Positions 1 through 64,000 of a stretch of 64,000 nt of DNA are shown in pieces (position 1 is the first letter of the stretch; each line of letters opens with the position of its first letter). The DNA is taken from positions 124,001-188,000 of the forward strand of contig NZ_CAIWTY010000086.1 of assembly GCF_903915725.1 (NCBI RefSeq), in the 5' to 3' direction. The DNA comes from an uncultured Rhodopila sp. (lineage in GTDB: Bacteria > Pseudomonadota > Alphaproteobacteria > Acetobacterales > Acetobacteraceae). The position numbers were made by a program, and so were the translations under genes. The notes below the pieces were generated by a model, which had not been told where the DNA came from, did not search any database, and saw only the letters and a list, made by a program, of their open reading frames with translations.

Positions 1-104
1 TCGGCGCCCATGTCGCCAAGCGTCTGCGAACAGAACGGACCGAGCACGACAGTGGTGACGTCGATGACCCGAATGCCGGCGAGCGGGCCGGTGGCTGCTG
101 TCAC
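1..104 (-). CDS. CaiB/BaiF family CoA-transferase, N-terminal fragment
   Basis: Only the first 34 codons are in the window; the gene runs off the left edge. The GTG start at 104 is preceded by AAGGAG at a 6-nt spacing. The visible residues include [10 protein letters not shown] and then [13 protein letters not shown], the usual opening of class III CoA-transferases, which move CoA between an acyl-CoA and a free acid. The catalytic aspartate lies further on and is not visible, so the substrate cannot be judged. It is divergent from the MFS gene at 212, with about 107 bp between the two starts that must hold both promoters. The family call is fairly firm; activity is not shown. Confidence 0.75.
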
Positions 105-211
105 GGATGTCTCCTTATCGTTGGGGCGCGGCGAAGCATCACCGCGCGCCGGGCGCTTGGCAACAAGCGCCGCCATAGGCATGCGGGCAGACCCGGGGTT
201 AGTGTGAGCGA

Positions 212-1681
212 ATGTCCGCGCCACAGCCCGTTGTCGAGCCTTCCGGTCGCGCCATCGAAAGGCGCGCCAACCCGCACACCGTGCTGATGATTGTCGCCAG
301 CGCCATGTTCATGGAGCAGCTCGACGGCACCGTCCTGGCCACCGCCCTGCCGACAATGGCGCACAGCTTCGACGTCGATCCGCTGCGGATGAACGTCGCG
401 CTGACGTCATATTTGCTGACCCTGGCGATGTTCATCCCGGCCAGCGGGCGCATTGCGGATCGGTTCGGATCAAGATCTGTGTTCCGCGCCGCGATCGGGC
501 TGTTTACGCTTGGCTCCATACTGTGCGCGCAGGCGCCGACGCTATGGACGCTGGTGGGGGCGCGGATGCTGCAAGGTGCCGGCGGGGCGATGATGTCGCC
601 GGTCGGACGGCTGGTGATGCTGCGCGTGGTGTCGAAATCGGAACTGGTCAGTTCCATGGCCTGGCTGATGGTTCCCGCCACCATCGGTCCGATCGTCGGT
701 CCGCCGATCGGCGGGTTCATCGTGACGTATTTGTCGTGGCACTGGATTTTCTACATCAACGTTCCCATCGGGGTCGCCGGGATCGTTCTGGTAACTCTGT
801 TCATCGACGAGATGAAGGAACCCACGCGGACCAAGTTCGATCTCCGCGGCCTGATCCTGTCGGGCATCGCGCTCGCCTGCCTGATGTTCGGCATCGAAGT
901 CGGTAGCCGCGGCGCCGGTTCCGCCTGGATCGTCGCCGCGCTTCTGGGCACCGGGGCGGTCTCCGGCGGACTGTACGTCGTTCACGCGCGCCGAACGCCG
1001 CGGCCGATGCTGGATTTCCGCCTGCTGCGCATAGCGACCTTCCGCATGTCGGTGTTTTGCGGCTCGTTGTCGCGCATCGCCGTCGGCGCGCTGCCTTTCC
1101 TGATGCCGATGATGTTTCAGCTTGGCTTCGGACTGTCGGCGGTATCGAGCGGCTTGATAACCTTCGTCACCTCCATCGGCTCGCTGGCGATGCGGGCCTG
1201 CGCGCCCTACTTCCTCAGGCGCCTCGGATTTCGCAACGTACTGACGTGGATCGGCGCGCTGGCAAACGGCTTGTTGGCCCTGAGCGCCGCGTTCCGGCCA
1301 GGCTGGCCGCTGCCGCTGATCTACGCGGTGTTGTTGGCTAACGGTTTTTTTCAGTCGTTACAATTCATGGCCTACAACACTATTGCTTATGCCGACGTCC
1401 CGCGCCAAGACATGAGTTCGGCAACGAGTTTTTATACCACATTCCAGCAGATGTCCCTCACTCTCGGTATTGCGGTTTCAGCTGCGGCGCTGGCTGCTTC
1501 AATTGCGGTCACCCGGCATACGCAGCCGATGCTGCCGGATTTCTCGGCGGCCTTTCTGTTCGTCGCGGCGGTATCGTTCATGGCGCCGCTGCTGGCGACG
1601 CGGTTGGACAAAGGCGCGGGCGCGGAATTGTCTGGGCATCGTGATCGCCCCGTGTCAACGAAGGTGGTACAGGATGTGTAA
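212..1681 (+). CDS. MFS transporter, DHA2 (EmrB/QacA-like) drug/solute exporter
   Basis: The product has 489 residues, the normal length for 14-helix DHA2 transporters, and is hydrophobic throughout. The major-facilitator loop motif [11 protein letters not shown] follows the second helix, and a [11 protein letters not shown] stretch matches the antiporter motif C of drug/H+ exporters. An early [11 protein letters not shown] segment (about residues 37-47) is also typical of EmrB/QacA-like proteins. It is expected in the inner membrane as a proton-driven exporter; the substrate is unknown. It is the first gene of a same-strand run with the aspartate-dehydrogenase-like gene 30 bp downstream, and is divergent from the CoA-transferase at the left edge. 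Confidence 0.85.
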
Positions 1682-1711
1682 GCGGCAGCTTAGGTCGGAA
1701 GGAGTACTGGC

Positions 1712-2515
1712 ATGAACAGGACGGTTGCGATTGCCGGTCTCGGCGCGATCGGACTGCCGGTGGCACGTGCGCTTGATGAGGGTATCGTCGGCCTGCGGCT
1801 GATCGGCGTGGCCAGCCGCGATCCTGCAAAGGCGCGGGCCAAGCTGGCCGACTTCCAGTCGGAGCCGCCGCTGATGGATTTCGACGAACTGGCCGATGCG
1901 GACATTGTCGTTGAAGCCGCGCCGGCCTCAATGTTCGAAAAAATCGCGCTGCCGGCGCTGCAGGCCGGACGAATTTTCGTACCGGCCTCGGTCGGGGCCC
2001 TGTTGCCGCGCATGCATCTGGCCAAGCTCGCCATGCAGACGGGCGCACGGATCATCATCCCGACGGGGACCATTCTTGGCCTTGACGCGGTCCGCGCGGC
2101 CGCGGAGGGTCCAGTCGAAAGCGTCTCGATTGAAACCCGCAAGCCGCCCGGCGCTCTCGCCGGCGCGCCCTACCTGGTCAGGCAGGGGATCGAAATCATG
2201 GCTATTACCGAGCCGCTCCTGGTGTTCGAGGGCAACGCCCTGGATGCCGCGGCGGGCTTCCCGGCGAACGCGAACGTGGCGGCGGCTCTGGCTCTGGCGG
2301 GCATCGGCCCGGTTCGCACCAAAGTGCGGATTTGGGCCGATCCCGGGGTCACACGGAACATCCATACGATTTGCGTGGAGGCCGACGCGGCCAGGTTCTC
2401 GATGACTGTCGAAAACGTGCCGAGCACGGAGAATCCGAGGACCGGACGCCTGGCTGGACTGTCGATATTGGCCTGTCTGCGTGGCCTGGTGTCGACACTG
2501 AGAGCCGGTAGCTGA
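1712..2515 (+). CDS. L-aspartate dehydrogenase-like NAD(P)-dependent oxidoreductase
   Basis: The 267-residue protein begins with a Rossmann loop, AGLGAIGLPVARAL (about residues 8-21). It ends with the signature of the aspartate dehydrogenase family: GFPANANVAAALALAG, DPGVTRNIHTI with the expected catalytic histidine, and ENPRTGRLAGLS. Family enzymes oxidatively deaminate L-aspartate to iminoaspartate, which can feed NAD synthesis. No nadA or nadC is nearby, and the neighbours are an exporter and a CoA-transferase, so a catabolic or different amino-acid substrate is equally possible. GGAAGGAG precedes the ATG. The next gene starts 7 bp after the stop, so the two are probably translated together. 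Confidence 0.8.
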   Translation: MNRTVAIAGLGAIGLPVARALDEGIVGLRLIGVASRDPAKARAKLADFQSEPPLMDFDELADADIVVEAAPASMFEKIALPALQAGRIFVPASVGALLPRMHLAKLAMQTGARIIIPTGTILGLDAVRAAAEGPVESVSIETRKPPGALAGAPYLVRQGIEIMAITEPLLVFEGNALDAAAGFPANANVAAALALAGIGPVRTKVRIWADPGVTRNIHTICVEADAARFSMTVENVPSTENPRTGRLAGLSILACLRGLVSTLRAGS

Positions 2516-2522
2516 TCCCCTC

Positions 2523-2849
2523 GTGACGGAGGCGCTGACCTACCTGTCAGCGATTGGCCTGTTCAGCTTCGTGACCATGGCCAGCGCGATGATGCGGCAT
2601 GAGCTGCTGTTGGTGGCCTGCATGCCCGCGGTGTTCGTCGCCCTGATCATGGGCTTCGTGATGGCGATCTATGCGAATGATGCGTTCGGGGCGATGCCGG
2701 TGGGTGCAGCATTGATCGTCGGTGCCTTGCCCGGATGGTGGCTGAGCAGGCGGATCAGACCGAAGGAGCTGGCGATCGCGGTCTACCTCGGTTGGACGGT
2801 CGCCTTGGTGCTGGTGTTAGTGGCCGTCGGCTTCCCCGATCGGGGGTAA
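2523..2849 (+). CDS. small hypothetical membrane protein
   Basis: The 108-residue protein is almost entirely hydrophobic, with three to four predicted helices (about residues 8-22, 28-50, 57-73 and 84-103) and one short charged loop, SRRIRPKE. I do not recognise the family. The GTG start lies 7 bp after the preceding stop, which argues for translational coupling and for a real gene. The context (an MFS exporter and an aspartate-dehydrogenase-like enzyme upstream) gives no clear job; it could be an accessory membrane subunit. It is convergent with the exosortase locus at 2908. Confidence 0.55.
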   Translation: MTEALTYLSAIGLFSFVTMASAMMRHELLLVACMPAVFVALIMGFVMAIYANDAFGAMPVGAALIVGALPGWWLSRRIRPKELAIAVYLGWTVALVLVLVAVGFPDRG

Positions 2850-2907
2850 TGGCCGCTACGGGGAACCCGTATCACCGGCGAGCGGATCGCCTGAGACGCA
2901 CCTTCCC

Positions 2908-3381
2908 TTACGGAGTTGGCCACGCCGAGAGCGAAGACGTGGTGGCATCCAGATGACAAGCAGGTCCCGCGACCACCATGACTGGCTGCGCCACATGGCC
3001 ATCGCGAATCCGGGCCAGCAACTGGCGCATATGCACGCCCATTGCGGTCGCGGGCATGGGGCCAAGCGTATTCAGCAGCAGGAAGCGTTCGGCGCCCGCT
3101 TGATCCGCCTTCAGGGCTTGCAGTCTTGGCATGATTTCGTCGGCGTTGCCCATCGGAACGACGGACAGGCGGCAGTCACCGGCACCGGCAAAGTAATGGA
3201 TCAGGTAGATGCCGGAGGCGGTCAAAGGAGCGCTTTGTTCCAGCCGCAGGCCGTTCGCTGCTCCCCAGGCGGTTGCATCGCCACCGGGCTCACTCATGAC
3301 CCGGTCAGCCGGAAGCGGTCTGAACCATGCGCCGATGGCCACTGCAACTATGGCTGCGATCAGGGCCGCTATCCGTATCAT
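2908..3381 (-). CDS. exosortase-associated membrane-anchored hypothetical protein
   Basis: The 157-residue protein has one N-terminal hydrophobic segment (about residues 3-20, IRIAALIAAIVAVAIGAW), followed by a soluble domain that should face the periplasm. I see no catalytic motif; two cysteines sit at about residues 70 and 142. The start is fixed by a 4-bp ATGA overlap with the exosortase stop at 3378-3381, so the two are translationally coupled. The position recalls the EpsI-type partner encoded beside other exosortases, but the sequence does not show the EpsI family clearly. An accessory role in sorting or in handling the cleaved substrate is inference. Confidence 0.65.
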   Translation of the reverse strand: MIRIAALIAAIVAVAIGAWFRPLPADRVMSEPGGDATAWGAANGLRLEQSAPLTASGIYLIHYFAGAGDCRLSVVPMGNADEIMPRLQALKADQAGAERFLLLNTLGPMPATAMGVHMRQLLARIRDGHVAQPVMVVAGPACHLDATTSSLSAWPTP

Positions 3382-4208
3382 GCGGCTCGCCGGGAGGGCA
3401 GAGCCGCCAGGACGATCACGCCGGCCCAGGCCAGTTGCAGCGGCAATACTCCGGTTTCGGTATGCAAATATTGATAGATCGCGGGCGAGCACGCCATCGC
3501 CACAAGTCGGCCGGTGTTCAGCCCGCACAGCATCCCGAGCGCGGCGGCGACGCGCACCGCCGCGGGCATTTCCGCCGGCCGCACCAGGCGGCAAAGGGAA
3601 AAGGTGCCGACGGCGCAGGGATAAGCCAGCGTCAGCAGCGAGCAGGCGCGTAATATGACGAAGCTGTGGCCGTCCGGGAGCAATACCCGGTTGCCTGTAG
3701 CCTCGGCCATGATGCCGCCGAGGTTCAGAAAACCCGCTACGAGATGGCTCTCGATCCACAGCACCGGCACGCTGGCGAAACCGGCCCAGACGCTGTCTTT
3801 CAGGCCCCATCCGGCGAGTGCGAGCAGAAGGATGCCGCCGGCGCGTCCGACAACCCCGTTGGAGCGGAATGAGATCGCGGCGGCGCAACCAAGCGCCAGA
3901 GTGGCGGACATCCGAAACGGCATCATGCAGGCGAGCAGCGCCAGACCGAACAGCGCCCAATCGAGCGGCTCCGCCGGTGATGCCTCAAGCTTCGGCAGAC
4001 CAGCGATGAACGCGATAGCGGCCAGCACGATCATCGGATGAATGGAGCCACCGGCGATCGGCCCGGTCGCCAGTAGCCAGTGCGCGGCAGCGGCGACGGC
4101 CGCGCATCCCAGCAACCAGGCCGCCGAAACCGGGGCCGTTGCGTTCCCCGCGATGCGAAATGCGAGAGTGTCCTTGCAGATTGCAACGCGCCTGAGAAGC
4201 TCTCGCAT
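3378..4208 (-). CDS. exosortase/archaeosortase family transpeptidase
   Basis: The 276-residue multi-spanning membrane protein is in the short range for exosortases. The family's catalytic triad is visible in order: Cys189 in RACSLL, Arg234 in LNTGRL and His249 in YLHTETG, with the upstream GNRVLLPDG segment typical of the family. Exosortases cleave a C-terminal sorting signal (box, membrane helix, basic tail) on exported proteins and attach the product elsewhere. The cysteine motif is RACSLL rather than the more common ACSG, so this is a divergent subtype and I do not assign a class letter. It lies 18 bp downstream of a tiny protein with exactly such a signal and overlaps the next gene by 4 bp. 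Confidence 0.85.
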   Translation of the reverse strand: MRELLRRVAICKDTLAFRIAGNATAPVSAAWLLGCAAVAAAAHWLLATGPIAGGSIHPMIVLAAIAFIAGLPKLEASPAEPLDWALFGLALLACMMPFRMSATLALGCAAAISFRSNGVVGRAGGILLLALAGWGLKDSVWAGFASVPVLWIESHLVAGFLNLGGIMAEATGNRVLLPDGHSFVILRACSLLTLAYPCAVGTFSLCRLVRPAEMPAAVRVAAALGMLCGLNTGRLVAMACSPAIYQYLHTETGVLPLQLAWAGVIVLAALPSRRAA

Positions 4209-4226
4209 CGCCGCCGCTCCGGGGCG

Positions 4227-4415
4227 CTAACGGCCGATGCGGCGGTGGCGGACCACTGCCACGCCGCCGCCGCAGGCGAGGACGATCCCGAGCGTTGCCC
4301 AACCGAAATCGGGAGCGGGCAGTTCGCGGTCGTCTCCTCCGCCGTATTCGGCGTGGGCAAGCTGGACGGAACCGAGTAGCAGAACGATAGCGCAGGCGGC
4401 GATCAGGCGGGACAT
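4227..4415 (-). CDS. tiny exosortase substrate with C-terminal sorting signal
   Basis: The 62-residue protein has a signal peptide (residues 1-22, ending AHA), a short polar stretch EYGGGDDRELPAPD, a hydrophobic helix (about residues 38-56) and a basic tail RHRRIGR. That order, with a proline-rich box before the helix, is the layout of PEP-CTERM-like sorting domains; here the box reads LPAPDFG. After signal-peptide removal and exosortase cleavage only about a dozen residues would remain. AGGAG lies 7 nt before the ATG, which supports a real gene despite its size. It is first in the exosortase operon. In layout it resembles other very short exosortase substrates such as VPEID-CTERM proteins, with a different box. 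Confidence 0.75.
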   Translation of the reverse strand: MSRLIAACAIVLLLGSVQLAHAEYGGGDDRELPAPDFGWATLGIVLACGGGVAVVRHRRIGR

Positions 4416-4743
4416 GGCATTTCTCCTGGTTGTCGACGCCGGGGCAGTCGCAAATCGCGCGCCAGTTTGTTTTAATAAAAGTATTATGTGTTATGCGTTA
4501 TTACCGTAGGTGCGTGCACCGGGAACGGCAGCGCGCCCGAATTCGCTTCCGCATGGTTTCCTTCTCGATTGGCTCGATTGGCTCGATTGGCTCGATGGCG
4601 GATGCGGAGCGGATGAAGGGTGTATCGGCGGCCATTTCCGGTCACCAGGGTTCCGGTTCGCGGGAAATCGTCATCGGGGTTGATTGGCCCCTGTTGGCAA
4701 ATCCACCGAGAGGCGGGTTGAAAAAGCCGCGTCCGACTGGCTG
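4416..4743. promoter_or_regulatory. intergenic region upstream of the exosortase operon
   Basis: These 328 bp separate the start of the tiny substrate gene (4415) from the stop of the MFS gene (4744), so they must hold the exosortase-operon promoter and the upstream gene's 3' end. The part next to 4415 contains an AT-rich stretch at about 4468-4505 that stands out from the GC-rich surroundings. A 9-bp tandem repeat lies at 4564-4596. I see no convincing gene. Confidence 0.4.
4564..4596. repeat. 9-bp tandem repeat, about 3.7 copies
   Basis: The unit CTCGATTGG occurs at 4564-4572, 4573-4581 and 4582-4590 without a mismatch, followed by a partial CTCGAT at 4591-4596. It is non-coding and lies between the MFS gene and the exosortase operon. 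Confidence 0.9.
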
Positions 4744-5928
4744 CTAGGCACTGCGCTCGCGTCCAGCGCGTCGCAGCCCCCACATCAGTAAAAGTATCGC
4801 CGGCAGCAGCGCGCCCGTCAGGCACAACCCGTTCCATCCCGCCATCCCGAAACTGAAGCTCGCGAGTGCGGAACCGGCGGACGCGCCGATAAAGGTGGTC
4901 GTCATGTAGACGGCGGTGATGCGCGAGCGAGCCTGCGGGTTCAACCTGTAGATCACGGACTGGTTCGAAATGTGCAACGCCTGCGCTCCGACATCGAGCG
5001 AGAAGGCGCCTGCAACAACTGCCCAAATCGAAAGGCTGCCGAACGCCAGCACACCCCATGACAGCAACAACACCGCCGCGGCCACACCTGTCACTGTGTT
5101 GGCATGCCCCCGATCGGCCAGCCGCCCGGCCACATTGGCCGCCAGGGCGCCGGCCGCGCCAATAAGGCCGAACAGGCCGATGGTCGCTTCGGTGTAATGG
5201 TAGGGCGGTCCACTCAAAAGGAACGTCAACCCTGTCCACAGCACGCTGAACGTTCCCAACCCCAACGCAAAATACGCCGATCGGCGGCGCAGTTCCGGTT
5301 CGGCGCGGGCGAGGTGCAGCAGCGAGAGCAGCAAACGCCCATACTGCAGGCGTCCGCGCATGCCTTCGTGCGGGATTGCGGCACGTAGCGCCAACAGCAA
5401 CGCGGCGACCATTGCGGCGGCGATCAGATACATCGAGCGCCAGCCGAACCATTCCGCAACCAGGCCGGAGACGGTCCTCGCCAGCAGAATGCCCAGCAAC
5501 AAACCGGTCATGACCTGCCCGATATAGCGGCCCCGCGAGTCCTCCGGCGCTTTGGAAGCGACGTACGGGATCACCACCATGGCGGCGCTGGAACTGCATC
5601 CCGCGACCAGGCTGGCGGCGGCGAAGCTGACGAAGCCGGGGCTGGCGCCGGCGGCGAGCAGGGCGGCGATGTTGACCCCGAGCATGCCCGACAGCAGTTG
5701 ACGCCGATCGAGCACATCCCCCAGCGGGACGACCAGCAACAGGCCGAGCGCATAGCCGAGCTGGGTGAAGGTAACCAGATATCCGGCGCTGGTAACACTG
5801 CAACCGAACGACGCGGCGATCGCGGCCAGCAACGGCTGGACGTAGTAAAGGTTCGCGACCATCGTCCCCGCCGTGACGGCGAACAGCAGCACGCGCCAGC
5901 GGTTGAGCCATTCGGGCTGAGCACTCAT
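4744..5928 (-). CDS. MFS transporter, DHA1-type (YnfM-like)
   Basis: The 394-residue protein has the length and hydrophobicity of a 12-helix major-facilitator carrier. The opening GTMVANLYYVQPLLAAIA and the loop motif PLGDVLDRRQLL match the YnfM-like group of bacterial MFS exporters, often annotated as multidrug or sugar efflux. A second loop, GRLADRGH, near residue 270 is the repeat of that motif in the second half. The substrate is unknown. The glutamine amidotransferase lies upstream on the same strand with only 16 bp between its stop and this start, so the two may be cotranscribed. Confidence 0.8.
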   Translation of the reverse strand: MSAQPEWLNRWRVLLFAVTAGTMVANLYYVQPLLAAIAASFGCSVTSAGYLVTFTQLGYALGLLLVVPLGDVLDRRQLLSGMLGVNIAALLAAGASPGFVSFAAASLVAGCSSSAAMVVIPYVASKAPEDSRGRYIGQVMTGLLLGILLARTVSGLVAEWFGWRSMYLIAAAMVAALLLALRAAIPHEGMRGRLQYGRLLLSLLHLARAEPELRRRSAYFALGLGTFSVLWTGLTFLLSGPPYHYTEATIGLFGLIGAAGALAANVAGRLADRGHANTVTGVAAAVLLLSWGVLAFGSLSIWAVVAGAFSLDVGAQALHISNQSVIYRLNPQARSRITAVYMTTTFIGASAGSALASFSFGMAGWNGLCLTGALLPAILLLMWGLRRAGRERSA

Positions 5929-5944
5929 CCCGGGATAATGCGCG

Positions 5945-6655
5945 TCAGACGATCTCGGTCAGCCACCGGCCGAACACGGCCTCGGCGACCCCGCGCGCGT
6001 GCACGGCGACCTGCGCTGTTGCCGCCCGGAGGTTCCGAATGGAAATACCGGCCGCAGCCAGTTCGACGGCATGTCCGACATACCAGTGCTCCAGCCGTTT
6101 CGGATCCACTTCGAGATGAAACTGCAGGCCGAGTCCTTGCCTCCGATACGCGAACGCCTGGTTTTTGCAGACCGTTGTGGATGCAAGCAGCGACGCGCCA
6201 TCGGGCAGGTTGAATGTATCGCCATGCCAATGGAGAACCACGGCGCCGCCATCCAGTGCGCCAAGGCAGGAGGATTCTCCCGCCTCGGTCAAGCTCACCG
6301 CACTCCATCCGATTTCCTTGGCGCCACTCGGGTACACCGCTTGCCCCAGCGCGCGTGCCATGAGCTGTGCGCCAAGGCAGATGCCCAAAGTCGGCAGATC
6401 CCGCGTCAGACGCTGCTCCAGCAGTTCAATCTCTCGCAGGAGAAACGGATAATCCTCCGCATCGTAAACGCCGATCGGCCCGCCGAGAATGATCAGGAGA
6501 TCGGCTTTGGCGATATGTGGTGCGGCCAGATCGCCGGTCGCGGCATCACAATAGGAAAAGTCCCAACCCGCCCGATCGAGAATCGGGCCGAGCAAACCAA
6601 GATCCTCGAACGCAATATGACGGATGGCGACGGCGGAGCGGCGGGGGACGGGCAT
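5945..6655 (-). CDS. class I glutamine amidotransferase domain protein
   Basis: The 236-residue protein has the full amidotransferase triad: Cys93 in GICLGAQ, His180 and Glu182 in LQFHLEV, plus the oxyanion-strand motif ILGGPIGVYD. This is the stand-alone form related to the GuaA glutaminase domain (GMP synthase-like); such proteins hydrolyse glutamine or gamma-glutamyl compounds in the cytoplasm. No synthetase partner is next to it, so the acceptor is unknown. It precedes the MFS gene on the same strand at 16 bp. Confidence 0.82.
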   Translation of the reverse strand: MPVPRRSAVAIRHIAFEDLGLLGPILDRAGWDFSYCDAATGDLAAPHIAKADLLIILGGPIGVYDAEDYPFLLREIELLEQRLTRDLPTLGICLGAQLMARALGQAVYPSGAKEIGWSAVSLTEAGESSCLGALDGGAVVLHWHGDTFNLPDGASLLASTTVCKNQAFAYRRQGLGLQFHLEVDPKRLEHWYVGHAVELAAAGISIRNLRAATAQVAVHARGVAEAVFGRWLTEIV

Positions 6656-6697
6656 GCGGCATCAATCTCAAGGTGACGACGTAAGCTGCCGCGGGGT

Positions 6698-8422
6698 TCA
6701 GCCGAATGTAAAGGCGTATGCCTCCACACCCGGATCGAGGAAACGGATTTCGAAGGTGCGGTCGCCGATGGCGCCAGTCTGCCGGACAAGCTGATACAGC
6801 CGCTGGCTCGTCACGGTGCCCTGGCCATCGGCATCCGTGTCTGCCCCATGGCTGTCCCCCGGCGGCGCGCCGTCGATGGTGATCCGAAACCGTATGGGCG
6901 CGGCTTCCGCCGCCGGGCCGAGCACGAGGTGAAGGTCGCGCGCATGGAAGCGGTAGACGATGCTGCCCCCCGGTTGGTTGAGTTCCGCATGCTCGCCGTT
7001 GATCGTCCAGTCACCGGCCAGGCCCCATTGATTGAGCCCCGGCGTCCCAGCCGAATACACGCGCGGCGCGTTGCGGACTGAACCGCCCGGGGAGACGAAA
7101 TTCTCCGCCCGGGTGAAGCCGATATAGGTTTCCGGCGACTGCGTATCGGCCATGTCGGCAGCGGCTTCCGCCCCGGTTGCCTGCACCGCCACCAGGCGGT
7201 CCGCAACGCCGGTCTTGCCGGCTTCGGCGAGCAGTTGCTGAATCACCCGCTCCGACTCGTCGTATTCGCCCTCACCGAAATGGTGGTGGCGGATCTGCCC
7301 CTGCGCGTCGATGAAGTAGTGCGCCGGCCAGTAATGGTTGCCGAACGCCCGCCAGATCGCATAGTCGTTGTCGATCGCTACCGGATAATCAATTCCGAGA
7401 TCTGCTACCGCTTTCTTCACGTTGTCGATTTTCCGCTCGAAGGCGAATTCCGGCGCATGCACGCCGATGACGACCAGCCCTTGGTCCTTGTACTTTTCCG
7501 CCCAGGCGCGAACATAGGGGATCGAGCGCAGGCAGTTGATGCAGGAATAGGTCCAGAAATCCACCAGCACGACCTTGCCGCGCAGCCCTTCGGCCGTCAG
7601 CGGCGGCGAGTTCAGCCAGGCGACTGCCCCGGTCAGCGGCGGCATCTCGTCCTCGACGGGCAGTGCGCCGGCGGTCTTCGGGCCATCCGCCGCGGGATGG
7701 AACCGGTCCAGCAGCCCCTGCTCCAGCGAGGCCGTGCCGGCGGCCGAGACGCGGGTCAGGAAGCCGGTATCGAGGCCCAGCCCGATGACGGCCACGGCAA
7801 CCAGCACCGCGGCGCCCAGGCCGCGCCGCACCCACTCGCCAACGCCGAGCGAGCGTTTCATCGCCGCGAACACCCGCCCGCCAACCAGCAGCGCCAGCGC
7901 CAGCGAGGTGGCTGCTCCGGCCGCGTAGGCCAGCAGCAGCAGAGAGGTCCCGACGCTGGCGCCCTGAAGCGCCGCGCCGGTCAGGATCAGGCCCAGGACC
8001 GGGCCGGCGCACGGCGCCCAAAGCAGCCCGGTGGCGACGCCCAGCAGCAACGATGGCAGGATCGTCCCGCCGCCCGCGCGCTCCTGCCCATCGGCGGATT
8101 GCGACAGGCGCGCGCCGAGGGCGACGAGCGGGCGGGTCATCCGATCTGCCAGGGCCGGGAACAGCAGCGTGACGCCGAACAGTGCGAGCAGCGCCAGTGC
8201 CGCCAGACGGCCATAGCTATTCGCCTCGACCGCCCAGCCGCCTCCGACAGCCGCCAGGGTGGCGACCGCGGCAAAGGTGGCCGCCATGCCAAGCAGCAAG
8301 GGCAGGCCGCTGCTGATGAAGGGGCGGTCCGCGCGGGCGAAGACGAAGGGCAGGACGGGGAGGATGCACGGGCTGACGATGGTCAGCACGCCGCCGAGAT
8401 AGGCCAGCAGGAACAGGATCAT
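6698..8422 (-). CDS. dipZ: DipZ-type thiol-disulfide transporter (CcdA + thioredoxin-like fusion)
   Basis: The 574-residue protein has three parts. Residues 1-220 are a CcdA-like membrane domain with the paired cysteines Cys19 (SPCILPVLPF) and Cys138 (WAPCAGP). Residues about 255-415 form a periplasmic thioredoxin/TlpA-like domain with active-site Cys294-Cys297 in WTYSCINC, a motif characteristic of DipZ. The last roughly 150 residues form the carbohydrate-binding-like C-terminal domain of this family. It should carry electrons from cytoplasmic thioredoxin across the membrane to periplasmic proteins. I chose the ATG at 8422 because the membrane domain begins there. It starts 16 bp after the msrB stop, so MsrB is the likely client. 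Confidence 0.88.
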   Translation of the reverse strand: MILFLLAYLGGVLTIVSPCILPVLPFVFARADRPFISSGLPLLLGMAATFAAVATLAAVGGGWAVEANSYGRLAALALLALFGVTLLFPALADRMTRPLVALGARLSQSADGQERAGGGTILPSLLLGVATGLLWAPCAGPVLGLILTGAALQGASVGTSLLLLAYAAGAATSLALALLVGGRVFAAMKRSLGVGEWVRRGLGAAVLVAVAVIGLGLDTGFLTRVSAAGTASLEQGLLDRFHPAADGPKTAGALPVEDEMPPLTGAVAWLNSPPLTAEGLRGKVVLVDFWTYSCINCLRSIPYVRAWAEKYKDQGLVVIGVHAPEFAFERKIDNVKKAVADLGIDYPVAIDNDYAIWRAFGNHYWPAHYFIDAQGQIRHHHFGEGEYDESERVIQQLLAEAGKTGVADRLVAVQATGAEAAADMADTQSPETYIGFTRAENFVSPGGSVRNAPRVYSAGTPGLNQWGLAGDWTINGEHAELNQPGGSIVYRFHARDLHLVLGPAAEAAPIRFRITIDGAPPGDSHGADTDADGQGTVTSQRLYQLVRQTGAIGDRTFEIRFLDPGVEAYAFTFG

Positions 8423-8438
8423 CGGTGGTGCCCCGCTG

Positions 8439-8933
8439 TCACGCGGTCGCGGGCCGGAACGCCATCGCGACACCGTTCATGCAGTAGCGCAAGCCCGTCG
8501 GCTGCGGTCCATCGTCGAACACATGGCCCAGATGGCCGCCGCAGCGGCGGCAATTCACCGCGGTCCGGACCATGAAGAAGCTCGTGTCCCGCTCCTGCAC
8601 GACGGCATTGTCGAGCGGCGCCCAGAAGCTCGGCCATCCGGTGCCGCTGTCGAACTTCGTGGTGGAGGAGAACAGGTCCAGGTCGCAGCCCGCACAGGTG
8701 AAGGTGCCGCGGCGTTCCTCATGCAGCAGCGGGCTGGTGAAGGGCCGTTCGGTGCCGGCCTGCCGCAGAACGCTGAACTGCGCGGGGGAGAGACGTTTCC
8801 GCCACTCGGCATCGGTATAGTGGACTTCGAACGTCTCCGCGGCTGGCGCGGGGGTGCTCCAGCGCCAGGCGGCGAACGCCGCAGCCACGCCCGCGGTCCC
8901 ACCGGCTATAAGACGACGCCTCGTCACCATCAT
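8439..8933 (-). CDS. msrB: exported peptide-methionine (R)-S-oxide reductase
   Basis: The 164-residue protein reduces methionine-R-sulfoxide in damaged proteins. Two zinc-binding CxxC pairs are present (Cys80/Cys83 and Cys128/Cys131), and the catalytic Cys151 lies in RYCMNG. The N-terminus carries a twin-arginine-like signal (TRRRLIAGG, then a hydrophobic stretch to about residue 33), so this copy acts in the periplasm, unlike standard cytosolic MsrB. It sits 16 bp upstream of dipZ, which can supply the reductant. Two adjacent ATG codons (8933, 8930) are possible starts. Confidence 0.9.
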   Translation of the reverse strand: MMVTRRRLIAGGTAGVAAAFAAWRWSTPAPAAETFEVHYTDAEWRKRLSPAQFSVLRQAGTERPFTSPLLHEERRGTFTCAGCDLDLFSSTTKFDSGTGWPSFWAPLDNAVVQERDTSFFMVRTAVNCRRCGGHLGHVFDDGPQPTGLRYCMNGVAMAFRPATA

Positions 8934-9163
8934 GCGGCTCCCCGTGTTGAACTCGCGCCCGCATAGAATTTCTCTCGGAGCGCTGCGCTGTTATGAGTAT
9001 TGCGGGTGCGTTGTGCAAGTTACGGCACTGTCACCATGGTGTTGCCGGCTCGGGTGCGGGGCATTCAGAAGGCCGGCATATAAGTCCATGCGGATGCGGG
9101 GCCCTAATCCTTCGGGACCGAACCCCCTACATGACCGGGCGAAGCAAGTGACGGAGACGGACG

Positions 9164-9565
9164 ATGGAAATCAGGCGAGCAGGCTCCCAGCCCTCCGGCA
9201 AGGGGCCGGCGGATTGGTTCACCGGCACGGTGCGGGTCGATCCGCTGTTCAGCGCGCCCGACCCCGCCCGGGTTGGGGGCGCCAGCGTCACTTTCGAGCC
9301 AGGGGCGCGCACCGCCTGGCACACGCATCCGCTGGGCCAGACGCTGATCGTCACCACCGGCTTCGGCCGGGTGCAGCGCGAGGGTGGGCCGATCGAGGAG
9401 ATCAGGCCGGGCGACGTGGTCTGGTTCTCACCCGGGGAGAAGCACTGGCACGGCGCCGCTCCAACCACGGCGATGACGCATATCGCGTTGCAGGAACGGC
9501 TCGACGGCAAGGTCGTCGAGTGGATGGAGCATGTGACCGACGCGCAATACGCGGGCGGATCATGA
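9164..9565 (+). CDS. manganese cupin, (R)-hydroxynitrile lyase-like
   Basis: The 133-residue single-domain cupin has metal ligands His53, His55 and Gln59 in AWHTHPLGQ, and His94 in KHWHGAAP. These are the same residues at the same numbers as I recall for the cupin hydroxynitrile lyase of Granulicella tundricola; Ala40, Val42 and Gln110 around the active site also match. That enzyme makes and cleaves cyanohydrins such as mandelonitrile in vitro, though its natural role is unclear, and many genomes annotate such proteins only as cupins. The product is cytosolic. The stop overlaps the next start by 4 bp (ATGA), so it is coupled to the DUF2255 gene. Confidence 0.85.
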
Positions 9566-9936
9566 CCGTGTGGACGGGCGACGAGCTGGACCGCGTCGGC
9601 GGCGCGGACGAACTGAGGATCGCCTCGCTGCGGCAGGACGGAACCTTGCGCAAGCCGGTGACGATCTGGGTGGTGCGCGTCGGAGACGATCTGTATGTCC
9701 GCTCCGCCTACGGCGACAGCCCCGCCTGGCTGCGCGGCACCCGGGTGCGGCATGAAGGCCGCATCAGTGCCGGCGGCATCGAGAAGGATGTCGCGTTCGT
9801 TGCCGCCGACACCGAGGCGGCCGATGCGATCGATGCCGCGTATTGGGAGAAGTACCGCCGCGATGGCGAACAATACGTCGCGTCGGTCGTTACGCCTGAG
9901 GCGCGAGCAACCACGATCAGGCTGGTGCCGCGCTGA
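9562..9936 (+). CDS. DUF2255 family protein
   Basis: The 124-residue soluble protein has the features of DUF2255: [21 protein letters not shown] at the N-terminus, then [15 protein letters not shown] and a SPAWLRG motif, resembling small beta-barrel split-barrel proteins. The start is set by the ATGA overlap with the cupin stop. DUF2255 has no assigned reaction. Its coupling to a hydroxynitrile-lyase-like cupin suggests action on the same small molecule, which is inference. Confidence 0.8.
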
Positions 9937-10003
9937 GCGCTGGAAATCGCGGAAAAACGTCGGAGCGTCACCACGCCATATCGTTCCGATATCGATCATA
10001 AAG

Positions 10004-11548
10004 CTACCAGGTGAGCACGGTAGCGAACAGAAGCTGCTGCGACTGCGCATCCACCGTGCCCTGGTTGATGGCGGCGGTGTTGAAGTTGTAGCCGTTCTGA
10101 TGGCGGTAGGCATATTGGTACTCGGCAACGAGCTGAACGCCCGGCGCGAGCTTGTAGGCGCCGCCGAAAGCGAACTCATACTCGTGGCGCTGCGTCGCTC
10201 CGGTCAACTGCGCCGCGCCCTGGCTCCAGATATCGCCGAACTCGATACCCGCGGTGATCGGACCGTTGGCGTAGGTAAGGCCCGGCAGGATCGCGTTCAG
10301 GTTGGGCGCGCCGGTCGGCTTCAGGGTCGACTGGGCGTTCACCGCGCCGCCGATATAGTCGAAGGCAAAGGTGAAATTGGCGAACGTGATGGCTGTGCCG
10401 GCCTTGTAAAAGGCCAGGTTGTCGTACCGGATGTTCGTCGTGCTGGCGCCCGCGACGCCCGCGCGGAGCTGTGCCGGCGTGAAATACTGACCGGTCGTCA
10501 GGTTTTCCTTCTGTGCGGTTTCGGCAAAGCCATACGCCTTGAAATCGACCGCGCCGAAGAGTTGCTGATACCGCACGCCGGCGCCGACCTGATTATAGAA
10601 GCGGGTGGCGTCGTTGCCGGAGGTGACGCTGATGCAGTTCGCGCCGGCCTGGTTGCAGGTCGCGCTCTGCAACGGGCTGGCGCCCGCCGAGTTCTGCAGC
10701 GCATTGCCCTCGCTCGGCGCATACTGCACGCCGGCGTCGAAGCCGTAATACTGCGGCGACAGATAGACGATCTTGTTGTTGGCGACGTCCGCGGCGGCCT
10801 GGTCGATCCAGACGAACGGCGGCTGAGCCCCGCTCGGACCAAGTGCGCCGATGCCGCCGCCGTTCAGGTTGCCGACACCGGCGTCCCACAACTGGCTGGT
10901 GAATATGCCATTGTCCAACAGGCTGAGCACGCCGGCACCCTGGCCGAGTCGGACGATACCCACCTGGTCCGACGCGAGGTAGGTGAAGGCCGCGCGGACC
11001 CACAGGGTCTGGGCCGAGATGTTGCCGCTCGGGCTGGCAACGGCGCCGAACGAGCCGCCGTTCGTGGTGCCGGTCGTGCCGGCATAGAAGTTCTCGCGGA
11101 TTTCCGCCACGGCGCCGTAGCGCAGACCGTTCGCGGCCAGGCCGTCGAAGCCCGGATACAGCCGGGCGTAGCTGCCGACGCCGACAGGGTTGAGCTTGTA
11201 GCCGGTGCCGCTCGGGTTGGCGGTGGTTGGTGTGCCTTTGCCGGTGTTTAGGGTGGAGAACGTGCCGGCAACATCAGCTTCGACGCGGCCGTTGAGGCGT
11301 ATCACGATGGTGCCCGGAGCCGGCACCGCATCGACGTTCGGTGCGTAGATAGTACTGAGCGGACCGGCGGCGGCGCCGCCGGACGGGGTGTTGGCGATGC
11401 CCCAGGCATTGTTGTTGTTGAAGTTGGCCGGGCCGGCGCCATACGGCGCGGCGAGCTGACCCTGCGACGGGGCCGCGGGTGTTTGGGCATACGCCAGACC
11501 GCCTGTCGCCACCATGATGGCCGCAGTGGCCATGAGAATATTACGCAT
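10004..11548 (-). CDS. outer-membrane porin
   Basis: The product of about 514 residues has a signal peptide (MRNILMATAAIMVATGGLAYAQ, cut after AYA), a proline/glycine/asparagine-rich N-terminal stretch, and then a long run of alternating polar and aromatic segments ending VLTW, an aromatic C-terminal strand as required for outer-membrane insertion. This matches the Acetobacteraceae porin family, passive channels for small solutes. An ATG also exists at 11557, but AAGG abuts it directly; the same AAGGATGG sits about 7 nt before the ATG at 11548, so I prefer that start. It is monocistronic. Confidence 0.85.
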   Translation of the reverse strand: MRNILMATAAIMVATGGLAYAQTPAAPSQGQLAAPYGAGPANFNNNNAWGIANTPSGGAAAGPLSTIYAPNVDAVPAPGTIVIRLNGRVEADVAGTFSTLNTGKGTPTTANPSGTGYKLNPVGVGSYARLYPGFDGLAANGLRYGAVAEIRENFYAGTTGTTNGGSFGAVASPSGNISAQTLWVRAAFTYLASDQVGIVRLGQGAGVLSLLDNGIFTSQLWDAGVGNLNGGGIGALGPSGAQPPFVWIDQAAADVANNKIVYLSPQYYGFDAGVQYAPSEGNALQNSAGASPLQSATCNQAGANCISVTSGNDATRFYNQVGAGVRYQQLFGAVDFKAYGFAETAQKENLTTGQYFTPAQLRAGVAGASTTNIRYDNLAFYKAGTAITFANFTFAFDYIGGAVNAQSTLKPTGAPNLNAILPGLTYANGPITAGIEFGDIWSQGAAQLTGATQRHEYEFAFGGAYKLAPGVQLVAEYQYAYRHQNGYNFNTAAINQGTVDAQSQQLLFATVLTW

Positions 11549-12068
11549 ACGGACCATCCTTGTTACGTCGGTCGTATAGACGATGTGTCATTTTCATACC
11601 GACGGTCTCTGTCGAACTTGACGGGACGGATGATTATGGTAATTATACGCCCACGCAAGAGTATTTATCGATTCCACGATCCGGAATAGGAGTACACGAT
11701 GAGCCGCAAATAATCCGTCGGCCGCGCAGCCGACCGCATGGCCGGGCGGTTGCGCTACAGCCGTCATGATCGGCGCGCATCGCGCGGAACAATCCGTTTT
11801 CAGTATTACGGCGTTACTGTGCCGCATCGCCGCGGCGAGGCGGCGCCGGACCGGCTCGGGATAAACTGATCGTACGCCGACGAGTGCGGCGCTCGGCCGG
11901 CAACCTTTTTGGCCGTCTTGTCTTGGCGCGTGTTACGATCGATCGGGGCCAGCGCAGCCCGCGGCGAGCGCCGGGCCGGGGTCTATGGCGCTATGACTCG
12001 ATAGTGGCCCTGCCGACGCCTCGGCGCTGTCAGGGCGGGGCGCCGGCCGCCCCGGTCCCGGACGCGGT
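11549..12068. other. intergenic region upstream of the porin gene
   Basis: These 520 bp separate the porin start from the stop of the DD-peptidase gene. The part next to the porin (about 11550-11700) is relatively AT-rich and is the likely promoter and 5' leader. I see no gene, tRNA or clear hairpin-plus-T-run terminator; short open frames here have no ribosome-binding site or recognisable motif. Confidence 0.4.
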
Positions 12069-13739
12069 CTAGTAGTCCCGCCACAAGATGGCGGACGCTG
12101 TGCCTTCGTCCTGGAACACCTGGACGATCTGGTTGAGATTGGCAACCGGTAGATTGTTGACGACGACTTCATAGACAAGGTGCCTGCCGCCCTTGGTCGT
12201 GATGTAGCCGGCGAAGGCTTGTCCGTTCAGCACAGTCCCGGAGCCGGAGCTATTCGGGCCGGCGACGGTGCCGGTTTTGGCGCGCACCTGCCCGACTGCC
12301 CCGGCCAGTGTGGGGTCGGCCTCGAAGTCGGTAATATTGCCGAGCGACCCGTCGATGCCAAGGATCGGCAGCGCATCGAAAAAAGCGGGGAATGTCGGAC
12401 GCTTGCGCAACTGCGATAGCATCGTGATGATTGCCTGGCTGGTCGCGAAGGTGGTGTCCTTGCCGGAACCGTCGATGAAATGGAACTGGTCGTCGGCTAC
12501 GCCATAGTCGGACGGCAGGATGCCACGTTCTACGGCAAGCGCGTCGTCCATGCTGTTGACGCCGTGCGTCAGCCCAAACAGGATCAGGCTGGTGTCGGCC
12601 CCGATGTTGTAGCTGACTTTCAGGATCAGCTTCATGGTCTCGGAATAGGGAATCCCCGTCAGCTCGGCGACTTTCCGGTGCTTCCGGTATTGCCCGGGAT
12701 CCGGCAGCGTATCGGCTCGGTTCGGGCCGACGCTGGGTGCAGTCACGGACACGCCCTCGGCGGCGAGCGCTTCGATGAACACGGTGCGGGCGTAGTTCGA
12801 GGGCTCGACGATCCGGAAATTCTGCACCAACGGGAATGCGTTGGTGAACATCGGCTTGAAGTCTATCGGCAGGTCGCCCGTGATCGCCGCCGAACAATGG
12901 GGCTGGCCGATGCATTGCGGCAGCTCCGGGTCCAGGGTCAGGGTGTAGTCGGAACCCGCGGCCCCGGTTTGCAGCTTGTTCTTGATGCGCAATGCCGCGG
13001 AGAGCGGCCTGATCGCGACCTCCGCCCGCTTGCCGGCGGCGCCGGGGTTGATCGAGGCGTCCACCACATCGTCGTTGACGAAAATCGGCCGGATGTAGAA
13101 CTGGTCGCGGAAGTAGTAGGGCTGGAACAGACGATCATCGATGATGACGTCTCCGCTGATCGCGGTAATGCCGTGCTGCGCGACCTGATGGGCGAGTGCC
13201 TTGTATCCCGCGAGCGGATCGGGCGCTGCGAGGGTGGCGTTGCCCAGCGAGTCGGCCTCGTTATGATCGAAGTCGGGGACCGCGATGGTGCCGTCCGGGT
13301 TGGTGCGTCCACCCATTGTCAGGTCGCCTGACGCAACGAGCACGAGGTTGCCGTGCAGGATGCCGTCGCTGGCGATGTCTCCGAGCTGGAAAACCGGGGT
13401 GTTGTAGCGGTAGTCGGGGCCGATCTGGTTGACCAGCTCGCCGATGGAGAAGACTTTGCGGACGGAGCCGATGTATAACTGGCAGTCCTGCTTAAGATCG
13501 ATCAGGGTCTTGCCGGTGTCGAGGTCGTCGACGCGGAGGCCCCAGATGGCGCCGTTGTAGAACGGGCCGTTGAAGATGGCCTGGATGGGGGCGGGGACGT
13601 TTTGGTGATCGATGACGCAAGGGGTTTGGGCGCGGGTGGTAGCGGGGGTCGTTACGGCTGCGCATAGCGCAATGGTCGTTGCTTGTAGCGCGCTTCGGCG
13701 TAGTGATGGCCGGATTCGGCGGATTTTGTTCGATTGCAT
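12069..13739 (-). CDS. dacB: PBP4-type D-alanyl-D-alanine carboxypeptidase/endopeptidase
   Basis: The product of about 556 residues belongs to the S13 (PBP4) family, which trims pentapeptide stems and cuts cross-links in the periplasm. A signal peptide ends near residue 38 (TRAQTP). Active-site motifs are visible: Ser92-Val-Arg-Lys95 (SxxK; the usual neighbourhood reads SNTK), SYN in KVSYNIGADT, and RAKTGTV for KTG, with the long insertion between the first two motifs that defines the family. Length is slightly above usual. The ATG at 13739 has GGGGGAG 8 nt upstream and gives a normal signal peptide; the upstream ATG at 13787 has neither. Confidence 0.85.
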   Translation of the reverse strand: MQSNKIRRIRPSLRRSALQATTIALCAAVTTPATTRAQTPCVIDHQNVPAPIQAIFNGPFYNGAIWGLRVDDLDTGKTLIDLKQDCQLYIGSVRKVFSIGELVNQIGPDYRYNTPVFQLGDIASDGILHGNLVLVASGDLTMGGRTNPDGTIAVPDFDHNEADSLGNATLAAPDPLAGYKALAHQVAQHGITAISGDVIIDDRLFQPYYFRDQFYIRPIFVNDDVVDASINPGAAGKRAEVAIRPLSAALRIKNKLQTGAAGSDYTLTLDPELPQCIGQPHCSAAITGDLPIDFKPMFTNAFPLVQNFRIVEPSNYARTVFIEALAAEGVSVTAPSVGPNRADTLPDPGQYRKHRKVAELTGIPYSETMKLILKVSYNIGADTSLILFGLTHGVNSMDDALAVERGILPSDYGVADDQFHFIDGSGKDTTFATSQAIITMLSQLRKRPTFPAFFDALPILGIDGSLGNITDFEADPTLAGAVGQVRAKTGTVAGPNSSGSGTVLNGQAFAGYITTKGGRHLVYEVVVNNLPVANLNQIVQVFQDEGTASAILWRDY

Positions 13740-14111
13740 TGTGAGAGCTCCCCCAATCAGTCGGAGTATCGGGTACCCCGTATTCACTTATTACCAGACG
13801 GGATAGTTTGTGCCAGCGCCGTTCCGCTTGCCGCTTGTCACTCTGCGGAGAGCGGGAAGGAGCGAGGCCACTGCCTGGCGCGGCGGCGCAGCGCGCTCGC
13901 AATCCGGGGCCGGGAGAGCGGCGTCCCGCCGGACGGCACCAGTGCTCGCGAATCGGCAGCGGATGACCGCCGTTGACCCATCAACCGCTTGAAATCCCCG
14001 CCTGATTCCCGCTTCCGCCGATCGGCGGCCGGATCGGCAAATTTCTGCCCGTCTTTAGAAATCTGCCCATGATATCATGCTTCTGTCAGAAACGGAGATC
14101 GGCAGGCAGCG
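13740..14111. promoter_or_regulatory. divergent intergenic region dacB / fic
   Basis: These 372 bp lie between the DD-peptidase start (minus strand) and the Fic start (plus strand), so they should hold both promoters. A perfect 12-bp palindrome CATGATATCATG is at 14068-14079, 33 bp before the Fic start, and could be an operator. I see no gene here. Confidence 0.4.
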
Positions 14112-15301
14112 GTGGCGGACGAAACCCCGGCTCGGATCGAACCATGCCTGCTGGATACGAGCAGTGCCGAGATCGTCGATCTCGTGGCCTCGCTGTCCGG
14201 CGCGGCGCATCGCCTTGGCGCCCGCCTGCATCCGCGTTCGGCGGCGAGCCTGGCCGAACTGGTGGGGGTGATGAACTGCACCTATTCCAATCTGATCGAG
14301 GGGCATAACACGACGCCGCGCGAGATCGAGCGCGCGCTGGCCAACGAGTTCGATGCCGCCGGGGAACGCCGCACCCTTCAGATCGAGGCGCGGGCGCATA
14401 TCCGGCTGCAACGCGACATCGATCGGCGCCACGCCGCCGGCGAGCTGCCCGAGCCTGCGTCGGTAGCCTTCATCCGCTGGCTGCATCGTTCTTTCTATGA
14501 TGATGCGCCCGAAACGATGCTGATGATCAAAGGCGATGGCCGCGAACTGCGGATGATCCCCGGCGAATTTCGCAGCGCGGCTGATCATGAGGTCGCCGCC
14601 GGTAGGCATTTGCCGCCCTCGGCCGATCGGGTTGAGGCGTTCATGGGGTATTTTGAGAAGCGGTATGGGTTCGCGGGACTGGGAGCCGGCAGCCGGATCA
14701 TGGCGATGGCGGCGGCGCATCACCGGCTGATTTACATTCACCCTTTTCTTGATGGCAACGGGCGCGTCAGCCGGTTGATGAGCCACGCCATGGCACTGTC
14801 GGCGGGCATCGGCGCGCACGGGCTCTGGTCGGTTTCGCGGGGGCTGGCGCGCGGGCTTGAAAGCCGCGGCGACTACAAGCGGATGATGGACTATGCGGAC
14901 AGCCCGCGACAGGGCGATCTCGACGGCAGGGGGAATTTGTCGCGCCGGGCGCTGAGCGATTTCATCGCCTGGTTCCTGAAGGTCTGCCTCGATCAGGTCA
15001 CGTTCATGGATGGGTTGTTCGAACTCGATTCGTTGGTTGAGCGTTTGAAGATTTACGCCGGACGGCGCGGGTTCAGGCCGGAGGCTTTGTATATCCTGGA
15101 GCAGGCGCTGCAGCGGGGGCTTTGCCGCGCGGGGAGGCGGCCCGGGTCAGCGGGTTGAAGGAGCGCAGCGCGCGGGATCTGCTCGGCCGCCTTGTCGGGG
15201 ATGGGATTCTGGGTTCGGAGACGCCGAAGGGGCCGGTGTCCTTGCGGTTTTCGCCTGATGCGGTCGAGGTGCTGTTTCCGAGCCTGTTTCCGGAGACGTA
15301 A
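14112..15301 (+). pseudogene. Fic-domain AMP-transferase, frameshifted in a G-run
   Basis: Fic proteins transfer AMP (or related groups) from a nucleotide to a hydroxyl on a target. The catalytic motif HPFLDGNGR has His210 and Arg218, and the inhibitory motif SNLIEG (Ser59, Glu63) is N-terminal, so this is a class II, self-inhibited Fic. From the GTG at 14112 the frame stays open to 15158, but after the GGGGG run at 15115-15119 the residues stop resembling the family. Adding one G restores [19 protein letters not shown] and ETPKGPVSL, the usual winged-helix tail, ending at a TAA at 15299-15301. So one base is missing: a sequencing error or a real mutation removing the wing domain. The catalytic domain is intact. 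Confidence 0.8.
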
Positions 15302-15446
15302 GGGGGGGCCGGGCGGGTCGGTCCAGGCGGGAAACCACACGGACATTGAAGCAGAGTTTCCGAACATCCGAGAGGCTTTGCGCTGACAAGCACTGGTACC
15401 CCTGGCGTGCCGGCGACAGCCTGGGCGCTGTGACCGGTCACACGTG
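15302..15446. other. convergent intergenic region with 14-bp palindrome
   Basis: The Fic and PIN-like genes converge here. A perfect 14-bp palindrome TGTGACCGGTCACA is at 15429-15442, 4 bp past the stop of the PIN-like gene. No T-run follows, so it is not an obvious terminator and may be a protein-binding site. Confidence 0.5.
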
Positions 15447-17798
15447 TCATTCAGCGGTTGCACGCTGCGGCGGGACCATCTTGGCTTGGATCGCATTCTT
15501 CAGGCGGCTCTCGAAGTCTTGTATCTCGCGCTCATCGAGACGGGTCATCTGAACCCGAGCCTTGTCGGCGCGTGACTTTAGCGCTGTGATCTCGTAGAGT
15601 ACCTCGTCGGGGCTGCGTTCGTTCCGAACGAAGGAGAGCATCGCCTTCTCGAGTTCCACGATGAATGTCCAGGGATGACGTTCACGCAAGGCATCAATTT
15701 GCAAGCGAGCGGCCGCTACGGTGGCGTCATCGGGAGCGATGGCACGGCGTTCATCGCCATCGGCATAGAGTCGGGCATAGAGGTCGGCTGCGACAACGTT
15801 GGAGGCTGCGTGGTTCGACAGAAAAGTCGTGAGTCGGAAATCGCTCTCGCTGCCGGTCTGTTGGGCGCGGGCGATTGCTTCGGCCGAATCGGCGTAGATA
15901 CCCGCCATTACCTTTGGAGCTTGGCGCTTAAGCTCAGGGTTGCGGATCACGTCGAGGGCATCGGCGAAGAGGATAACCAAGTAGAACGCGGCCTGCTCAC
16001 AGAGGGCGCGTGCAAGGCCAAAATGGTCGCTCTGCGCCTGGGCGTCTTTGACGAGGCGGGCAAGCACGTCAGCGGCTACGTCGAGACTCCCCTTGCTGCG
16101 CAGGGCGTTACGGGCGCTGTTGGCGCGCAGGAAATCGAGTTCGTGAAGGCCGCCGGCTGGCGGCTCGGCGCCGATGAAGTCCCTCGCCCGGTTGGCATAG
16201 AGATAGGCGCCGTGCCAAAGGCCGCAACGATGGGCGACGCAGGCCGCAAAGAAATAGGCCTCGAAATCGAGCAGCTTGTGCATCTCCCGACTTACTCGGT
16301 TGAGCAGTTTGCCGTCCCGATGGGACAAGCGATTGAGCGCGTCGTTGAGTTCGAGTTCGCCTAGAATACGCGGGAACGAGGCGCGTATAAGACCCGGTGA
16401 CCGCAGCGCGTCTTCCGAGGATTTCGGGCCAAAGCTTCGATGAAGTAGGCGGATGTTGACGCCCGTGGAGAAGGCGAGATGGGACTGCTCAAGATCAAGT
16501 ATAGTGCGCTGCAATTCGTCGCGGAGCGCTTCGAGGAAATCGCGGCGGTCCTGCAGGAGCCTCACGAGCCGGTCAAGGTTGCCGCAGACGCGGCGGTTCA
16601 GCAACGGCGCATTGATTACGCTGCTCTGGCCGAAGGTGGCGAGCCAATCTAGCCGCATGTCTTTGAATTGTTTTTGAGTAGCGTCATCGAGTGAGAGAGG
16701 ATCGAAGCCAAAAAAGCCGAGGAGCGTATCGGTGAGCTGCTTGTGGCCGACAAGGGTGCGTAGGAAGCTTAACGAGTTGGGATAGTCAGGGTCGACGCGC
16801 CGCAGGTCCTCGAACAGCGGATCGAGGCTGCTGCTGGTCTGGCGATTCACCGATTCGTCAAGGCCGTTCGGCATCTCATTGAGGTTTAGAATCGGACAGT
16901 ATTGGAGCGGGAGCCGCAACAGGAAGGGGGGCCGCGGAGACTTCTCACGGACTTCCTGCCAATACCAGCGCGCATAGGTGTCGAACAACACGGTGTCCGC
17001 GGTGATGAGAACGTAGCGGCACTCCGGATCGGCGGCGGCCGCCAGCATCTCAAGCTGGACAAGAACCCGAGCGTCACGCTCAACGACCCGCAACTCGCGC
17101 CGCGACGACCCCGTCTCGCGGGCGGTCGCCTGAGGGGCCGGGCGGCCGCTGCGCCGCTCCGTCTCAGCGGTCGCCTCCCATTTGCGGATTCTCCTGGTCC
17201 ACTCGATGACAGCTAGCGATGCCCCGTTGTCGACTTCGAGGATGTCGCGCGTCGCATTGCGGTGGCTTGCCAGCGGGCGGACGAGGTCTTCGTCGTAGAC
17301 CCGCTTCAGATGTTCGACCTCAAGATAGGTTGCGAAGACTTCAGCGACCTTCGGCACAAGCTCGGTGAGCTGTCGAATGGCGTCCTCGGGGCGGATACGA
17401 TTCGCCTCTATGTCATGCAGCAACGCCTCGAGCCTATTGCGGTTGGGTGGTTCGCGCAGGTCGGGTCCAGTGCGACCGACGGCTTCAATGATATCAGCGA
17501 CGTCTTCGGCGTGGCCAGGGGCGATGAAGGCCGGGGCGCGGCGCTGTCCAGCAAGCTCCCGTGAGAGCATGAACTCTGCGGTGATCATGGCATTGGTTTC
17601 GATCTTGGCGCCCTGGCCGAAGACCCCGAAATGCTGGGTTGCTTCAGCAGCCGGATGCATGAAGAAGCGGACGATGTTAGCGTCGACAAGATATGTGATG
17701 CGGCCGCCTGCCCTGGAGAACTCGTAGTCCTCGTGATTATATTCGAGGCACCAGCGAATGGTAGCGGCGTAGTGGAAGTAGCGTTCGGCGCTGTTCAT
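15447..17798 (-). CDS. large PIN-like nuclease with long helical C-terminal region
   Basis: The product has 783 residues. The N-terminal third carries PIN-nuclease landmarks in order: Asp39 in TYLVDANIV, Glu75 in MITAEFM, Asp242 in RDARVLVQLEML and Asp268 in YVLITADTVLFD. PIN domains cut RNA with this acidic cluster and two metal ions. Motifs two and three are separated by about 165 residues, so a helical insertion (about 100-215) splits the domain. The remaining 500 residues are helical and leucine/alanine-rich, repeat-like, without a recognisable family. The 4-bp ATGA overlap with the winged-helix gene shows coupling. Standard VapC toxins are about 130 residues, so this is not an ordinary toxin-antitoxin. 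A nuclease effector role is inference. Confidence 0.65.
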   Translation of the reverse strand: MNSAERYFHYAATIRWCLEYNHEDYEFSRAGGRITYLVDANIVRFFMHPAAEATQHFGVFGQGAKIETNAMITAEFMLSRELAGQRRAPAFIAPGHAEDVADIIEAVGRTGPDLREPPNRNRLEALLHDIEANRIRPEDAIRQLTELVPKVAEVFATYLEVEHLKRVYDEDLVRPLASHRNATRDILEVDNGASLAVIEWTRRIRKWEATAETERRSGRPAPQATARETGSSRRELRVVERDARVLVQLEMLAAAADPECRYVLITADTVLFDTYARWYWQEVREKSPRPPFLLRLPLQYCPILNLNEMPNGLDESVNRQTSSSLDPLFEDLRRVDPDYPNSLSFLRTLVGHKQLTDTLLGFFGFDPLSLDDATQKQFKDMRLDWLATFGQSSVINAPLLNRRVCGNLDRLVRLLQDRRDFLEALRDELQRTILDLEQSHLAFSTGVNIRLLHRSFGPKSSEDALRSPGLIRASFPRILGELELNDALNRLSHRDGKLLNRVSREMHKLLDFEAYFFAACVAHRCGLWHGAYLYANRARDFIGAEPPAGGLHELDFLRANSARNALRSKGSLDVAADVLARLVKDAQAQSDHFGLARALCEQAAFYLVILFADALDVIRNPELKRQAPKVMAGIYADSAEAIARAQQTGSESDFRLTTFLSNHAASNVVAADLYARLYADGDERRAIAPDDATVAAARLQIDALRERHPWTFIVELEKAMLSFVRNERSPDEVLYEITALKSRADKARVQMTRLDEREIQDFESRLKNAIQAKMVPPQRATAE

Positions 17799-19033
17799 GC
17801 TGCGGCTTCGACGTCAACGAACCCGCGGCCACGTAAGTAAGCGGCAGCGAATTGAAGATTCGAAGTATCCAGGTGCTCAGGTCGGTCGGGCTGATTGAAG
17901 AGGCGCTCGCACCAGTCAATCGCGAGGCCTCGGAGCCGGCCGATCTTGAGATTGGGCCAGCGTCGGGTGATGTCGATGCCGTTGCGGGCGGAGTTGCGCA
18001 ATTCGCGGACGACGCGGACGCTATTAAGCTGACTCTCGCCGATGCCATACCAAACGGCGAGAGCATGTTCCTCGGCCCAGCAGGCTTTCAGGAAGGGAAG
18101 TTCCCACAGCCAGCGCTGCACGTCGCGCAACGGCTTTGCATATTGGCGATCCGCGAGACCGAGAAGCGCGGCTTGGCGCTGGTCAGGGGTCCATTTCACG
18201 GCAAGGGCAGCCGGGTCTTCCAGAGCCCTTGCAAAAATCTCGAGGCGGCGGGCGACCGGAACGGCGTCGGCGACAAGTATGCAGCGTCGAGCCTCATCCG
18301 CGGAGAGGCCGGACATTTCGACCAGACCCTCGTCGGCCCAGACGGGGGCCGCAAAAGAGGCAAGCAATAGCCGAGCCTGCCACGGCAGAGACTGGGCGCT
18401 CGCACGGGCGCTAAGCACGCGGGCGGCGAAGGACGGGGACGCGCCGGCACCGATCATGCGATTGAGACGCTCGGCGGTCCATTTGGCGACAAGCGGGAGC
18501 TTATAAAGCGCCGGGGCGGCGGCGATTCCGAGTTCGGTCTCAAATACGATGAGCCGCTTGATGGTGGACTGATCGACAGAGTGGCCGGAGGCGTCGAGGT
18601 CAGCGAAGCTCAGCCAAGTCGCCGCAATGCGGCTTTGGGCGGCTGCACGGCTCATGTCGGCGTCGTCCGCAAGGTTTCGCTTGGCAGCGGCACGCCATGA
18701 CTCGATATATTCCTCGATCACCTTCAGGTCGCGGAGGTAACCTGCGGTCTCGAGGCTGAAAGACGGGACGGGGGCGCCTAGCGGGTACGCACGTTCGAGC
18801 TGGGCGCGCAGTTCCAAATCCATCTCGGGGCGAAGCTGCCAAACGGCGCGGGGCCGACCGCGGCCGGCCTCGCCGATCCCCGTGGGCTGCTGTTGATTCA
18901 CAATATGAGGGTTTCGGCGGAGCCAGGAGCGTGCGCTGTGCACGTTGACGCCGGATTCGGCGGCGAGACGGTCGCTGGTGAAGCGGCGCAACTTAAGCGC
19001 GTTAGCCAGAAGCCGGAGCTCGAGGTCGGTCAT
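17795..19033 (-). CDS. winged-helix N-terminal protein coupled to the PIN-like gene
   Basis: The 412-residue soluble protein opens with a helix-turn-helix-like segment, RRFTSDRLAAESGVNVHSAR (about residues 16-35), continuing to a wing-like RRNPHIV and a GRGRPRAVWQL stretch. The remaining 330 residues are helical with no motif I know. The stop overlaps the PIN-like start by 4 bp, so the two are made together. A short inverted repeat 45 bp upstream of the ATG (19078-19092) could be its own operator. Possible roles are repressor, or sensor/inhibitor of the PIN protein. The family is unknown to me. Confidence 0.6.
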   Translation of the reverse strand: MTDLELRLLANALKLRRFTSDRLAAESGVNVHSARSWLRRNPHIVNQQQPTGIGEAGRGRPRAVWQLRPEMDLELRAQLERAYPLGAPVPSFSLETAGYLRDLKVIEEYIESWRAAAKRNLADDADMSRAAAQSRIAATWLSFADLDASGHSVDQSTIKRLIVFETELGIAAAPALYKLPLVAKWTAERLNRMIGAGASPSFAARVLSARASAQSLPWQARLLLASFAAPVWADEGLVEMSGLSADEARRCILVADAVPVARRLEIFARALEDPAALAVKWTPDQRQAALLGLADRQYAKPLRDVQRWLWELPFLKACWAEEHALAVWYGIGESQLNSVRVVRELRNSARNGIDITRRWPNLKIGRLRGLAIDWCERLFNQPDRPEHLDTSNLQFAAAYLRGRGFVDVEAAA

Positions 19034-19077
19034 GGCGAGGGTCCATTCAACCGAGGCGTGGTGCGCCCGATTTCTGA

Positions 19078-19092
19078 TTTGATTGCATCAAA
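19078..19092. promoter_or_regulatory. inverted repeat upstream of the winged-helix gene
   Basis: TTTGAT at 19078-19083 and ATCAAA at 19087-19092 form a perfect 6-bp inverted repeat around TGC; a further ATCAAA follows at 19108-19113. On the minus strand a TTGACG sits just upstream and could be a -35 element. The location, 45 bp before the start of a DNA-binding-like protein, fits an autoregulatory operator. Confidence 0.35.
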
Positions 19093-19104
19093 ATTCGACC
19101 GGCG

Positions 19105-20355
19105 TCAATCAAAGAACGCGCGGGCCGGGTCCGATTGCGGCGAGTCGCCTTGAGACGGCCCTGGAAGTACCCTCGCAACCAGGGCACGAACCTTGGCGTG
19201 ATCGAAGGTTGCGGCGGCGCTACAGAGTTCGTCGAGCCAGTCGGCGTTGGTGTCGCGGATTTGCTTGCCGGTCGGCGGCGTGGGGCGGTCGATGGCATGG
19301 CGCAGGCGTTCGACCAGGCGGCAGCCATCTTCGTCTTGCAGTTCGAGCAGATTGAGGCACAAGGCAAGCTGCATTGCGCATGGGCTTTTCGCGGCAAGAT
19401 CTTCGAAGGTGGTGCGACCGCGCTTGCGGAATTTCCGTACCATTTTCTGGTGTATGTGTGCGTTGTCGTCTGTTTCGGGGACGAGAGCGGCCTCACTGCG
19501 CTGACGGTGGGCTTCCCCGATGCCGCTGCGAACTTCAACATGAAACGGCCGCAACAGGCGAGGAACAGAAGCGTTCTCCAACTCGGCAACGAGGGCGGCA
19601 TGGGCTGCGGCGTCGACGAAGCCCTCTCGCAGGGCACAGAGTTCCCCAACGACCTTGCGGCATCCAACGGTCTCCCAAGCTTGCGGGCCATGGACGAAGA
19701 CTTCGTGGAACATTATCGACGGGAGTTGGCAGAAGTGGTCGTCGGAGAAATGCTGCAGCGGAAGCTTGATGCTGACGTCGGCTGCGCGGGCAGTGTTGGC
19801 GTCGTTGACGGAACGGAACACTGTCTCACCTTTGATCTCCGACGCAGTCTGCGGCAGGGTGCGGAGCCGTAAGGCGAGGCCGCCATTGCCGTTCCCTTGC
19901 AGCGCAGGGGCATAGGCTTTTTCGGCGATGGCAACGAGCCATACGAACATCTCGCCGAGCCACCGCACTTCGTGGATTTCATTATGCGGCAGAGGAGCCG
20001 GCGTGTGCTTAAGGAACCGCGCCTCAAGCATGAACCGGGCGATGTGATGACGTTCCTCGGCGCCTTTCGGAAAGCGCCGGGTCTTGACGAAGCGCGGGAG
20101 CTGGCTCGCCAAATTCGCCAGAAAGTCGGCGAGGCTGACCTCGTCTTGGTCTAGTTCCGGTCTGGCGAGATCTCTGATTTTCGTGACGATCTTGGCGAGG
20201 TTCCGATGGAGTCGAGAATTGGCGCTGGGCACTGGGATCTGGAGGGTGCGAGCGACAATAATCTGCACCGCGAGCTGCTTACGGTCACGCAGCGATAGGT
20301 GAAGATCGTGCTCGAAAATGGCTTGAAACAGCGGCTTGGCGGACATGCCGGCCAT
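19105..20355 (-). CDS. putative metal-dependent protein with HExxxH motif
   Basis: The 416-residue protein has no signal peptide. A metal-site-like pattern lies mid-protein: His217-Glu218 and His222 in FHEVFVHG, then Glu244 and Asp248 in REGFVDAAAH. The histidine spacing is one residue longer than the classic HExxH of zinc peptidases, so a peptidase is plausible but not shown. The N-terminal 120 residues are helical and charged (SLRDRKQLAV, KIVTKIRDLARPEL). It lies 23 bp after the small membrane gene and 71 bp before the winged-helix gene, all on one strand. ATG codons at 20355 and 20346 are both possible; neither has a strong ribosome-binding site. Family unknown to me. Confidence 0.6.
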   Translation of the reverse strand: MAGMSAKPLFQAIFEHDLHLSLRDRKQLAVQIIVARTLQIPVPSANSRLHRNLAKIVTKIRDLARPELDQDEVSLADFLANLASQLPRFVKTRRFPKGAEERHHIARFMLEARFLKHTPAPLPHNEIHEVRWLGEMFVWLVAIAEKAYAPALQGNGNGGLALRLRTLPQTASEIKGETVFRSVNDANTARAADVSIKLPLQHFSDDHFCQLPSIMFHEVFVHGPQAWETVGCRKVVGELCALREGFVDAAAHAALVAELENASVPRLLRPFHVEVRSGIGEAHRQRSEAALVPETDDNAHIHQKMVRKFRKRGRTTFEDLAAKSPCAMQLALCLNLLELQDEDGCRLVERLRHAIDRPTPPTGKQIRDTNADWLDELCSAAATFDHAKVRALVARVLPGPSQGDSPQSDPARAFFD

Positions 20356-20378
20356 CTGTAACGGTGCCTGGACGCTTA

Positions 20379-20702
20379 TCAGTTCTCCGGAGGTTCGTCG
20401 CGGATGCCGCTGATCTTAGTCTGCAATCGCGGCCAGACCACTTGATCCCACAGTCGGATCAATATCTCGCCGGCGATCCTGCCGCCGGCGGCGATCACAA
20501 TACCTGCCACGATGGCGGAACCCTCCGCCGCGCGGGAAGCGCTGAACGGGTTCTCCTCCGACTCAATGGTTGCCGGGTCGATGTCGGCCTCTTCCACCAA
20601 CTCCGGATTGTCCTTCAGCACCTCCCAAATCGTTCCGAGTTCGTGCTTGACTTGATCAGGGTCCGTTGCACCGTACACGTGAGCAATCACATGGTTTTCC
20701 AT
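20379..20702 (-). CDS. small single-pass membrane protein, first gene of the PIN cassette
   Basis: The 107-residue protein has an acidic, likely alpha/beta head (IAHVYGATDPDQVKHELG, LKDNPELVEEADID), a linker, and a glycine/alanine-rich hydrophobic stretch at about residues 62-81 followed by a Trp-containing LIRLWDQVVWPRL segment. GAGGAA lies 6 nt before the ATG. The layout (small head, membrane-like helix, first in a run of effector-like genes) recalls the small constant accessory components described for some bacterial conflict systems, but I cannot assign it to one. Membrane tethering of the downstream proteins is inference. Confidence 0.6.
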   Translation of the reverse strand: MENHVIAHVYGATDPDQVKHELGTIWEVLKDNPELVEEADIDPATIESEENPFSASRAAEGSAIVAGIVIAAGGRIAGEILIRLWDQVVWPRLQTKISGIRDEPPEN

Positions 20703-21048
20703 CGTCTTCCTCAGCCATATTTTCGGCGTTCACGTTGTATCGTGTCTCTACGAACTTGTGAACTGCCCTCCTGGCGGGAGGGGGCATAGCGCCGTTGCAC
20801 TTGGGTCCACCGCCGTAGGACAGGAAGCAGCATGCCTTCATCACGACCCAATGCCAGGGACTCTGCACCTAGAATGCTCATGCCGCTTACGATAGCAATC
20901 GGCTGTCGAAGTCTCAGGTCTTCCCTATACGATTCCCAAAGAGGAACCGCTTTTTCTGAAGCCGTCGGCGCCAATGGCGCGAAATCGTGGCCCCGCGGGA
21001 AAACCTCAGTGTCTCTGCGCTATCATAATCGTCCCGTCTAAACACTTA
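20703..21048. other. intergenic region upstream of the PIN cassette
   Basis: These 346 bp lie between the first cassette gene and the acyl-CoA dehydrogenase stop. An open frame of 87 codons (20711-20974, minus strand) ends 8 bp before the cassette start, but its residues show no motif and a highly charged, arginine-rich tail; I do not call it a gene. The cassette promoter is probably here. Confidence 0.4.
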
Positions 21049-22182
21049 CTACTCCGGCAACCCCCGGGCAATCACCAGCCGCTGCACGTCACTCGTCCCC
21101 TCATAAATCTGGCACACCCGCACATCCCGGTAGATCCGCTCCACCGGGAAATCCACCAGATACCCATACCCCCCCAACGTCTGGATAGCCGCCGAACACA
21201 CCGCCTCCGCCGTCTCCGAGGCGAACAGCTTCGCCATCGAGGCCTCCGTCAGACACGGCAGCCCCGCCTCCCGCAGCGCCGCCGCATGCAGCACCAACTG
21301 CCGCGCCGCCTCGATCCGCGTCGCCATGTCCGCCAGCCGGAACCCCACCGCCTGGTGCTCGATGATCGGCTTGCCGAACGTCACCCGCTCCCGCGCATAG
21401 TCCCGAGCCGCCGCATACGCCGCCCGCGCCATCCCCACCGACTGCGCCGCAATGCCGATGCGCCCGCCCTCCAGGTTGGACAGGGCGATCCGATACCCCT
21501 CGCCTTCCGCGCCCAGCCGCAGATCCGCCGGCAGCCGCATGTCGTTGAACGCGATCTGGCAGGTGTCGGTGGAATGCAGGCCGAGCTTCTCCTCGACCCG
21601 CACCACCTCATACCCCGGCGTATCCGTCGGCACGATAAAGGCGGAAATCCCCTTCTTCCCCGCCGCCGGATCGGTGACCGCGAACGTAATGATCACCTGC
21701 CCGTTCTTGCCCGACGTAATGAACTGCTTGGTGCCCGACAGCACATACCCGTCCCCGTCGCGCCGCGCCCTGGTGCGCAGCGCGGAGGCATCCGAGCCCG
21801 CCTGAGGCTCGGTCAGCGCGAAGCCGCCGATCCAGGCGCCGCTCGCCATGTTGGGCAGGAAGCGGCGCTTCTGCGCCTCCGTCCCATACCGCACGATCGG
21901 CCCGCAGCCGACGGAGCTGTGCACGCTCATGATGGTCGAGCACGGCCCGTCGCCCGCGGCGATCTCCTCCAGCACCGCGGCGTAGGCCAGCACGCCGGTG
22001 TCGGAGCCTTCATACTCCTCCGGCACCAGCATGCCCATGAAGCCGAGCTGCCCCATTTCGTGCAGTTCAGCGGCGGGGAAGGCGTGCGACTGGTCGCGCG
22101 CGGCGGCGCCGGGGGCGAGGCGCTCGCGCGCAAACTCCCGCGCCGCGTCGCGCATCTGAAGCTGGGTGTCGGTTAGCAGCAT
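21049..22182 (-). CDS. short-chain acyl-CoA dehydrogenase
   Basis: The 377-residue FAD enzyme has family signatures [17 protein letters not shown] (FAD/substrate loop), [14 protein letters not shown], and a final [19 protein letters not shown] in which the Glu of YEGT is the expected catalytic base. It oxidises acyl-CoA to enoyl-CoA and passes electrons to ETF; the length and motifs suit short/medium-chain substrates such as butyryl-CoA. The start at 22182 begins at [12 protein letters not shown], the usual first helix, with a G-rich stretch upstream. The thiolase gene is 17 bp upstream on the same strand, suggesting one operon. A paralogue is at 63281-64000. Confidence 0.9.
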
Positions 22183-22199
22183 GGTGTAAAAATCCCCCG

Positions 22200-23378
22200 T
22201 CAGTGGAGGCGTTCGATGGCGACAGCGGTCGCCTCGCCGCCGCCGATGCATAAAGACGCAACCCCGCGCCGCAGCCCGTATTTTTGCAGTGCGGCGAGCA
22301 GTGTGACCAGCACCCGGGCGCCGGAAGCGCCGATGGGATGGCCGAGCGCGCACGCGCCGCCATGCACGTTGACCTTGTCGTGCGGCAGGTCAAGGTCGTG
22401 CATCGCCGCCATGGTGACGACGGCGAAGGCCTCGTTGATCTCGAACAGATCCACGTCGGACAACGCCCAGCCAAGCCGATCGGCGAGCTTGCGGATGGCG
22501 CCGATGGGCGCGGTCGGGAACAGGTTCGGCGCCGCCGCATGCGTCGCATGGCCCGACACGACCGCCAGCGGCGTGAGGCCCCGCCGCTCCGCCTCGCTGC
22601 GCCGCATCAGCACCAAAGCAGCCGCTCCATCGGAGATCGAACTGGAATTCGCCGCGGTCACGGTGCCGCCGTCGCGGAAGGCGGGTTTCAGGGTCGGGAT
22701 CTTCTCCAGGTTCGCCTTGCCCGGCTGTTCGTCGAACGTCACTTGCTTGGCCTTCACCGTGACCGGCGTGATCTCGGCGGCGAACGACCCGTCGTTGATC
22801 GCCGTCTGCGCCCGGGTCAGCGACTCGATCGCGAAAGCGTCCTGCGCGGCGCGGGTGAACTGGAACGCCTGCGCGCAGTCCTCCGCGAATGTGCCCATCA
22901 GGCGGCCCTTGTCGTAGGCGTCCTCCAGCCCGTCGAGGAACATATGGTCCAGCACCCGCCCATGTCCCATGCGATAGCCGGAACGGGCGCGGTCAAGCAG
23001 ATAGGGCGAATTGGACATGCTCTCCATGCCGCCGGCGACAACGATGTCCGCGCTGCCGGCGAGCAGCAGGTCGTGGGCGAACATCGCCGCCTTCATCCCG
23101 GAGCCGCACATCTTGTTCACGGTGGTGCAGCCGGCGTCCAAAGGCAGCCCCGCCCCGAGCGCCGCCTGCCGCGCCGGCGCCTGGCCGAGACCGGCGGGGA
23201 GAACGCAGCCCATGATGACTTCCTCCACATCGGTGCCGGCAATCCCCGCGCGCTGGACCGCTGCGGCAATGGCGGCCGCGCCGAGGGCCGGGGAGGCCGC
23301 GTCCTTCAGGTCGCCCTGGAAGCCGCCCATGGGTGTGCGGGCGCTGCCGACGATGACGATGGGGTCATGGGGTGTCAT
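22200..23378 (-). CDS. acetyl-CoA C-acetyltransferase (thiolase)
   Basis: The 392-residue thiolase has nucleophile Cys91 in NKMCGSG, His347 in GHPIGASG and the second catalytic Cys377 in CIGGGEA. It condenses two acetyl-CoA to acetoacetyl-CoA, or the reverse in beta-oxidation. Length and motifs fit the biosynthetic/degradative AtoB-PhaA group. It precedes the acyl-CoA dehydrogenase by 17 bp; a dehydrogenase partner is consistent with degradation, while PHB synthesis genes 6 kb away could also draw on it. An AGGAGG-like sequence precedes the ATG. Confidence 0.92.
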
Positions 23379-23599
23379 GGTGTCCTCCTGGGGATAGTTT
23401 GGTGCTTGAGCCGGATGAAGCTCAGTGCGCGCAATATATATCGGGCATAGGCCGCCGTCCTCTCCCCGTCATGGTGCGCGGAGGCGCACCATCCACGCCT
23501 TGCGATGCTGGTCTCGATGACGGGCCTGCGCCCGCCATGACGAGAGGAGGGCGGCCTTGTTTTCTGTGCGCTTGCTCAGGTCCGGCCCCTGCCGTTCCT
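23379..23599. repeat. intergenic palindromic repeat region (REP-like, copy 1)
   Basis: Between thiolase and acyl-CoA synthetase genes lies a hairpin-rich stretch. ATGGTGCGC and GCGCACCAT pair around GGAG at 23471-23492. A second stem with the core CGGGCCTGCGCCCG is at 23521-23534, followed by CCATGAC. The core and the flanking TCCACGCCTT word recur at 45857-45938 and near 50410-50440, so this is a dispersed repeat family. Confidence 0.7.
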
Positions 23600-25249
23600 T
23601 CACGCCGCCGTCCCACCCGCCGCGGCGACCTCGCTGTTGCGCAGGATGAAGCGCTGCAGCTTGCCGCTCGGCGTCTTCGGCAGGCTCTTCACGAAGGCGA
23701 TCTCGCGCGGATAGGCATGCGCTGACAGCCGGCGTTTCACGTATTGGCACAGATCCTCCGCCAGCGCGTCGGACGGCTCGAAGTTGTCGGATAACACCAC
23801 ATACGCCTTGACGATCTCCGTCCGCTCCTTGTCAGGCTTGCCGATGACCGCCGCCTCGATCACCGCCGCATGCTCGATCAGCGCGCTTTCCACGTCGAAC
23901 GGGCCGATGCGGTACCCCGAGGACGTGATCACGTCGTCCGCCCGGCCGATGAAGCTGATGCAGCCGTCCGGTTCCAGCTCCACCGTATCGCCGGTGCGGT
24001 AATAGCCGCCGCCAATCGCCGGGGTCGCCTGCTGCCAATACCCGTTGAAAAACAGCAGGGGCGAGCGCGCGATATCGATCGCCAGCACCCCCTGCTGATG
24101 CGGCGGCAACTCGTTGCCATCATCGTCCAGCACCGCCACCCGATACCCCGGCATGGCCAACCCGGCGGACCCGAGATGCACCGTATGGCGCAGCCGGTGA
24201 TGATTATTCACCACCATCCCCAGCTCGGTCTGCCCGTAATGGTCATGGATCGGCGCCGACAGATGCTCCGCGAACCAGCGGATCACCTCCGGGTTCAGCG
24301 GCTCGCCCGCGCTGCTGACAACGCGCAACTGGCCTTTCACCGCGGAGGCCGCCTCCGCCCCGGCGGCGATCAGCAGGCGGAACGCGGTGGGTGAGCCGGC
24401 CAGGTTGGTGATGCCGTGGGTTTTGATGATACGGTAGGTGCTCTCCGCCGTGAACGGCCCGTCATAGAACGTGGTGGTCAGGCCCATCATCAGCGGCCCC
24501 GTCACCGCATAATACAATCCATACGCCCACCCGGGATCGGCGATGTTCCAGAACTTGTCCTCCGGACGCAGATCCACCGCGTCGCGCATGTAGACGTAGA
24601 ACGGCAGCAGCGCCTTCAGCGGCACCGGCACGCCCTTGGCCAGCCCGGTGGTGCCGGAGGTGGACATCATCAGGAACAGATCCTCCCCAAGCCGCAGGAC
24701 CGGCTCGAACACCGGGCTCTGCGCGGCGAGTTCGGCGCGGAAGTCGAAATCCGCCTCCCGCACCGGCGCGCCAGTGACTGCGGCCACCGGGGGCGCATTC
24801 GCGATCTCGTCGAGCTTCGCCCGGTTCGCCGCATCGGTCACCACCAGCTTCGTCGCACCGAGCTTGAGGCGGTGCTCGATCGCCTTCGGCCCGAACGCGG
24901 TGAACAGCGGCTGATACACCGCACCCGCGCGCCACGTGCCAAGGATTGTGACCAGCAGTTCCGGCGTGCGCGGCAGCATCCCCGCGACCACGTCGCCCGG
25001 GCCGATGCCGCGCGCGGTCAGGAAGCCGGCGAAGCGGGCGGATTGCTCCTGCAACGCCGCGAATGTCAGGCTGGCCCGGCGCCCGTCCTGGCTTTCGTAT
25101 TCCAGCGCGATCCCACCGGAGGCGACATGCCGATCGCAGCACTCGACGCAGGCGTTGAGGCCGTTTTCCAGGCTGCCGTGCAGCTTCGCGGCCAGGGCTT
25201 CGACGCTGAACGACGCGATGGCATCCGCATAGTCGGGACGATCGGTCAT
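23600..25249 (-). CDS. AMP-forming acyl-CoA synthetase
   Basis: The 549-residue adenylate-forming enzyme makes acyl-CoA from a carboxylic acid, ATP and CoA via an acyl-AMP. The P-loop-like signature reads MSTSGTTGLAKG, a DHYGQTE motif follows mid-protein, YRTGDTVEL carries the ribose-binding Asp, and the C-terminal PKTPSGKLQRF holds the catalytic lysine. It resembles the acetyl/propionyl-type synthetases more than the long-chain FadD group. The ATG at 25249 follows AGGAG at 6 nt. It is divergent from the AraC-type regulator at 25389, a likely controller. Confidence 0.87.
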   Translation of the reverse strand: MTDRPDYADAIASFSVEALAAKLHGSLENGLNACVECCDRHVASGGIALEYESQDGRRASLTFAALQEQSARFAGFLTARGIGPGDVVAGMLPRTPELLVTILGTWRAGAVYQPLFTAFGPKAIEHRLKLGATKLVVTDAANRAKLDEIANAPPVAAVTGAPVREADFDFRAELAAQSPVFEPVLRLGEDLFLMMSTSGTTGLAKGVPVPLKALLPFYVYMRDAVDLRPEDKFWNIADPGWAYGLYYAVTGPLMMGLTTTFYDGPFTAESTYRIIKTHGITNLAGSPTAFRLLIAAGAEAASAVKGQLRVVSSAGEPLNPEVIRWFAEHLSAPIHDHYGQTELGMVVNNHHRLRHTVHLGSAGLAMPGYRVAVLDDDGNELPPHQQGVLAIDIARSPLLFFNGYWQQATPAIGGGYYRTGDTVELEPDGCISFIGRADDVITSSGYRIGPFDVESALIEHAAVIEAAVIGKPDKERTEIVKAYVVLSDNFEPSDALAEDLCQYVKRRLSAHAYPREIAFVKSLPKTPSGKLQRFILRNSEVAAAGGTAA

Positions 25250-25388
25250 GGGTATCTCCTCCGCCGGGTCATTATTTGTTCTTTGAAGGCGCAACGCCTC
25301 CGGGGCGATTGAACATCAGGACCGAGTGGCAATCGATGCCCGCACCGCGTATATTTTGCGGCCGGTTTTGCCATAGCGCGGGACGGAC

Positions 25389-26390
25389 ATGGAACGGCGG
25401 ACGATCGCAGCCTGCTTTGTCGAGGAGGCGCTGGACAGCCTGCGCCGCCGCGGCCTCTCGACTGAACCGGTCTTAAATGCGGCCGGACTGCCTGAGTGGA
25501 TGCGGGAGCCGGTCTCGGCCGAACGCTATGGCGCGCTGTGGCTGGCGATCGCCGCGGCGATCGGGGACGAGTTCTTCGGCCTCGGCGGGCGGCCGATGCG
25601 GCCGGGCAGTTTTACGCTCCTGTGCCATTGCGTGCTGCACACCGCGACTTTGGAGCAGGCCCTGCACCGCGCGCTGCGCTTCCTCGGCATCGTTCTGGAC
25701 GATCCGCGCGGGGCGCTGGTGGTGGCAGACGGGATGGCCCAGATCGTCCTGACGGATGCCGGGGCGCCGCGGTCGGCGTTCGCCTACCGGACCTTCTGGT
25801 TGATCGTGCATGGCATCACCTGCTGGTTGGTCGGGCGGCGCATCCCGCTGCGCCTGGCCGACTTCCGCTGCCCGATGCCGGATCATGGCGCCGAATACGG
25901 GCTGCTGTTCGGCGCCCCGGTGCGGTTCGGGCAGCCGGTCAACCGCCTGGCCTTCGATGCGTCGTATCTGCGGCTGCCGGCGGTGCGGACCGAGCGCATG
26001 CTGAAACAGTTTCTCCGCGGCGCTCCGGCCAACATCCTGGTGCGATACCGCTACGATGGCGGACTTGTCGCCCGGGTGCGCGGCCTGTTGCGGACGACTC
26101 CCCCCGTATCCTGGCCGGGCTTTGAGGGGCTGGCGGCGCTGTTGCGGCTGCCGGCATCCACGCTGCGCCATCGGTTGCGTCACGAAGGCCAGAGCTACCG
26201 GGCGATCAAGGACGAGATCCGCCGCGAACTGGCCGACGAATGGCTGCTGCACAGCCGGCGGAGTGTCGGGGACATCGCCACCGAACTCGGCTTCGCCGAA
26301 CCGAGCGCCTTTCACCGCGCTTTCCGCAAGTGGGAATCCAGCAGTCCCGGCGCCTTCCGCGCGCATCGGCTGCGTAGAGATGCGGTATGA
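25389..26390 (+). CDS. AraC-family transcriptional regulator (OruR/ArgR-like)
   Basis: The 333-residue protein has an arabinose-binding-like N-terminal domain of the OruR/ArgR type (about residues 15-210) and a C-terminal AraC helix-turn-helix pair (about 235-330) with the second-helix signature SVGDIATELGFAEPSAFHRA. It probably regulates the divergent acyl-CoA synthetase operon across the 139-bp shared promoter, responding to a fatty acid or CoA ester; that is inferred from position. Confidence 0.85.
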   Translation: MERRTIAACFVEEALDSLRRRGLSTEPVLNAAGLPEWMREPVSAERYGALWLAIAAAIGDEFFGLGGRPMRPGSFTLLCHCVLHTATLEQALHRALRFLGIVLDDPRGALVVADGMAQIVLTDAGAPRSAFAYRTFWLIVHGITCWLVGRRIPLRLADFRCPMPDHGAEYGLLFGAPVRFGQPVNRLAFDASYLRLPAVRTERMLKQFLRGAPANILVRYRYDGGLVARVRGLLRTTPPVSWPGFEGLAALLRLPASTLRHRLRHEGQSYRAIKDEIRRELADEWLLHSRRSVGDIATELGFAEPSAFHRAFRKWESSSPGAFRAHRLRRDAV

Positions 26391-26560
26391 TGGGGCTGCT
26401 TCTGTAGCTGCGAACGCTCACACCGATAAAACCGAAGTGAACGGTCGCGGCGATGGTGTCGGCATCGCTACGGCACAATCAACCCCGCATGTGGCCGGGG
26501 TCACATGCGCTATCCTCCGGCTGTGAGAGACTTCGGCCTGCCCGCAGAAGGACAGTCAAC

Positions 26561-26791
26561 ATGAGAATCTCCAAAGAAGCCCTCGCCCTCAGAGTCGTCG
26601 TGCGCCGCGTCCGGACAGGTACGGCGCCGTTTTGTTGGGAAGTCCATCGTGACCCGGAACTGCAGCCAATCCATGTCTCGCATGAGACATTCCGCAGCAT
26701 GGAAGCCGCCTATGGGGCCGGCCTGGCCAAGTTGGCCGACTTTATCCCGCAACGGCGAACGGCTGCACATCAGCCAGCGCCGGACGCCTGA
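26561..26791 (+). CDS. small hypothetical protein
   Basis: The 76-residue soluble protein is basic at the N-terminus (RISKEALALRVVVRRVR), with CWEVHRDPELQPIHVS and a helical FRSMEAAYGAGLAKLADF segment. GAAGGA lies 8 nt before the ATG, which supports translation. I do not recognise the family. It is convergent with the PPK2 gene. Confidence 0.5.
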   Translation: MRISKEALALRVVVRRVRTGTAPFCWEVHRDPELQPIHVSHETFRSMEAAYGAGLAKLADFIPQRRTAAHQPAPDA

Positions 26792-26834
26792 AACGGCCGA
26801 CGCATCCGGCGCCTGCTCGAGCCCGCTCCGGCGC

Positions 26835-27704
26835 TCACTCAGCCAGTTGGTCCCGTATTGCCAGCAATTCGCTGTGGCGCTCCGGCGTCGTTTCGGGGTA
26901 GCTCATTTTCAACCCCGTCAGCGTCTGCACGATGACCTCCGACACGATCAGCCGGGCATTGTGTTTGTCATCGGCCGGAACGACGAACCACGGCGCATGA
27001 TCTGTGCTGGTCGCTTCGAGGCACTTTTCATACGCCTTCATATATTTGTCCCAGAATTTCCGCTCCTCGATATCCGCCTGGCTGAACTTCCAGTTCTTCT
27101 CCGGATCGTCGATGCGATCAAGGAACCTTCTTCGCTGTTCCTCTTTCGAGAGATGCAGAAAGAACTTGAGAATCCGCGTTCCGTTCGCATGTAAATGCCG
27201 TTCCAGATCCGTGATCGACTGGTAGCGGCTTTGCCAGAATCGTTTGTCATCGGGCGACGCATCGGGCAGTCCCTCACCCAGCAAAATTTCAGGATGCACC
27301 CGGGCGATCAAAACTTCCTCGTAATAGGAACGGTTGAAAATGCCGATCCGGCCGCGTTCCGGAAGGTCGCGGGTGGTGCGCCAGAGGAAATCGTGCTGCA
27401 GTTCGATCGCGCTCGGGTGCTTGAAGCTGAACACCTGGCAGCCCTGAGGATTCACCCCCGACATGACGTGCTTGATCGCGCCGTCCTTGCCCGCCGCATC
27501 CATCGCCTGGAAGATCAGCAGGATGGCGTGACTGTTCGACGCATAAAGAAGCTGCTGTTGCTTGCTCAAGCGATCGACATGGTCGCTCAACAGCGCGTGG
27601 TAATCTTCCTTCGACTTGTAGATCGGCTTTACCGCCGTCGGCCATGTGTCCAGCTCCACCGTGTCGCCCTCACGGACGCGAAAATCCTTCGGCTTGATCT
27701 TCAT
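26835..27704 (-). CDS. ppk2: polyphosphate kinase 2 family protein
   Basis: The 289-residue cytosolic kinase uses polyphosphate to phosphorylate nucleotides, or the reverse. The Walker A region reads [15 protein letters not shown] and the Walker B/lid region [17 protein letters not shown]; a lid with [18 protein letters not shown] follows. These place it in the one-domain PPK2 group; substrate preference (ADP, GDP or AMP) cannot be read reliably. It starts 45 bp after the MaoC-PTA stop on the same strand, the third gene of a phaC/maoC-pta/ppk2 run. Confidence 0.9.
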
Positions 27705-27749
27705 CGCGCAGTCCTCCCGTAACGATCGTGCCCCGCTTCGCGACTTCTG

Positions 27750-29177
27750 TCACCCCTGCTCAGGCGCCAGCGCCGCCTGCCTCGCCTGCGCCATCAGCAC
27801 CGCCACCGCGCACGACGCGATCCGCGTCCGCTCCGAATCCGCCCGGCTGGTCAAAATTATCGGCACGCGCGCACCGACGACGACGCCCGCCGCATCGGCC
27901 CCGGCCAGGAAGGCGAGCTGCTTGGCCAGCATGTTGCCGGCCTCCAGGTCCGGCACCACCAGGATATCGGCCCGACCGGCGACCGGCGAAACGATGCCCT
28001 TGTCCCGAGCCGCCTTCGGGCTGACCGCGTTATCGAACGCCAGCGGCCCGTCCACGACCCCGCCGGTGATCTGGCCGCGATCCGCCATCTTGCAAAGCGC
28101 CGCGGCATCCACGGTCGATCGCATCTCCGGATTGACCACCTCCACCGCCGCCAGTATCGCCACCCGGGGCTCCTTCACCCCCATGACATGCGCGAGGTCG
28201 ATGGCGTTCTGCACGATGTCGCGCTTGATCTCCAATGTCGGCGCGATATTGATCGCGGCATCGGTGATCAGCAATGGCCGCGGATATGTCGGCACATCGA
28301 GCACATAAACGTGGCTGAGCCGCCGTTCCGTCCGCAATCCGGTTTCCGCCGCAACGACCTCATGCATCAGCTCATCGGTGTGCAGGGAGCCTTTCATCAG
28401 CAGCACCGCCTCGCCCGCCCGCACCAGTGCCACCGCGCGCGCCGCGGCCGCGTGGCTGTGCGGCACGTCCACCAGGCGGTAGCGGCTGATATCGAATCCC
28501 CCCGCCGCTGCCGCGGCCTGGATCTTCGCCGCCGGGCCGACGAGGATCGGGATGACCAGCCCCAGTTGCGCGACCTCCACCGCCGCGCCCAGCGACAGCG
28601 CATCGCACGGATGCACCACCGCCATCGGCACCGCCGGCCGACCGGCGGCATGCGCCATCAGATCGCGGAAGCGCTGGTGACGCATCATCCGGACATCGGG
28701 CAGTTCGGTGCGGTTGCGGCGGACTTTCTCGGTCGGAGCCTGCACCTCGGCAGTCCCTGTGATCACCTCCTTGCCGTCCTGATTGGTGCAGTGGCAATCG
28801 AACACCACGTGGTGCCTGCCGGGGATCTTTTCGCGCGCAACGATCCGCGTCGTGATCGTGTCGCCGATGCCAATCGGATGATGGAAATGCAGGTCCTGGG
28901 AAATGTAGATGGTGCCCGGTCCCGGCAGTTCCGTGCCCAGCACGGCGGAGATCAGCGCGCCGCCCCACATGCCATGCGCGATGATCCGGTGGAACAGATC
29001 CGTTTCGGCGTAGGCAGGATCGAGATGCGCCGGATTGACGTCGCCGGAGACGACGGCGAACAGCTCGATATCCTCCTGCGTCAGCGTCCGCACGGCGCTG
29101 GCGCTCTCGCCGATGGCGATTTCATCGAAGGTGCGGTTTTCGATCATCGAATCGTTGGATACTTGAGCCAGATCCAC
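27750..29177 (-). CDS. bifunctional enoyl-CoA hydratase / phosphate acetyltransferase
   Basis: The 475-residue protein is a fusion. Residues about 12-155 are a MaoC-type hotdog hydratase with the hydratase motif SGDVNPAHLDPAYAE and IIAHGMWGG. Residues about 165-470 are a phosphate acetyl/butyryltransferase with FDNAVSPKAARDKGI and PVAGRADILVVPDLEAGN. The fusion is common in alphaproteobacteria, usually followed by acetate kinase and fabI; here neither follows. The GTG start at 29177 has AAGGAAAG 5 nt upstream. It links enoyl-CoA/3-hydroxyacyl-CoA chemistry to acyl phosphate. It starts 27 bp after the PHA synthase stop. Confidence 0.9.
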   Translation of the reverse strand: MDLAQVSNDSMIENRTFDEIAIGESASAVRTLTQEDIELFAVVSGDVNPAHLDPAYAETDLFHRIIAHGMWGGALISAVLGTELPGPGTIYISQDLHFHHPIGIGDTITTRIVAREKIPGRHHVVFDCHCTNQDGKEVITGTAEVQAPTEKVRRNRTELPDVRMMRHQRFRDLMAHAAGRPAVPMAVVHPCDALSLGAAVEVAQLGLVIPILVGPAAKIQAAAAAGGFDISRYRLVDVPHSHAAAARAVALVRAGEAVLLMKGSLHTDELMHEVVAAETGLRTERRLSHVYVLDVPTYPRPLLITDAAINIAPTLEIKRDIVQNAIDLAHVMGVKEPRVAILAAVEVVNPEMRSTVDAAALCKMADRGQITGGVVDGPLAFDNAVSPKAARDKGIVSPVAGRADILVVPDLEAGNMLAKQLAFLAGADAAGVVVGARVPIILTSRADSERTRIASCAVAVLMAQARQAALAPEQG

Positions 29178-29204
29178 GGTTTCTTTCCTTTTTTCCAGCC
29201 GCCG

Positions 29205-30923
29205 TCACGCTTCCAGCACATAGGTTCCGGGCGCATCGCACAGCGCCGGGCCCATCGGCGGCGGATCCATCGGCTGGCCGGAGCGCTGTTGCAGCCAGCG
29301 GTTCCACTCCAGCCACCACGACCCGTCCCGCGGCGCCGTTGCGGCCTGCCAGTCGTCCGGACCGAAGGTATGGCCGCCGGGCTCGCGGACGCGGATGCGG
29401 AAATGCCGGTGCGGGTGGCCGGGCTCGCTGACGATCCCGGCGTTGTGGCCGCCGGATGTCAGCACAAATGTCAGTTCGGCGTCGGTGAACAGATGCAGCT
29501 TATACACCGACTGCCACGGCGCGATATGATCCTGCTCGGTGCCCACCAGGAATACTGGCACCCGGATGTCCTCCAGCGCCAGCGGATGCCCGCCGGCGAG
29601 GAAGCGGCCCTCGGCGAGTTCGTTGCGCAAATACAGGCTGCGCAGATACTCGATATGCATGCGCGCCGGCAGGCGGGTCCCGTCGGCATTCCAAGCCATC
29701 AGGTCGAACGCCGCTTCCTGCCGCCCGAGCAGATAGCGGTGAATGACCCGCGACCAGACCAGGTCGTTGGACTGCAGCATCTGGAACGCGCCACCCATCT
29801 GCTCGGGGCTGAGAAATCCTTGCGTCCGCATCATGTCGCCGAGGAAACTGAGCTGGTCTTCGGTGATGAACAGTTGCAATTCACCCGCCTCGGTGAAGTC
29901 GGTCTGCGCGGCGAACAGCGATACGCTGGCCAGACGATCGTCATTGTCGCGCGCCATCGCGGCGGCGGCGATGGTCAGAAGCGTGCCGCCGAGGCAGTAG
30001 CCGGCGGCATGCACTTTCGCGCCACCGCAGATCGTCCGGATCGCATCCAGCGCCGCCATGACGCCCAGCGTGCGGTAATCCTCGAACGCCGTGTCCTGCA
30101 TCTCCGCGCCGGGGTTGCGCCAGGAGATCGCGAACACCGTGCGGCCCTGCTCAACCAGCCAGCGGATCAGCGAGTTCCCCGGCGACAGATCGAGGATGTA
30201 ATACTTCATGATCCAGGCCGGCACGATGAGTACCGGTTCGGCGCTGACCTTGGCGGTGGCGGGCACGTACTGGATCAGTTCGATCAGGCTGTTGCGGAAC
30301 ACCACCTTGCCCGGCGTCACCGCCAGATTCTTGCCGGCGGCAAATCCGCCGCGCGCCGGCGTGCCGTTCGCGTCGTGCAGCAGGTTGACCAGGCCATCGA
30401 CGAAGTTCCGTCCGCCGGTGGCCCGGGTGGCCTCGATCACTTCCGGATTCAGCCAGGGAACGTTGGACGGCGCGATCAGGTCAAGCCATTGGCGTACGGT
30501 AAACGCGACCATTCTCCGGTTGCGCGGATTGACCCCCGGCGGTTCGGCAACGACGCTGTCCCACCACGCTTCGCCGAGCAGCACGGCCTGGGTCAGCAGG
30601 TCGTACGGGTGCTTCTGCCAGGCGGGACTGGCGAAGCGATGGTCGCCCGGCGGCGGCGTCACCTTCGGCTCCATCCCCGTCGCGATCCGGACCAGCCGGT
30701 GCCATTGCTCCAGCCCGGTCCGCATCAGTTCCGCCGTCTGGTTCGGCGCGTTGGCCGCGTGGGCGGCCCAATCAAGATAGGCCAGCGCGACGGTCCAGGG
30801 CGAGCGGCCGCCGGTGAAGCGGCTCTGCCAGGCATGCAGCCATTGATCGGCCTCCGCTGGTGCGACGCGATGGTCCCGCGGCTGCGCGTCCGGCAGCAAA
30901 ACGAGTGGGTTCGTGTCGGGCAT
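29205..30923 (-). CDS. PHA synthase family protein (class I, PhaC-like)
   Basis: The 572-residue protein polymerises 3-hydroxyacyl-CoA into polyhydroxyalkanoate. The lipase-like box reads GYCLGG with the nucleophilic cysteine; the aspartate lies in TEQDHIAPW and the histidine in SGGHNAGI, completing the PhaC triad. The N-terminal PhaC domain (about 40-200) includes RRMVAFTVRQWLD and SNVPWLNPEV. It heads the run phaC, maoC-pta, ppk2. A granule-associated cytoplasmic location is typical. The lead is usual for class I, without a phaE partner nearby. Confidence 0.88.
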   Translation of the reverse strand: MPDTNPLVLLPDAQPRDHRVAPAEADQWLHAWQSRFTGGRSPWTVALAYLDWAAHAANAPNQTAELMRTGLEQWHRLVRIATGMEPKVTPPPGDHRFASPAWQKHPYDLLTQAVLLGEAWWDSVVAEPPGVNPRNRRMVAFTVRQWLDLIAPSNVPWLNPEVIEATRATGGRNFVDGLVNLLHDANGTPARGGFAAGKNLAVTPGKVVFRNSLIELIQYVPATAKVSAEPVLIVPAWIMKYYILDLSPGNSLIRWLVEQGRTVFAISWRNPGAEMQDTAFEDYRTLGVMAALDAIRTICGGAKVHAAGYCLGGTLLTIAAAAMARDNDDRLASVSLFAAQTDFTEAGELQLFITEDQLSFLGDMMRTQGFLSPEQMGGAFQMLQSNDLVWSRVIHRYLLGRQEAAFDLMAWNADGTRLPARMHIEYLRSLYLRNELAEGRFLAGGHPLALEDIRVPVFLVGTEQDHIAPWQSVYKLHLFTDAELTFVLTSGGHNAGIVSEPGHPHRHFRIRVREPGGHTFGPDDWQAATAPRDGSWWLEWNRWLQQRSGQPMDPPPMGPALCDAPGTYVLEA

Positions 30924-31090
30924 GAGAACATCCCCTATTCGTCACGGATGGCGGCTATTCTGCCATCCGCCAGCGCGCGATGAACATAGGACCAATGCCG
31001 CAACGGCCGTTTGATCCACATCATTGGCGGGGGGAAGCCTGTCTGACCAACGTGTTACGATACAGGGCACTCTCGTTGGGGGGAATCACG

Positions 31091-31921
31091 ATGACCTATT
31101 CGACCGTGATGGTGAATCTGGAACTCGGCTGCTCCAACGCCGGCGTGATGGCGGCTGCCGGCGACCTCGCCGAGCGCTTCGGCTCCAGCGTCGTCGGCAT
31201 CGCGGCGTGCCGGCGCAAGCCTCTGAGCGCGGCCGACGGCGACTATATCCCGGACGATTGGGTGGGGCATGACTGCGGTCAGCACGCGTGCGAAGTCCGA
31301 ACGGCGGAGGCGGAATTCCGCGACGCGCTGCACGGCCGGGCGAAGACGATTTCATGGCGATCGAAGATGATTTCCGAGCCGTTGGCGGATTATCTCGGCG
31401 ACGAAGCGCGGTGCGCGGATATCGTCGTCACCGCCGCCTCGGCCGACACCCCTTCGGACCTGACCCGGCGGGTCAATCCGGGTGATCTGCTGCTGGCGAT
31501 GGGGCGGCCGGTGCTGGTGGTGCCATCCACGGCGGCGCCGTTGAATCTCGATCGCGCCGTGGTTGCCTGGAAGGAATCGCGGCAGGCGCGGCGTGCGGTG
31601 GCGGATGCCTTGCCGCTGCTGCAAAAGGCGACGCACGTGGCGGTCGCGACGATCGCCGCGGCGGAGGTGCTCGCCACCGCGCGGTCCTGCGTCGCGGATG
31701 TCGTAGTGTGGCTGAAGCAGCATGGCGTCAAGGCGGTCCCGGTGGTGGCGAAGCCGAACGGCGACGATGCGGCGCAGCTTCAGGGGATCGCGCGGGACCA
31801 TGCAGCCGGGGTGATCGTCGCGGGTGCGTTTGGACAAAGCCGCCTGCGCGAATGGGCGCTGGGCGGGGTAACCCGGCACCTGCTGCTGCGCGGCCAGGGG
31901 TGTGCGCTGCTGTCGCATTAG
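31091..31921 (+). CDS. universal stress protein, two-domain type
   Basis: The 276-residue protein contains two UspA-like halves. The first (about 1-145) ends GRPVLVVPSTAAPL; the second (about 148-276) begins RAVVAWKESRQARRAV and ends AGAFGQSRLREWALGGVTRH, the glycine-rich nucleotide-binding loop. Such tandem UspA proteins are cytosolic stress-response factors. GGGGGAA lies upstream of the ATG at 31091. It is divergent from the PHA synthase operon. Confidence 0.85.
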   Translation: MTYSTVMVNLELGCSNAGVMAAAGDLAERFGSSVVGIAACRRKPLSAADGDYIPDDWVGHDCGQHACEVRTAEAEFRDALHGRAKTISWRSKMISEPLADYLGDEARCADIVVTAASADTPSDLTRRVNPGDLLLAMGRPVLVVPSTAAPLNLDRAVVAWKESRQARRAVADALPLLQKATHVAVATIAAAEVLATARSCVADVVVWLKQHGVKAVPVVAKPNGDDAAQLQGIARDHAAGVIVAGAFGQSRLREWALGGVTRHLLLRGQGCALLSH

Positions 31922-32004
31922 CTGCCTACCCGATACGTTCAGGCAATGCAATTCCGAGGCTTGTGATCGCTCATCGGACGCCATGTCTTGGTCCTGTCTG
32001 TCCA

Positions 32005-32613
32005 CTACAGCCCAAGTTTGCCAGCCGGGCCAGCCTGGCTGAACTTGGCCCGCCGGACGTAGTTGCGCATTGTGGTCAGGCTCCGGTCCCGGGTGTGACC
32101 CATGATCTCCTCGTCAGGCACTCCGTTGCGATAGGCCGTCATCACGAACCCCACGCGCAGTCTGTGCGGGCTGACCGGCTCCGCCAGCGTGCCTTTCAGA
32201 CCGGCTGCGGCGGCGCGCTCGAGCAGGATCTGGCGCACCCCGTCCGTGCTCAGCCGGGCGCTCTCGACCGAACCGCCGCGGTTGACCTTGCGAAACAGCG
32301 GTCTGCCCTTGATCTCGGCCGGCTCGAGCCAATCCTTCGGCGGGGCAACCGGGCAGGTTTCCTGGGCCCTTCCATGCGGAATGGCAATTTTGGCACCTTC
32401 GCCCTGCTTGTCCGTCTTGGACCGTTCGATCAGCAGCTTCAGCCCCTCGTTAGTCCAGGTCACGTGCCCAACATCCAGCCCGACAAGTTCCGAGCGGCGG
32501 ATTGACCCGGCGAAGCCGATCAGGAACAGCGCGCGGTCGCGCGCGCCAGCGATGCCGGCACCGCAAGCCCGGCACAGCTTGCGGTAAAGCCGAGTTTTTG
32601 CGCACCATGCCAA
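32005..32613 (-). pseudogene. truncated tyrosine recombinase (phage-type integrase), catalytic half
   Basis: The roughly 200-residue remainder contains the catalytic domain: the first arginine in SIRRSEL, SPHRLRVGF (HxxR) and the tyrosine nucleophile in MRNYVRRA. Family members are about 330-400 residues, so the DNA-binding N-terminal half is missing; upstream codons stay open toward about 32648, where an inverted-repeat element begins. The assigned start is a TTG without a clear ribosome-binding site. Probably a broken mobile-element integrase marking an insertion. Confidence 0.75.
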
Positions 32614-32647
32614 GTAGTTGGCGACATCGGTCGCGTACGGGTCACCT

Positions 32648-32973
32648 GAAAATACGTGCTTATGCCGCCTTCCGGGTTATGACGGGTAGGAGCGACAAAC
32701 CATAGCAGGACAACACTTGAGTTTATCCCGGCATAATCGGAGGGTGGCCCGGGGCGCCGGGAGTTCGTCGTCGGCGCGGTAACAGGCGGGCAGATCCAGC
32801 GTCGATGCCGGTTTTCCGAGCGTCCGTTCCTCCTGGCGCAGTGCTGACCGTCAGGACAGGGTGTCGGATTATGCCGGGGCCGCGACGCGGAAAACGCTGC
32901 TGGATCGGGCACGCAGCCCGCAATGATCGAGGCCACTCGGCATAACCGGAAGGCGGCATAAACCCGTATCTTC
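32648..32973. mobile_element. 326-bp inverted-repeat element next to the integrase remnant
   Basis: Ends at 32648-32681 and 32941-32973 are inverted copies of about 33 bp differing at four to five positions; both contain TATGCCGCCTTCCGG. A second, inner pair CCCGGCATAATC (32727-32738) and GATTATGCCGGG (32867-32878) is a perfect 12-bp inverted repeat. The word TTATGCCG or its complement occurs at least four times. No gene fits inside. No clear target-site duplication is seen. It may be a MITE-like element or a set of recombination sites for the neighbouring recombinase. Confidence 0.6.
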
Positions 32974-33111
32974 AACTTACCCCTGCCCAATTTGCATCAC
33001 AGCGCTACCCCGCGCCGCAATGTGCGACCGCCACATCGCTTACCAGAAACCTGGCGCCGAAATCTCAGATATCACAGCCTTTTTCATTTACGTGACGTAT
33101 TAGACTAAATG

Positions 33112-33125
33112 ACATTCCGGAATGT
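33112..33125. promoter_or_regulatory. 14-bp palindrome upstream of the PEP-CTERM gene
   Basis: ACATTCCGGAATGT is a perfect palindrome lying 75 bp before the preferred start and 27 bp before the alternative start of the PEP-CTERM-type gene, in an AT-richer stretch. It is a candidate operator; no matching regulator is adjacent. Confidence 0.4.
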
Positions 33126-33200
33126 AAGCTATAGACCCGGGAGTGCATTTATATGTTGATCGTCAACGCTGTGACTGAGGTGGTGCCGGAAGATTCGAGA

Positions 33201-33899
33201 ATGCTGTGTACAAAGAAATTGAAAATCAAATACCTGACACGGAGCGTCCTTACGTTTGCACTCATGGTGGCTATGGCCACGGCTGCGGCCGCCGCGCCCA
33301 TAGACACGACGGGTTCTAACACCGGACCTATTTACGCTTTCGGATTCCCCAACACTGCGACTTACGGCGAGACGTTCACGCCCGATGCCTCGCAAACTAC
33401 CCTCACCGATTTTTCTATGTATCTTGAGGATCGGTATGCCGGCAGTTTCCCTCTCAACCTGCGTGGCTACATCGCGACTTGGAATGGTTCATATGCGGGG
33501 ACCATTCTGTATGAGAGCGCCACGCAAACGATGAACGCCGCTGGGACCTTGCAAGAATTTGACTTCAATCCCGACATCACTTTAAGTTCTGGCAGCACCT
33601 ATGTAGCTTTCCTAAGCGTATCCAACCTGCCAGCCCAACAGGTATCCCTTTTTGGCATGCCGGGTTCGAACGTCGTCATTCCGGGTGGCGCATTCGTCTT
33701 TAATAATAACGGTATGGACTTCGCTGCACTGACGTCATCTGCTTGGGCAGTAGATCCAGCGAATGACGTCTGGTTCAAAGCCAGTTTTGGGGAAGCCGTC
33801 CCTGTGGGTGAACCTCTCACATTGCCGATGTTTGGTCTTGCGCTTGCGGTTTTAGGCTTCGTTGCAAGGCGCGGGCAAAACTGTGACCTTCAGGGATAA
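33201..33899 (+). CDS. PEP-CTERM-type exported protein
   Basis: The 232-residue protein has a signal peptide (KKLKIKYLTRSVLTFALMV, cleavage after the alanine run), a beta-rich body with many Thr/Ser/Asn residues, and a C-terminal signal: VPVGEPLTLP, a hydrophobic FGLALAVLGFV stretch, then ARRG. This matches the PEP-CTERM order (VPxPEP, helix, basic cluster), with GEP in place of PEP. Such proteins are cleaved by an exosortase and released or anchored at the surface. An in-frame ATG at 33153 is an alternative; I prefer 33201 because GGAAG lies 8 nt upstream and the signal peptide is then normal. Base use is more AT-rich than the surroundings, suggesting transfer. Confidence 0.7.
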   Translation: MLCTKKLKIKYLTRSVLTFALMVAMATAAAAAPIDTTGSNTGPIYAFGFPNTATYGETFTPDASQTTLTDFSMYLEDRYAGSFPLNLRGYIATWNGSYAGTILYESATQTMNAAGTLQEFDFNPDITLSSGSTYVAFLSVSNLPAQQVSLFGMPGSNVVIPGGAFVFNNNGMDFAALTSSAWAVDPANDVWFKASFGEAVPVGEPLTLPMFGLALAVLGFVARRGQNCDLQG

Positions 33900-34496
33900 T
33901 TGGCGGCATTTTTAGAGCTAAGTGGCACCTCTAACCCGAACTTCCTTCTTTGAAAAGACGCATCATATTGAAAAGGCTACATAAATCGTAAAACCGGACG
34001 TGCTCTACTGGGCACGTTTGACGCCGCGAGGTTGAACGGGCTGAAATTTTATTTCGTCCGGGGCCGATTTCGGCGGCAATCCGTTCATTTGGACGGGGCG
34101 CGTTGCAAGTTCCACCCTGGGACCGCCACGCGACATGGCCGAGTGGAACCCCACCCCGCGCCGATCTGCAAGTCACAAACTGGTTATTTACATGGCTACG
34201 TTTGCAAGCCCAATTTGCCCATTTTTCCCGGAATTCCGCCATTTTATAGTATCTGCAAGAGGGAAGCTCGATCTAACCAACGTGCGTCGCGCTGCTTTCA
34301 CGACGTCCTCGGTGATGATCGTAAGCGTCAGCCGATGACCGCGCTTTGAGGTACTGCCCTGGTGCCGGCGAAGGGCTATTTTGCCCAGCGCGAGGGGAGG
34401 AGATCGTCGATCTATTTTGCAGCTTTCGATGATGGTGTACTTACAGGCGGCGCGCTGTCCGCCGGCGTCGGAGCCCGCGGCTGCAGCAAGATCGTG
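33900..34496. other. 597-bp region without a convincing gene
   Basis: This stretch is AT-richer than its neighbours and carries only short open frames without ribosome-binding sites or recognisable motifs. It lies between the PEP-CTERM gene and the AHSA1 gene and probably belongs to the same acquired patch as the integrase remnant. I see no RNA gene. Confidence 0.35.
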
Positions 34497-34946
34497 CTAC
34501 GGTTTCAGCAAGACTTCCCCCGTTTCGAGCAGGGATTTCAGGTTCGAAATAATGCGCGGCCACCCGCCCGAAACCGCCTCGATAAGTTTCGAACCGGGGC
34601 GATCAATCGCGTGGGTGATGGTCAGCTTGACCGCGGCGCCCGCCGCCTCGATCTCCATCGTGCAGTACGCAAAACCTTCGGCATTCAGCTCCGGCCGAAA
34701 CTCGTTGCGCCATTTCAGCACAATCCGCTTCGGCCGATCGGCTTCGACAACCTGGCCCGCGTCGGCGATGCGGCCGTCCGGAAACACTAGGCGCCAGGGC
34801 GATCCCGCCCGCCAGTCGGTTTCCTGATGCATGCCGAACCAGTATTGCTTCATCATGTCCGGATTGGTCAGGGCCGCCCATAAATCCTCGGGCGTGGTGC
34901 GGATAAAGGTGACATAAACGAAACGTGTCTCCGCGGCCTCAGTCAT
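34497..34946 (-). CDS. AHSA1/SRPBCC-domain protein
   Basis: The 149-residue protein is a START-like hydrophobic-cavity fold of the Aha1-C type: RFVYVTFIRTTPEDLWAALT at the N-terminus, FGMHQETDWRAGSPWRL and GQVVEADRPKRIVLKWR in the sheet, and a C-terminal long helix. Function is usually unassigned. The start overlaps the stop of the ArsR gene by 8 bp; ArsR plus AHSA1 pairs are common, and the two are certainly cotranscribed. Confidence 0.85.
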   Translation of the reverse strand: MTEAAETRFVYVTFIRTTPEDLWAALTNPDMMKQYWFGMHQETDWRAGSPWRLVFPDGRIADAGQVVEADRPKRIVLKWRNEFRPELNAEGFAYCTMEIEAAGAAVKLTITHAIDRPGSKLIEAVSGGWPRIISNLKSLLETGEVLLKP

Positions 34947-35262
34947 CGTCTTCTCCTTCCAGTTTTCTTTTCAGCTTCGAAAGCGCACTCAAACGCGGTT
35001 GCTCGAACTTCCCAATCCAGCGCTCCGAAATTTCATTGATCGGCATTGGGTTTATGAAATGAAGCTTGTCCCGGCCCCGGCGTTTGCTCGACACCAGATT
35101 GGCGTGTTCAAGAATAGCCAGATGCTTCGTTACGGCTTGCCGGGTCATATCGAGTCCTTGACAAAGCTCGGTCAATGTCTGGCCGTTGTCGCGGTGCAAC
35201 ATGTCCAGCAGCTTCCTGCGGCTGGCATCCGCCAAAGCGCGGAAAACGCTGTCCTCATCCAT
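34939..35262 (-). CDS. ArsR-family winged-helix repressor
   Basis: The 107-residue regulator has the ArsR helix-turn-helix: ALADASRRKLLDMLHRDNGQ, then LTELCQGLDMTRQAVTKHL and LVSSKRRGRDKLHFINP. The metal-binding ELCV-type cysteine pair is absent (ELCQ), so it likely senses something other than arsenic. It overlaps the AHSA1 gene by 8 bp and probably represses its own operon from the 210-bp divergent region shared with the phnD-like gene. Confidence 0.88.
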   Translation of the reverse strand: MDEDSVFRALADASRRKLLDMLHRDNGQTLTELCQGLDMTRQAVTKHLAILEHANLVSSKRRGRDKLHFINPMPINEISERWIGKFEQPRLSALSKLKRKLEGEDDD

Positions 35263-35472
35263 GCCGGACTATATGCAACCTTTTGGTTGCCTGTCAACGG
35301 GCGGACCATCGGAACGGGATAACGTCTTCGCGCCCGCAAGGCAGCCGACATGGCCTGTTCACCGAACCGACATCGGTTTGTCATCAACCGCGGGCTATCC
35401 GGTCGTGCGTCAACGCCCCATTCGGCGCCGCCTAGCCGCGCCGTCCGGGCATCCGCAACGGGAGAGACAGCC

Positions 35473-36396
35473 ATGCTTCGCAGACACCTCATCGCCATGG
35501 GCGCCACCGCCGCGGGGCTGGCTCTGACCGGCCAGCAAAGCCGCGCCGCGATGCCCTCGCAATTCCGCATCGGCCTGCTGGGCGGTGAAAACACGCAGGA
35601 CCGTCTCGCCCGCTACGACGAGTTCCAGAAGCTGCTGTCCGAGCACCTCCGCATGCCGGTGAAGCTGTTTCCGGCCGCCGACTATGCCGGCGTCATGCAG
35701 GGCATCGCCGCCGGCCAGCTTGAGGCCGCGGAGTTCGGCGCCTCCGGTTTCGCCGGTGCCTGGCTCGATTGCAAATGCATTGAGCCGGTCGTGGTGCCGC
35801 AGGAGAAGGACGGTTCGACCTATTACTACTCGGTCATGGTCGTGCGCGCCGATTCCGGCATCAAGTCACTGGCCGATATGAAGGGGCATTCGCTCGCCTG
35901 GGCCGATCCCAATTCGACGTCGGGATATTTGATCCCGAGCGCGACGTTGAAGACCAAAGGCATCAATCTGGCGGACGGCGCTTACTTCACCAAGACGGGC
36001 TTCTCAGGCGGCCATGAACAGGGCGTCGTGGCGGTGCTGAACAAGCAGTACGACGCAGCGGTGACCTGGACCTCCGGCCAGGGCGAAAAGGCGGAAGGCT
36101 ACACGCGCGGCAATCTCCGCACGATGGTGGACCGCAAGCTGCTGAAGATGTCGGACATCAACATCATCTGGCAGTCGGGCAAGATCCCGAATGGCCCGTG
36201 GGCGATCCGCACCGCGCTGCCGGCCGAGTTGAAGACGTCGTTCCGGGACTTCCTGCTCGACCTGCCCAAGTCACAACCCAAGGTCTACGCCGACATCGAA
36301 CAGGGCTCCGGAGTCGGCTACGTGCCGGCGACGATGGACCTTTATCAGGACATCATCGATCTGCGCCTGGCCGAGCGGCAAGCCAACCGTTCCTGA
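35473..36396 (+). CDS. PhnD-type phosphonate/phosphite-binding protein (orphan)
   Basis: The 307-residue periplasmic binding protein has signal peptide LIAMGATAAGLALTG ending AAM, and PhnD-family features: VKLFPAADYAGVMQGIAAG, FGASGFAGAW and ADPNSTSGYLIP, the loop that holds the phosphonate group. No phnC or phnE transport genes are next to it, so it must work with a transporter elsewhere or serve as a sensor. GGGAGAG precedes the ATG at 35473; the longer frame from 35350 gives no signal peptide at its start. Confidence 0.85.
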   Translation: MLRRHLIAMGATAAGLALTGQQSRAAMPSQFRIGLLGGENTQDRLARYDEFQKLLSEHLRMPVKLFPAADYAGVMQGIAAGQLEAAEFGASGFAGAWLDCKCIEPVVVPQEKDGSTYYYSVMVVRADSGIKSLADMKGHSLAWADPNSTSGYLIPSATLKTKGINLADGAYFTKTGFSGGHEQGVVAVLNKQYDAAVTWTSGQGEKAEGYTRGNLRTMVDRKLLKMSDINIIWQSGKIPNGPWAIRTALPAELKTSFRDFLLDLPKSQPKVYADIEQGSGVGYVPATMDLYQDIIDLRLAERQANRS

Positions 36397-36415
36397 CTCC
36401 CCGGGGCCGACGGCG

Positions 36416-37828
36416 TCAGCAGCCTTCGCCTGATGCCGCCGGCAGAGCCACATTGTCCGGCGGCGTCGGGATATCGTCGTTCGCGAACGGCGTTATCTCG
36501 CCGGCGCCGGTCGCATCCGGTTCGGCGGCCGGAGGAACCACCAGCGGCAGGACCGCTCCCGCCAGGATGGCATCCGCAAAACTCGCCCCGCGAATGTCGG
36601 TCCTGCGGAGGTCGGCTTCCCGCAACGTTGCACAGCCGAAATCGGCCCCGTTCAGGTCCGCCCCGTACAATACGGCGCCAGTCATGTCGGCCCATTGCAG
36701 TATTGCCCCGCCGAGATCAGCCCAACTCATATCGGCGCGGCGGAGGTTCGCCGCCCGCAGTTCGGCGCCACGGAGATTGGCGCTGTAAAGATGAACATCG
36801 CCAAGGTTGGCCTTATCCAGCGTCGCCTTGGCCAGGATGGACCGGTGAAGGGCCGCGCCACTCAGGTTCGCCCTTGTCAGGCGGGCCGCGCTGAAATCCG
36901 CGCCGCTGGCGTCGGCTTCGCGAAGATCCGCGCCCGTCAGGTCCGCCGCTTCGAGGCGGGCGTTGCCAAGGCTGGCGCCACGCAAGTCGGCTCCTTTGAG
37001 ATTGGCCCCGCCGAGATCGGCCCAACAAATGTCGGCGCCGCGCAGATCGGCGTTATGCAAATCGGCCGCCCGTAAGTCGGCTCCTTTGAGATCGGCGCCG
37101 TGAAGGTCAGCGCCGACCAGCGCCGCGCCGCCCAGATTGGTCCGGCTGAGGTTCGCTTTGAGCAGGTTGGCGCCATCCAGGTTGGCACCGGAAAGGTTGG
37201 CGCCTGAAAAGTTGGCCTTCTGTAGCGACGCGTTTGCCAGCAGCGCGCCCCGCAGATCGCTTTTCCTCAGGTCAACCAGCGAGTCGCCGGAGCCGATCGC
37301 AGCGGTTTCCCGCCGGACGATGATGGCAACCACGGCGGCGACGTCCGCCCACGGTTTCAGCCGCGCCGGCTTCTGGTCTTGTATCAGCGGTCCCCCTCGC
37401 GATGCTGCCTGATGCGTCCAGCGCGCGCGCTGCCGGACAAAGGCCGACAGCACCTCCATGGCAGCGGCATAGTCAGGACGGCTTTGCCGGGAGATGCGTT
37501 CCAACGTGTAGATGCCGCCCAATCGGATATCGAGCCGGTCGCTGGCCAGTTGTTCAACTGCCGTGCCGAAAATTTCGGCGGCACGCTGCGTCGGGTCGGC
37601 ATCCGTCCGCGCCGGGAACCGGCGCTGTTCCGTCACCGGGTTCCGCCGAGCCGTCCACATGAGAAGCCCGCCAGCGATCAGCGCGTCGATCGTCGTCACT
37701 GCCTCCCGATGCCGCACCAGCCATTCCCACGCCGCCGCAAGCAAGGTCATCGGGATGCTCTTTTGGTGCGCATTGCTGCGGGATCGCTTCATCGCGACGG
37801 CATCCGGGAATGCGGCTGCGATCGTCAT
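36416..37828 (-). CDS. membrane-anchored pentapeptide-repeat protein
   Basis: The 470-residue protein has a helical membrane-like segment near residues 40-60, an EQLASDRLDIRLGGIYTLER region and LSAFVRQRA (about 85-135) seen in many such proteins, and then from about residue 185 to 430 roughly fifty A(D/N)Lxx pentapeptides, e.g. GADLHGADLKGADLRAADLH, which fold as a right-handed quadrilateral beta helix. The role is unknown; some family members mimic DNA and protect gyrase, but a membrane-linked version is more likely a scaffold. Monocistronic. Confidence 0.88.
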   Translation of the reverse strand: MTIAAAFPDAVAMKRSRSNAHQKSIPMTLLAAAWEWLVRHREAVTTIDALIAGGLLMWTARRNPVTEQRRFPARTDADPTQRAAEIFGTAVEQLASDRLDIRLGGIYTLERISRQSRPDYAAAMEVLSAFVRQRARWTHQAASRGGPLIQDQKPARLKPWADVAAVVAIIVRRETAAIGSGDSLVDLRKSDLRGALLANASLQKANFSGANLSGANLDGANLLKANLSRTNLGGAALVGADLHGADLKGADLRAADLHNADLRGADICWADLGGANLKGADLRGASLGNARLEAADLTGADLREADASGADFSAARLTRANLSGAALHRSILAKATLDKANLGDVHLYSANLRGAELRAANLRRADMSWADLGGAILQWADMTGAVLYGADLNGADFGCATLREADLRRTDIRGASFADAILAGAVLPLVVPPAAEPDATGAGEITPFANDDIPTPPDNVALPAASGEGC

Positions 37829-38122
37829 TACGTAAATAGCATAACGGCCGGTGCGATGACACCAAATTGATAAATATTAGACCATGATTTCGCGCCGGCT
37901 GATCATCGCCATGGTGTGAAGAGGAAGCCTCGGACGGATCGCGCTCTGCAGCGCTTTCAGGCTGACTGGACTCGCGGCGGCGAGCTTGACTAACCGTCAT
38001 GGCCCGGCTTGTCCGGGCCACCTGTCGCGGCCGGGTGCTGGGAAAGGGTGGCCCGGACAAACCGGGACAAGCCGGGCCATGACGGGGTGCGGCGTCCAGC
38101 ACCTTTCCAGTCCGAAAATGCT
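37829..38122. repeat. intergenic region with large inverted repeat
   Basis: Outer arms GTCATGGCCCGGCTTGTC (from about 37998) and GACAAGCCGGGCCATGAC (to about 38082) are inverted copies; an inner pair of GGCCACC/GGTGGCC arms adds to the stem. This large hairpin lies between the starts/ends of the pentapeptide gene and the histidine kinase gene. It is another intergenic palindrome type, distinct from the copies at 23.5, 45.9 and 50.4 kb. Confidence 0.65.
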
Positions 38123-39457
38123 CTAGACCGGCAGCCGGATGCGCGCGCGCAGGCCGCCGAGCGGGCTATCCTCCAGCACGATCTCCCCGCCATGCGCGCG
38201 CACGATATCCCGTGCGATAGTCAATCCCAGCCCGGTACCTCCCGCCGCACCGCTCTCGAACGGCCGGAACACGCTCTCCCGCCGATCGGCCGGGATCCCG
38301 GGGCCATCGTCATCGACGGTAACCAACACCGAACGCTCCTGCGCCGTCGCGGTCAGCGCGATACGATGGGCATGGCGGCGCGCATTATCCACCAGGTTGG
38401 TCACCGCACGCCGTAATGCATCGGCACGCAGCTTCAGCGTCAGGTCCGGCGGCACGTCGAGGTCCAGCTCCGCCCCCGCGCGCCGCGCGCCGGCCGCGAC
38501 TTCCTCAAGGATGCAGCACAGGTTGACCGGCATCGCCTGCTCGGTCTTCTCGCCCCGGGCGAATGCCAGGTAGCCGCTGATCATGCGCTCCATTTCGTCC
38601 ACGTCGGCGGTCATCTCGGCAATGTCCTGGCGCAGATCCTCGGTTGGAGGCAGCATCGCCAGGGCCAGCCGCAACCGTGTCAGCGGCGTGCGCAGGTCGT
38701 GCGACACGCCCGCCAGCATTTCGGTCCGTTGCGCCAGGAAGCGGCGGATGCGTTCCTGCATCTTGTTGAAGGCGGCGGCGGCCTGCCGCACCTCCGCCGC
38801 GCCCTCTGGCCGGATCGCCGGCACCTCCCGCCCCATGCCGAACGCCTCGGCAGAACGGGCGAGCCGGCGAATGGCGCGCACCTGGTTGCGCATGAACAGC
38901 GCGGCGATCACGAACAGCAGCAGCGCCGAACCCACCAGCCAGCCGACGAACAGGAACAGCGTCCCGATGGCCAGCCGCTTGCGAGGCGCCGCCACATCCA
39001 GCACCCCGTCCGGCAGTTGCAGCCGGATCAGCACTGATTGCGGGTCGGAGGTCCAGTCCATGGTGAAGGGAGCATTGAACTTTTCCGTCAGCGCCGCTGC
39101 CAGGTCGTCATCCATCGGTCCGAGGACGTTCTTCCACTTCCGGCTTTCCAGAACCGCGCCCGGCTCCATCCTGATATCGAGCGTGAACTGGCGCCGCGCC
39201 ATGTCCAGCACCCACTCGCGGCCTTGGGCGGTTGGGGCTTGCTGCATCAGTTCGACGGTATAGGCGATCTCTCCGGCAATGGCGCTGGACAGCCGGCGCG
39301 ACACGATCCCCAGGTGGCTGCCGTAGAACATCTGCAGCGCGATCGCCTGCACCAGCACCAGCGGCACCAGCATGATCAGCAACGTGCGCCCAAGCAGCGA
39401 TGTCGGCAGCAACTGTTTGATCCGCGCCTCAAACGGCAGGCCGATGCGTATGCGCAT
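38123..39457 (-). CDS. sensor histidine kinase, EnvZ-like
   Basis: The 444-residue inner-membrane kinase has helices at about residues 20-42 and 165-190 flanking a periplasmic sensor region, a HAMP linker, a phosphoacceptor histidine in AGVSHDLRTPLTRLRL, and an ATP-binding GHKL domain with NLVDNARRHA, DDGPGIP and GTGLGLTIARD. It receives a periplasmic signal and phosphorylates the regulator encoded 3 bp upstream. The pair resembles EnvZ/OmpR. Signal unknown. Confidence 0.9.
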   Translation of the reverse strand: MRIRIGLPFEARIKQLLPTSLLGRTLLIMLVPLVLVQAIALQMFYGSHLGIVSRRLSSAIAGEIAYTVELMQQAPTAQGREWVLDMARRQFTLDIRMEPGAVLESRKWKNVLGPMDDDLAAALTEKFNAPFTMDWTSDPQSVLIRLQLPDGVLDVAAPRKRLAIGTLFLFVGWLVGSALLLFVIAALFMRNQVRAIRRLARSAEAFGMGREVPAIRPEGAAEVRQAAAAFNKMQERIRRFLAQRTEMLAGVSHDLRTPLTRLRLALAMLPPTEDLRQDIAEMTADVDEMERMISGYLAFARGEKTEQAMPVNLCCILEEVAAGARRAGAELDLDVPPDLTLKLRADALRRAVTNLVDNARRHAHRIALTATAQERSVLVTVDDDGPGIPADRRESVFRPFESGAAGGTGLGLTIARDIVRAHGGEIVLEDSPLGGLRARIRLPV

Positions 39458-39460
39458 GCG

Positions 39461-40159
39461 TCAGGTGCCCGGCTTCAGGATGTAGCCGCGCCCGCGCACG
39501 GTATGCAGGAAGCGCGGCTCTCGCGGGTCGGTCTCGATCTTGCGGCGCAGGCGCACCACCTGCACGTCGATCGCCCGCTCGCCGGCGTCGTCCATCCCCA
39601 AAGCCTCGGCGATCTCTTCGCGCGACAGCACCTCGTTCGGCTTGCGCGCCAAAGCCGTCAGCAGCGCCGCCTCGCCGCCGGTCAGCCGGATCGGCCCCTC
39701 GGCGTCGCGCAGTTCCCCGCGTTCGACATCGAACGCGGCCCCGCCGATGCGCACGGCAGCGAGCGGCACCTCCGGCGACGGCGGCGGCGGCGCGCGGCGC
39801 AGCAAGGCACGAATGCGCAGCACCAGCTCCCGCGGCTCGAACGGCTTGCCGAGGTAGTCGTCGGCCCCGGCCTCGAATCCGGCGATCCGGTCCTCCGGAG
39901 CGCCCCGCGCGGTCAGCATCAGGATTGGCAGGTCATGGGTCTCCCGGCGCAGCGATTCGGTCAATTCAAGCCCGGTTTCCCCCGGCATCATCACGTCCAG
40001 CACCAGCAGGTCGGGATTGATCGATCGGAGCTTGGAGCGGGCCTCGGCGGCATCGGCCGCCGCGGTGACGCGAAAGCCCTCCCCTGCCAGATATCGTGCC
40101 AGACGTTCCCGCAGCCGGGGATCGTCTTCGACCACAAGGATGTGGCATTCGTCGGCCAT
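39461..40159 (-). CDS. OmpR-family response regulator
   Basis: The 232-residue protein has a receiver domain with phosphoacceptor Asp55 in LLVLDVMMPG, lysine in GKPFEPREL, and a C-terminal winged helix ending VRGRGYILKPGT. The start at 40159 begins MADECHILVVEDD; the longer open frame upstream is out of character. It is followed 3 bp later by its kinase. The MarR gene stop is 17 bp upstream, so all three may be cotranscribed. Confidence 0.92.
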   Translation of the reverse strand: MADECHILVVEDDPRLRERLARYLAGEGFRVTAAADAAEARSKLRSINPDLLVLDVMMPGETGLELTESLRRETHDLPILMLTARGAPEDRIAGFEAGADDYLGKPFEPRELVLRIRALLRRAPPPPSPEVPLAAVRIGGAAFDVERGELRDAEGPIRLTGGEAALLTALARKPNEVLSREEIAEALGMDDAGERAIDVQVVRLRRKIETDPREPRFLHTVRGRGYILKPGT

Positions 40160-40176
40160 AACGTGTGGGTATCCTT

Positions 40177-40725
40177 TTAGGCGTCCTCGGGCGACCCGGT
40201 ACCGTCGATGTAGTCCCGTGCCCCTTTGTCCATCATAGCACGCATGAGCGTGCGAAATCCCAGCACCCCTTGCGGGCCTGCGGCGCGGTAGGCGAGCGCC
40301 AGCTTCTCCCGCTGGCTGTCGAACAGCCGCCGCTCCAGCGCCTGGCCCGCTTCCGTCAGGGTCAGCAGGCGCAGCCGCCGATCCTCGAAGCCCGGAGCCT
40401 GGGCGACGTAGCCCTGATCGACCAGTGCGTTCAGCACCCTGGCCAGCGACTGCTTGGTGATGCGCAGGATGGCGAGCAGTCCGGAGACGGTAATTCCCGG
40501 GTTGCGGCCGATGAAGTGCAAAGCGCGATGATGCGCGCGGCCCAGCTCGAGTTCTTCCAGCACCTTGTCGGCGACGGTGGTGAAGTCGCGATAGGCGAAG
40601 AACAGCAGATCCTGCGCCAGGCGCATCTCCGGATCGCCGCAATCCACAACCGGCCCGGGCGGCGGTACTTTTGGCGGCGGCACGAAGCGATCGGCTTTCG
40701 TTTCCCGGAGCTTGGGTTTCAGCAT
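40177..40725 (-). CDS. MarR-family transcriptional regulator
   Basis: The 182-residue protein has a MarR winged helix: ELGRAHHRALHFIGRNPG, ITVSGLLAILRITKQSLARVL and the wing GFEDRRLRLLTLTEAG. A proline-rich N-terminal tail of about 28 residues is unusual. It lies upstream of the two-component pair on the same strand and is divergent from the aminotransferase at 40828, which it may control. Confidence 0.87.
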   Translation of the reverse strand: MLKPKLRETKADRFVPPPKVPPPGPVVDCGDPEMRLAQDLLFFAYRDFTTVADKVLEELELGRAHHRALHFIGRNPGITVSGLLAILRITKQSLARVLNALVDQGYVAQAPGFEDRRLRLLTLTEAGQALERRLFDSQREKLALAYRAAGPQGVLGFRTLMRAMMDKGARDYIDGTGSPEDA

Positions 40726-40827
40726 GTCTGATATTCGATCCCAAAATAGGTCAGCAATATTAACTTAATAGCGGCGAAGCTCTAACTTCGGCCCACGATA
40801 CGCAAGAAAATTACGGAACACACGGCC

Positions 40828-41727
40828 ATGGCGTTTCTTCCTTTCGACGACCGAGATGGATCAATCTGGCTGGACGGGTCGCTGGTGCCCTGGCGCGACG
40901 CCAGGCTGCACGTGTTGTCGCACGGTTTGCACTATGGCAGTGCCGTGTTCGAAGGGGAACGTGCATACGCAAGTAATATTTTCCGGCTGCGCGATCATAC
41001 CAGGCGCCTGATCCATTCCGGCCGCCTGCTGAGCTTCAACATCCCGTTCACCGAGGCGCAGATCGATGCCGCGTCGATTGCGGTGTTGCAGGCGAACGGC
41101 CTGACGGACGGGTATGTACGGCCGATTGCCTGGCGCGGGTCGGAGCAGTTGGCGGTGTCGGCAACGGGCACGTCTATCCATCTGGCGATCACCGCATGGC
41201 CGTGGCCGAGCTACTATGGCACGGACCGGATGCGGGGCATCCGCGTCGGCCAGGCGGACTGGCGGCGGCCCCCGCCGGAGGCCGCTCCGGTCAAAGCGAA
41301 AGCGTCGGGGCTGTATGTTATTGCCTCGCTGGCCAAGGTAAAGGCGGAGCAGGATGGATATTCCGACGCGCTGATGCTGGACTGGCGCGGGCTGGTGGCG
41401 GAGACGACCGGGGCGAACATCTTCTTGGTGATCGATGGCGAACTGCACACGCCGGTGCCGGATTGTTTCCTCGATGGCATTACGCGGCGGACGGTGATCA
41501 GCCTGGCGCGACGAAATGGAATGAAAGTGATCGAGCGGCACATCGATCCGTCCGAACTGGCCACCGTGACGGAGGCGTTCCTGGCCGGCACCGCAGCCGA
41601 GGTGACGGCGGTGCGAGAGATCGGGCCGTATCGGTTCACCCCGGGGGCGATCACCGAGACGTTGATGAAAGATTACGATCATCTGGTTTTGCAGCTGCCC
41701 GAGGCGGTTGCGCGCATCGTGACGTGA
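40828..41727 (+). CDS. ilvE: branched-chain amino acid aminotransferase
   Basis: The 299-residue PLP fold-type IV enzyme has Lys158 in VKAKASGLY (Schiff-base lysine) and ETTGANIFLV holding the glutamate that contacts the ring nitrogen; the N-terminal HGLHYGSAVFEGER is the family signature. It converts branched-chain 2-oxo acids and glutamate to Val, Leu or Ile. D-amino-acid transaminases share the fold, but the HYGSAVFEGER motif favours IlvE. Divergent from the MarR gene. Confidence 0.9.
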   Translation: MAFLPFDDRDGSIWLDGSLVPWRDARLHVLSHGLHYGSAVFEGERAYASNIFRLRDHTRRLIHSGRLLSFNIPFTEAQIDAASIAVLQANGLTDGYVRPIAWRGSEQLAVSATGTSIHLAITAWPWPSYYGTDRMRGIRVGQADWRRPPPEAAPVKAKASGLYVIASLAKVKAEQDGYSDALMLDWRGLVAETTGANIFLVIDGELHTPVPDCFLDGITRRTVISLARRNGMKVIERHIDPSELATVTEAFLAGTAAEVTAVREIGPYRFTPGAITETLMKDYDHLVLQLPEAVARIVT

Positions 41728-41826
41728 ACTCGTCACGAACCTTGGGTAGTGGCGGCTGAAATTTATCTTTTGTTAAGCAATTATCGGTATTCCTGCGGGC
41801 GACCCGCCGACAGCCAGCAGGATTGC

Positions 41827-42864
41827 ATGCAGATGAATGGTCCGACGACCGATGATGGTTCAGACATCCGCAAATGGGCGGCTCGTGCCTGGTTGGAGAT
41901 GGAGAGCGCCGGGGTGCTTCCGACGCCCCGCAATTTCGATCTCTGGTTCAGCCATGTCAGCGGGGCGAACCCCGAACTGAGCCACCAGATCGGGGAGATC
42001 CTGAGCCGCCAGCCTGTCGTAACCCTGGCGGTCCTCGATGATCTGCATGCCACGTTCGGGAGTTCCGACGCTGCCGTGGATCAGGTGTCGGATCGGGCCG
42101 AAGCGATCCAACAGGCGGCTCAGCTCTTCGTGTCTCAACTGGCCGGCAACGGCGAACAGTTGCGGGAATATGGTAACGCGCTCTCGCTCTGGGCCGATCG
42201 GCTTAGTCACGACCGCACGCTGGATACGCTGTTGCAGGCGGTTTCGAGCGTTCTGGCCGAAACGGCGCGGGCGAGCGAGCGCAACCGGGCCCTCGAACAG
42301 CAGCTTTCCGCTTCGACGGCGCGTATCACGCGGCTCAAGGACAGCATCGCCGATCTGAAGAAGGAGGCGACGGTCGATGTGCTGACTGGCCTGTGCAACC
42401 GCAAGGCTTTCACCGCCAGGCTGCGGAAAGCCCTGGCGGAGGCGAAAGCGGACGGCAGTGCGGTTTCGTTGCTGATGATCGACGTGGACCATTTCAAATC
42501 AGTCAACGATACCTATGGGCATCCGACCGGCGATCTGTTTCTGCGCCTGATCGGACGGGTGTTGTCCGAAAGCATCAAGGGCCGCGATATCTCCGCGCGC
42601 TATGGCGGCGAGGAGTTTGCCGTGCTGCTGGTAAAGGCGAACCTGAAGGCCGGGACGACCGTTGCGAACGAAATTCGGCTGCTGCTCGAGAAAAAGCAGA
42701 TCCTCCGGAGCAAGGCGGATGGCCAGCCCGTAGGCATAACCGTGTCGATCGGGGTCGCGGAGTTTCGGAGCACCGAGACGGCCGCGTCCCTGATCGATCG
42801 CGCGGATGTCGCGCTGTACCAGGCCAAGGCGCTTGGCCGCAACCGGGTCTGCGCCGCGCAATAG
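41827..42864 (+). CDS. GGDEF-domain diguanylate cyclase
   Basis: The product of about 345 residues has an N-terminal helical domain without a membrane segment (about 1-160), a coiled-coil-like ERNRALEQQLSASTARITRL linker, and a GGDEF domain (about 185-345). The active loop reads RYGGEEF, which is catalytically competent in the family, with LMIDVDHFKSVNDTYGH upstream. The inhibitory I-site position reads KGRD instead of RxxD, so product inhibition may be lost. It would make cyclic di-GMP. AGCAGG precedes the ATG at 41827; an earlier GTG at 41749 is less likely. Confidence 0.85.
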   Translation: MQMNGPTTDDGSDIRKWAARAWLEMESAGVLPTPRNFDLWFSHVSGANPELSHQIGEILSRQPVVTLAVLDDLHATFGSSDAAVDQVSDRAEAIQQAAQLFVSQLAGNGEQLREYGNALSLWADRLSHDRTLDTLLQAVSSVLAETARASERNRALEQQLSASTARITRLKDSIADLKKEATVDVLTGLCNRKAFTARLRKALAEAKADGSAVSLLMIDVDHFKSVNDTYGHPTGDLFLRLIGRVLSESIKGRDISARYGGEEFAVLLVKANLKAGTTVANEIRLLLEKKQILRSKADGQPVGITVSIGVAEFRSTETAASLIDRADVALYQAKALGRNRVCAAQ

Positions 42865-42938
42865 ATCGGCCGCGCGGGGGTTGCCTCGCGGCTCCGGCGA
42901 TGACAGCTTGCCGCCCGCTTTGGACGGGGGAAGGCCGC

Positions 42939-44228
42939 GTGACCGATACCGACGTTCTGATAATCGGCGCCGGGCTGGCGGGACTCGGCGCGGCGGCGGC
43001 GTTGCGCGATGCCGGGCGGCGGTCGATCGTCCTGGAAGCCTCTGGTCGTGCCGGCGGCCGGGCCTGGACGGCGTATCCCGCAGCGCTCGGGGGCGTCTGG
43101 TTCGACATGGGCGCGGTGTGGTTCCACGACGCCGAACACAACCCGCTGGCCGCGATTGCGCAGGCCGCCGGGGATCCGGTGATACGGTCGGACGAACTGC
43201 GCCAGACGCGGATGTTCATCGGCGACCGCTTGGCGACGCAGGCCGAATTGGCGGACTATGACGCGGCGTCGTCACGCTACGAGGCAATGGCGGAGCGGGT
43301 GCTTGCCGCCGGGGCCGATGTGCCGCTGGCCGAGATCGCGCGCCGGCTTCGGGATGACCCGTGGGCGCGGACGATCGAGGCCTGGGAGGGGCCGGTGATC
43401 TGCGCCGCCGATGCGGAGCGGTTCAGCGCCAGGGACTGGCACCGCAATGCGTTGAATGGCAGCAACCTGGTGCCGGACGGCGGCATCGGCGCCTTCGTAC
43501 TGCGCCGGCTGACCGCGGGGCTGGATATCCGTCGTGATACTCCGGTGACCCGGGTGCGCTGGGGCGGGCCGGGTGGACGCGTCAGCGTGGAAACCGCGCG
43601 TGGCGCGCTATCCGCCGGGGCCTGCATCGTCACGGTTTCGACCGGCGTGCTGGCCTCCGGCGCGATCGCGTTCGACCCGCCCCTGCCGCCGCGGGTCACC
43701 GAGGCGGTGCACAACCTGCCCATGGGTCTCGCGCTGAAAGTCGCGCTTCGCGCCACCACAGCCGATCGGCTGGACTTGCCGATGAATTGCTCGGTGTATC
43801 GGGCGGTCACGCAGGCCGGTGACTCGCTGACGCCGTTCCAGTGCTGGCCGCTCGGGCGGGACTATGTGCAGGGCTGGTTCGGCGGGCCGCTGGCCCTGGA
43901 TCTGGCCAGGGCGGGGGACGCGGCGGCGGTGGACTGCGCGTTGGGCTTCTTGCGCTCGTTGTTCGGCGGCCGGGCCGATCGGCTGTTCGCCGGCGGGGCG
44001 ATGCTGGTGACGCATTGGGAAGACGACCCGTATGTGCGCGGGGCGTATTGCTACGCGGTTCCGGGCGCATCGGGTGCGCGCGATACGCTGGCCGAGCCGC
44101 TGGCCGATGGGCGGCTGATGTTTGCCGGGGAGGCGTGCCACGTGCCGTATGCCGGGACGCTGGCAGGCGCCTGGCTGAGCGGGCAGGCGGCGGCGAAGGC
44201 GGCAGGCGCGGCGGTTGCGAAGGCGTAG
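42939..44228 (+). CDS. FAD-dependent amine oxidase family protein
   Basis: The product of about 429 residues has an N-terminal dinucleotide fold DVLIIGAGLAGLGAAAALRDAG, GGRAWTAYP (the second flavin motif) and a C-terminal FAGEACHVPYAGTLAGAWLSG, the FAD-binding ending of monoamine/polyamine oxidases. The substrate is likely an amine; polyamine is suggested only by the polyamine genes 2 kb on. The GTG at 42939 has GGGGGAAGG just upstream and puts the flavin motif at the very start; an in-frame ATG at 42900 is the alternative. Confidence 0.8.
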   Translation: MTDTDVLIIGAGLAGLGAAAALRDAGRRSIVLEASGRAGGRAWTAYPAALGGVWFDMGAVWFHDAEHNPLAAIAQAAGDPVIRSDELRQTRMFIGDRLATQAELADYDAASSRYEAMAERVLAAGADVPLAEIARRLRDDPWARTIEAWEGPVICAADAERFSARDWHRNALNGSNLVPDGGIGAFVLRRLTAGLDIRRDTPVTRVRWGGPGGRVSVETARGALSAGACIVTVSTGVLASGAIAFDPPLPPRVTEAVHNLPMGLALKVALRATTADRLDLPMNCSVYRAVTQAGDSLTPFQCWPLGRDYVQGWFGGPLALDLARAGDAAAVDCALGFLRSLFGGRADRLFAGGAMLVTHWEDDPYVRGAYCYAVPGASGARDTLAEPLADGRLMFAGEACHVPYAGTLAGAWLSGQAAAKAAGAAVAKA

Positions 44229-44619
44229 GTGCCGCGCCGTCTTGCCGGCGGAGGCGGCGGTGCGCCCGGCCCGGTGCCTGCGCGGATTGGCTTGAACCGA
44301 GGCTGGCATGCGTCCGGCGGGTAGATTCACGCTCGCTCCCGGACCGGCCGAGGCAATCTGCGTTCAACGTTCTCCCGCTTTGCGACGCGGGTTTCGGCTG
44401 ATGAGATAAGACGCGCGTTCTTTGACAACCGCATGGCGGAAAACTTCCTGAAGGTGTACTTCGCACTTGACTCCTTTGAAGTACATCATAATTCTGTGTG
44501 CGGCATCTATCGTGTTGTTGCAACGGGATGGATGGCGATGTCCGGGTGCGCGCAAGATTATCTCTTGCGGCAGCGCCTTATGTTGTCAATTGGCCAAGGC
44601 CAACAAGAAAGACGAAGTC
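44229..44619. promoter_or_regulatory. promoter region of the LCAT-like gene
   Basis: Within these 391 bp a TTGACT (44467-44472) and a TAATTC (44489-44494) with a 16-bp spacer form a sigma-70-like promoter about 125 bp upstream of the lipase-like gene. An inverted repeat TGTACTTC (44455-44462) / GAAGTACA (44478-44485) overlaps it and could be an operator. No gene is seen. Confidence 0.35.
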
Positions 44620-45810
44620 ATGACGACGCCAACAGTAATCGCTTTCATACCCGGCACGACCGCATCGGAGATCATGGGCGCGGCCGGCGGAACAGCCATC
44701 TGGCCGGGCATCCTTGACGCGGACCTGGCCGATAAGACGGCCTGGGCAACCGAACTCGACACGATCACCAAGCTTCCTGTCGGTAACCTTGTCGCCGAAT
44801 ATACGCCCTCATTGACCTGCTATGCATCGCTGCTGAACTATATGTCGACCGGCAGCAACTTTGCCGACGGCGTGAACTTTACATCGTATGTTTATAACAG
44901 CGCGAGCAAGAATGCGATTGTGCCGGCCGCGGACTATCTTTTCTACATGATTCCTTATGACTGGCGTCAGGATGACGGCGCAGGTTCGCCTTCGTCGGCG
45001 CAGTGGGTCGCCGACGCCATCACCCAACTGAATAATTCGTTCGGCAAAGCCGGCGTGACTGAGTATAACCTTTATCTGGTTGCCCACAGCATGGGCGGCC
45101 TGATCTGTCGCTACATACTGGAGGCGACCAGTCCCGGATGGAGCAAACATGTCCGGAAACTGATCACATTGGGCACCCCGCATCTGGGCGCGCCGCTGGC
45201 GCTGGCACCGATACTGGGTGAAAAGTTCTCCTCTGAAAACGCGGCGGAGGCGTTGTTCCTTCAGACCATGATCAACAATGCATCGCACCCATCGACCTAC
45301 GAACTGTTGCCGCCGCCCGCCGCCGCTAACTTCATCGCGGAAGCGAGCGCGAGCCCGAGCGGGATGGCCTACAGCCTGTACGACTCCAGCGATGCGGCAT
45401 TCAACGCCGCGCTGGCGGAGTGGGGCTTGAAGCGCGACGTGCTGAAAGATGCCAACAACAATCTGTTCAGCTATCTTAAATATGGCGATACTGCCACACC
45501 GGTGGCGTATTACTGCATGGCCGGCACAGGACTGGAAACGCTAACGAGCTACCTTTATATCGCGGGGGCTCGATCGGCATCGGCAGCGTTCGTTCCGCAA
45601 TGGACCGCGTCCGGCGGTGATGGCGTGGTGCCGCAAGCGAGCGCTTCGTTCGAAACCTCGACAGCACCCACCGTCACCACCTTCGCCGGCTATAATCATG
45701 GTCAATTGGCTGGCAGCGACATGGCGAAATTTCCGGCATGCATTGAACACGTGCTGGGAACCTTGATCGGGGTGCCGCTGGCCGCGACAGCCGAGCGTAG
45801 CACGCGCTAA
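44620..45810 (+). CDS. LCAT-like lipase/acyltransferase
   Basis: The 396-residue alpha/beta hydrolase has a nucleophile elbow VAHSMGG, then TLGTPHLGAP, and a GGDGVVPQAS aspartate region with a C-terminal YNHGQL histidine; this order and the FIPGTTASE start match the lecithin:cholesterol acyltransferase/phospholipase group. No signal peptide follows from the ATG at 44620; a TTG-initiated extension to 44467 would add a cysteine-containing hydrophobic segment but lacks a good start. Target lipid unknown. Confidence 0.75.
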   Translation: MTTPTVIAFIPGTTASEIMGAAGGTAIWPGILDADLADKTAWATELDTITKLPVGNLVAEYTPSLTCYASLLNYMSTGSNFADGVNFTSYVYNSASKNAIVPAADYLFYMIPYDWRQDDGAGSPSSAQWVADAITQLNNSFGKAGVTEYNLYLVAHSMGGLICRYILEATSPGWSKHVRKLITLGTPHLGAPLALAPILGEKFSSENAAEALFLQTMINNASHPSTYELLPPPAAANFIAEASASPSGMAYSLYDSSDAAFNAALAEWGLKRDVLKDANNNLFSYLKYGDTATPVAYYCMAGTGLETLTSYLYIAGARSASAAFVPQWTASGGDGVVPQASASFETSTAPTVTTFAGYNHGQLAGSDMAKFPACIEHVLGTLIGVPLAATAERSTR

Positions 45811-46062
45811 TACCAACCGCCGTGGAGGATGACCCATGGGCACAGGCGGCTTATTCGTCATGGCGGGCGCAGGCCCGCCATCCACGCCTTTGTCTGAACG
45901 AGCGAAAGGCGTGGATGCCGACCTCCGCCGGCATGACGGGGCGGCACTCGCCGGAGAGTCGCTCTCAAAGCCGGTTGGTATAAGTCTTCGATCCGGGCCG
46001 ATATCCGCGCCTCAGGCACGGGTCATCGGCCCGGATTGGCTACCGGGGCCGGGTGGCGGGCC
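45811..46062. repeat. intergenic palindromic repeat region (REP-like, copy 2)
   Basis: At 45857-45938 nested inverted repeats are visible: TGGCGGGC and GCCCGCCA around GCAG, then ATCCACGCCTTT pairing with AAAGGCGTGGAT, all bounded by GTCATG and CATGAC. It is the most complete copy of the repeat family seen at 23.5 and 50.4 kb, and lies between convergent genes. Confidence 0.75.
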
Positions 46063-48396
46063 TCACCGCGTGACGTAAGTGAAGATCCGGATCGACCCGT
46101 CCGGCTGTTTCTCCCGGTACAATCCCTGAATTTCCGTCTCAAACCCGGGGAACAGATTCGATCCCTGCTCGAACACCTTCAGATACTCGATCATCGGCCG
46201 CGCCCGCTCGTCAAGCAATTCGCCGGGAACGATCGTCGCGATGCCCGGGGGATAAACCACCCACAGCGTGGTCGCGATGCGGCCGGACAGTTCCTCCAGC
46301 GGCAGGTAATCGACATCGTTCTTCACCAGCCGCCGCACCGCTTCCTGCGGGCGGATCGCCAGGGTCGGGAAATGCTGCGGCCGGAACTGCTTGCGTTGCA
46401 GGCCGCTGGTGTCCTTTTCGCGGTAGAACGCGTGCATCTGCCGGCACAGGTCGCGCAGCCGCATCCCGGCGTAACGGTGCGGCCGGGCGCGAACGAATTC
46501 AGGGATGACGTCCTCCAGCGGCGCATTGTCGTCGTGCAGCCGCTTGAAGAACACCAAGGCGCTTAAAAGCGTCCCGGCCTTGCTGGATTCGACGCCGGGC
46601 GTCAGCAGAAACAGGATGCTGTTGAGGTCGTTCTTTTCCGCCACGATGCGGTTTTCGCGCAGATATTGCGCCAGCACGGGCGCCGGGATGCCGTGCTCGC
46701 TATAGCCGCCGGTCAGACGATCGAAGCCCGGCGTCAGCAGGGTCAGCTTGTTCGGATCGGTCATTGCGTAGCCGGGCGTCACATGCCTGTAGCCGTGCCA
46801 CGCCGCGCCCGGGGTCAGTTGCCAGTAGCGCGAATACGACGCGAGCTCGTCCGTCGGCACGTCCTCCCACTTCGTCAGGGCGCCTTCGTATTCGACCGCG
46901 TCGGGAACAAACGGATCGAAGAACCAGCGCCGGTCGGGGTCGATTTCCTTTTCTTCAAATTCGTGCATGATGGCGCGCAGTTTCTTCCGCAGTTCGATCC
47001 CGAGGCGGATCGTATCGTCCCACAGAACCTCTCCCTGCCGCCCCTTCATCATCTGCGCGCCCACATCGAGCGAGGCGAACAGCGGATAGAACGGCGACGT
47101 CGAAGCGTGCATCATGAACATCTCGTTGAAGCGGCGATGCTCGACGCGGCGGCGCTGGCCGGTGATGTGGGTGTCCTTGATATGGATCTGGCTGGCCTGG
47201 CTGAAGCTGGCCAACTGCTTGTGGGTGGATTGCGTGGCGATGATGCCGGGCTGCTCCGGCCCCAGCCCCTCCAGTCCCATGGCGAAACGGCCGCGGTAGA
47301 TCGGGTGGAACTTCATGAAGCCGGCCCAGGCTTCGTCGAACAGGATATAGTCGCACAGCGGGCCGAGCTTCTCGATGATCGTCTGAGCACTGTAAATCGT
47401 GCCGTCGTAACTGCACTGCTCGATCACCGCCGCGCGAAACGGCCGCGGGCGCCGCCATGCCTCGGGATCGGAGATCAGCGGATGCACCCGGATCTTTTCC
47501 CGGATCAGTTCTTCATCCAGAGCTTCGTAGTCGATGGGGCCAATCAATCCGTGTGCGTTACGGTCCGCTTCGAGAAAAACCGGGATGCCGCCGCCGAGAT
47601 ACAGCGCGCCGTGATGCGCGGCCTTGTGGTTGTTGCGATCGAACAGCACCAGGTCGTCCTCAGCGATCAGCGACTGCAGGACGATTTTGTTCGACGAGGA
47701 TGTTCCGTTCAGCACGAAATAGGTCCGCTCCGCGCCGAAGATTTTTGCCGCCTCCTGCTGAGCCGCTAATGCGGGGCCTTCGTGGGTCAGCAAATCGCCC
47801 AGGTCCAGCACCGAGTTGTCGAGGTCGTCGCGGAACACCGCCTCGCCCAGGTGCTGGAAGAAAATCCGGCCGATGGGGCTGCGCGCGTAGAATACACCGC
47901 CGTTGTGGCCGGGGCAGGTCCAAAGCTGGTTGCCTTCCTCGGCGTAGTCCACCAGGGCGCCGAAAAACGGCGTTTTCAGTGTTTCAGCGTATTGACGCAG
48001 CCGGCTGATCAGATTCTTGGCGATGAAGTCGGGGGTTTCCTCGGCCAGGAAGACATAGCCGTCGGCCTCCCGCAGCACATCCACCGGAATGTCTTCCAGA
48101 CGGTGCCGCCGCACCAGGATGATGATTGGCATGTCCAGGCCGCGCTTGCGGATCAGCGTGACCAGGCCGCCCATCTTGCCCTGCGGGCCGCGCTTGCCCC
48201 AGTCGAGCAGCACGCAACCCACCGCGGCGTCGGTCTGGATCACCAACTCCGCGTCATCAACCTTGCGCGCTTTCATGACGCCGTAGCCGTCGCGCTCGAT
48301 CTCGTCGGCGATTTCCTGCAGCCGCTGGCCTTCCAGGTCCGCAGGGTCAAAGGCCGGAGCACAGATCAAAAACTTGAAGTGGCGGGAGTATTCCAT
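46063..48396 (-). CDS. Orn/Lys/Arg decarboxylase, long PLP form
   Basis: The 777-residue enzyme has an N-terminal wing/receiver-like domain (about 1-135), a PLP fold-type I core with the Schiff-base lysine in ATQSTHKQLASFS and the LFDEAWAGF aspartate, and a C-terminal domain from about 560. This is the AdiA/LdcC/SpeF-type inducible family that decarboxylates arginine, lysine or ornithine; the sequence alone does not decide which. Being 88 bp downstream of a polyamine ABC importer favours ornithine or arginine (to putrescine or agmatine). Cytosolic. Confidence 0.88.
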   Translation of the reverse strand: MEYSRHFKFLICAPAFDPADLEGQRLQEIADEIERDGYGVMKARKVDDAELVIQTDAAVGCVLLDWGKRGPQGKMGGLVTLIRKRGLDMPIIILVRRHRLEDIPVDVLREADGYVFLAEETPDFIAKNLISRLRQYAETLKTPFFGALVDYAEEGNQLWTCPGHNGGVFYARSPIGRIFFQHLGEAVFRDDLDNSVLDLGDLLTHEGPALAAQQEAAKIFGAERTYFVLNGTSSSNKIVLQSLIAEDDLVLFDRNNHKAAHHGALYLGGGIPVFLEADRNAHGLIGPIDYEALDEELIREKIRVHPLISDPEAWRRPRPFRAAVIEQCSYDGTIYSAQTIIEKLGPLCDYILFDEAWAGFMKFHPIYRGRFAMGLEGLGPEQPGIIATQSTHKQLASFSQASQIHIKDTHITGQRRRVEHRRFNEMFMMHASTSPFYPLFASLDVGAQMMKGRQGEVLWDDTIRLGIELRKKLRAIMHEFEEKEIDPDRRWFFDPFVPDAVEYEGALTKWEDVPTDELASYSRYWQLTPGAAWHGYRHVTPGYAMTDPNKLTLLTPGFDRLTGGYSEHGIPAPVLAQYLRENRIVAEKNDLNSILFLLTPGVESSKAGTLLSALVFFKRLHDDNAPLEDVIPEFVRARPHRYAGMRLRDLCRQMHAFYREKDTSGLQRKQFRPQHFPTLAIRPQEAVRRLVKNDVDYLPLEELSGRIATTLWVVYPPGIATIVPGELLDERARPMIEYLKVFEQGSNLFPGFETEIQGLYREKQPDGSIRIFTYVTR

Positions 48397-48483
48397 AAGC
48401 AGCGCATCTCCGGCGTGGGCGGTCGCCGCCCTATAGCACCGAAGCGGTTGCGCGCAGCAATCCGTTCGCCTGACATCAAAGCT

Positions 48484-49296
48484 TCACGCCCGGTCGGGGC
48501 GCAGCCACCGGATCGCCCGGACGATTGACCCCGGGATCACGACCAGCACCAGCAACAGCCATACCGCGACTGCCGAAGCCGTCGGCCAGTCGCGATTGGC
48601 GAAGAACTCGTCCCACAGCACCTTGCCGATCAGTTGCGCCTGCGGGCCGCCGAGGAGAGCCGGAATGACGTATTCACCGATGGCGGGGACGAACACCAAA
48701 GCCACGCCCGCCGCGATGCCGGGCAGCGACAGCGGCAGGATGATCCGCAGAAAAACGCGCCACGGCGGTGCCCCGAGATCGGCCGCCGCCTCCGTTAGTG
48801 TCGGATCGAGCCGCGACAGCCGCGCATATACCGGCAGCACCATGAACGGCAGGTATGTATAGACAATGCCGATATACATCGCCGCATCGGTGTAGAGCAG
48901 CCGGGTTCCGAGCATCCTCGCGATCAGCCCGTCGTCGGCCAGGATGCCGATCCAGGCGTTGATGCGCATCAGAAAGCCGGTCCAGAACGGCAGCATCACC
49001 GCCAGCAGCAGGGCATTCTGCCAGCGCGGCGCGGCGCGGGAGATTGCCAGCGCCATCGGGAAGCCCATCAGCAGGCAGATGAGTGTTGAAACTCCGGCCA
49101 CGCGCAGGCTGCGCAGCAGCGCATCGCGGTACAGCGGATCGGTGGCGACCAGCGACAGATTGTCGAGGTTGAAGCCCAAATCGTATGGCGGGATGCCATC
49201 CGCCGGGACCGCCAGCGCAATGACCGCGACGATCGCCAGCGGTGCTGCCAGCAGCACCAGCAGCCACAGCGCGGGCAGGCCGATGACCCATCTCAT
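48484..49296 (-). CDS. polyamine ABC transporter permease (PotH/PotB-like)
   Basis: The 270-residue permease has six predicted helices and the EAA loop EAAADLGAPPWRVFLRIILP that contacts the ATPase. Its sequence favours the PotB/PotH half. The start overlaps the ATPase stop by 4 bp. Importers of this type need two permeases (PotH plus PotI); no PotI-like gene follows, as the next gene is the decarboxylase. Either a homodimer forms or the partner is elsewhere. Confidence 0.87.
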   Translation of the reverse strand: MRWVIGLPALWLLVLLAAPLAIVAVIALAVPADGIPPYDLGFNLDNLSLVATDPLYRDALLRSLRVAGVSTLICLLMGFPMALAISRAAPRWQNALLLAVMLPFWTGFLMRINAWIGILADDGLIARMLGTRLLYTDAAMYIGIVYTYLPFMVLPVYARLSRLDPTLTEAAADLGAPPWRVFLRIILPLSLPGIAAGVALVFVPAIGEYVIPALLGGPQAQLIGKVLWDEFFANRDWPTASAVAVWLLLVLVVIPGSIVRAIRWLRPDRA

Positions 49297-50360
49297 TCCG
49301 GCAACAGGATGCAGGCGTCCGGCTGCCAGCCGACGCGCACGGGCGATCCCGGCTCCAGCCGAGCCGAGTCCAGGCCGTCCGCCAGCGACCGTTTCACGCG
49401 CAAGACCAAACCGTCCGCCAGCCGAACCGTGACCGCCAGCGCGTCGCCGGCATAGACGCAGCCGGTCACTACACCCTCGACCTGATTGGGCTGCGCCGCG
49501 CCGCCGATGCGCAGCCGTTCCGACCGCAGCGCCAGCAAGCCGGGGCCGGGTGCGCCGGGCTGCTCCGCCCGGACGGACACGCCCAACCCGGGCAACGCGA
49601 CGGAAACGCCGTCCGCAGCGACGACACAGGACAGGATATTGGCGGCGCCAAGAAACGATGCCACGAACCGGTTGGCCGGTGCTTCATAAAGTTCTGCTGG
49701 CGTGCCAATCTGCACCATGCGCCCGTTTTGCATGACGCCGATGCGATCGGCCATTTCCAGCGCCTCGTCCTGGTCGTGGGTTACCAGAACGAAACTGATG
49801 CCGAGTTCCCGCCGCAGCCGCACCAGCTCCGCCCGCGTGTCCATCCGCAGCGCCTGGTCGAGCGCCGACAGCGGCTCATCCAGCAGCAGCAGCGCCGGGT
49901 TGGGGGCGATGCTGCGGGCAAGCGCGACGCGTTGCTGCTGACCGCCGGACAGTTCGCCCGGGCGGCGGGCGCCGAAGCCTTCCAGCCGCACCAGGGACAG
50001 CATTTCCGCAACCCGTTGTTGTGTTTCGGCGCGGGTGGCGCCGCGCTGACGCAGGCCGAAGCTGATATTGGCGGCGACGCTCATGTGCGGGAACAGCGCG
50101 TAAGACTGGAACATGGTGTTGACCGGACGGCGGTGCGGCGGCAGTCCGGTCATGTCGGCGCCGTTCAGGATGATGCGGCCGCCGTCCGGACGGACGAAGC
50201 CGCCGAGGCAGCGCAGCAGCGTGGTCTTGCCGGAGCCGGAGGCGCCGAGCAGCACGAACAGCTCGTTGCGCCGGACGTCGAGGTCGAGGTGGTCGAGGGC
50301 GGTTGCGGACCCGTAGCGGACGAACAGGTTGCTGACGGTGAGGAAGGGGGAAGCCGTCAT
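49293..50360 (-). CDS. polyamine ABC transporter ATP-binding protein (PotA/PotG-like)
   Basis: The 355-residue ATPase has Walker A GASGSGKTTLL, signature LSGGQQQRVALARS, Walker B LLLLDEPLSALD, H-loop LVTHDQDEA, and a C-terminal TOBE domain typical of the polyamine/spermidine group. It energises import through the permease that overlaps it by 4 bp. The ATG at 50360 starts the conserved MTASPFLTVSNLFVRYG; the longer open frame upstream crosses a palindromic repeat and is not used. Confidence 0.9.
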   Translation of the reverse strand: MTASPFLTVSNLFVRYGSATALDHLDLDVRRNELFVLLGASGSGKTTLLRCLGGFVRPDGGRIILNGADMTGLPPHRRPVNTMFQSYALFPHMSVAANISFGLRQRGATRAETQQRVAEMLSLVRLEGFGARRPGELSGGQQQRVALARSIAPNPALLLLDEPLSALDQALRMDTRAELVRLRRELGISFVLVTHDQDEALEMADRIGVMQNGRMVQIGTPAELYEAPANRFVASFLGAANILSCVVAADGVSVALPGLGVSVRAEQPGAPGPGLLALRSERLRIGGAAQPNQVEGVVTGCVYAGDALAVTVRLADGLVLRVKRSLADGLDSARLEPGSPVRVGWQPDACILLPE

Positions 50361-50451
50361 GGTGACCGGAGGGAAATCACGCGGGCCTTCGTCGTCCGCC
50401 GGACCGCAAGGCGTGGATGGCGGGCCTGCGCCCGCCAAGACGGGGGACAGC
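50361..50451. repeat. intergenic palindromic repeat (REP-like, copy 3)
   Basis: Near 50408-50440 the words AGGCGTGGA and TGGCGGGC/GCCCGCCA (around CTGC) repeat the copies at 23.5 and 45.9 kb. It lies between the polyamine-binding-protein and ATPase genes inside one operon, so it may also shape the mRNA. Confidence 0.7.
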
Positions 50452-51549
50452 TCACCCGCCTGCCTTGAACCGCGCCCACAGGCGGGTTCGCAGCCGATCG
50501 GCTGGTTGGGTGGAGGGGCCGATGGTGAAGAAGCGTTCCATCTCGGCGTCGCTGGGGAATACGTTCGGGTCGTTCAGCAGCTCCGGGCGGACCAGAGCGC
50601 GCGTGGCGGGGACGGCATTGGCGTAATGGGTCGCGTCGGTGATGCGGGCCATCACCTCGGGCCGCAGCACGTAGTTGATGAAGGCCAGTGCCTCGTCCTT
50701 GTGCTGCGCGTCGGACGGAATCGCCAGCATGTCAAAGCCGATCTCGGCGCCTTCTTTCGGGGCGGCGTAGCGGATGGTGACGCCGTTGGCGGCTTCGCGG
50801 GCGCGGTTGGACGCCTGGATCACGTCGCCGGAGTAGTCGAACGCCAAACACACCTGGCCGGTCGCCATCGCCTCCAGCGCGCCGCCATTGGCGAACTCCC
50901 GTATATACGGCCGGATCGCCATCAGCGTCTTCGACACCGCGTCCAGATCGGCTGGCGCGGCGCTGTCGGGGCTGCGGCCGAGGTAGTGCAACACCGACGG
51001 GATCACGTCGATCGCGGAATCCATCATGACGATCCCGCACGGCGCGACCTGCTTCGCCACGGCGGGGTCGAACAGCAGTGCCCAGGAATCCAACGGCGCA
51101 TTCGGCTTCAACGCGCGCAGCCGATCGGCGTTGAGTCCAAGGCCGATGGAACCCCAGAGATAGATGGCGCCATGCTTATTGCCGGGATCGGATGACTCGA
51201 CCCGCCTCATCAGCGCCGGATCGAGGTTCTTCCAGTTCGGTACCTTCGCCCGGTCGATCGTCGCCAGCGCGCCGGCCCGCATCAGGCGGGACATTGTCGG
51301 CTCGTTGCTCGGCAGCACGACGTCGTAGCCGGAATGCCCGGCGAGCAGCTTGGCTTCAAGCGTTTCCAGGCTGTCAAAGACGTCGTAGCGAACGGAGATA
51401 CCGGTTTCGCGGGTGAAGGCGGTCAGGACGGCGGGGTCGATATAGTCCGTCCAGTTGTAGATATTGACCACATGGTCCTGCGCATGAGCTGGCAACGCGA
51501 GCGCCAGAACCAGGAGCATAGTCCTTATGGCAGCCGCGACCATGCCCAT
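50452..51549 (-). CDS. periplasmic polyamine-binding protein (PotF/PotD-like)
   Basis: The 365-residue protein has a signal peptide ending AHAQ, then VVNIYNWTDYIDPAVLTAFTR, the family opening, YDVVLPSNEPTMSRLMRAG and a WGSIGLGLN segment. It delivers putrescine or spermidine to the Pot importer, whose ATPase and permease genes follow. AGGGGGAT precedes the start. Confidence 0.9.
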   Translation of the reverse strand: MGMVAAAIRTMLLVLALALPAHAQDHVVNIYNWTDYIDPAVLTAFTRETGISVRYDVFDSLETLEAKLLAGHSGYDVVLPSNEPTMSRLMRAGALATIDRAKVPNWKNLDPALMRRVESSDPGNKHGAIYLWGSIGLGLNADRLRALKPNAPLDSWALLFDPAVAKQVAPCGIVMMDSAIDVIPSVLHYLGRSPDSAAPADLDAVSKTLMAIRPYIREFANGGALEAMATGQVCLAFDYSGDVIQASNRAREAANGVTIRYAAPKEGAEIGFDMLAIPSDAQHKDEALAFINYVLRPEVMARITDATHYANAVPATRALVRPELLNDPNVFPSDAEMERFFTIGPSTQPADRLRTRLWARFKAGG

Positions 51550-51619
51550 GGCGATCCCCCTCCGCGCGTGACTTTTGTATGTTACTCGGTGCGGAGGGTT
51601 GCCGAAAGGCGGGGCCGTT

Positions 51620-53146
51620 TTAATCGGCGGCGATGGCGTGACCGGCGGCGGGCGCCACGAACGGCTTCAGCAGCACCGACAAAACGACCGACACGATGAT
51701 GTTGGCGCCCAGCGCCCAGAGTGCGATGTAGCTCGGGAAGCTGGTGCCCAGGACGGTCACGGTGAACACCGCCGCCTTGAACGACGTGGTGTAGGCCATC
51801 CAGGTGCCGAGGCTGGCACCCACCGCCCAGCCGGCCAGCAGCGCCCAGCCGTTCAGCATGCGCAGATACAGGCCCAGGATCACCGACGGCAACACCTGGC
51901 TCATCCACAGGCCGCCGAGCAACTGGAACTGGATCGCGAACGGCACCGGCACGAAGATGATGAACACCAGCGCGCCTGCCTTGATCACCAGGGAGGCGAT
52001 CTTGGCGACGGCGGTTTGCTCCGCGCCGGTGGCGTTCGGGCGGAGGAAGCCTTTGTACAGGTTGCGGCTGACGATATTGGCGCAGGCGATCGACATGATG
52101 GCGGAGGGCACCAGCGCGCCGATGGCGATGGCGGCGAATGCGATGCCGGCGAACCAGCCCGGGAAGGTCTCCAGGATCAGCGCCGGCACCGCGAAGTTGT
52201 TGCCGTAGCGCTTGAACCCGTCGGCGTAGGCCGGATTGCCACCGACATGCAGCGCCAGCGCCATGAAGCCGAGCAGCGCCAGCAGCCCCAGCACCAGCGA
52301 ATAGGCCGGCAGCAGCGCGGCGTTTCGGCGTATCGCGTTCGGGCTGGAACTGCTGAGGATCGCGGTCATCGAATGCGGGTACAGGAACAGTGCCAGCGCA
52401 GACCCCATCGCCAGCGTGGCATAGGCGCTGTAGCTGCCATAGGTGTCGGCGGCGGGCGGGGTCAGCAGCAGCTTCGCAGGCGGAACCGCGGAGAACACCG
52501 GCGCGAACCCGCCCAGTTTATACGGTATCCAGATGGCGACCGCGATGACCACGATGTAGATCAGCACGTCCTTCACCACGGCGATCATCGCCGGCGCGCG
52601 CAGGCCGGAGGTGTAGGTGAAGGCGGCCAGGATGACGAAGGCGATGATCAGCGGCAGGTCGCCGATCAGGCCGTCTCCCTGCACGCCCATGGCGCCGATG
52701 ACCACCTGCATGCCGACGAGCTGCAGCGCGATATACGGCATGGTCGCCACCAGGCTGGTGATGGCGACGGCGAGCGCCAGCCAGCGGTTGCCGTAGCGTC
52801 CCAACACCACGTCGGAGGACGTCACATAGCCGTTCCGGTGCGCCAGCCGCCACAGCCTGGGGAACACCAGGTAAAGGATCGGGTAGATGATCACCGTATA
52901 CGGGATGGCAAAGAAACCGACTGCCCCGGCGCCGTAGATCAAGGCCGGGACCGCGATGAAGGTGTAGGCGGTGTAAAGATCGCCGCCGAGCAGGAACCAG
53001 GTGACGAAGGTGCCGAAGCGGCGGCCGCCCAGGCCCCATTCGGACAGCAGCGACAGATCGCCGGCCCGCCAGCGGGCGGCGGCGAATCCCAATCCCGTAA
53101 CGAACACGAAGAGCGCGATGAAGACGGTAAGAGCGGGCCAGTTCAC
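51620..53146 (-). CDS. sodium:solute symporter, MctP-like
   Basis: The 508-residue carrier is hydrophobic across 13 predicted helices; the SSS features are WFLLGGDLYTAYTFIAVPAL near the N-terminus and AIGALVPSAIMSIACANI mid-protein. It resembles the monocarboxylate/pyruvate importer MctP and acetate carrier group. The DUF3311 gene ending 10 bp upstream is the usual partner. Likely sodium-driven uptake of a short carboxylate; the exact substrate is inferred. Confidence 0.85.
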   Translation of the reverse strand: MNWPALTVFIALFVFVTGLGFAAARWRAGDLSLLSEWGLGGRRFGTFVTWFLLGGDLYTAYTFIAVPALIYGAGAVGFFAIPYTVIIYPILYLVFPRLWRLAHRNGYVTSSDVVLGRYGNRWLALAVAITSLVATMPYIALQLVGMQVVIGAMGVQGDGLIGDLPLIIAFVILAAFTYTSGLRAPAMIAVVKDVLIYIVVIAVAIWIPYKLGGFAPVFSAVPPAKLLLTPPAADTYGSYSAYATLAMGSALALFLYPHSMTAILSSSSPNAIRRNAALLPAYSLVLGLLALLGFMALALHVGGNPAYADGFKRYGNNFAVPALILETFPGWFAGIAFAAIAIGALVPSAIMSIACANIVSRNLYKGFLRPNATGAEQTAVAKIASLVIKAGALVFIIFVPVPFAIQFQLLGGLWMSQVLPSVILGLYLRMLNGWALLAGWAVGASLGTWMAYTTSFKAAVFTVTVLGTSFPSYIALWALGANIIVSVVLSVLLKPFVAPAAGHAIAAD

Positions 53147-53155
53147 GGCAAATCC

Positions 53156-53359
53156 TCAGTGTTCGGCTTTGTAGACGATGCCGGCGATGGCCGCGGCGAG
53201 GACGATCCATAGCAACTGGTACCAGTAGAAGAACGGGAAGCCGAACAGCGCCGGCTCGACGCGGTTGTAGGACGACACCCAGAACATCGCGATGAACGGC
53301 AGAATGAACAGGAAGCGCGTCCAGTGCCATCTCGGCTCCGGAGCGGGCGGCGTCGCCAT
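53156..53359 (-). CDS. DUF3311 small membrane protein
   Basis: The 67-residue protein has two predicted helices (about 14-30 and 40-60) and WVSSYNRVEPALFGFPFFYW, the DUF3311 signature. DUF3311 genes sit directly in front of SSS symporters in many genomes; here the symporter starts 9 bp downstream. It may help assembly. GGGAAGGGAA lies before the ATG at 53359. Confidence 0.88.
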   Translation of the reverse strand: MATPPAPEPRWHWTRFLFILPFIAMFWVSSYNRVEPALFGFPFFYWYQLLWIVLAAAIAGIVYKAEH

Positions 53360-53510
53360 CGTGGTGTTCCCTTCCCTCGGGCGCATCGGGGACGCGCGCC
53401 ATGCTTACCGCTTCAATCAGAGAAGCCCTGGAGAGTCAATCTGTTTACGGATCGACATCGGGCGGGGGGTGGACAAATCGGCGCCAACAGGTGTCTGCGC
53501 CGCTGTCCGC

Positions 53511-53555
53511 GGCAACGTCCCGGTGTGCAACGTCCCGATGTGCAACATCCCGATC
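53511..53555. repeat. 15-bp tandem repeat, 3 copies
   Basis: The unit GCAACGTCCCGATGT repeats at 53511-53525, 53526-53540 and 53541-53555, with one to three mismatches between units, followed by a decayed GGCAACGCC. It is non-coding, about 100 bp upstream of the Hsp20 gene, within the divergent gap to the DUF3311 gene. Confidence 0.85.
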
Positions 53556-53655
53556 TGGCAACGCCGGGGCGGCGCACCTATATTCGGGCACGGATGCCGG
53601 TGAAACCGCGTCCGCCGGTCGCTGAGCATCCAGTTTCTTTCAGAGGAGTTCAGAC

Positions 53656-54174
53656 ATGGCCCAAAATCCCATCGCACAGTTCTGGCCTGCCGGGTTAACC
53701 GACCGCGGATTGGCCACCTCACCTTTTACAGTACTGCAGCGGCAGATGAACCGCGTGCTGGAGGACGTATTCGGCCCCGAAACCGGACTGTTCTCACAGG
53801 CGCCGGAGCCGATGCGCGGCATCCTGTCGCCGCGGATCGAGCTAACCGAAACCGAAAACGAACTGCGCGTCATCGCAGAGATGCCCGGCGTGAAGGAGCA
53901 GGAAATCGATGTCGCCCTGGACGACGGCAGGCTGACACTGCGCGCGGAAAAGAAGCTGGAGCGCAAGGATGAGCGGGAGAACACTCATTTTACTGAACGT
54001 TCATACGGCGTCTTCCAGCGCAGCCTGCAGTTGCCGTTTCAGGTCGATCCGGATGAAGTGAACGCCGCTTTTGACAATGGCGTGCTTACGATTACACTGC
54101 CGAAACCCAAGGGGCGCGATCTGAAGCGCAAAATCGAAGTGCGCGGCGCGTCATCACGGCCGAGCGAAGAGTGA
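53656..54174 (+). CDS. Hsp20 small heat-shock chaperone
   Basis: The 172-residue protein has an alpha-crystallin domain (about 55-150): RIELTETENELRVIAEMPGVKEQEIDVALDDG, TLRAEKK and VDPDEVNAAFDNGVLTITLPK. The N-terminal 55 residues hold the helical oligomerisation arm; RSYGVFQRSLQLPF is also typical. It holds unfolded proteins in the cytosol without ATP. First of a stress gene run. Confidence 0.92.
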   Translation: MAQNPIAQFWPAGLTDRGLATSPFTVLQRQMNRVLEDVFGPETGLFSQAPEPMRGILSPRIELTETENELRVIAEMPGVKEQEIDVALDDGRLTLRAEKKLERKDERENTHFTERSYGVFQRSLQLPFQVDPDEVNAAFDNGVLTITLPKPKGRDLKRKIEVRGASSRPSEE

Positions 54175-54229
54175 CCTTCCGCAAGCAATGGCGGCGGCTC
54201 TGAGTAAGGCGTAACGACAGGAGGACAGC

Positions 54230-54835
54230 ATGGCTATCGGCTCCTTGCCGCAAACCGGATTTCCGAGCCCGATGAACGCCGAACTGGCGCGGCATTGGTG
54301 GTTGATCGCGCTGCGCGGGGTGATCGCCCTGCTGTTCGGGCTGATCGCGCTGACGGCGCCCGGCGCGGCCCTGCTGTCCCTTGCGTTGATTTTCGGCGCC
54401 TATCTGCTGGTCGACGGCATCGCCGGGTTATACGTGGCCTGGCGCGCCTCACGGGTGCAAGCACCCTGGGGCGCGCTGCTGGGCGAGGCGGTGCTGAACA
54501 TCATCATGGGGCTGATTGCGCTGGTGATGCCCGTCGCGGCCGTCTATGCATTCGTGATCCTGTTATCGATTTGGGCGCTGATCACCGGGGGGCTGATGGT
54601 TGCCGCGGCGTTCCGGCTGCATTCCAGCCACGGCCGCTGGTGGCTGGCGCTGGGCGGGGTCGCTTCCCTGGTCTGGGGCGCCCTTTTGGCCGCGGCGCCG
54701 ATGATCGGCGCGGTGGTGGTGGCATGGTGGCTCGGGATTTACGCGATCATCTTCGGCGCCGCGCTGCTGGCCTGTGCCTGGCGGTTGCGTGCCCAGCGGA
54801 CCGGCGTGTCCGGTAACGGCGCGGTGCGGATCTAG
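54230..54835 (+). CDS. HdeD family membrane protein (DUF308)
   Basis: The 201-residue protein has about six predicted helices and family features HWWLIALRGVIALLFGLIAL and WGALLAAAPMIGAVVVAWWLG. HdeD-type proteins are linked to acid and other stresses in enteric bacteria, though the function in alphaproteobacteria is unproven. It lies 55 bp after the Hsp20 gene on the same strand. Confidence 0.85.
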   Translation: MAIGSLPQTGFPSPMNAELARHWWLIALRGVIALLFGLIALTAPGAALLSLALIFGAYLLVDGIAGLYVAWRASRVQAPWGALLGEAVLNIIMGLIALVMPVAAVYAFVILLSIWALITGGLMVAAAFRLHSSHGRWWLALGGVASLVWGALLAAAPMIGAVVVAWWLGIYAIIFGAALLACAWRLRAQRTGVSGNGAVRI

Positions 54836-54872
54836 CCGCGGGCGCAAGCCGGTTTCGCGAAAGTTCCTGGAC

Positions 54873-56489
54873 ATGACCAAATCGACGCGGGCGGAGCGCC
54901 AGCCCGTAGCCTCTACCACGCGGCCGGGGAACCCTGTCCGGCTGCCCGGAGATTGGCGCCGCTGGCTGTCGGCCGCCGCTGCGCTGCTGGCAGTCATCGG
55001 GAACGCGGCGGTGGCGCAGACTTCAGTACCGCCGGCCGCAACCGACCCGATTGTCGCCGCTGGCCTTTATATGGAGCGCGCCTCCGACTGCATGGCCTGC
55101 CATACCAGGCAAGGCGGCACGCCGTTTGCCGGCGGCCGGGCGATCGGCACCCCGTTCGGCACCCTGTATTCGACAAACATCACGCCCGACCCGGATACCG
55201 GCATCGGCTCCTGGACCGACGATCAGTTCTATGCCGCGCTGCATGACGGCATCGGCCACGGCCTGGGCTACCTCTACCCGGTGATGCCTTACACGTCCTA
55301 CACCAGGATGACGCGTGAGGACGTTCTGGGCATCAAGGCGTACCTGTTCTCGCTGCGCCCGGTCTTTTCGGCGCGCCCGCCGAACGGGCTGTCCTTCCCC
55401 TTCGACATCCGCGACAGCCTGATCGCCTGGCGCGAACTGTTCTTCAGCCCCGGCACTTTCGTTGCAAACCCCAGCCGATCGGCGGAGTGGAACCGCGGCG
55501 CCTATCTGGTCGAAGGTCCCGGCCACTGCGGCGAATGCCACTCGCCGCGCGACCTGCTGGGGGCGACGGAAACCAGCGCCAGCCTGTCCGGCGGCCAGGT
55601 TCAGCAATGGGTGGCGCCGAATATTTCCTCCGATCCGCTCTCTGGAATCGGCCTCCGCTCGATCGCCGACATCGTCACGTTCCTGCACACGGGGACGGAC
55701 AAGCCGCTGGGCGAGGCGTTCGGACCGATGGGCGAGGTGGTGCATGACAGCCTGCGCTACCTGACGGAGCCAGACATCGCGGCGATCGCGGTGTTTCTGA
55801 AGGACGGACCGGACCGTCCGGAAACCGGGCCGGCCGCCGACGCCACGCGCGCGAGCCTGCGCCATGGGCGGGCGCTGTATGTGCAGAACTGCGCGCAATG
55901 CCATCAGGACAACGGCGGCGGCATACAAGGCGTCTTCCCGAATCTCGCGGGCAATGCCGCGGTCACAGCCGATCGGCCTGATGATGTGGCGGCTGCGGTG
56001 CTGAACGGGTTGGTGGCGCCCTCGGGACTGCGGATGCCGGGCTTCGCCGGTGCGCTGACCGATTTGGATATCGCCGACATCGCTAATTATGTCCGCGTGA
56101 GTTGGGGGAACAAGGCTGCTCCGGACGCCAGCATGCAGCTTGTCGCCGGCATCCGCGCGCTGTCCCCCGTCGGCATCGCCGGGTCCGAGGCGGCACGGGC
56201 GTTCGACTGCCCGAAAGTGGGTGGCGCCGCGGTGCCCGGGGCGTTGATCGGTTCGGCCGATGCGCAGCTTTTCGCAGGCTCCGATGATGCCACCAACCGC
56301 ATTCAGGAGATCCTGTCCCAACTGCGTCAGCAGCAGCCGAAGCCGGCGGACGGCTCGCTGGTGAACAGCATGATCGCCGCGATGTGCCCGGCGGTCGCCA
56401 ATTCCAGCGGGTTGAGCAACCAGGAAAAGCGTGCGCGGCTGATGCAACTCAGCCGGATCGTCCTGGAGGATATCCCGGGCCATCGCTGA
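54873..56489 (+). CDS. triheme c-type cytochrome (AdhB/gluconate dehydrogenase cytochrome subunit-like)
   Basis: The 538-residue protein has three heme-binding sites: C73-MAC-H77, C219-GEC-H223 and C340-AQC-H344. An N-terminal hydrophobic stretch (about 30-48) serves as signal/anchor. Such proteins pass electrons from a periplasmic dehydrogenase to ubiquinone in acetic acid bacteria. No dehydrogenase subunit is adjacent. The last 110 residues (from about 430) extend past the usual end with PKVGGAAVPGALIG and a helical tail that matches no motif I know. The ATG at 54873 was chosen as the first with a sensible signal; overlap with the HdeD gene is avoided. Confidence 0.87.
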   Translation: MTKSTRAERQPVASTTRPGNPVRLPGDWRRWLSAAAALLAVIGNAAVAQTSVPPAATDPIVAAGLYMERASDCMACHTRQGGTPFAGGRAIGTPFGTLYSTNITPDPDTGIGSWTDDQFYAALHDGIGHGLGYLYPVMPYTSYTRMTREDVLGIKAYLFSLRPVFSARPPNGLSFPFDIRDSLIAWRELFFSPGTFVANPSRSAEWNRGAYLVEGPGHCGECHSPRDLLGATETSASLSGGQVQQWVAPNISSDPLSGIGLRSIADIVTFLHTGTDKPLGEAFGPMGEVVHDSLRYLTEPDIAAIAVFLKDGPDRPETGPAADATRASLRHGRALYVQNCAQCHQDNGGGIQGVFPNLAGNAAVTADRPDDVAAAVLNGLVAPSGLRMPGFAGALTDLDIADIANYVRVSWGNKAAPDASMQLVAGIRALSPVGIAGSEAARAFDCPKVGGAAVPGALIGSADAQLFAGSDDATNRIQEILSQLRQQQPKPADGSLVNSMIAAMCPAVANSSGLSNQEKRARLMQLSRIVLEDIPGHR

Positions 56490-56563
56490 AGTCGGATCAC
56501 CGGACGAACCCCGGTTCGGCTCGGGAGTTAACGGACGGTGCTTGACCTCACAGGGATATCCTT

Positions 56564-56773
56564 ATGGCCGATCATGTTTATCGGGTGATCGAATTGGCGG
56601 GATCGTCGCAGATCAGCCACGCCGATGCGATCGAGAATGCCATCGCCCGCGCCGCGAAGACCATGCGGAATCTACGCTGGTTCGAAGTGACGCAATTGCG
56701 GGGGGAGATCGAAAATGGTGAAATCCAGCACTACCAGGTGGCGATGAAGGTGGGTTTCACGCTGGAGGATTGA
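56564..56773 (+). CDS. dodecin flavin-binding protein
   Basis: The 69-residue protein is full length: VYRVIELAGSSQISHADAIE, AARAAKTMRNLRWFEV with the aromatic residue that stacks on flavin, and HYQVAMKVGFTLE. Dodecins assemble into twelve-unit shells that store riboflavin or FMN and buffer free flavin. Last in the stress cluster. Confidence 0.93.
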   Translation: MADHVYRVIELAGSSQISHADAIENAIARAAKTMRNLRWFEVTQLRGEIENGEIQHYQVAMKVGFTLED

Positions 56774-56799
56774 CGCGGTGCCCCGGCAGATGCTGCGGC

Positions 56800-57573
56800 C
56801 TATCCCGCGAACCGCGGCAGATGCTCCGCCAACCCGGCATATGCCTCGTCATCCGTCCGGTCGTAACGCAACGGCGTAACGACGATCTTCCCGGCCTTGA
56901 GCGCGCTGTAGTCGCTCTCCGGCCCCTGGGGGATATTGCCGCGCCGGAAGTTCAACCAGTGATACTCCATGCCGCGCGGATCGATGCGGGTTTCCACGTC
57001 CATGCCGGCGACGAGGCCCTCGCCCTGCCGCGCCAGCGTCATCGGACCGGCCTGCGCCGCTTGTATCGGCGGGAAGTTGACGTTCAGCACGGCACCCTTG
57101 CCCCACCCTATGGCGAGCAGCCGGAGCACCGTTTCGACCCCGAGGCTGCGCGCCGTGTCCCAGGGAACGGCATCCCGCTTCGAGAACGCCTGGCTCAGCG
57201 CCAGTGCCGGCACGCCCAGCATCATCGCCGTCATCGCGCCGCCGACGGTGCCTGAGAACACCGTCTCCAGCCCCAGGTTCAGGCCGCGGTTGACGCCCGA
57301 CAGCACGAGTTGCGGCGGCGCGTCCTTCATGATGTGGCACAACCCCAGCGCGGCGCAGTCGCCCGGCGTCCCGGTGACGCCGAAGCGGCGCTCCCCGCGC
57401 ACGCTGATTCGCAGCGCGTGGTGCAGGCTGATGGCGTGGGACTGGCCGCTCTGGTCGTGCTCGGGTGCGACGATCCAGACTTCCCGCGCGATCTGCGCAG
57501 CGATCTCCTCCAGCACCTGCATGCCGGGCGCGTCGATCCCGTCGTCGTTGGTGAGCATGACCCGATCAAGCAC
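56800..57573 (-). CDS. surE: 5'-nucleotidase SurE
   Basis: The 257-residue metal-dependent phosphatase removes phosphate from nucleoside monophosphates and short polyphosphate. It opens LTNDDGIDAPGM with the metal-binding Asp pair, SGQSHAISL, and LSGVNRGLNLG with the conserved Asn. GTG at 57573 is preferred over the ATG at 57558 because AAGGAG lies 8 nt upstream and the N-terminus then has the usual length. Confidence 0.9.
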   Translation of the reverse strand: MLDRVMLTNDDGIDAPGMQVLEEIAAQIAREVWIVAPEHDQSGQSHAISLHHALRISVRGERRFGVTGTPGDCAALGLCHIMKDAPPQLVLSGVNRGLNLGLETVFSGTVGGAMTAMMLGVPALALSQAFSKRDAVPWDTARSLGVETVLRLLAIGWGKGAVLNVNFPPIQAAQAGPMTLARQGEGLVAGMDVETRIDPRGMEYHWLNFRRGNIPQGPESDYSALKAGKIVVTPLRYDRTDDEAYAGLAEHLPRFAG

Positions 57574-57838
57574 CCTGCGCACTCCTTTTTGCCGAACCCT
57601 GTTTGGCCCGGTTGCGCCGCGCCGGGCAAGAGGCGGAGCATCGGCCAAACGCGCATGAGGTTGTCTCATGCAGCTACCGTCAAAGCGCGACGACGCGGAA
57701 AAGGTGATGGGCCACGCGATTATGCATTGGTTAAAGTGACCGCGGACATAGCGCGTCCGGCCAATCTGTCCGGAAAAACGGTCCTTCGTGTAAACCATCT
57801 CCGGAGGCAGCGCGCCGCCGGAATTTCGGAGAGACCCG

Positions 57839-58678
57839 ATGCTGATCTGCCAGATGACCGACCTGCATGTGCGCCCGCGCGGAGTCGCCTGCAACCGCGT
57901 GTCGGAAACCAACATGCTGACCGAGCGTGCCTGCCGCGTCATTGCGAACTTCAGGCCGCGGCCTGACGTCCTGCTCATCACCGGCGATCTCACCGAGTGC
58001 GGCATGCCAGCCGAGTACGATAATCTGGCTGACATCCTGAAGCGGACCATTCCGATTCCGATCTATGTCATTCCGGGAAATCACGATCGCCGGGAGAATC
58101 TGCGCGCCCGCCTCGCTCACCTGCCGCTCATCGGCTGCGATCCGGATTTCGTGCAGTATGTCGTCGAGGAGTATCCGGTCCGCGTGGTCATGCTCGATAC
58201 AGTCGTTCCGGGTGAGGCGCACGGCGCATTGTCCGATGCGCAACTGGAATGGCTGGACCGTGCGCTGGGGGCGCAACCGTCGAAGCCGACGCTGGTGGCG
58301 ATGCATCATCCGCCATTCGCGACCGGCATCCCCCATATGGACGGCATCGCGCTGCGGCAGCCGGAACGTTTCCGCGCGGTCATTGCGCGGCATGCGCAGG
58401 TCGAGCGGATCATCTGCGGGCACCATCACCGGCCGATCGTCGGGCGATGTGCGCATGCGATTGCATCCATTTCGCCCTCGGTGGCGCATCAGGTGGAGTT
58501 GTCGTTCGATCCAGCCGACAGCGGCGCGTTCAATTTCGAGCCGCCGGCCGTACAGATGCATGCATGGGACACGGCAAGCGGTTTCGTGTCGCACACGGTC
58601 TATACGGGCGACTACCGGGGTCCGTTCCCGTTCCTCACCGAACCGGATTACCCGGGGACGCAATCGCAACCAAAGTAA
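57839..58678 (+). CDS. CpdA-like metallophosphoesterase
   Basis: The 279-residue calcineurin-type enzyme has the five metal motifs in order: MTDLHV, ITGDLTE, PGNHDRR, MHHPPF and GHHHRP. This is the layout of cAMP phosphodiesterase CpdA and its relatives. Cytosolic; the natural substrate is not certain. The GAGAGA stretch before the start ATG is the binding site. It is followed 90 bp later by the GHKL-like gene. Confidence 0.85.
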   Translation: MLICQMTDLHVRPRGVACNRVSETNMLTERACRVIANFRPRPDVLLITGDLTECGMPAEYDNLADILKRTIPIPIYVIPGNHDRRENLRARLAHLPLIGCDPDFVQYVVEEYPVRVVMLDTVVPGEAHGALSDAQLEWLDRALGAQPSKPTLVAMHHPPFATGIPHMDGIALRQPERFRAVIARHAQVERIICGHHHRPIVGRCAHAIASISPSVAHQVELSFDPADSGAFNFEPPAVQMHAWDTASGFVSHTVYTGDYRGPFPFLTEPDYPGTQSQPK

Positions 58679-58768
58679 AACTATAGCTACCGTCTAACAC
58701 GCGCTCTTGTTTACCTTTTATTAGGACTTGGGAGATAGATATCGAAATCGAATTTCGGAACGCGCATC

Positions 58769-59374
58769 GTGCCAACAATTTGGATGTCTTATCTCATAGC
58801 GGGTACCGCCGCATCAGCGCTTTTCGTCGCCGCGGGCTGGCGCAGCCGCCAGGCCGCCGGCCCGTCGGCGCTGCATGGCCGGTTCGGACTGGGCATGCAT
58901 GTCGCATTGACGGACGATTTGGCCTACCCGGCGGAACGCGGCAACGGCCAACGCGACGACGTTTCGGCGGCGGTCTACATGGCGCTGGCACGGCTTTCCT
59001 CCGTTATCGCCAGCCAGTCCGTCAAGATCGATGTCGCGGTGCGGCCTGGACTGAAGGTTCTCATGCGGCCTGCCAGCCTGGTTGATACGATAGAGGAACT
59101 TCTGGCCGCCGCCGTGCAATTCGCCCCGGCCAGCCGCATGCTGCTCACCGCCGTGGCCGATGGCGATCGGGTGCAGATCAACGTCACCGACGACATGCCA
59201 TGCGGCGACGCTGTCGCCCGGCTCGGCCGCATCCGAACGCTGACGGAGCGCGTGGCGATGCGCGGCGATTCACTGGTGCTCGACGTTCGCCCGCAGGAGG
59301 GCACCACCATGTCGCTGCGCCTTGCCGGCGGGTTCGATGCGTCTACGCAAACACCAGAGTTCGATGCGGACTGA
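58769..59374 (+). CDS. membrane-anchored GHKL-like protein without kinase domains
   Basis: The 201-residue protein has an N-terminal membrane segment (about 7-24, SYLIAGTAASALFVAAGW), a helix pair (VSAAVYMALARLSSVIASQS) and a degenerate ATPase-like half: the N-box position reads EELLAAAVQFAP and a later VAMRGDSLVLDVRPQEGTTMSLRL mimics the end of a histidine-kinase domain. Catalytic asparagine, DxGxG and G2 motifs are missing, and there is no phosphoacceptor histidine motif. The overall shape recalls phosphotransfer proteins such as ChpT. GTG start at 58769 (GGAA upstream) or ATG at 58784. Function unknown. Confidence 0.6.
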   Translation: MPTIWMSYLIAGTAASALFVAAGWRSRQAAGPSALHGRFGLGMHVALTDDLAYPAERGNGQRDDVSAAVYMALARLSSVIASQSVKIDVAVRPGLKVLMRPASLVDTIEELLAAAVQFAPASRMLLTAVADGDRVQINVTDDMPCGDAVARLGRIRTLTERVAMRGDSLVLDVRPQEGTTMSLRLAGGFDASTQTPEFDAD

Positions 59375-59380
59375 CGGGGG

Positions 59381-60625
59381 TCAGCTCCGGTAGGAGCCGT
59401 TGATGTCGATGTAGCCATGCGTCAGGTCGCAGGTCCAGGCCGTCGCCTTGCCCTTGCCCAGGCCTATATCGATGGCGATCCCGACCTCCAGGCCCTTCAT
59501 ATGCGCAACGACCGGAGCTTCGTCGTAGCCCGGCACCACTGCGCCGTCCCTGGCCATCCATACGCCGCCCACGCCAATGGACAGCTTGTCGCGGTCCGCC
59601 GGTTCCCCGGACTTGCCGACGGCCATGACGATGCGGCCCCAGTTGGCGTCTTCGCCGGCAATCGCGGTCTTCACCAGCGGGGAGTTCGCCACTGCCATGG
59701 CAATCTTCTTCGCGGACCTGCCGTTGGTGGCGCCGGTGACGTCGATGCGCACCAGCTTTTGCGCGCCCTCGCCGTCGCGGATTACCAGAAGTGCCAGTTC
59801 CAGCAGCAGCTCGTTCAGGGCGCGGGCGAAGTCGGCCAGCATACGATTGCGGGCTGCATTGCCGTCCGGCGGCGGGATGCGCGGATGCTTCACCTGCCCG
59901 GTGGCGATCAGCAGCACGGTATCCGAGGTGGATGTATCCGAATCGACGGTCGTGCAGTTGAAGCTGGCATCGACCCCCTTCTTCAGCATCGTCTGCAAGG
60001 CATCCGCCGGGATTTTGGCGTCGGTGAACACGAAGCACAGCATCGTCGCCATATCCGGCGCGATCATGCCGCTGCCCTTGGCGATGCCGGTGATGCGCAC
60101 CTGAGCGTCGCCAATCTGCGCCACCTTGGTGACCGCCTTGGGAAAGGTGTCGGTGGTCATGATGCCGCGGGCGGCTTTCTCCCAGCCGTCCTCGGTCAGC
60201 GACTGGTGCAGCCCGGGCAGCGCGGCGACCAGCTTTTCATAGGGCATCACCTCGCCGATGACGCCGGTGGAGGCAACGAAGACCTGCTTCGCCGGGCAGT
60301 CCGCCAGCTTCGCCGCCGCCGCCGCGGTAGCGGCGCAGGCGTCCCGCCCGGCCTTGCCGGTGAACACGTTGGCATTGCCGGCGTTGACCACCAGCATCCG
60401 CGCCTTGCCGCCCTTCAGCGACGCGCGGCACCAGTCCACCGGCGCGCCGGGGCATTTGTTGGAGGTGAACACCCCGGCCACCGTGCTGCCGGACGCGACC
60501 TCGATCATCACGACGTCGGTCCGGCCCTGGTAGCGGATTCCCGCCGCGGCGGATGACAAGCGGACCCCCGCCAGCGGGGGCAGGTCCGGCAACGGGACGA
60601 CCAGCGGTGAGACAGCCTCGGCCAT
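59381..60625 (-). CDS. argJ: bifunctional ornithine acetyltransferase / N-acetylglutamate synthase
   Basis: The 414-residue protein is autoproteolytic: the nucleophile Thr194 lies in PDMATMLCF, the site where the chain splits into alpha and beta subunits. STGVIGEVMP and VNAGNANVFTG are further family signatures. It recycles the acetyl group in arginine synthesis and, in bifunctional forms, also makes N-acetylglutamate from acetyl-CoA. It follows the second parvulin gene by 3 bp, so the three are one operon. Confidence 0.93.
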   Translation of the reverse strand: MAEAVSPLVVPLPDLPPLAGVRLSSAAAGIRYQGRTDVVMIEVASGSTVAGVFTSNKCPGAPVDWCRASLKGGKARMLVVNAGNANVFTGKAGRDACAATAAAAAKLADCPAKQVFVASTGVIGEVMPYEKLVAALPGLHQSLTEDGWEKAARGIMTTDTFPKAVTKVAQIGDAQVRITGIAKGSGMIAPDMATMLCFVFTDAKIPADALQTMLKKGVDASFNCTTVDSDTSTSDTVLLIATGQVKHPRIPPPDGNAARNRMLADFARALNELLLELALLVIRDGEGAQKLVRIDVTGATNGRSAKKIAMAVANSPLVKTAIAGEDANWGRIVMAVGKSGEPADRDKLSIGVGGVWMARDGAVVPGYDEAPVVAHMKGLEVGIAIDIGLGKGKATAWTCDLTHGYIDINGSYRS

Positions 60626-60628
60626 GGC

Positions 60629-61522
60629 CTATTTCGCAGCCGGCGGCGGTTCCGCCGTGTCGGTGGCCTTCGCGGGCGAGCCGTCCGGGTTGAACTTCTC
60701 CACTTTCACCGCTCCGCGGACCTGCTTGATTTCAGTTTGAACGGCGGCCTGCACCATGTGCTGGCGCAGCTCCTCCTTTTCCTGGTCAAAGCTCGGCGGC
60801 TGCGAGGTGCGGTGTTCGGTCACCTGGATCACGTGCCAGCCGAACTGGGTCTTCACCGGTTGGGGCGAAACTTCGCCGTCCTTCAGCGAGAAGGCGACGG
60901 CGGAGAATTCCGGCACCATGTCGGCCTTCTTGAAGAAGCCAAGGTCGCCGCCCTGCTGCGCCGCTCCGGGATCTTTGCTGTATTGCTTGGACAACGCGGC
61001 GAAGTCGGCGCCCTTCTTCAGTTCGGCGGTGATCTTCTTGGCCGTCGCTTCGTCCCCGACCAGGATGTGGCGGGCGTGCACCTCGACCTCGCCGGTCTTG
61101 CCGGCATACTCCTGGTCATAGCGGGCCTTCACGGCCTCATCGGTGACCTGCGGGCGCACCACCTTGCTCAGCAGCGCCGATGCCAGCGCCCGCTCCTGCG
61201 CCGCCTGCATGGCGCGCTGAACCTCGGGGTCCTTGTCGAGGCCGGTCCGCTGCGCCTGGATCAGCAGGGCGCGGGCGTCGATCAGTTGCTCCAGCAGCAT
61301 CGGGTAGAGCTGCTGCGGCGGCATGCCACGGGCTTGCGGCGGCAGGCTGGCAGTTGCCTCCTTGACGTCGCTGAGATGAATCGGCTGGCCGTTCACGGTC
61401 GCCAGCACCGGATCGGGTTCCGTTTGTGCCAGGACCGGTCCGGCCGACACCGCGCAAGCCAAAGCCGCGGCGGCAAGCCAACGGGCCGGAAGGCCAATTG
61501 AGCAGTCCGGAAAAAACGTCAT
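60629..61522 (-). CDS. parvulin-type peptidyl-prolyl isomerase, copy 1
   Basis: The 297-residue periplasmic protein has a signal peptide (ARWLAAAALACAVSAGPVLA), an N-terminal SurA-like helical region with PPQQLYPMLLEQLIDAR, and a parvulin domain (about 150-240) with VHARHILV, GGDLGFFKKADMVPEFS and FGWHVIQVTEHR. It assists folding of outer-membrane or exported proteins. The ATG at 61522 gives the signal peptide. Upstream lies a related gene, and argJ follows at 3 bp. Confidence 0.88.
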   Translation of the reverse strand: MTFFPDCSIGLPARWLAAAALACAVSAGPVLAQTEPDPVLATVNGQPIHLSDVKEATASLPPQARGMPPQQLYPMLLEQLIDARALLIQAQRTGLDKDPEVQRAMQAAQERALASALLSKVVRPQVTDEAVKARYDQEYAGKTGEVEVHARHILVGDEATAKKITAELKKGADFAALSKQYSKDPGAAQQGGDLGFFKKADMVPEFSAVAFSLKDGEVSPQPVKTQFGWHVIQVTEHRTSQPPSFDQEKEELRQHMVQAAVQTEIKQVRGAVKVEKFNPDGSPAKATDTAEPPPAAK

Positions 61523-61588
61523 GCTAACCCCTGATGGAATACGGGCGTGCTTATGACCGAAGCTTTGGCGCCTCACAAGGCGCGGCGG

Positions 61589-62602
61589 TCATTCGGCCGG
61601 AGCAGCGCCCGAGCCGCCGATTTTCAGCTTCGGGCCGGTATCCAATGTCGAGCCGTCGAGGTTGAACCGGCGGATCGTCAACTGGGACCTGGCCTGCTCC
61701 ACCGATTGCACCACCGCGGCGGCCAGCAGCTCCTGCTGCAACTGGTCATGGACCTCGGCGTAACTCGGCGGCGCGACCAGGCGCTTTTCCTCCACCTTGA
61801 TGATATGCCAGCCAAATTCGTTCTTGACGGCGTTCGGAGCAACCTGGCCGGGCTGGAGCGAGAACGCCACGTCGGCAAAGCTCGGCCAGACCTGCTCGCG
61901 GCGGAAGAAGCCCAGGTCGCCGCCCTTGGAGCCGTCGGGGTCCTTGCTGATGACTCGCGCGACGGTGGCAAAATCCGCGCCGTTGCGGAGGTCTTCCAGC
62001 ACCTTGCGGGCTTCGCCTTCGGAGGTGACGAGAATATGGCTGGCACGCACTTCCTCGGCGGCCGGCCGGTTGGCAAACTGCCGGTTGTAGCGAGCCAGGA
62101 TGGCTGCCTCGGTGACCTTGGGATTGGCTTCCTGGCTGAGATAGGCACCCTCCAGGATGCGGTCGGTTGCCGCCTGAATTTCCTGCTGCACGTCGGCCCG
62201 GTTTTCCAGGCCGCCGCGCCGCGCCATCGTCACCAGGGCCTCATGATCGACGATGCGGTCGAGCAGAACCGGGTACAGCGTGTCGAACGGCAAACCGCGC
62301 AGGTTCTCCGGCAGCGCCTGGGTGGCCCGGCCGAGTTGGCTGAGATAGATCGGGCGCCCTTCGACAATGGCAATCAGGGGATCTGCCGGAGCTTTCGCCG
62401 GGCGGCCCGCATCGACCTTTGGATCGCCGCCGCGCAGTGCGGTGCCGAGGCCGGCGGGCGGCGTACCCGTGGCGGCAGGCGGTTGCGCCACCGCCGCAGC
62501 CCCGGGAATGAGCAGCGCGGCTGTGCACAGAAGCAGCCCGCAAAGGCGAAACAACGCAGTTCCTGCCCGCCCGCCGATGGGCTGTTCCTGTACAGTCATC
62601 AT
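61589..62602 (-). CDS. parvulin-type peptidyl-prolyl isomerase, copy 2
   Basis: The product of about 337 residues is a relative of the next gene: signal peptide ending AAAVAQPP, LPENLRGLPFDTLYPVLLDR as the helical region, and a parvulin domain with VRASHILV, GGDLGFFRREQVWPSFA and FGWHIIKVEEKR. The two copies share order and motifs but differ widely, so the duplication is old. ATG at 62602/62599 with no strong binding site. First of the operon with copy 1 and argJ. Confidence 0.85.
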   Translation of the reverse strand: MMTVQEQPIGGRAGTALFRLCGLLLCTAALLIPGAAAVAQPPAATGTPPAGLGTALRGGDPKVDAGRPAKAPADPLIAIVEGRPIYLSQLGRATQALPENLRGLPFDTLYPVLLDRIVDHEALVTMARRGGLENRADVQQEIQAATDRILEGAYLSQEANPKVTEAAILARYNRQFANRPAAEEVRASHILVTSEGEARKVLEDLRNGADFATVARVISKDPDGSKGGDLGFFRREQVWPSFADVAFSLQPGQVAPNAVKNEFGWHIIKVEEKRLVAPPSYAEVHDQLQQELLAAAVVQSVEQARSQLTIRRFNLDGSTLDTGPKLKIGGSGAAPAE

Positions 62603-62777
62603 CTTAAGCCGGGCGATGACGGGAAAAAACCGGAGCCGCTCGATCTCCAGGATGTTTTGTTCAGGGTGAGGACGCAATCCAGGCTCCTGCAAGACGAACC
62701 GGCGGCCCGCCGGGTTGCACGGCGCCTGCTATGCCCGGTTGCAACACGCAAAACCAGAAAAAGCGACAACCGCGGCG

Positions 62778-63281
62778 CTACGCCGCAAACAGCGCGAGCA
62801 ATCCCTTGAGCAACTGTTTCGGCGTCGGCGGGCAGCCGCGGATCACCATGTCCACCGGCACCACGGCGGAAACGCCGCCGACAACCGCGTAGCTGCCGGC
62901 GAACATCCCGCCATCGGCGCCGCATTCTCCAACAGCCACAACCCATTTCGGGTCAGGGGTGGCGCGCCAGGTGCGTTCCAGCGCCTCGCGCATGTTCTTC
63001 GTTACCGGTCCGGTCACCAGCAGCACGTCGGCGTGCCGCGGCGACGCCACGAAGCGCAGCCCGTATCGTTCGAGGTCGTTGAAGGCGTTGTTCAGCGCGT
63101 GGATTTCCAGCTCGCAGGCGTTGCAGGAGCCCGCATCCACCTGGCGGATCGACAGGCTGCGGCCGAGCCGCGCCCGTGCCGTCTGGTCCAGGGTGGACGC
63201 CATCGCCGCCAGGTCGGGGTCGAACGCCGGCGGTGCCTCGGTCAGCGGCCGCTTCAGGCCCTGGAGAAGGTGATGCAGCAT
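62778..63281 (-). CDS. HyfI/NuoB-like iron-sulfur subunit
   Basis: The 167-residue protein has four cysteines of the N2-type cluster: SCNACELE (two), GECGADGG and GCPPTP. This is the small subunit of membrane hydrogenase/formate hydrogenlyase-type complexes or complex I. Only this subunit is visible; its ATG overlaps the acyl-CoA dehydrogenase stop by one base (TGATG), which implies coupled translation. Other subunits may lie beyond the right edge. The alternative is a lone redox protein. Confidence 0.85.
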   Translation of the reverse strand: MLHHLLQGLKRPLTEAPPAFDPDLAAMASTLDQTARARLGRSLSIRQVDAGSCNACELEIHALNNAFNDLERYGLRFVASPRHADVLLVTGPVTKNMREALERTWRATPDPKWVVAVGECGADGGMFAGSYAVVGGVSAVVPVDMVIRGCPPTPKQLLKGLLALFAA

Positions 63282-64000
63282 CAGAGCATCCGCTGCAGGA
63301 TCAGCTTCTGCACGTCGGAGGTGCCCTCATAGATCTGGCAGACGCGGACGTCGCGGTAGATCCGCTCCACCGGGTAGTCCGCCAGGAAACCGTAGCCGCC
63401 GAGCGTCTGGATCGCGGCGGTGCAGACCGCTTCGGCGGTTTCGGAGGCAAACAGTTTCGCCATGCAGGCGGCTTCCAGCGCCGGGCGGCCCTCCGCCTTC
63501 AGCCTTGCGGCGTGCAGGGTCAATTGCCGGGCGGCTTCGAGCCGGGTCTTCGCCTCGGCGAGGCGGAAGCCGACAGCCTGGAAGTCGACGATCGCGCTGC
63601 CGAACGCCTTGCGGTCGCGGGCGTAGCCGATGGCGTACTCCAGCGCGGCCCGGGCCATGCCGATGCTCTGCGCGGCGATGCCGATGCGGCCGCTTTCCAG
63701 CGTGGACAATGCGATCCTGTAGCCCTCGCCCTCGGCGCCGATGCGCTGGTCGTCCGGAACTTCCATATCGTCGAAGCTCAACGCGCAGGTGTCGGAGGCT
63801 TTCTGGCCCAGCTTCTCCTCGATCCTGGTGACCGCGAACCCGGGATGGGCCTTCTCGATCACGAAGGCGGACAGGCCTTTCTTGCCGGCGGCGGGATCGG
63901 TTGCCGCGAAGAACACCAGGCTGCCGGGATGGCTGGCGTTGCTGATGAACTGCTTGGAGCCGTTGATGATGTAGCGGTCGCCTTTTTTGACCGCTCGCGT
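63281..64000 (-). CDS. acyl-CoA dehydrogenase, C-terminal part (cut at window edge)
   Basis: The visible 239 codons are the C-terminal two thirds of a short-chain acyl-CoA dehydrogenase: GSKQFISNAS at the cut end, [37 protein letters not shown] and [14 protein letters not shown] with the catalytic Glu. It is a paralogue of the gene at 21049-22182. The stop codon shares a base with the HyfI-like start. Confidence 0.9.
   Translation of the reverse strand, partial: TRAVKKGDRYIINGSKQFISNASHPGSLVFFAATDPAAGKKGLSAFVIEKAHPGFAVTRIEEKLGQKASDTCALSFDDMEVPDDQRIGAEGEGYRIALSTLESGRIGIAAQSIGMARAALEYAIGYARDRKAFGSAIVDFQAVGFRLAEAKTRLEAARQLTLHAARLKAEGRPALEAACMAKLFASETAEAVCTAAIQTLGGYGFLADYPVERIYRDVRVCQIYEGTSDVQKLILQRML

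Follow-up and report, generated by a model that had tools for sequence, protein, structure and literature searches.

Organization of the locus

Three minus-strand genes encoding a substrate, an exosortase and a partner protein lie within positions 2908–4415 of the window (the whole 64,000-nucleotide stretch of DNA that was analysed), and their coordinates, frames and residues were all verified. The first gene (4227..4415, −) encodes an exported substrate of 62 amino acids. Its signal peptide (residues 1–22, MSRLIAACAIVLLLGSVQLAHA) ends in an Ala-His-Ala signal-peptidase-like site after residue 22 and is separated by about nine residues, EYGGGDDRE, from a tail that consists of the sorting box LPAPDFGW (residues 32–39; 4299..4322, −; ELPAPDFGW with the preceding residue), a 16-residue hydrophobic run and a basic end, RHRRIGR (hydrophobic segment and basic tail, 4230..4298, −, read from the sequence). 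The substrate thereby has the tripartite architecture with an N-terminal signal, in which a box is followed by a hydrophobic run and a basic end. A preliminary description of this DNA put the residues left after sorting at about a dozen, a fair estimate because about nine lie between the signal peptide and the box. The likely ribosome-binding site, AGGAG (4423..4427, −), stands 7 nt before the substrate ATG, and a sigma-54-like promoter, TGGCGCGCGATTTGCG (4449..4464, −), lies 33 nt ahead of the same codon.

The exosortase gene (3378..4208, −; 276 aa) starts 18 bases past the substrate gene. The ATG of the partner gene (2908..3381, −; 157 aa) overlaps the exosortase stop codon as ATGA (3381–3378), in line with the coupling noted in the preliminary description. 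Alignment, profile searches and a structure model point to an N-terminal hydrophobic anchor and a predicted soluble α/β domain in this protein.

An aspartate dehydrogenase, a 108-aa protein and an MFS transporter adjoin the triple in a Pfam and NCBIfam scan, and no exopolysaccharide, glycan or lipid genes were found among the scanned neighbours. The dehydrogenase and MFS genes also flank the locus of one relative, which is 79% identical and comes from a metagenome-assembled genome labelled uncultured Rhodopila. This points to a probable host related to Rhodopila within the acetobacterial group. A short tandem repeat with the unit tggctcgat occupies about 4563–4596 of the window, between the substrate and MFS genes. 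The region 6698–8933 (−), upstream of the triple, encodes a SelR (MsrB) protein as well as a thioredoxin-like protein that weakly matches DsbD_TM; functions in thiol chemistry thus lie close to the partner and its two invariant cysteines. Gene calls in the compared loci came from a simple GC-position script, not from a published gene finder.

Exosortase identity and phylogeny

By Kyte-Doolittle hydropathy, the window exosortase has eight hydrophobic segments and its relatives have 4 to 9. The window protein carries Cys189 within RACSLL, the motif Asn231-x-x-Arg234 and the motif His249-x3-Gly253. Across an alignment of 27 rows, Cys189, Arg234, His249 and Gly253 are kept in every row and Asn231 in 25. 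The triad that had been proposed for this enzyme, with Cys189 as the predicted nucleophile (3642..3644, −) and Arg234 (3507..3509, −) and His249 (3462..3464, −) as predicted catalytic residues, is confirmed, as it falls in the same columns in all 27 rows and in canonical exosortases.

The window exosortase does not match the Pfam and NCBIfam exosortase models even at E ≤ 1, and its identification rests on the triad and the relatives because no library model matches. Of the eleven proteins scanned singly against Pfam PF09721, one passes the cut-off, namely L032, a clade mate of the window (28.3 against 25.7 bits, residues 38–243). Single-protein scans against NCBIfam release 20 covered the window and 20 relatives; two of these 21 proteins exceed the generic TIGR04178 cut-off of 23 bits (L045 at 24.7 and L099 at 24.6), and none exceeds that of a named exosortase type. 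Alignment of 18 rows from the taxonomic family with 15 Pfam-type exosortases by hhalign gave a probability of 95.5% (E 1.4e-8), with the C, R, H and G columns in register, and the five clade-1 rows alone gave 78% (E 1.7e-5). A structure model of the exosortase was too poor for use (mean pLDDT 42), PDB sequence searches gave no useful match, and no relatives were found among viral contigs and plasmids.

The 27 rows were placed in a maximum-likelihood tree with 15 canonical exosortases, which represent 15 of the 16 places found (the remaining one, L075, is truncated at a contig end). This subfamily check showed that exosortases of the present kind branch apart from the canonical ones, with a split supported at 97/97. 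The window falls in a five-member clade, clade 1 (support 100/99), next to which stand three rows whose tails read APLP.AGIP, followed by L099, whose tail reads APGPDFG, the deep order of the tree being unsure because of long branches and midpoint rooting.

The earlier suggestion of an undescribed exosortase/substrate pairing is borne out by this separate branch, by the failure of all 21 proteins to reach a named NCBIfam type and by the tails, since none of the five clade-1 substrates reaches the cut-off of an NCBIfam tail model, PEP-CTERM and other catalogued tails included. The nearest catalogued tail is MprA_tail, against which the 53-aa L055 substrate scores 18.9 against 19.7 bits; this near-cut-off score of the L055 tail, obtained with a GlyGly-CTERM model, is read as a shared make-up of the tails. 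A literature search found no description of this exosortase clade, which does not establish its absence from print. On this evidence, the window module is an undescribed type of exosortase, substrate and partner, and its enzyme is an exosortase by triad, topology and profile, though it fails score-based definitions.

The exosortase/PEP-CTERM system (PF09721, TIGR04178; XrtA and relatives) resembles the module in its 8-TM enzyme, where C..R..H, N-x-x-R and H-x3-G occupy matching columns, in the tripartite tails of its exported proteins, in the sigma-54-type promoters of its substrate genes and in an accessory protein that is encoded downstream or as a fusion. The module differs in its boxes, which are LPA..[FL]GW, APLP.AGIP or PGP(I/L) and not PEP, in a partner that is not EpsI, in a substrate gene that adjoins that of the enzyme, and in its separate branch.

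Substrates, sorting boxes and promoters

An HMM of four relatives, from which the window was excluded, singled out the 62-residue frame: of the 1417 stop-to-stop frames in the window, no other scored significantly (E 2.1e-20 for this frame, 0.62 for the next). The frame is beyond chance because this window-free HMM picks only that one. Directly upstream of the exosortase in all five clade-1 loci is a protein with the tail LPA-x-x-[FL]GW-x-[TS]L, in which Leu32, Pro33, Ala34, Gly38 and Trp39 (window numbering) are invariant. These substrates comprise 62 aa in the window, 68 in L053, 53 in L055, 77 in L032 and 288 in the Gly/Ser-rich L035, with about 9, 15, 5, 24 and >200 residues, respectively, from signal peptide to box as read from the sequence. 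Because of this spread of lengths, small size is usual for clade-1 substrates and not defining. The idea of a dedicated substrate of 62 residues therefore stands as a conserved box protein beside the exosortase (5/5), but not as a fixed length, which varies from 53 to 288 aa.

The substrate HMM found one strong tail match per genome, the exosortase neighbour, in all five clade-1 genomes (next best E 0.007), and for this reason the clade-1 substrate and exosortase are regarded as a dedicated pair; this HMM was built from the same proteins, and the independent test is the window-free HMM. One substrate per exosortase thus describes clade 1, but not L126, where two dissimilar short proteins (678–983 and 2787–3176) with a common tail, VPGPLEGVGLPF, flank one exosortase/partner pair. 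That two unlike proteins beside one exosortase share a tail suggests that the enzyme reads the tail. A comparable pairing is found in the single-target rhombosortase/GlyGly-CTERM system, whose enzyme is encoded beside its only target according to one report (PMC3237569). The two systems have in common a dedicated enzyme-target pair encoded side by side, but rhombosortase is a rhomboid serine protease, an unrelated enzyme, and uses another box.

The sister clades use other boxes and other bodies; boxes outside clade 1 include APLP.AGIP and PGP(I/L). Tripartite tails occur in 19 of 114 genes located ≤1.2 kb from an exosortase versus 3 of 152 farther off, under a rule written after the tails had been seen, and one of the near matches (window 4744–5928) is the MFS transporter. 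The 19 near matches are spread over 18 of the 27 loci. Substrates were recognized by eye at five further loci (L034, L036, L041, L047 and L055); none was seen by eye at L046, L098 and L103, and at L101 there is just a frame truncated at the end of the contig. Short substrates of 74–106 aa are present at L033, L037, L039, L099, L100 and L102, of which L037, outside clade 1, just passes the LPXTG_anchor model (16.1 against 15.9). A STAS-domain protein adjoins the exosortase module in two distant genomes (L033, 7771–8073; L099, 2170–2493).

Comparison of the window with L053 gave dN/dS values of 0.84 for the substrate, 0.25 for the exosortase and 0.30 for the partner, and the whole-frame value of 0.84 speaks against strong selection on the entire 62-aa frame, in which the box is held while the body drifts. 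The substrate bodies are of low complexity and do not align with each other. Such a near-neutral ratio across the whole frame, the unalignable low-complexity bodies and the 288-aa clade-1 member could also be expected if the short protein were a decaying remnant of a larger former exosortase client of which only the tail is left. We regard this as very unlikely, as short forms recur in four of the five clade-1 loci and in sister clades, each with an N-terminal hydrophobic segment, a box and a basic tail; six of those ten short forms are preceded by a sigma-54 site of at least 9/11; and the five box residues named above are invariant.

The supposition that the system is confined to tiny substrates does not hold, since sister clades use other tails, some of them on large proteins. 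Among 17 substrates of related exosortases, seven match the exosortase-dependent surface protein family Npun_F0296 (NF050191) at E ≤ 1 (best 7e-24) and two match choice-of-anchor A, whereas the window substrate (none at E ≤ 1) and the other clade-1 substrates do not match Npun_F0296. These large surface-type proteins bear on whether the membrane enzyme acts simply as an intramembrane protease that frees a peptide, for signalling or turnover, without transfer to an acceptor. A cut near the tail by Cys, Arg and His would free a peptide of 5–24 residues, which is the size of known peptide signals, and glycan or lipid genes are absent from the scanned neighbours of the window triple. However, in the sister loci an enzyme and a partner of this kind accompany the large proteins, and apparent glycosyltransferases, named by reading the sequence without a scan, adjoin L101, L103, L104, L118 and L121. 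A plain protease therefore appears somewhat unlikely.

The sigma-54-like site of the window agrees at 9/11 positions (shuffle p 0.01) with the consensus, which we take to be TGGCACNNNNNTTGCW; it is a consensus match only, and sites scoring as high number 15 on the two strands of 64 kb. Sites of at least 9/11 stand ahead of 15 of 23 substrates versus 21 of the 247 remaining genes in these loci (Fisher p 9e-10, which is not a clean probability because the 23 substrates share ancestry). In this count the starts of L036, L038, L041, L048 and L102 were set by eye, with rough distances, and L118, L121 and L126 were excluded. The substrates of L032, L037, L041, L043 and L045 have 10 or 11 of the 11 positions at 30–45 nt, and no recognizable site lies upstream of the substrate of L053, the closest relative. 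Haft 2006 (PMC1569441), in its account of PEP-CTERM genes, places sigma-54 sites ahead of them together with an upstream motif ending TTTACA. This activator motif was found in none of 14 upstream regions of up to 100 nt each. A PrsR-type regulator exceeds its cut-off in five of the eight genomes tested, including that of the window.

The partner family, its distribution and a proposed role

The substrate, exosortase and partner occur together in all five clade-1 loci, in agreement with the conserved triple that had been anticipated. A search of 397 genomes of the taxonomic family returned 20 places in 18 genomes. Two of these places, L028 (E 0.0018) and L029 (E 0.006), are not exosortases and were dropped, which leaves 18 loci in 16 genomes. 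All 18 loci (window included) have the partner, as 13 separate genes and five fusions to the exosortase; these partners were picked as the next frame or the fused end and then aligned, and their presence is partly by choice. The independent test is a blind genome search, in which the partner profile alone matches eight of 289 class genomes, and all seven matches outside the taxonomic family have an exosortase of this type directly in front.

The exosortase profile matches ten of the 289 class genomes, that is, the eight partner-positive genomes and two more, of which G657 has a partner on inspection (E 7e-9) and G643 a weak frame only (E 0.05). The system is sparse, as about 3% of the class genomes drawn carry a match; in a phylum draw, the exosortase profile matches four of 299 genomes, one of them (G930, L127) spuriously. 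A contig search added four loci, two of which apparently duplicate contigs of G154 and G356. The partner is also present in L053 and L055, the two further clade-1 loci. Overall, it lies beside or is fused to 29 of 30 exosortases of this kind inspected, a tally made up of the 18 family loci, L053, L055, L098–L104 (covered with about 1.5 kb on either side), L118 and L126, L121 being the doubtful one of the 30.

Gly44, Cys70 (3172..3174, −) and Cys142 (2956..2958, −) are the only invariant columns in the 18-row partner alignment. For this alignment, the L033 partner was trimmed to 140 aa; its frame (genome G280, about 6083–6502, −) lacks a stop and runs into the next gene, by sequencing error or read-on. 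Searches of Pfam, NCBIfam and the PDB yielded no family at a meaningful score for the partner. The best NCBIfam match, SkfA (E 0.0038), was obtained for one of 18 members only and is taken as chance. The partner structure model (mean pLDDT 63.8) shows, at moderate confidence, an anchor helix and a small α/β domain. A Foldseek search with this model returned nothing at E ≤ 0.001, and VIA-align reached at best Z 5.4, mostly with kinase N-lobes, which is read as a common arrangement only.

Its position downstream of the exosortase or fused to its C-terminus, together with an anchor and a small α/β domain, would make the partner resemble EpsI (DUF3485, PF11984), and it could be a highly diverged member of that family and not a separate one. 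In 96 class genomes, each of the eight DUF3485 matches lies in one long frame of 518 aa or more, behind the exosortase. However, none of the 18 partner members matches DUF3485 at E ≤ 1, a profile comparison with eight alphaproteobacterial DUF3485 domains gave a probability of 4.7% (E 0.0085 over 57 columns), and the two invariant cysteines have no counterpart across the DUF3485 rows. In this comparison, made by sequence only, no relation was detected, and we consider a diverged EpsI unlikely. The partner is a predicted family of its own, uncatalogued and not detectably EpsI.

What can be read directly from sequence is the existence and order of the genes, the export signal and tail of the substrate, the triad, the conservation of the triple, the clade-specific box, the constancy of the partner and the promoter enrichment. 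The peptide may be a surface or matrix product. We know of no bacterial exosortase product, and to our knowledge the action of bacterial exosortases on their substrates, and the loading target, are unproven. We think it likely that the locus, whose exosortase belongs to an undescribed clade, is a dedicated module for the processing of a short peptide, with the partner as an accessory subunit. The peptide would be transcribed from the sigma-54-type promoter and exported through Sec, and signal peptidase would remove its signal peptide. As the tripartite pattern suggests, the hydrophobic segment and the Arg-rich tail would then anchor the peptide in the inner membrane, with LPAPDFGW exposed on the periplasmic side. 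By analogy with the exosortase family, the enzyme would recognize the box and Cys189 would attack near it with Arg234 and His249, so that the N-terminal piece, here about 9–14 residues, could be released or passed to an acceptor en route to the surface or extracellular matrix. The partner would be an inner-membrane protein with a periplasmic domain, probably disulfide-bonded between Cys70 and Cys142, and may act as the accessory subunit that takes the place of EpsI in canonical exosortases. The discussion of exosortase in Haft 2006 (PMC1569441) left the receiving nucleophile unknown. A more specific scheme, in which the tiny sigma-54-induced peptide (5–24 residues) is the product, linked to or carried through a surface lipid or glycan, and one invariant cysteine of the partner subunit participates in transfer (a thiol relay or acceptor-presenting step) beyond a structural disulfide, strikes us as improbable.

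Other sorting genes are present in the same genome (G000). A second exosortase of the clan, fused to its partner, lies at C75:236443–239428 (L036, 5944–8929), and a divergent choice-of-anchor A-like protein is its likely substrate. An ordinary exosortase system is present as well, as indicated by a canonical exosortase (contig C34:25002–25745, L072) and, about 13 kb off (38750–40075), a PrsR-type sigma-54 regulator over cut-off. Within the window, the tail of a 248-aa protein (33153–33899, +) resembles PEP-CTERM but stays below cut-off (11.3 against 16 bits with TIGR02595; E 2e-4 with the THxN family).

Pfam and NCBIfam cut-offs would leave the enzyme, the tail and the partner of the window all unnamed. 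The window substrate is pared down to a signal peptide, a few residues and a sorting box, with its own enzyme and a constant helper alongside, and the three genes are compact enough for joint transfer. The product, of perhaps 5–24 residues, would be short enough for direct mass spectrometry, which would make exosortase chemistry unusually easy to test, and the partner family may open a way to study an exosortase accessory subunit with no detected relation to EpsI.
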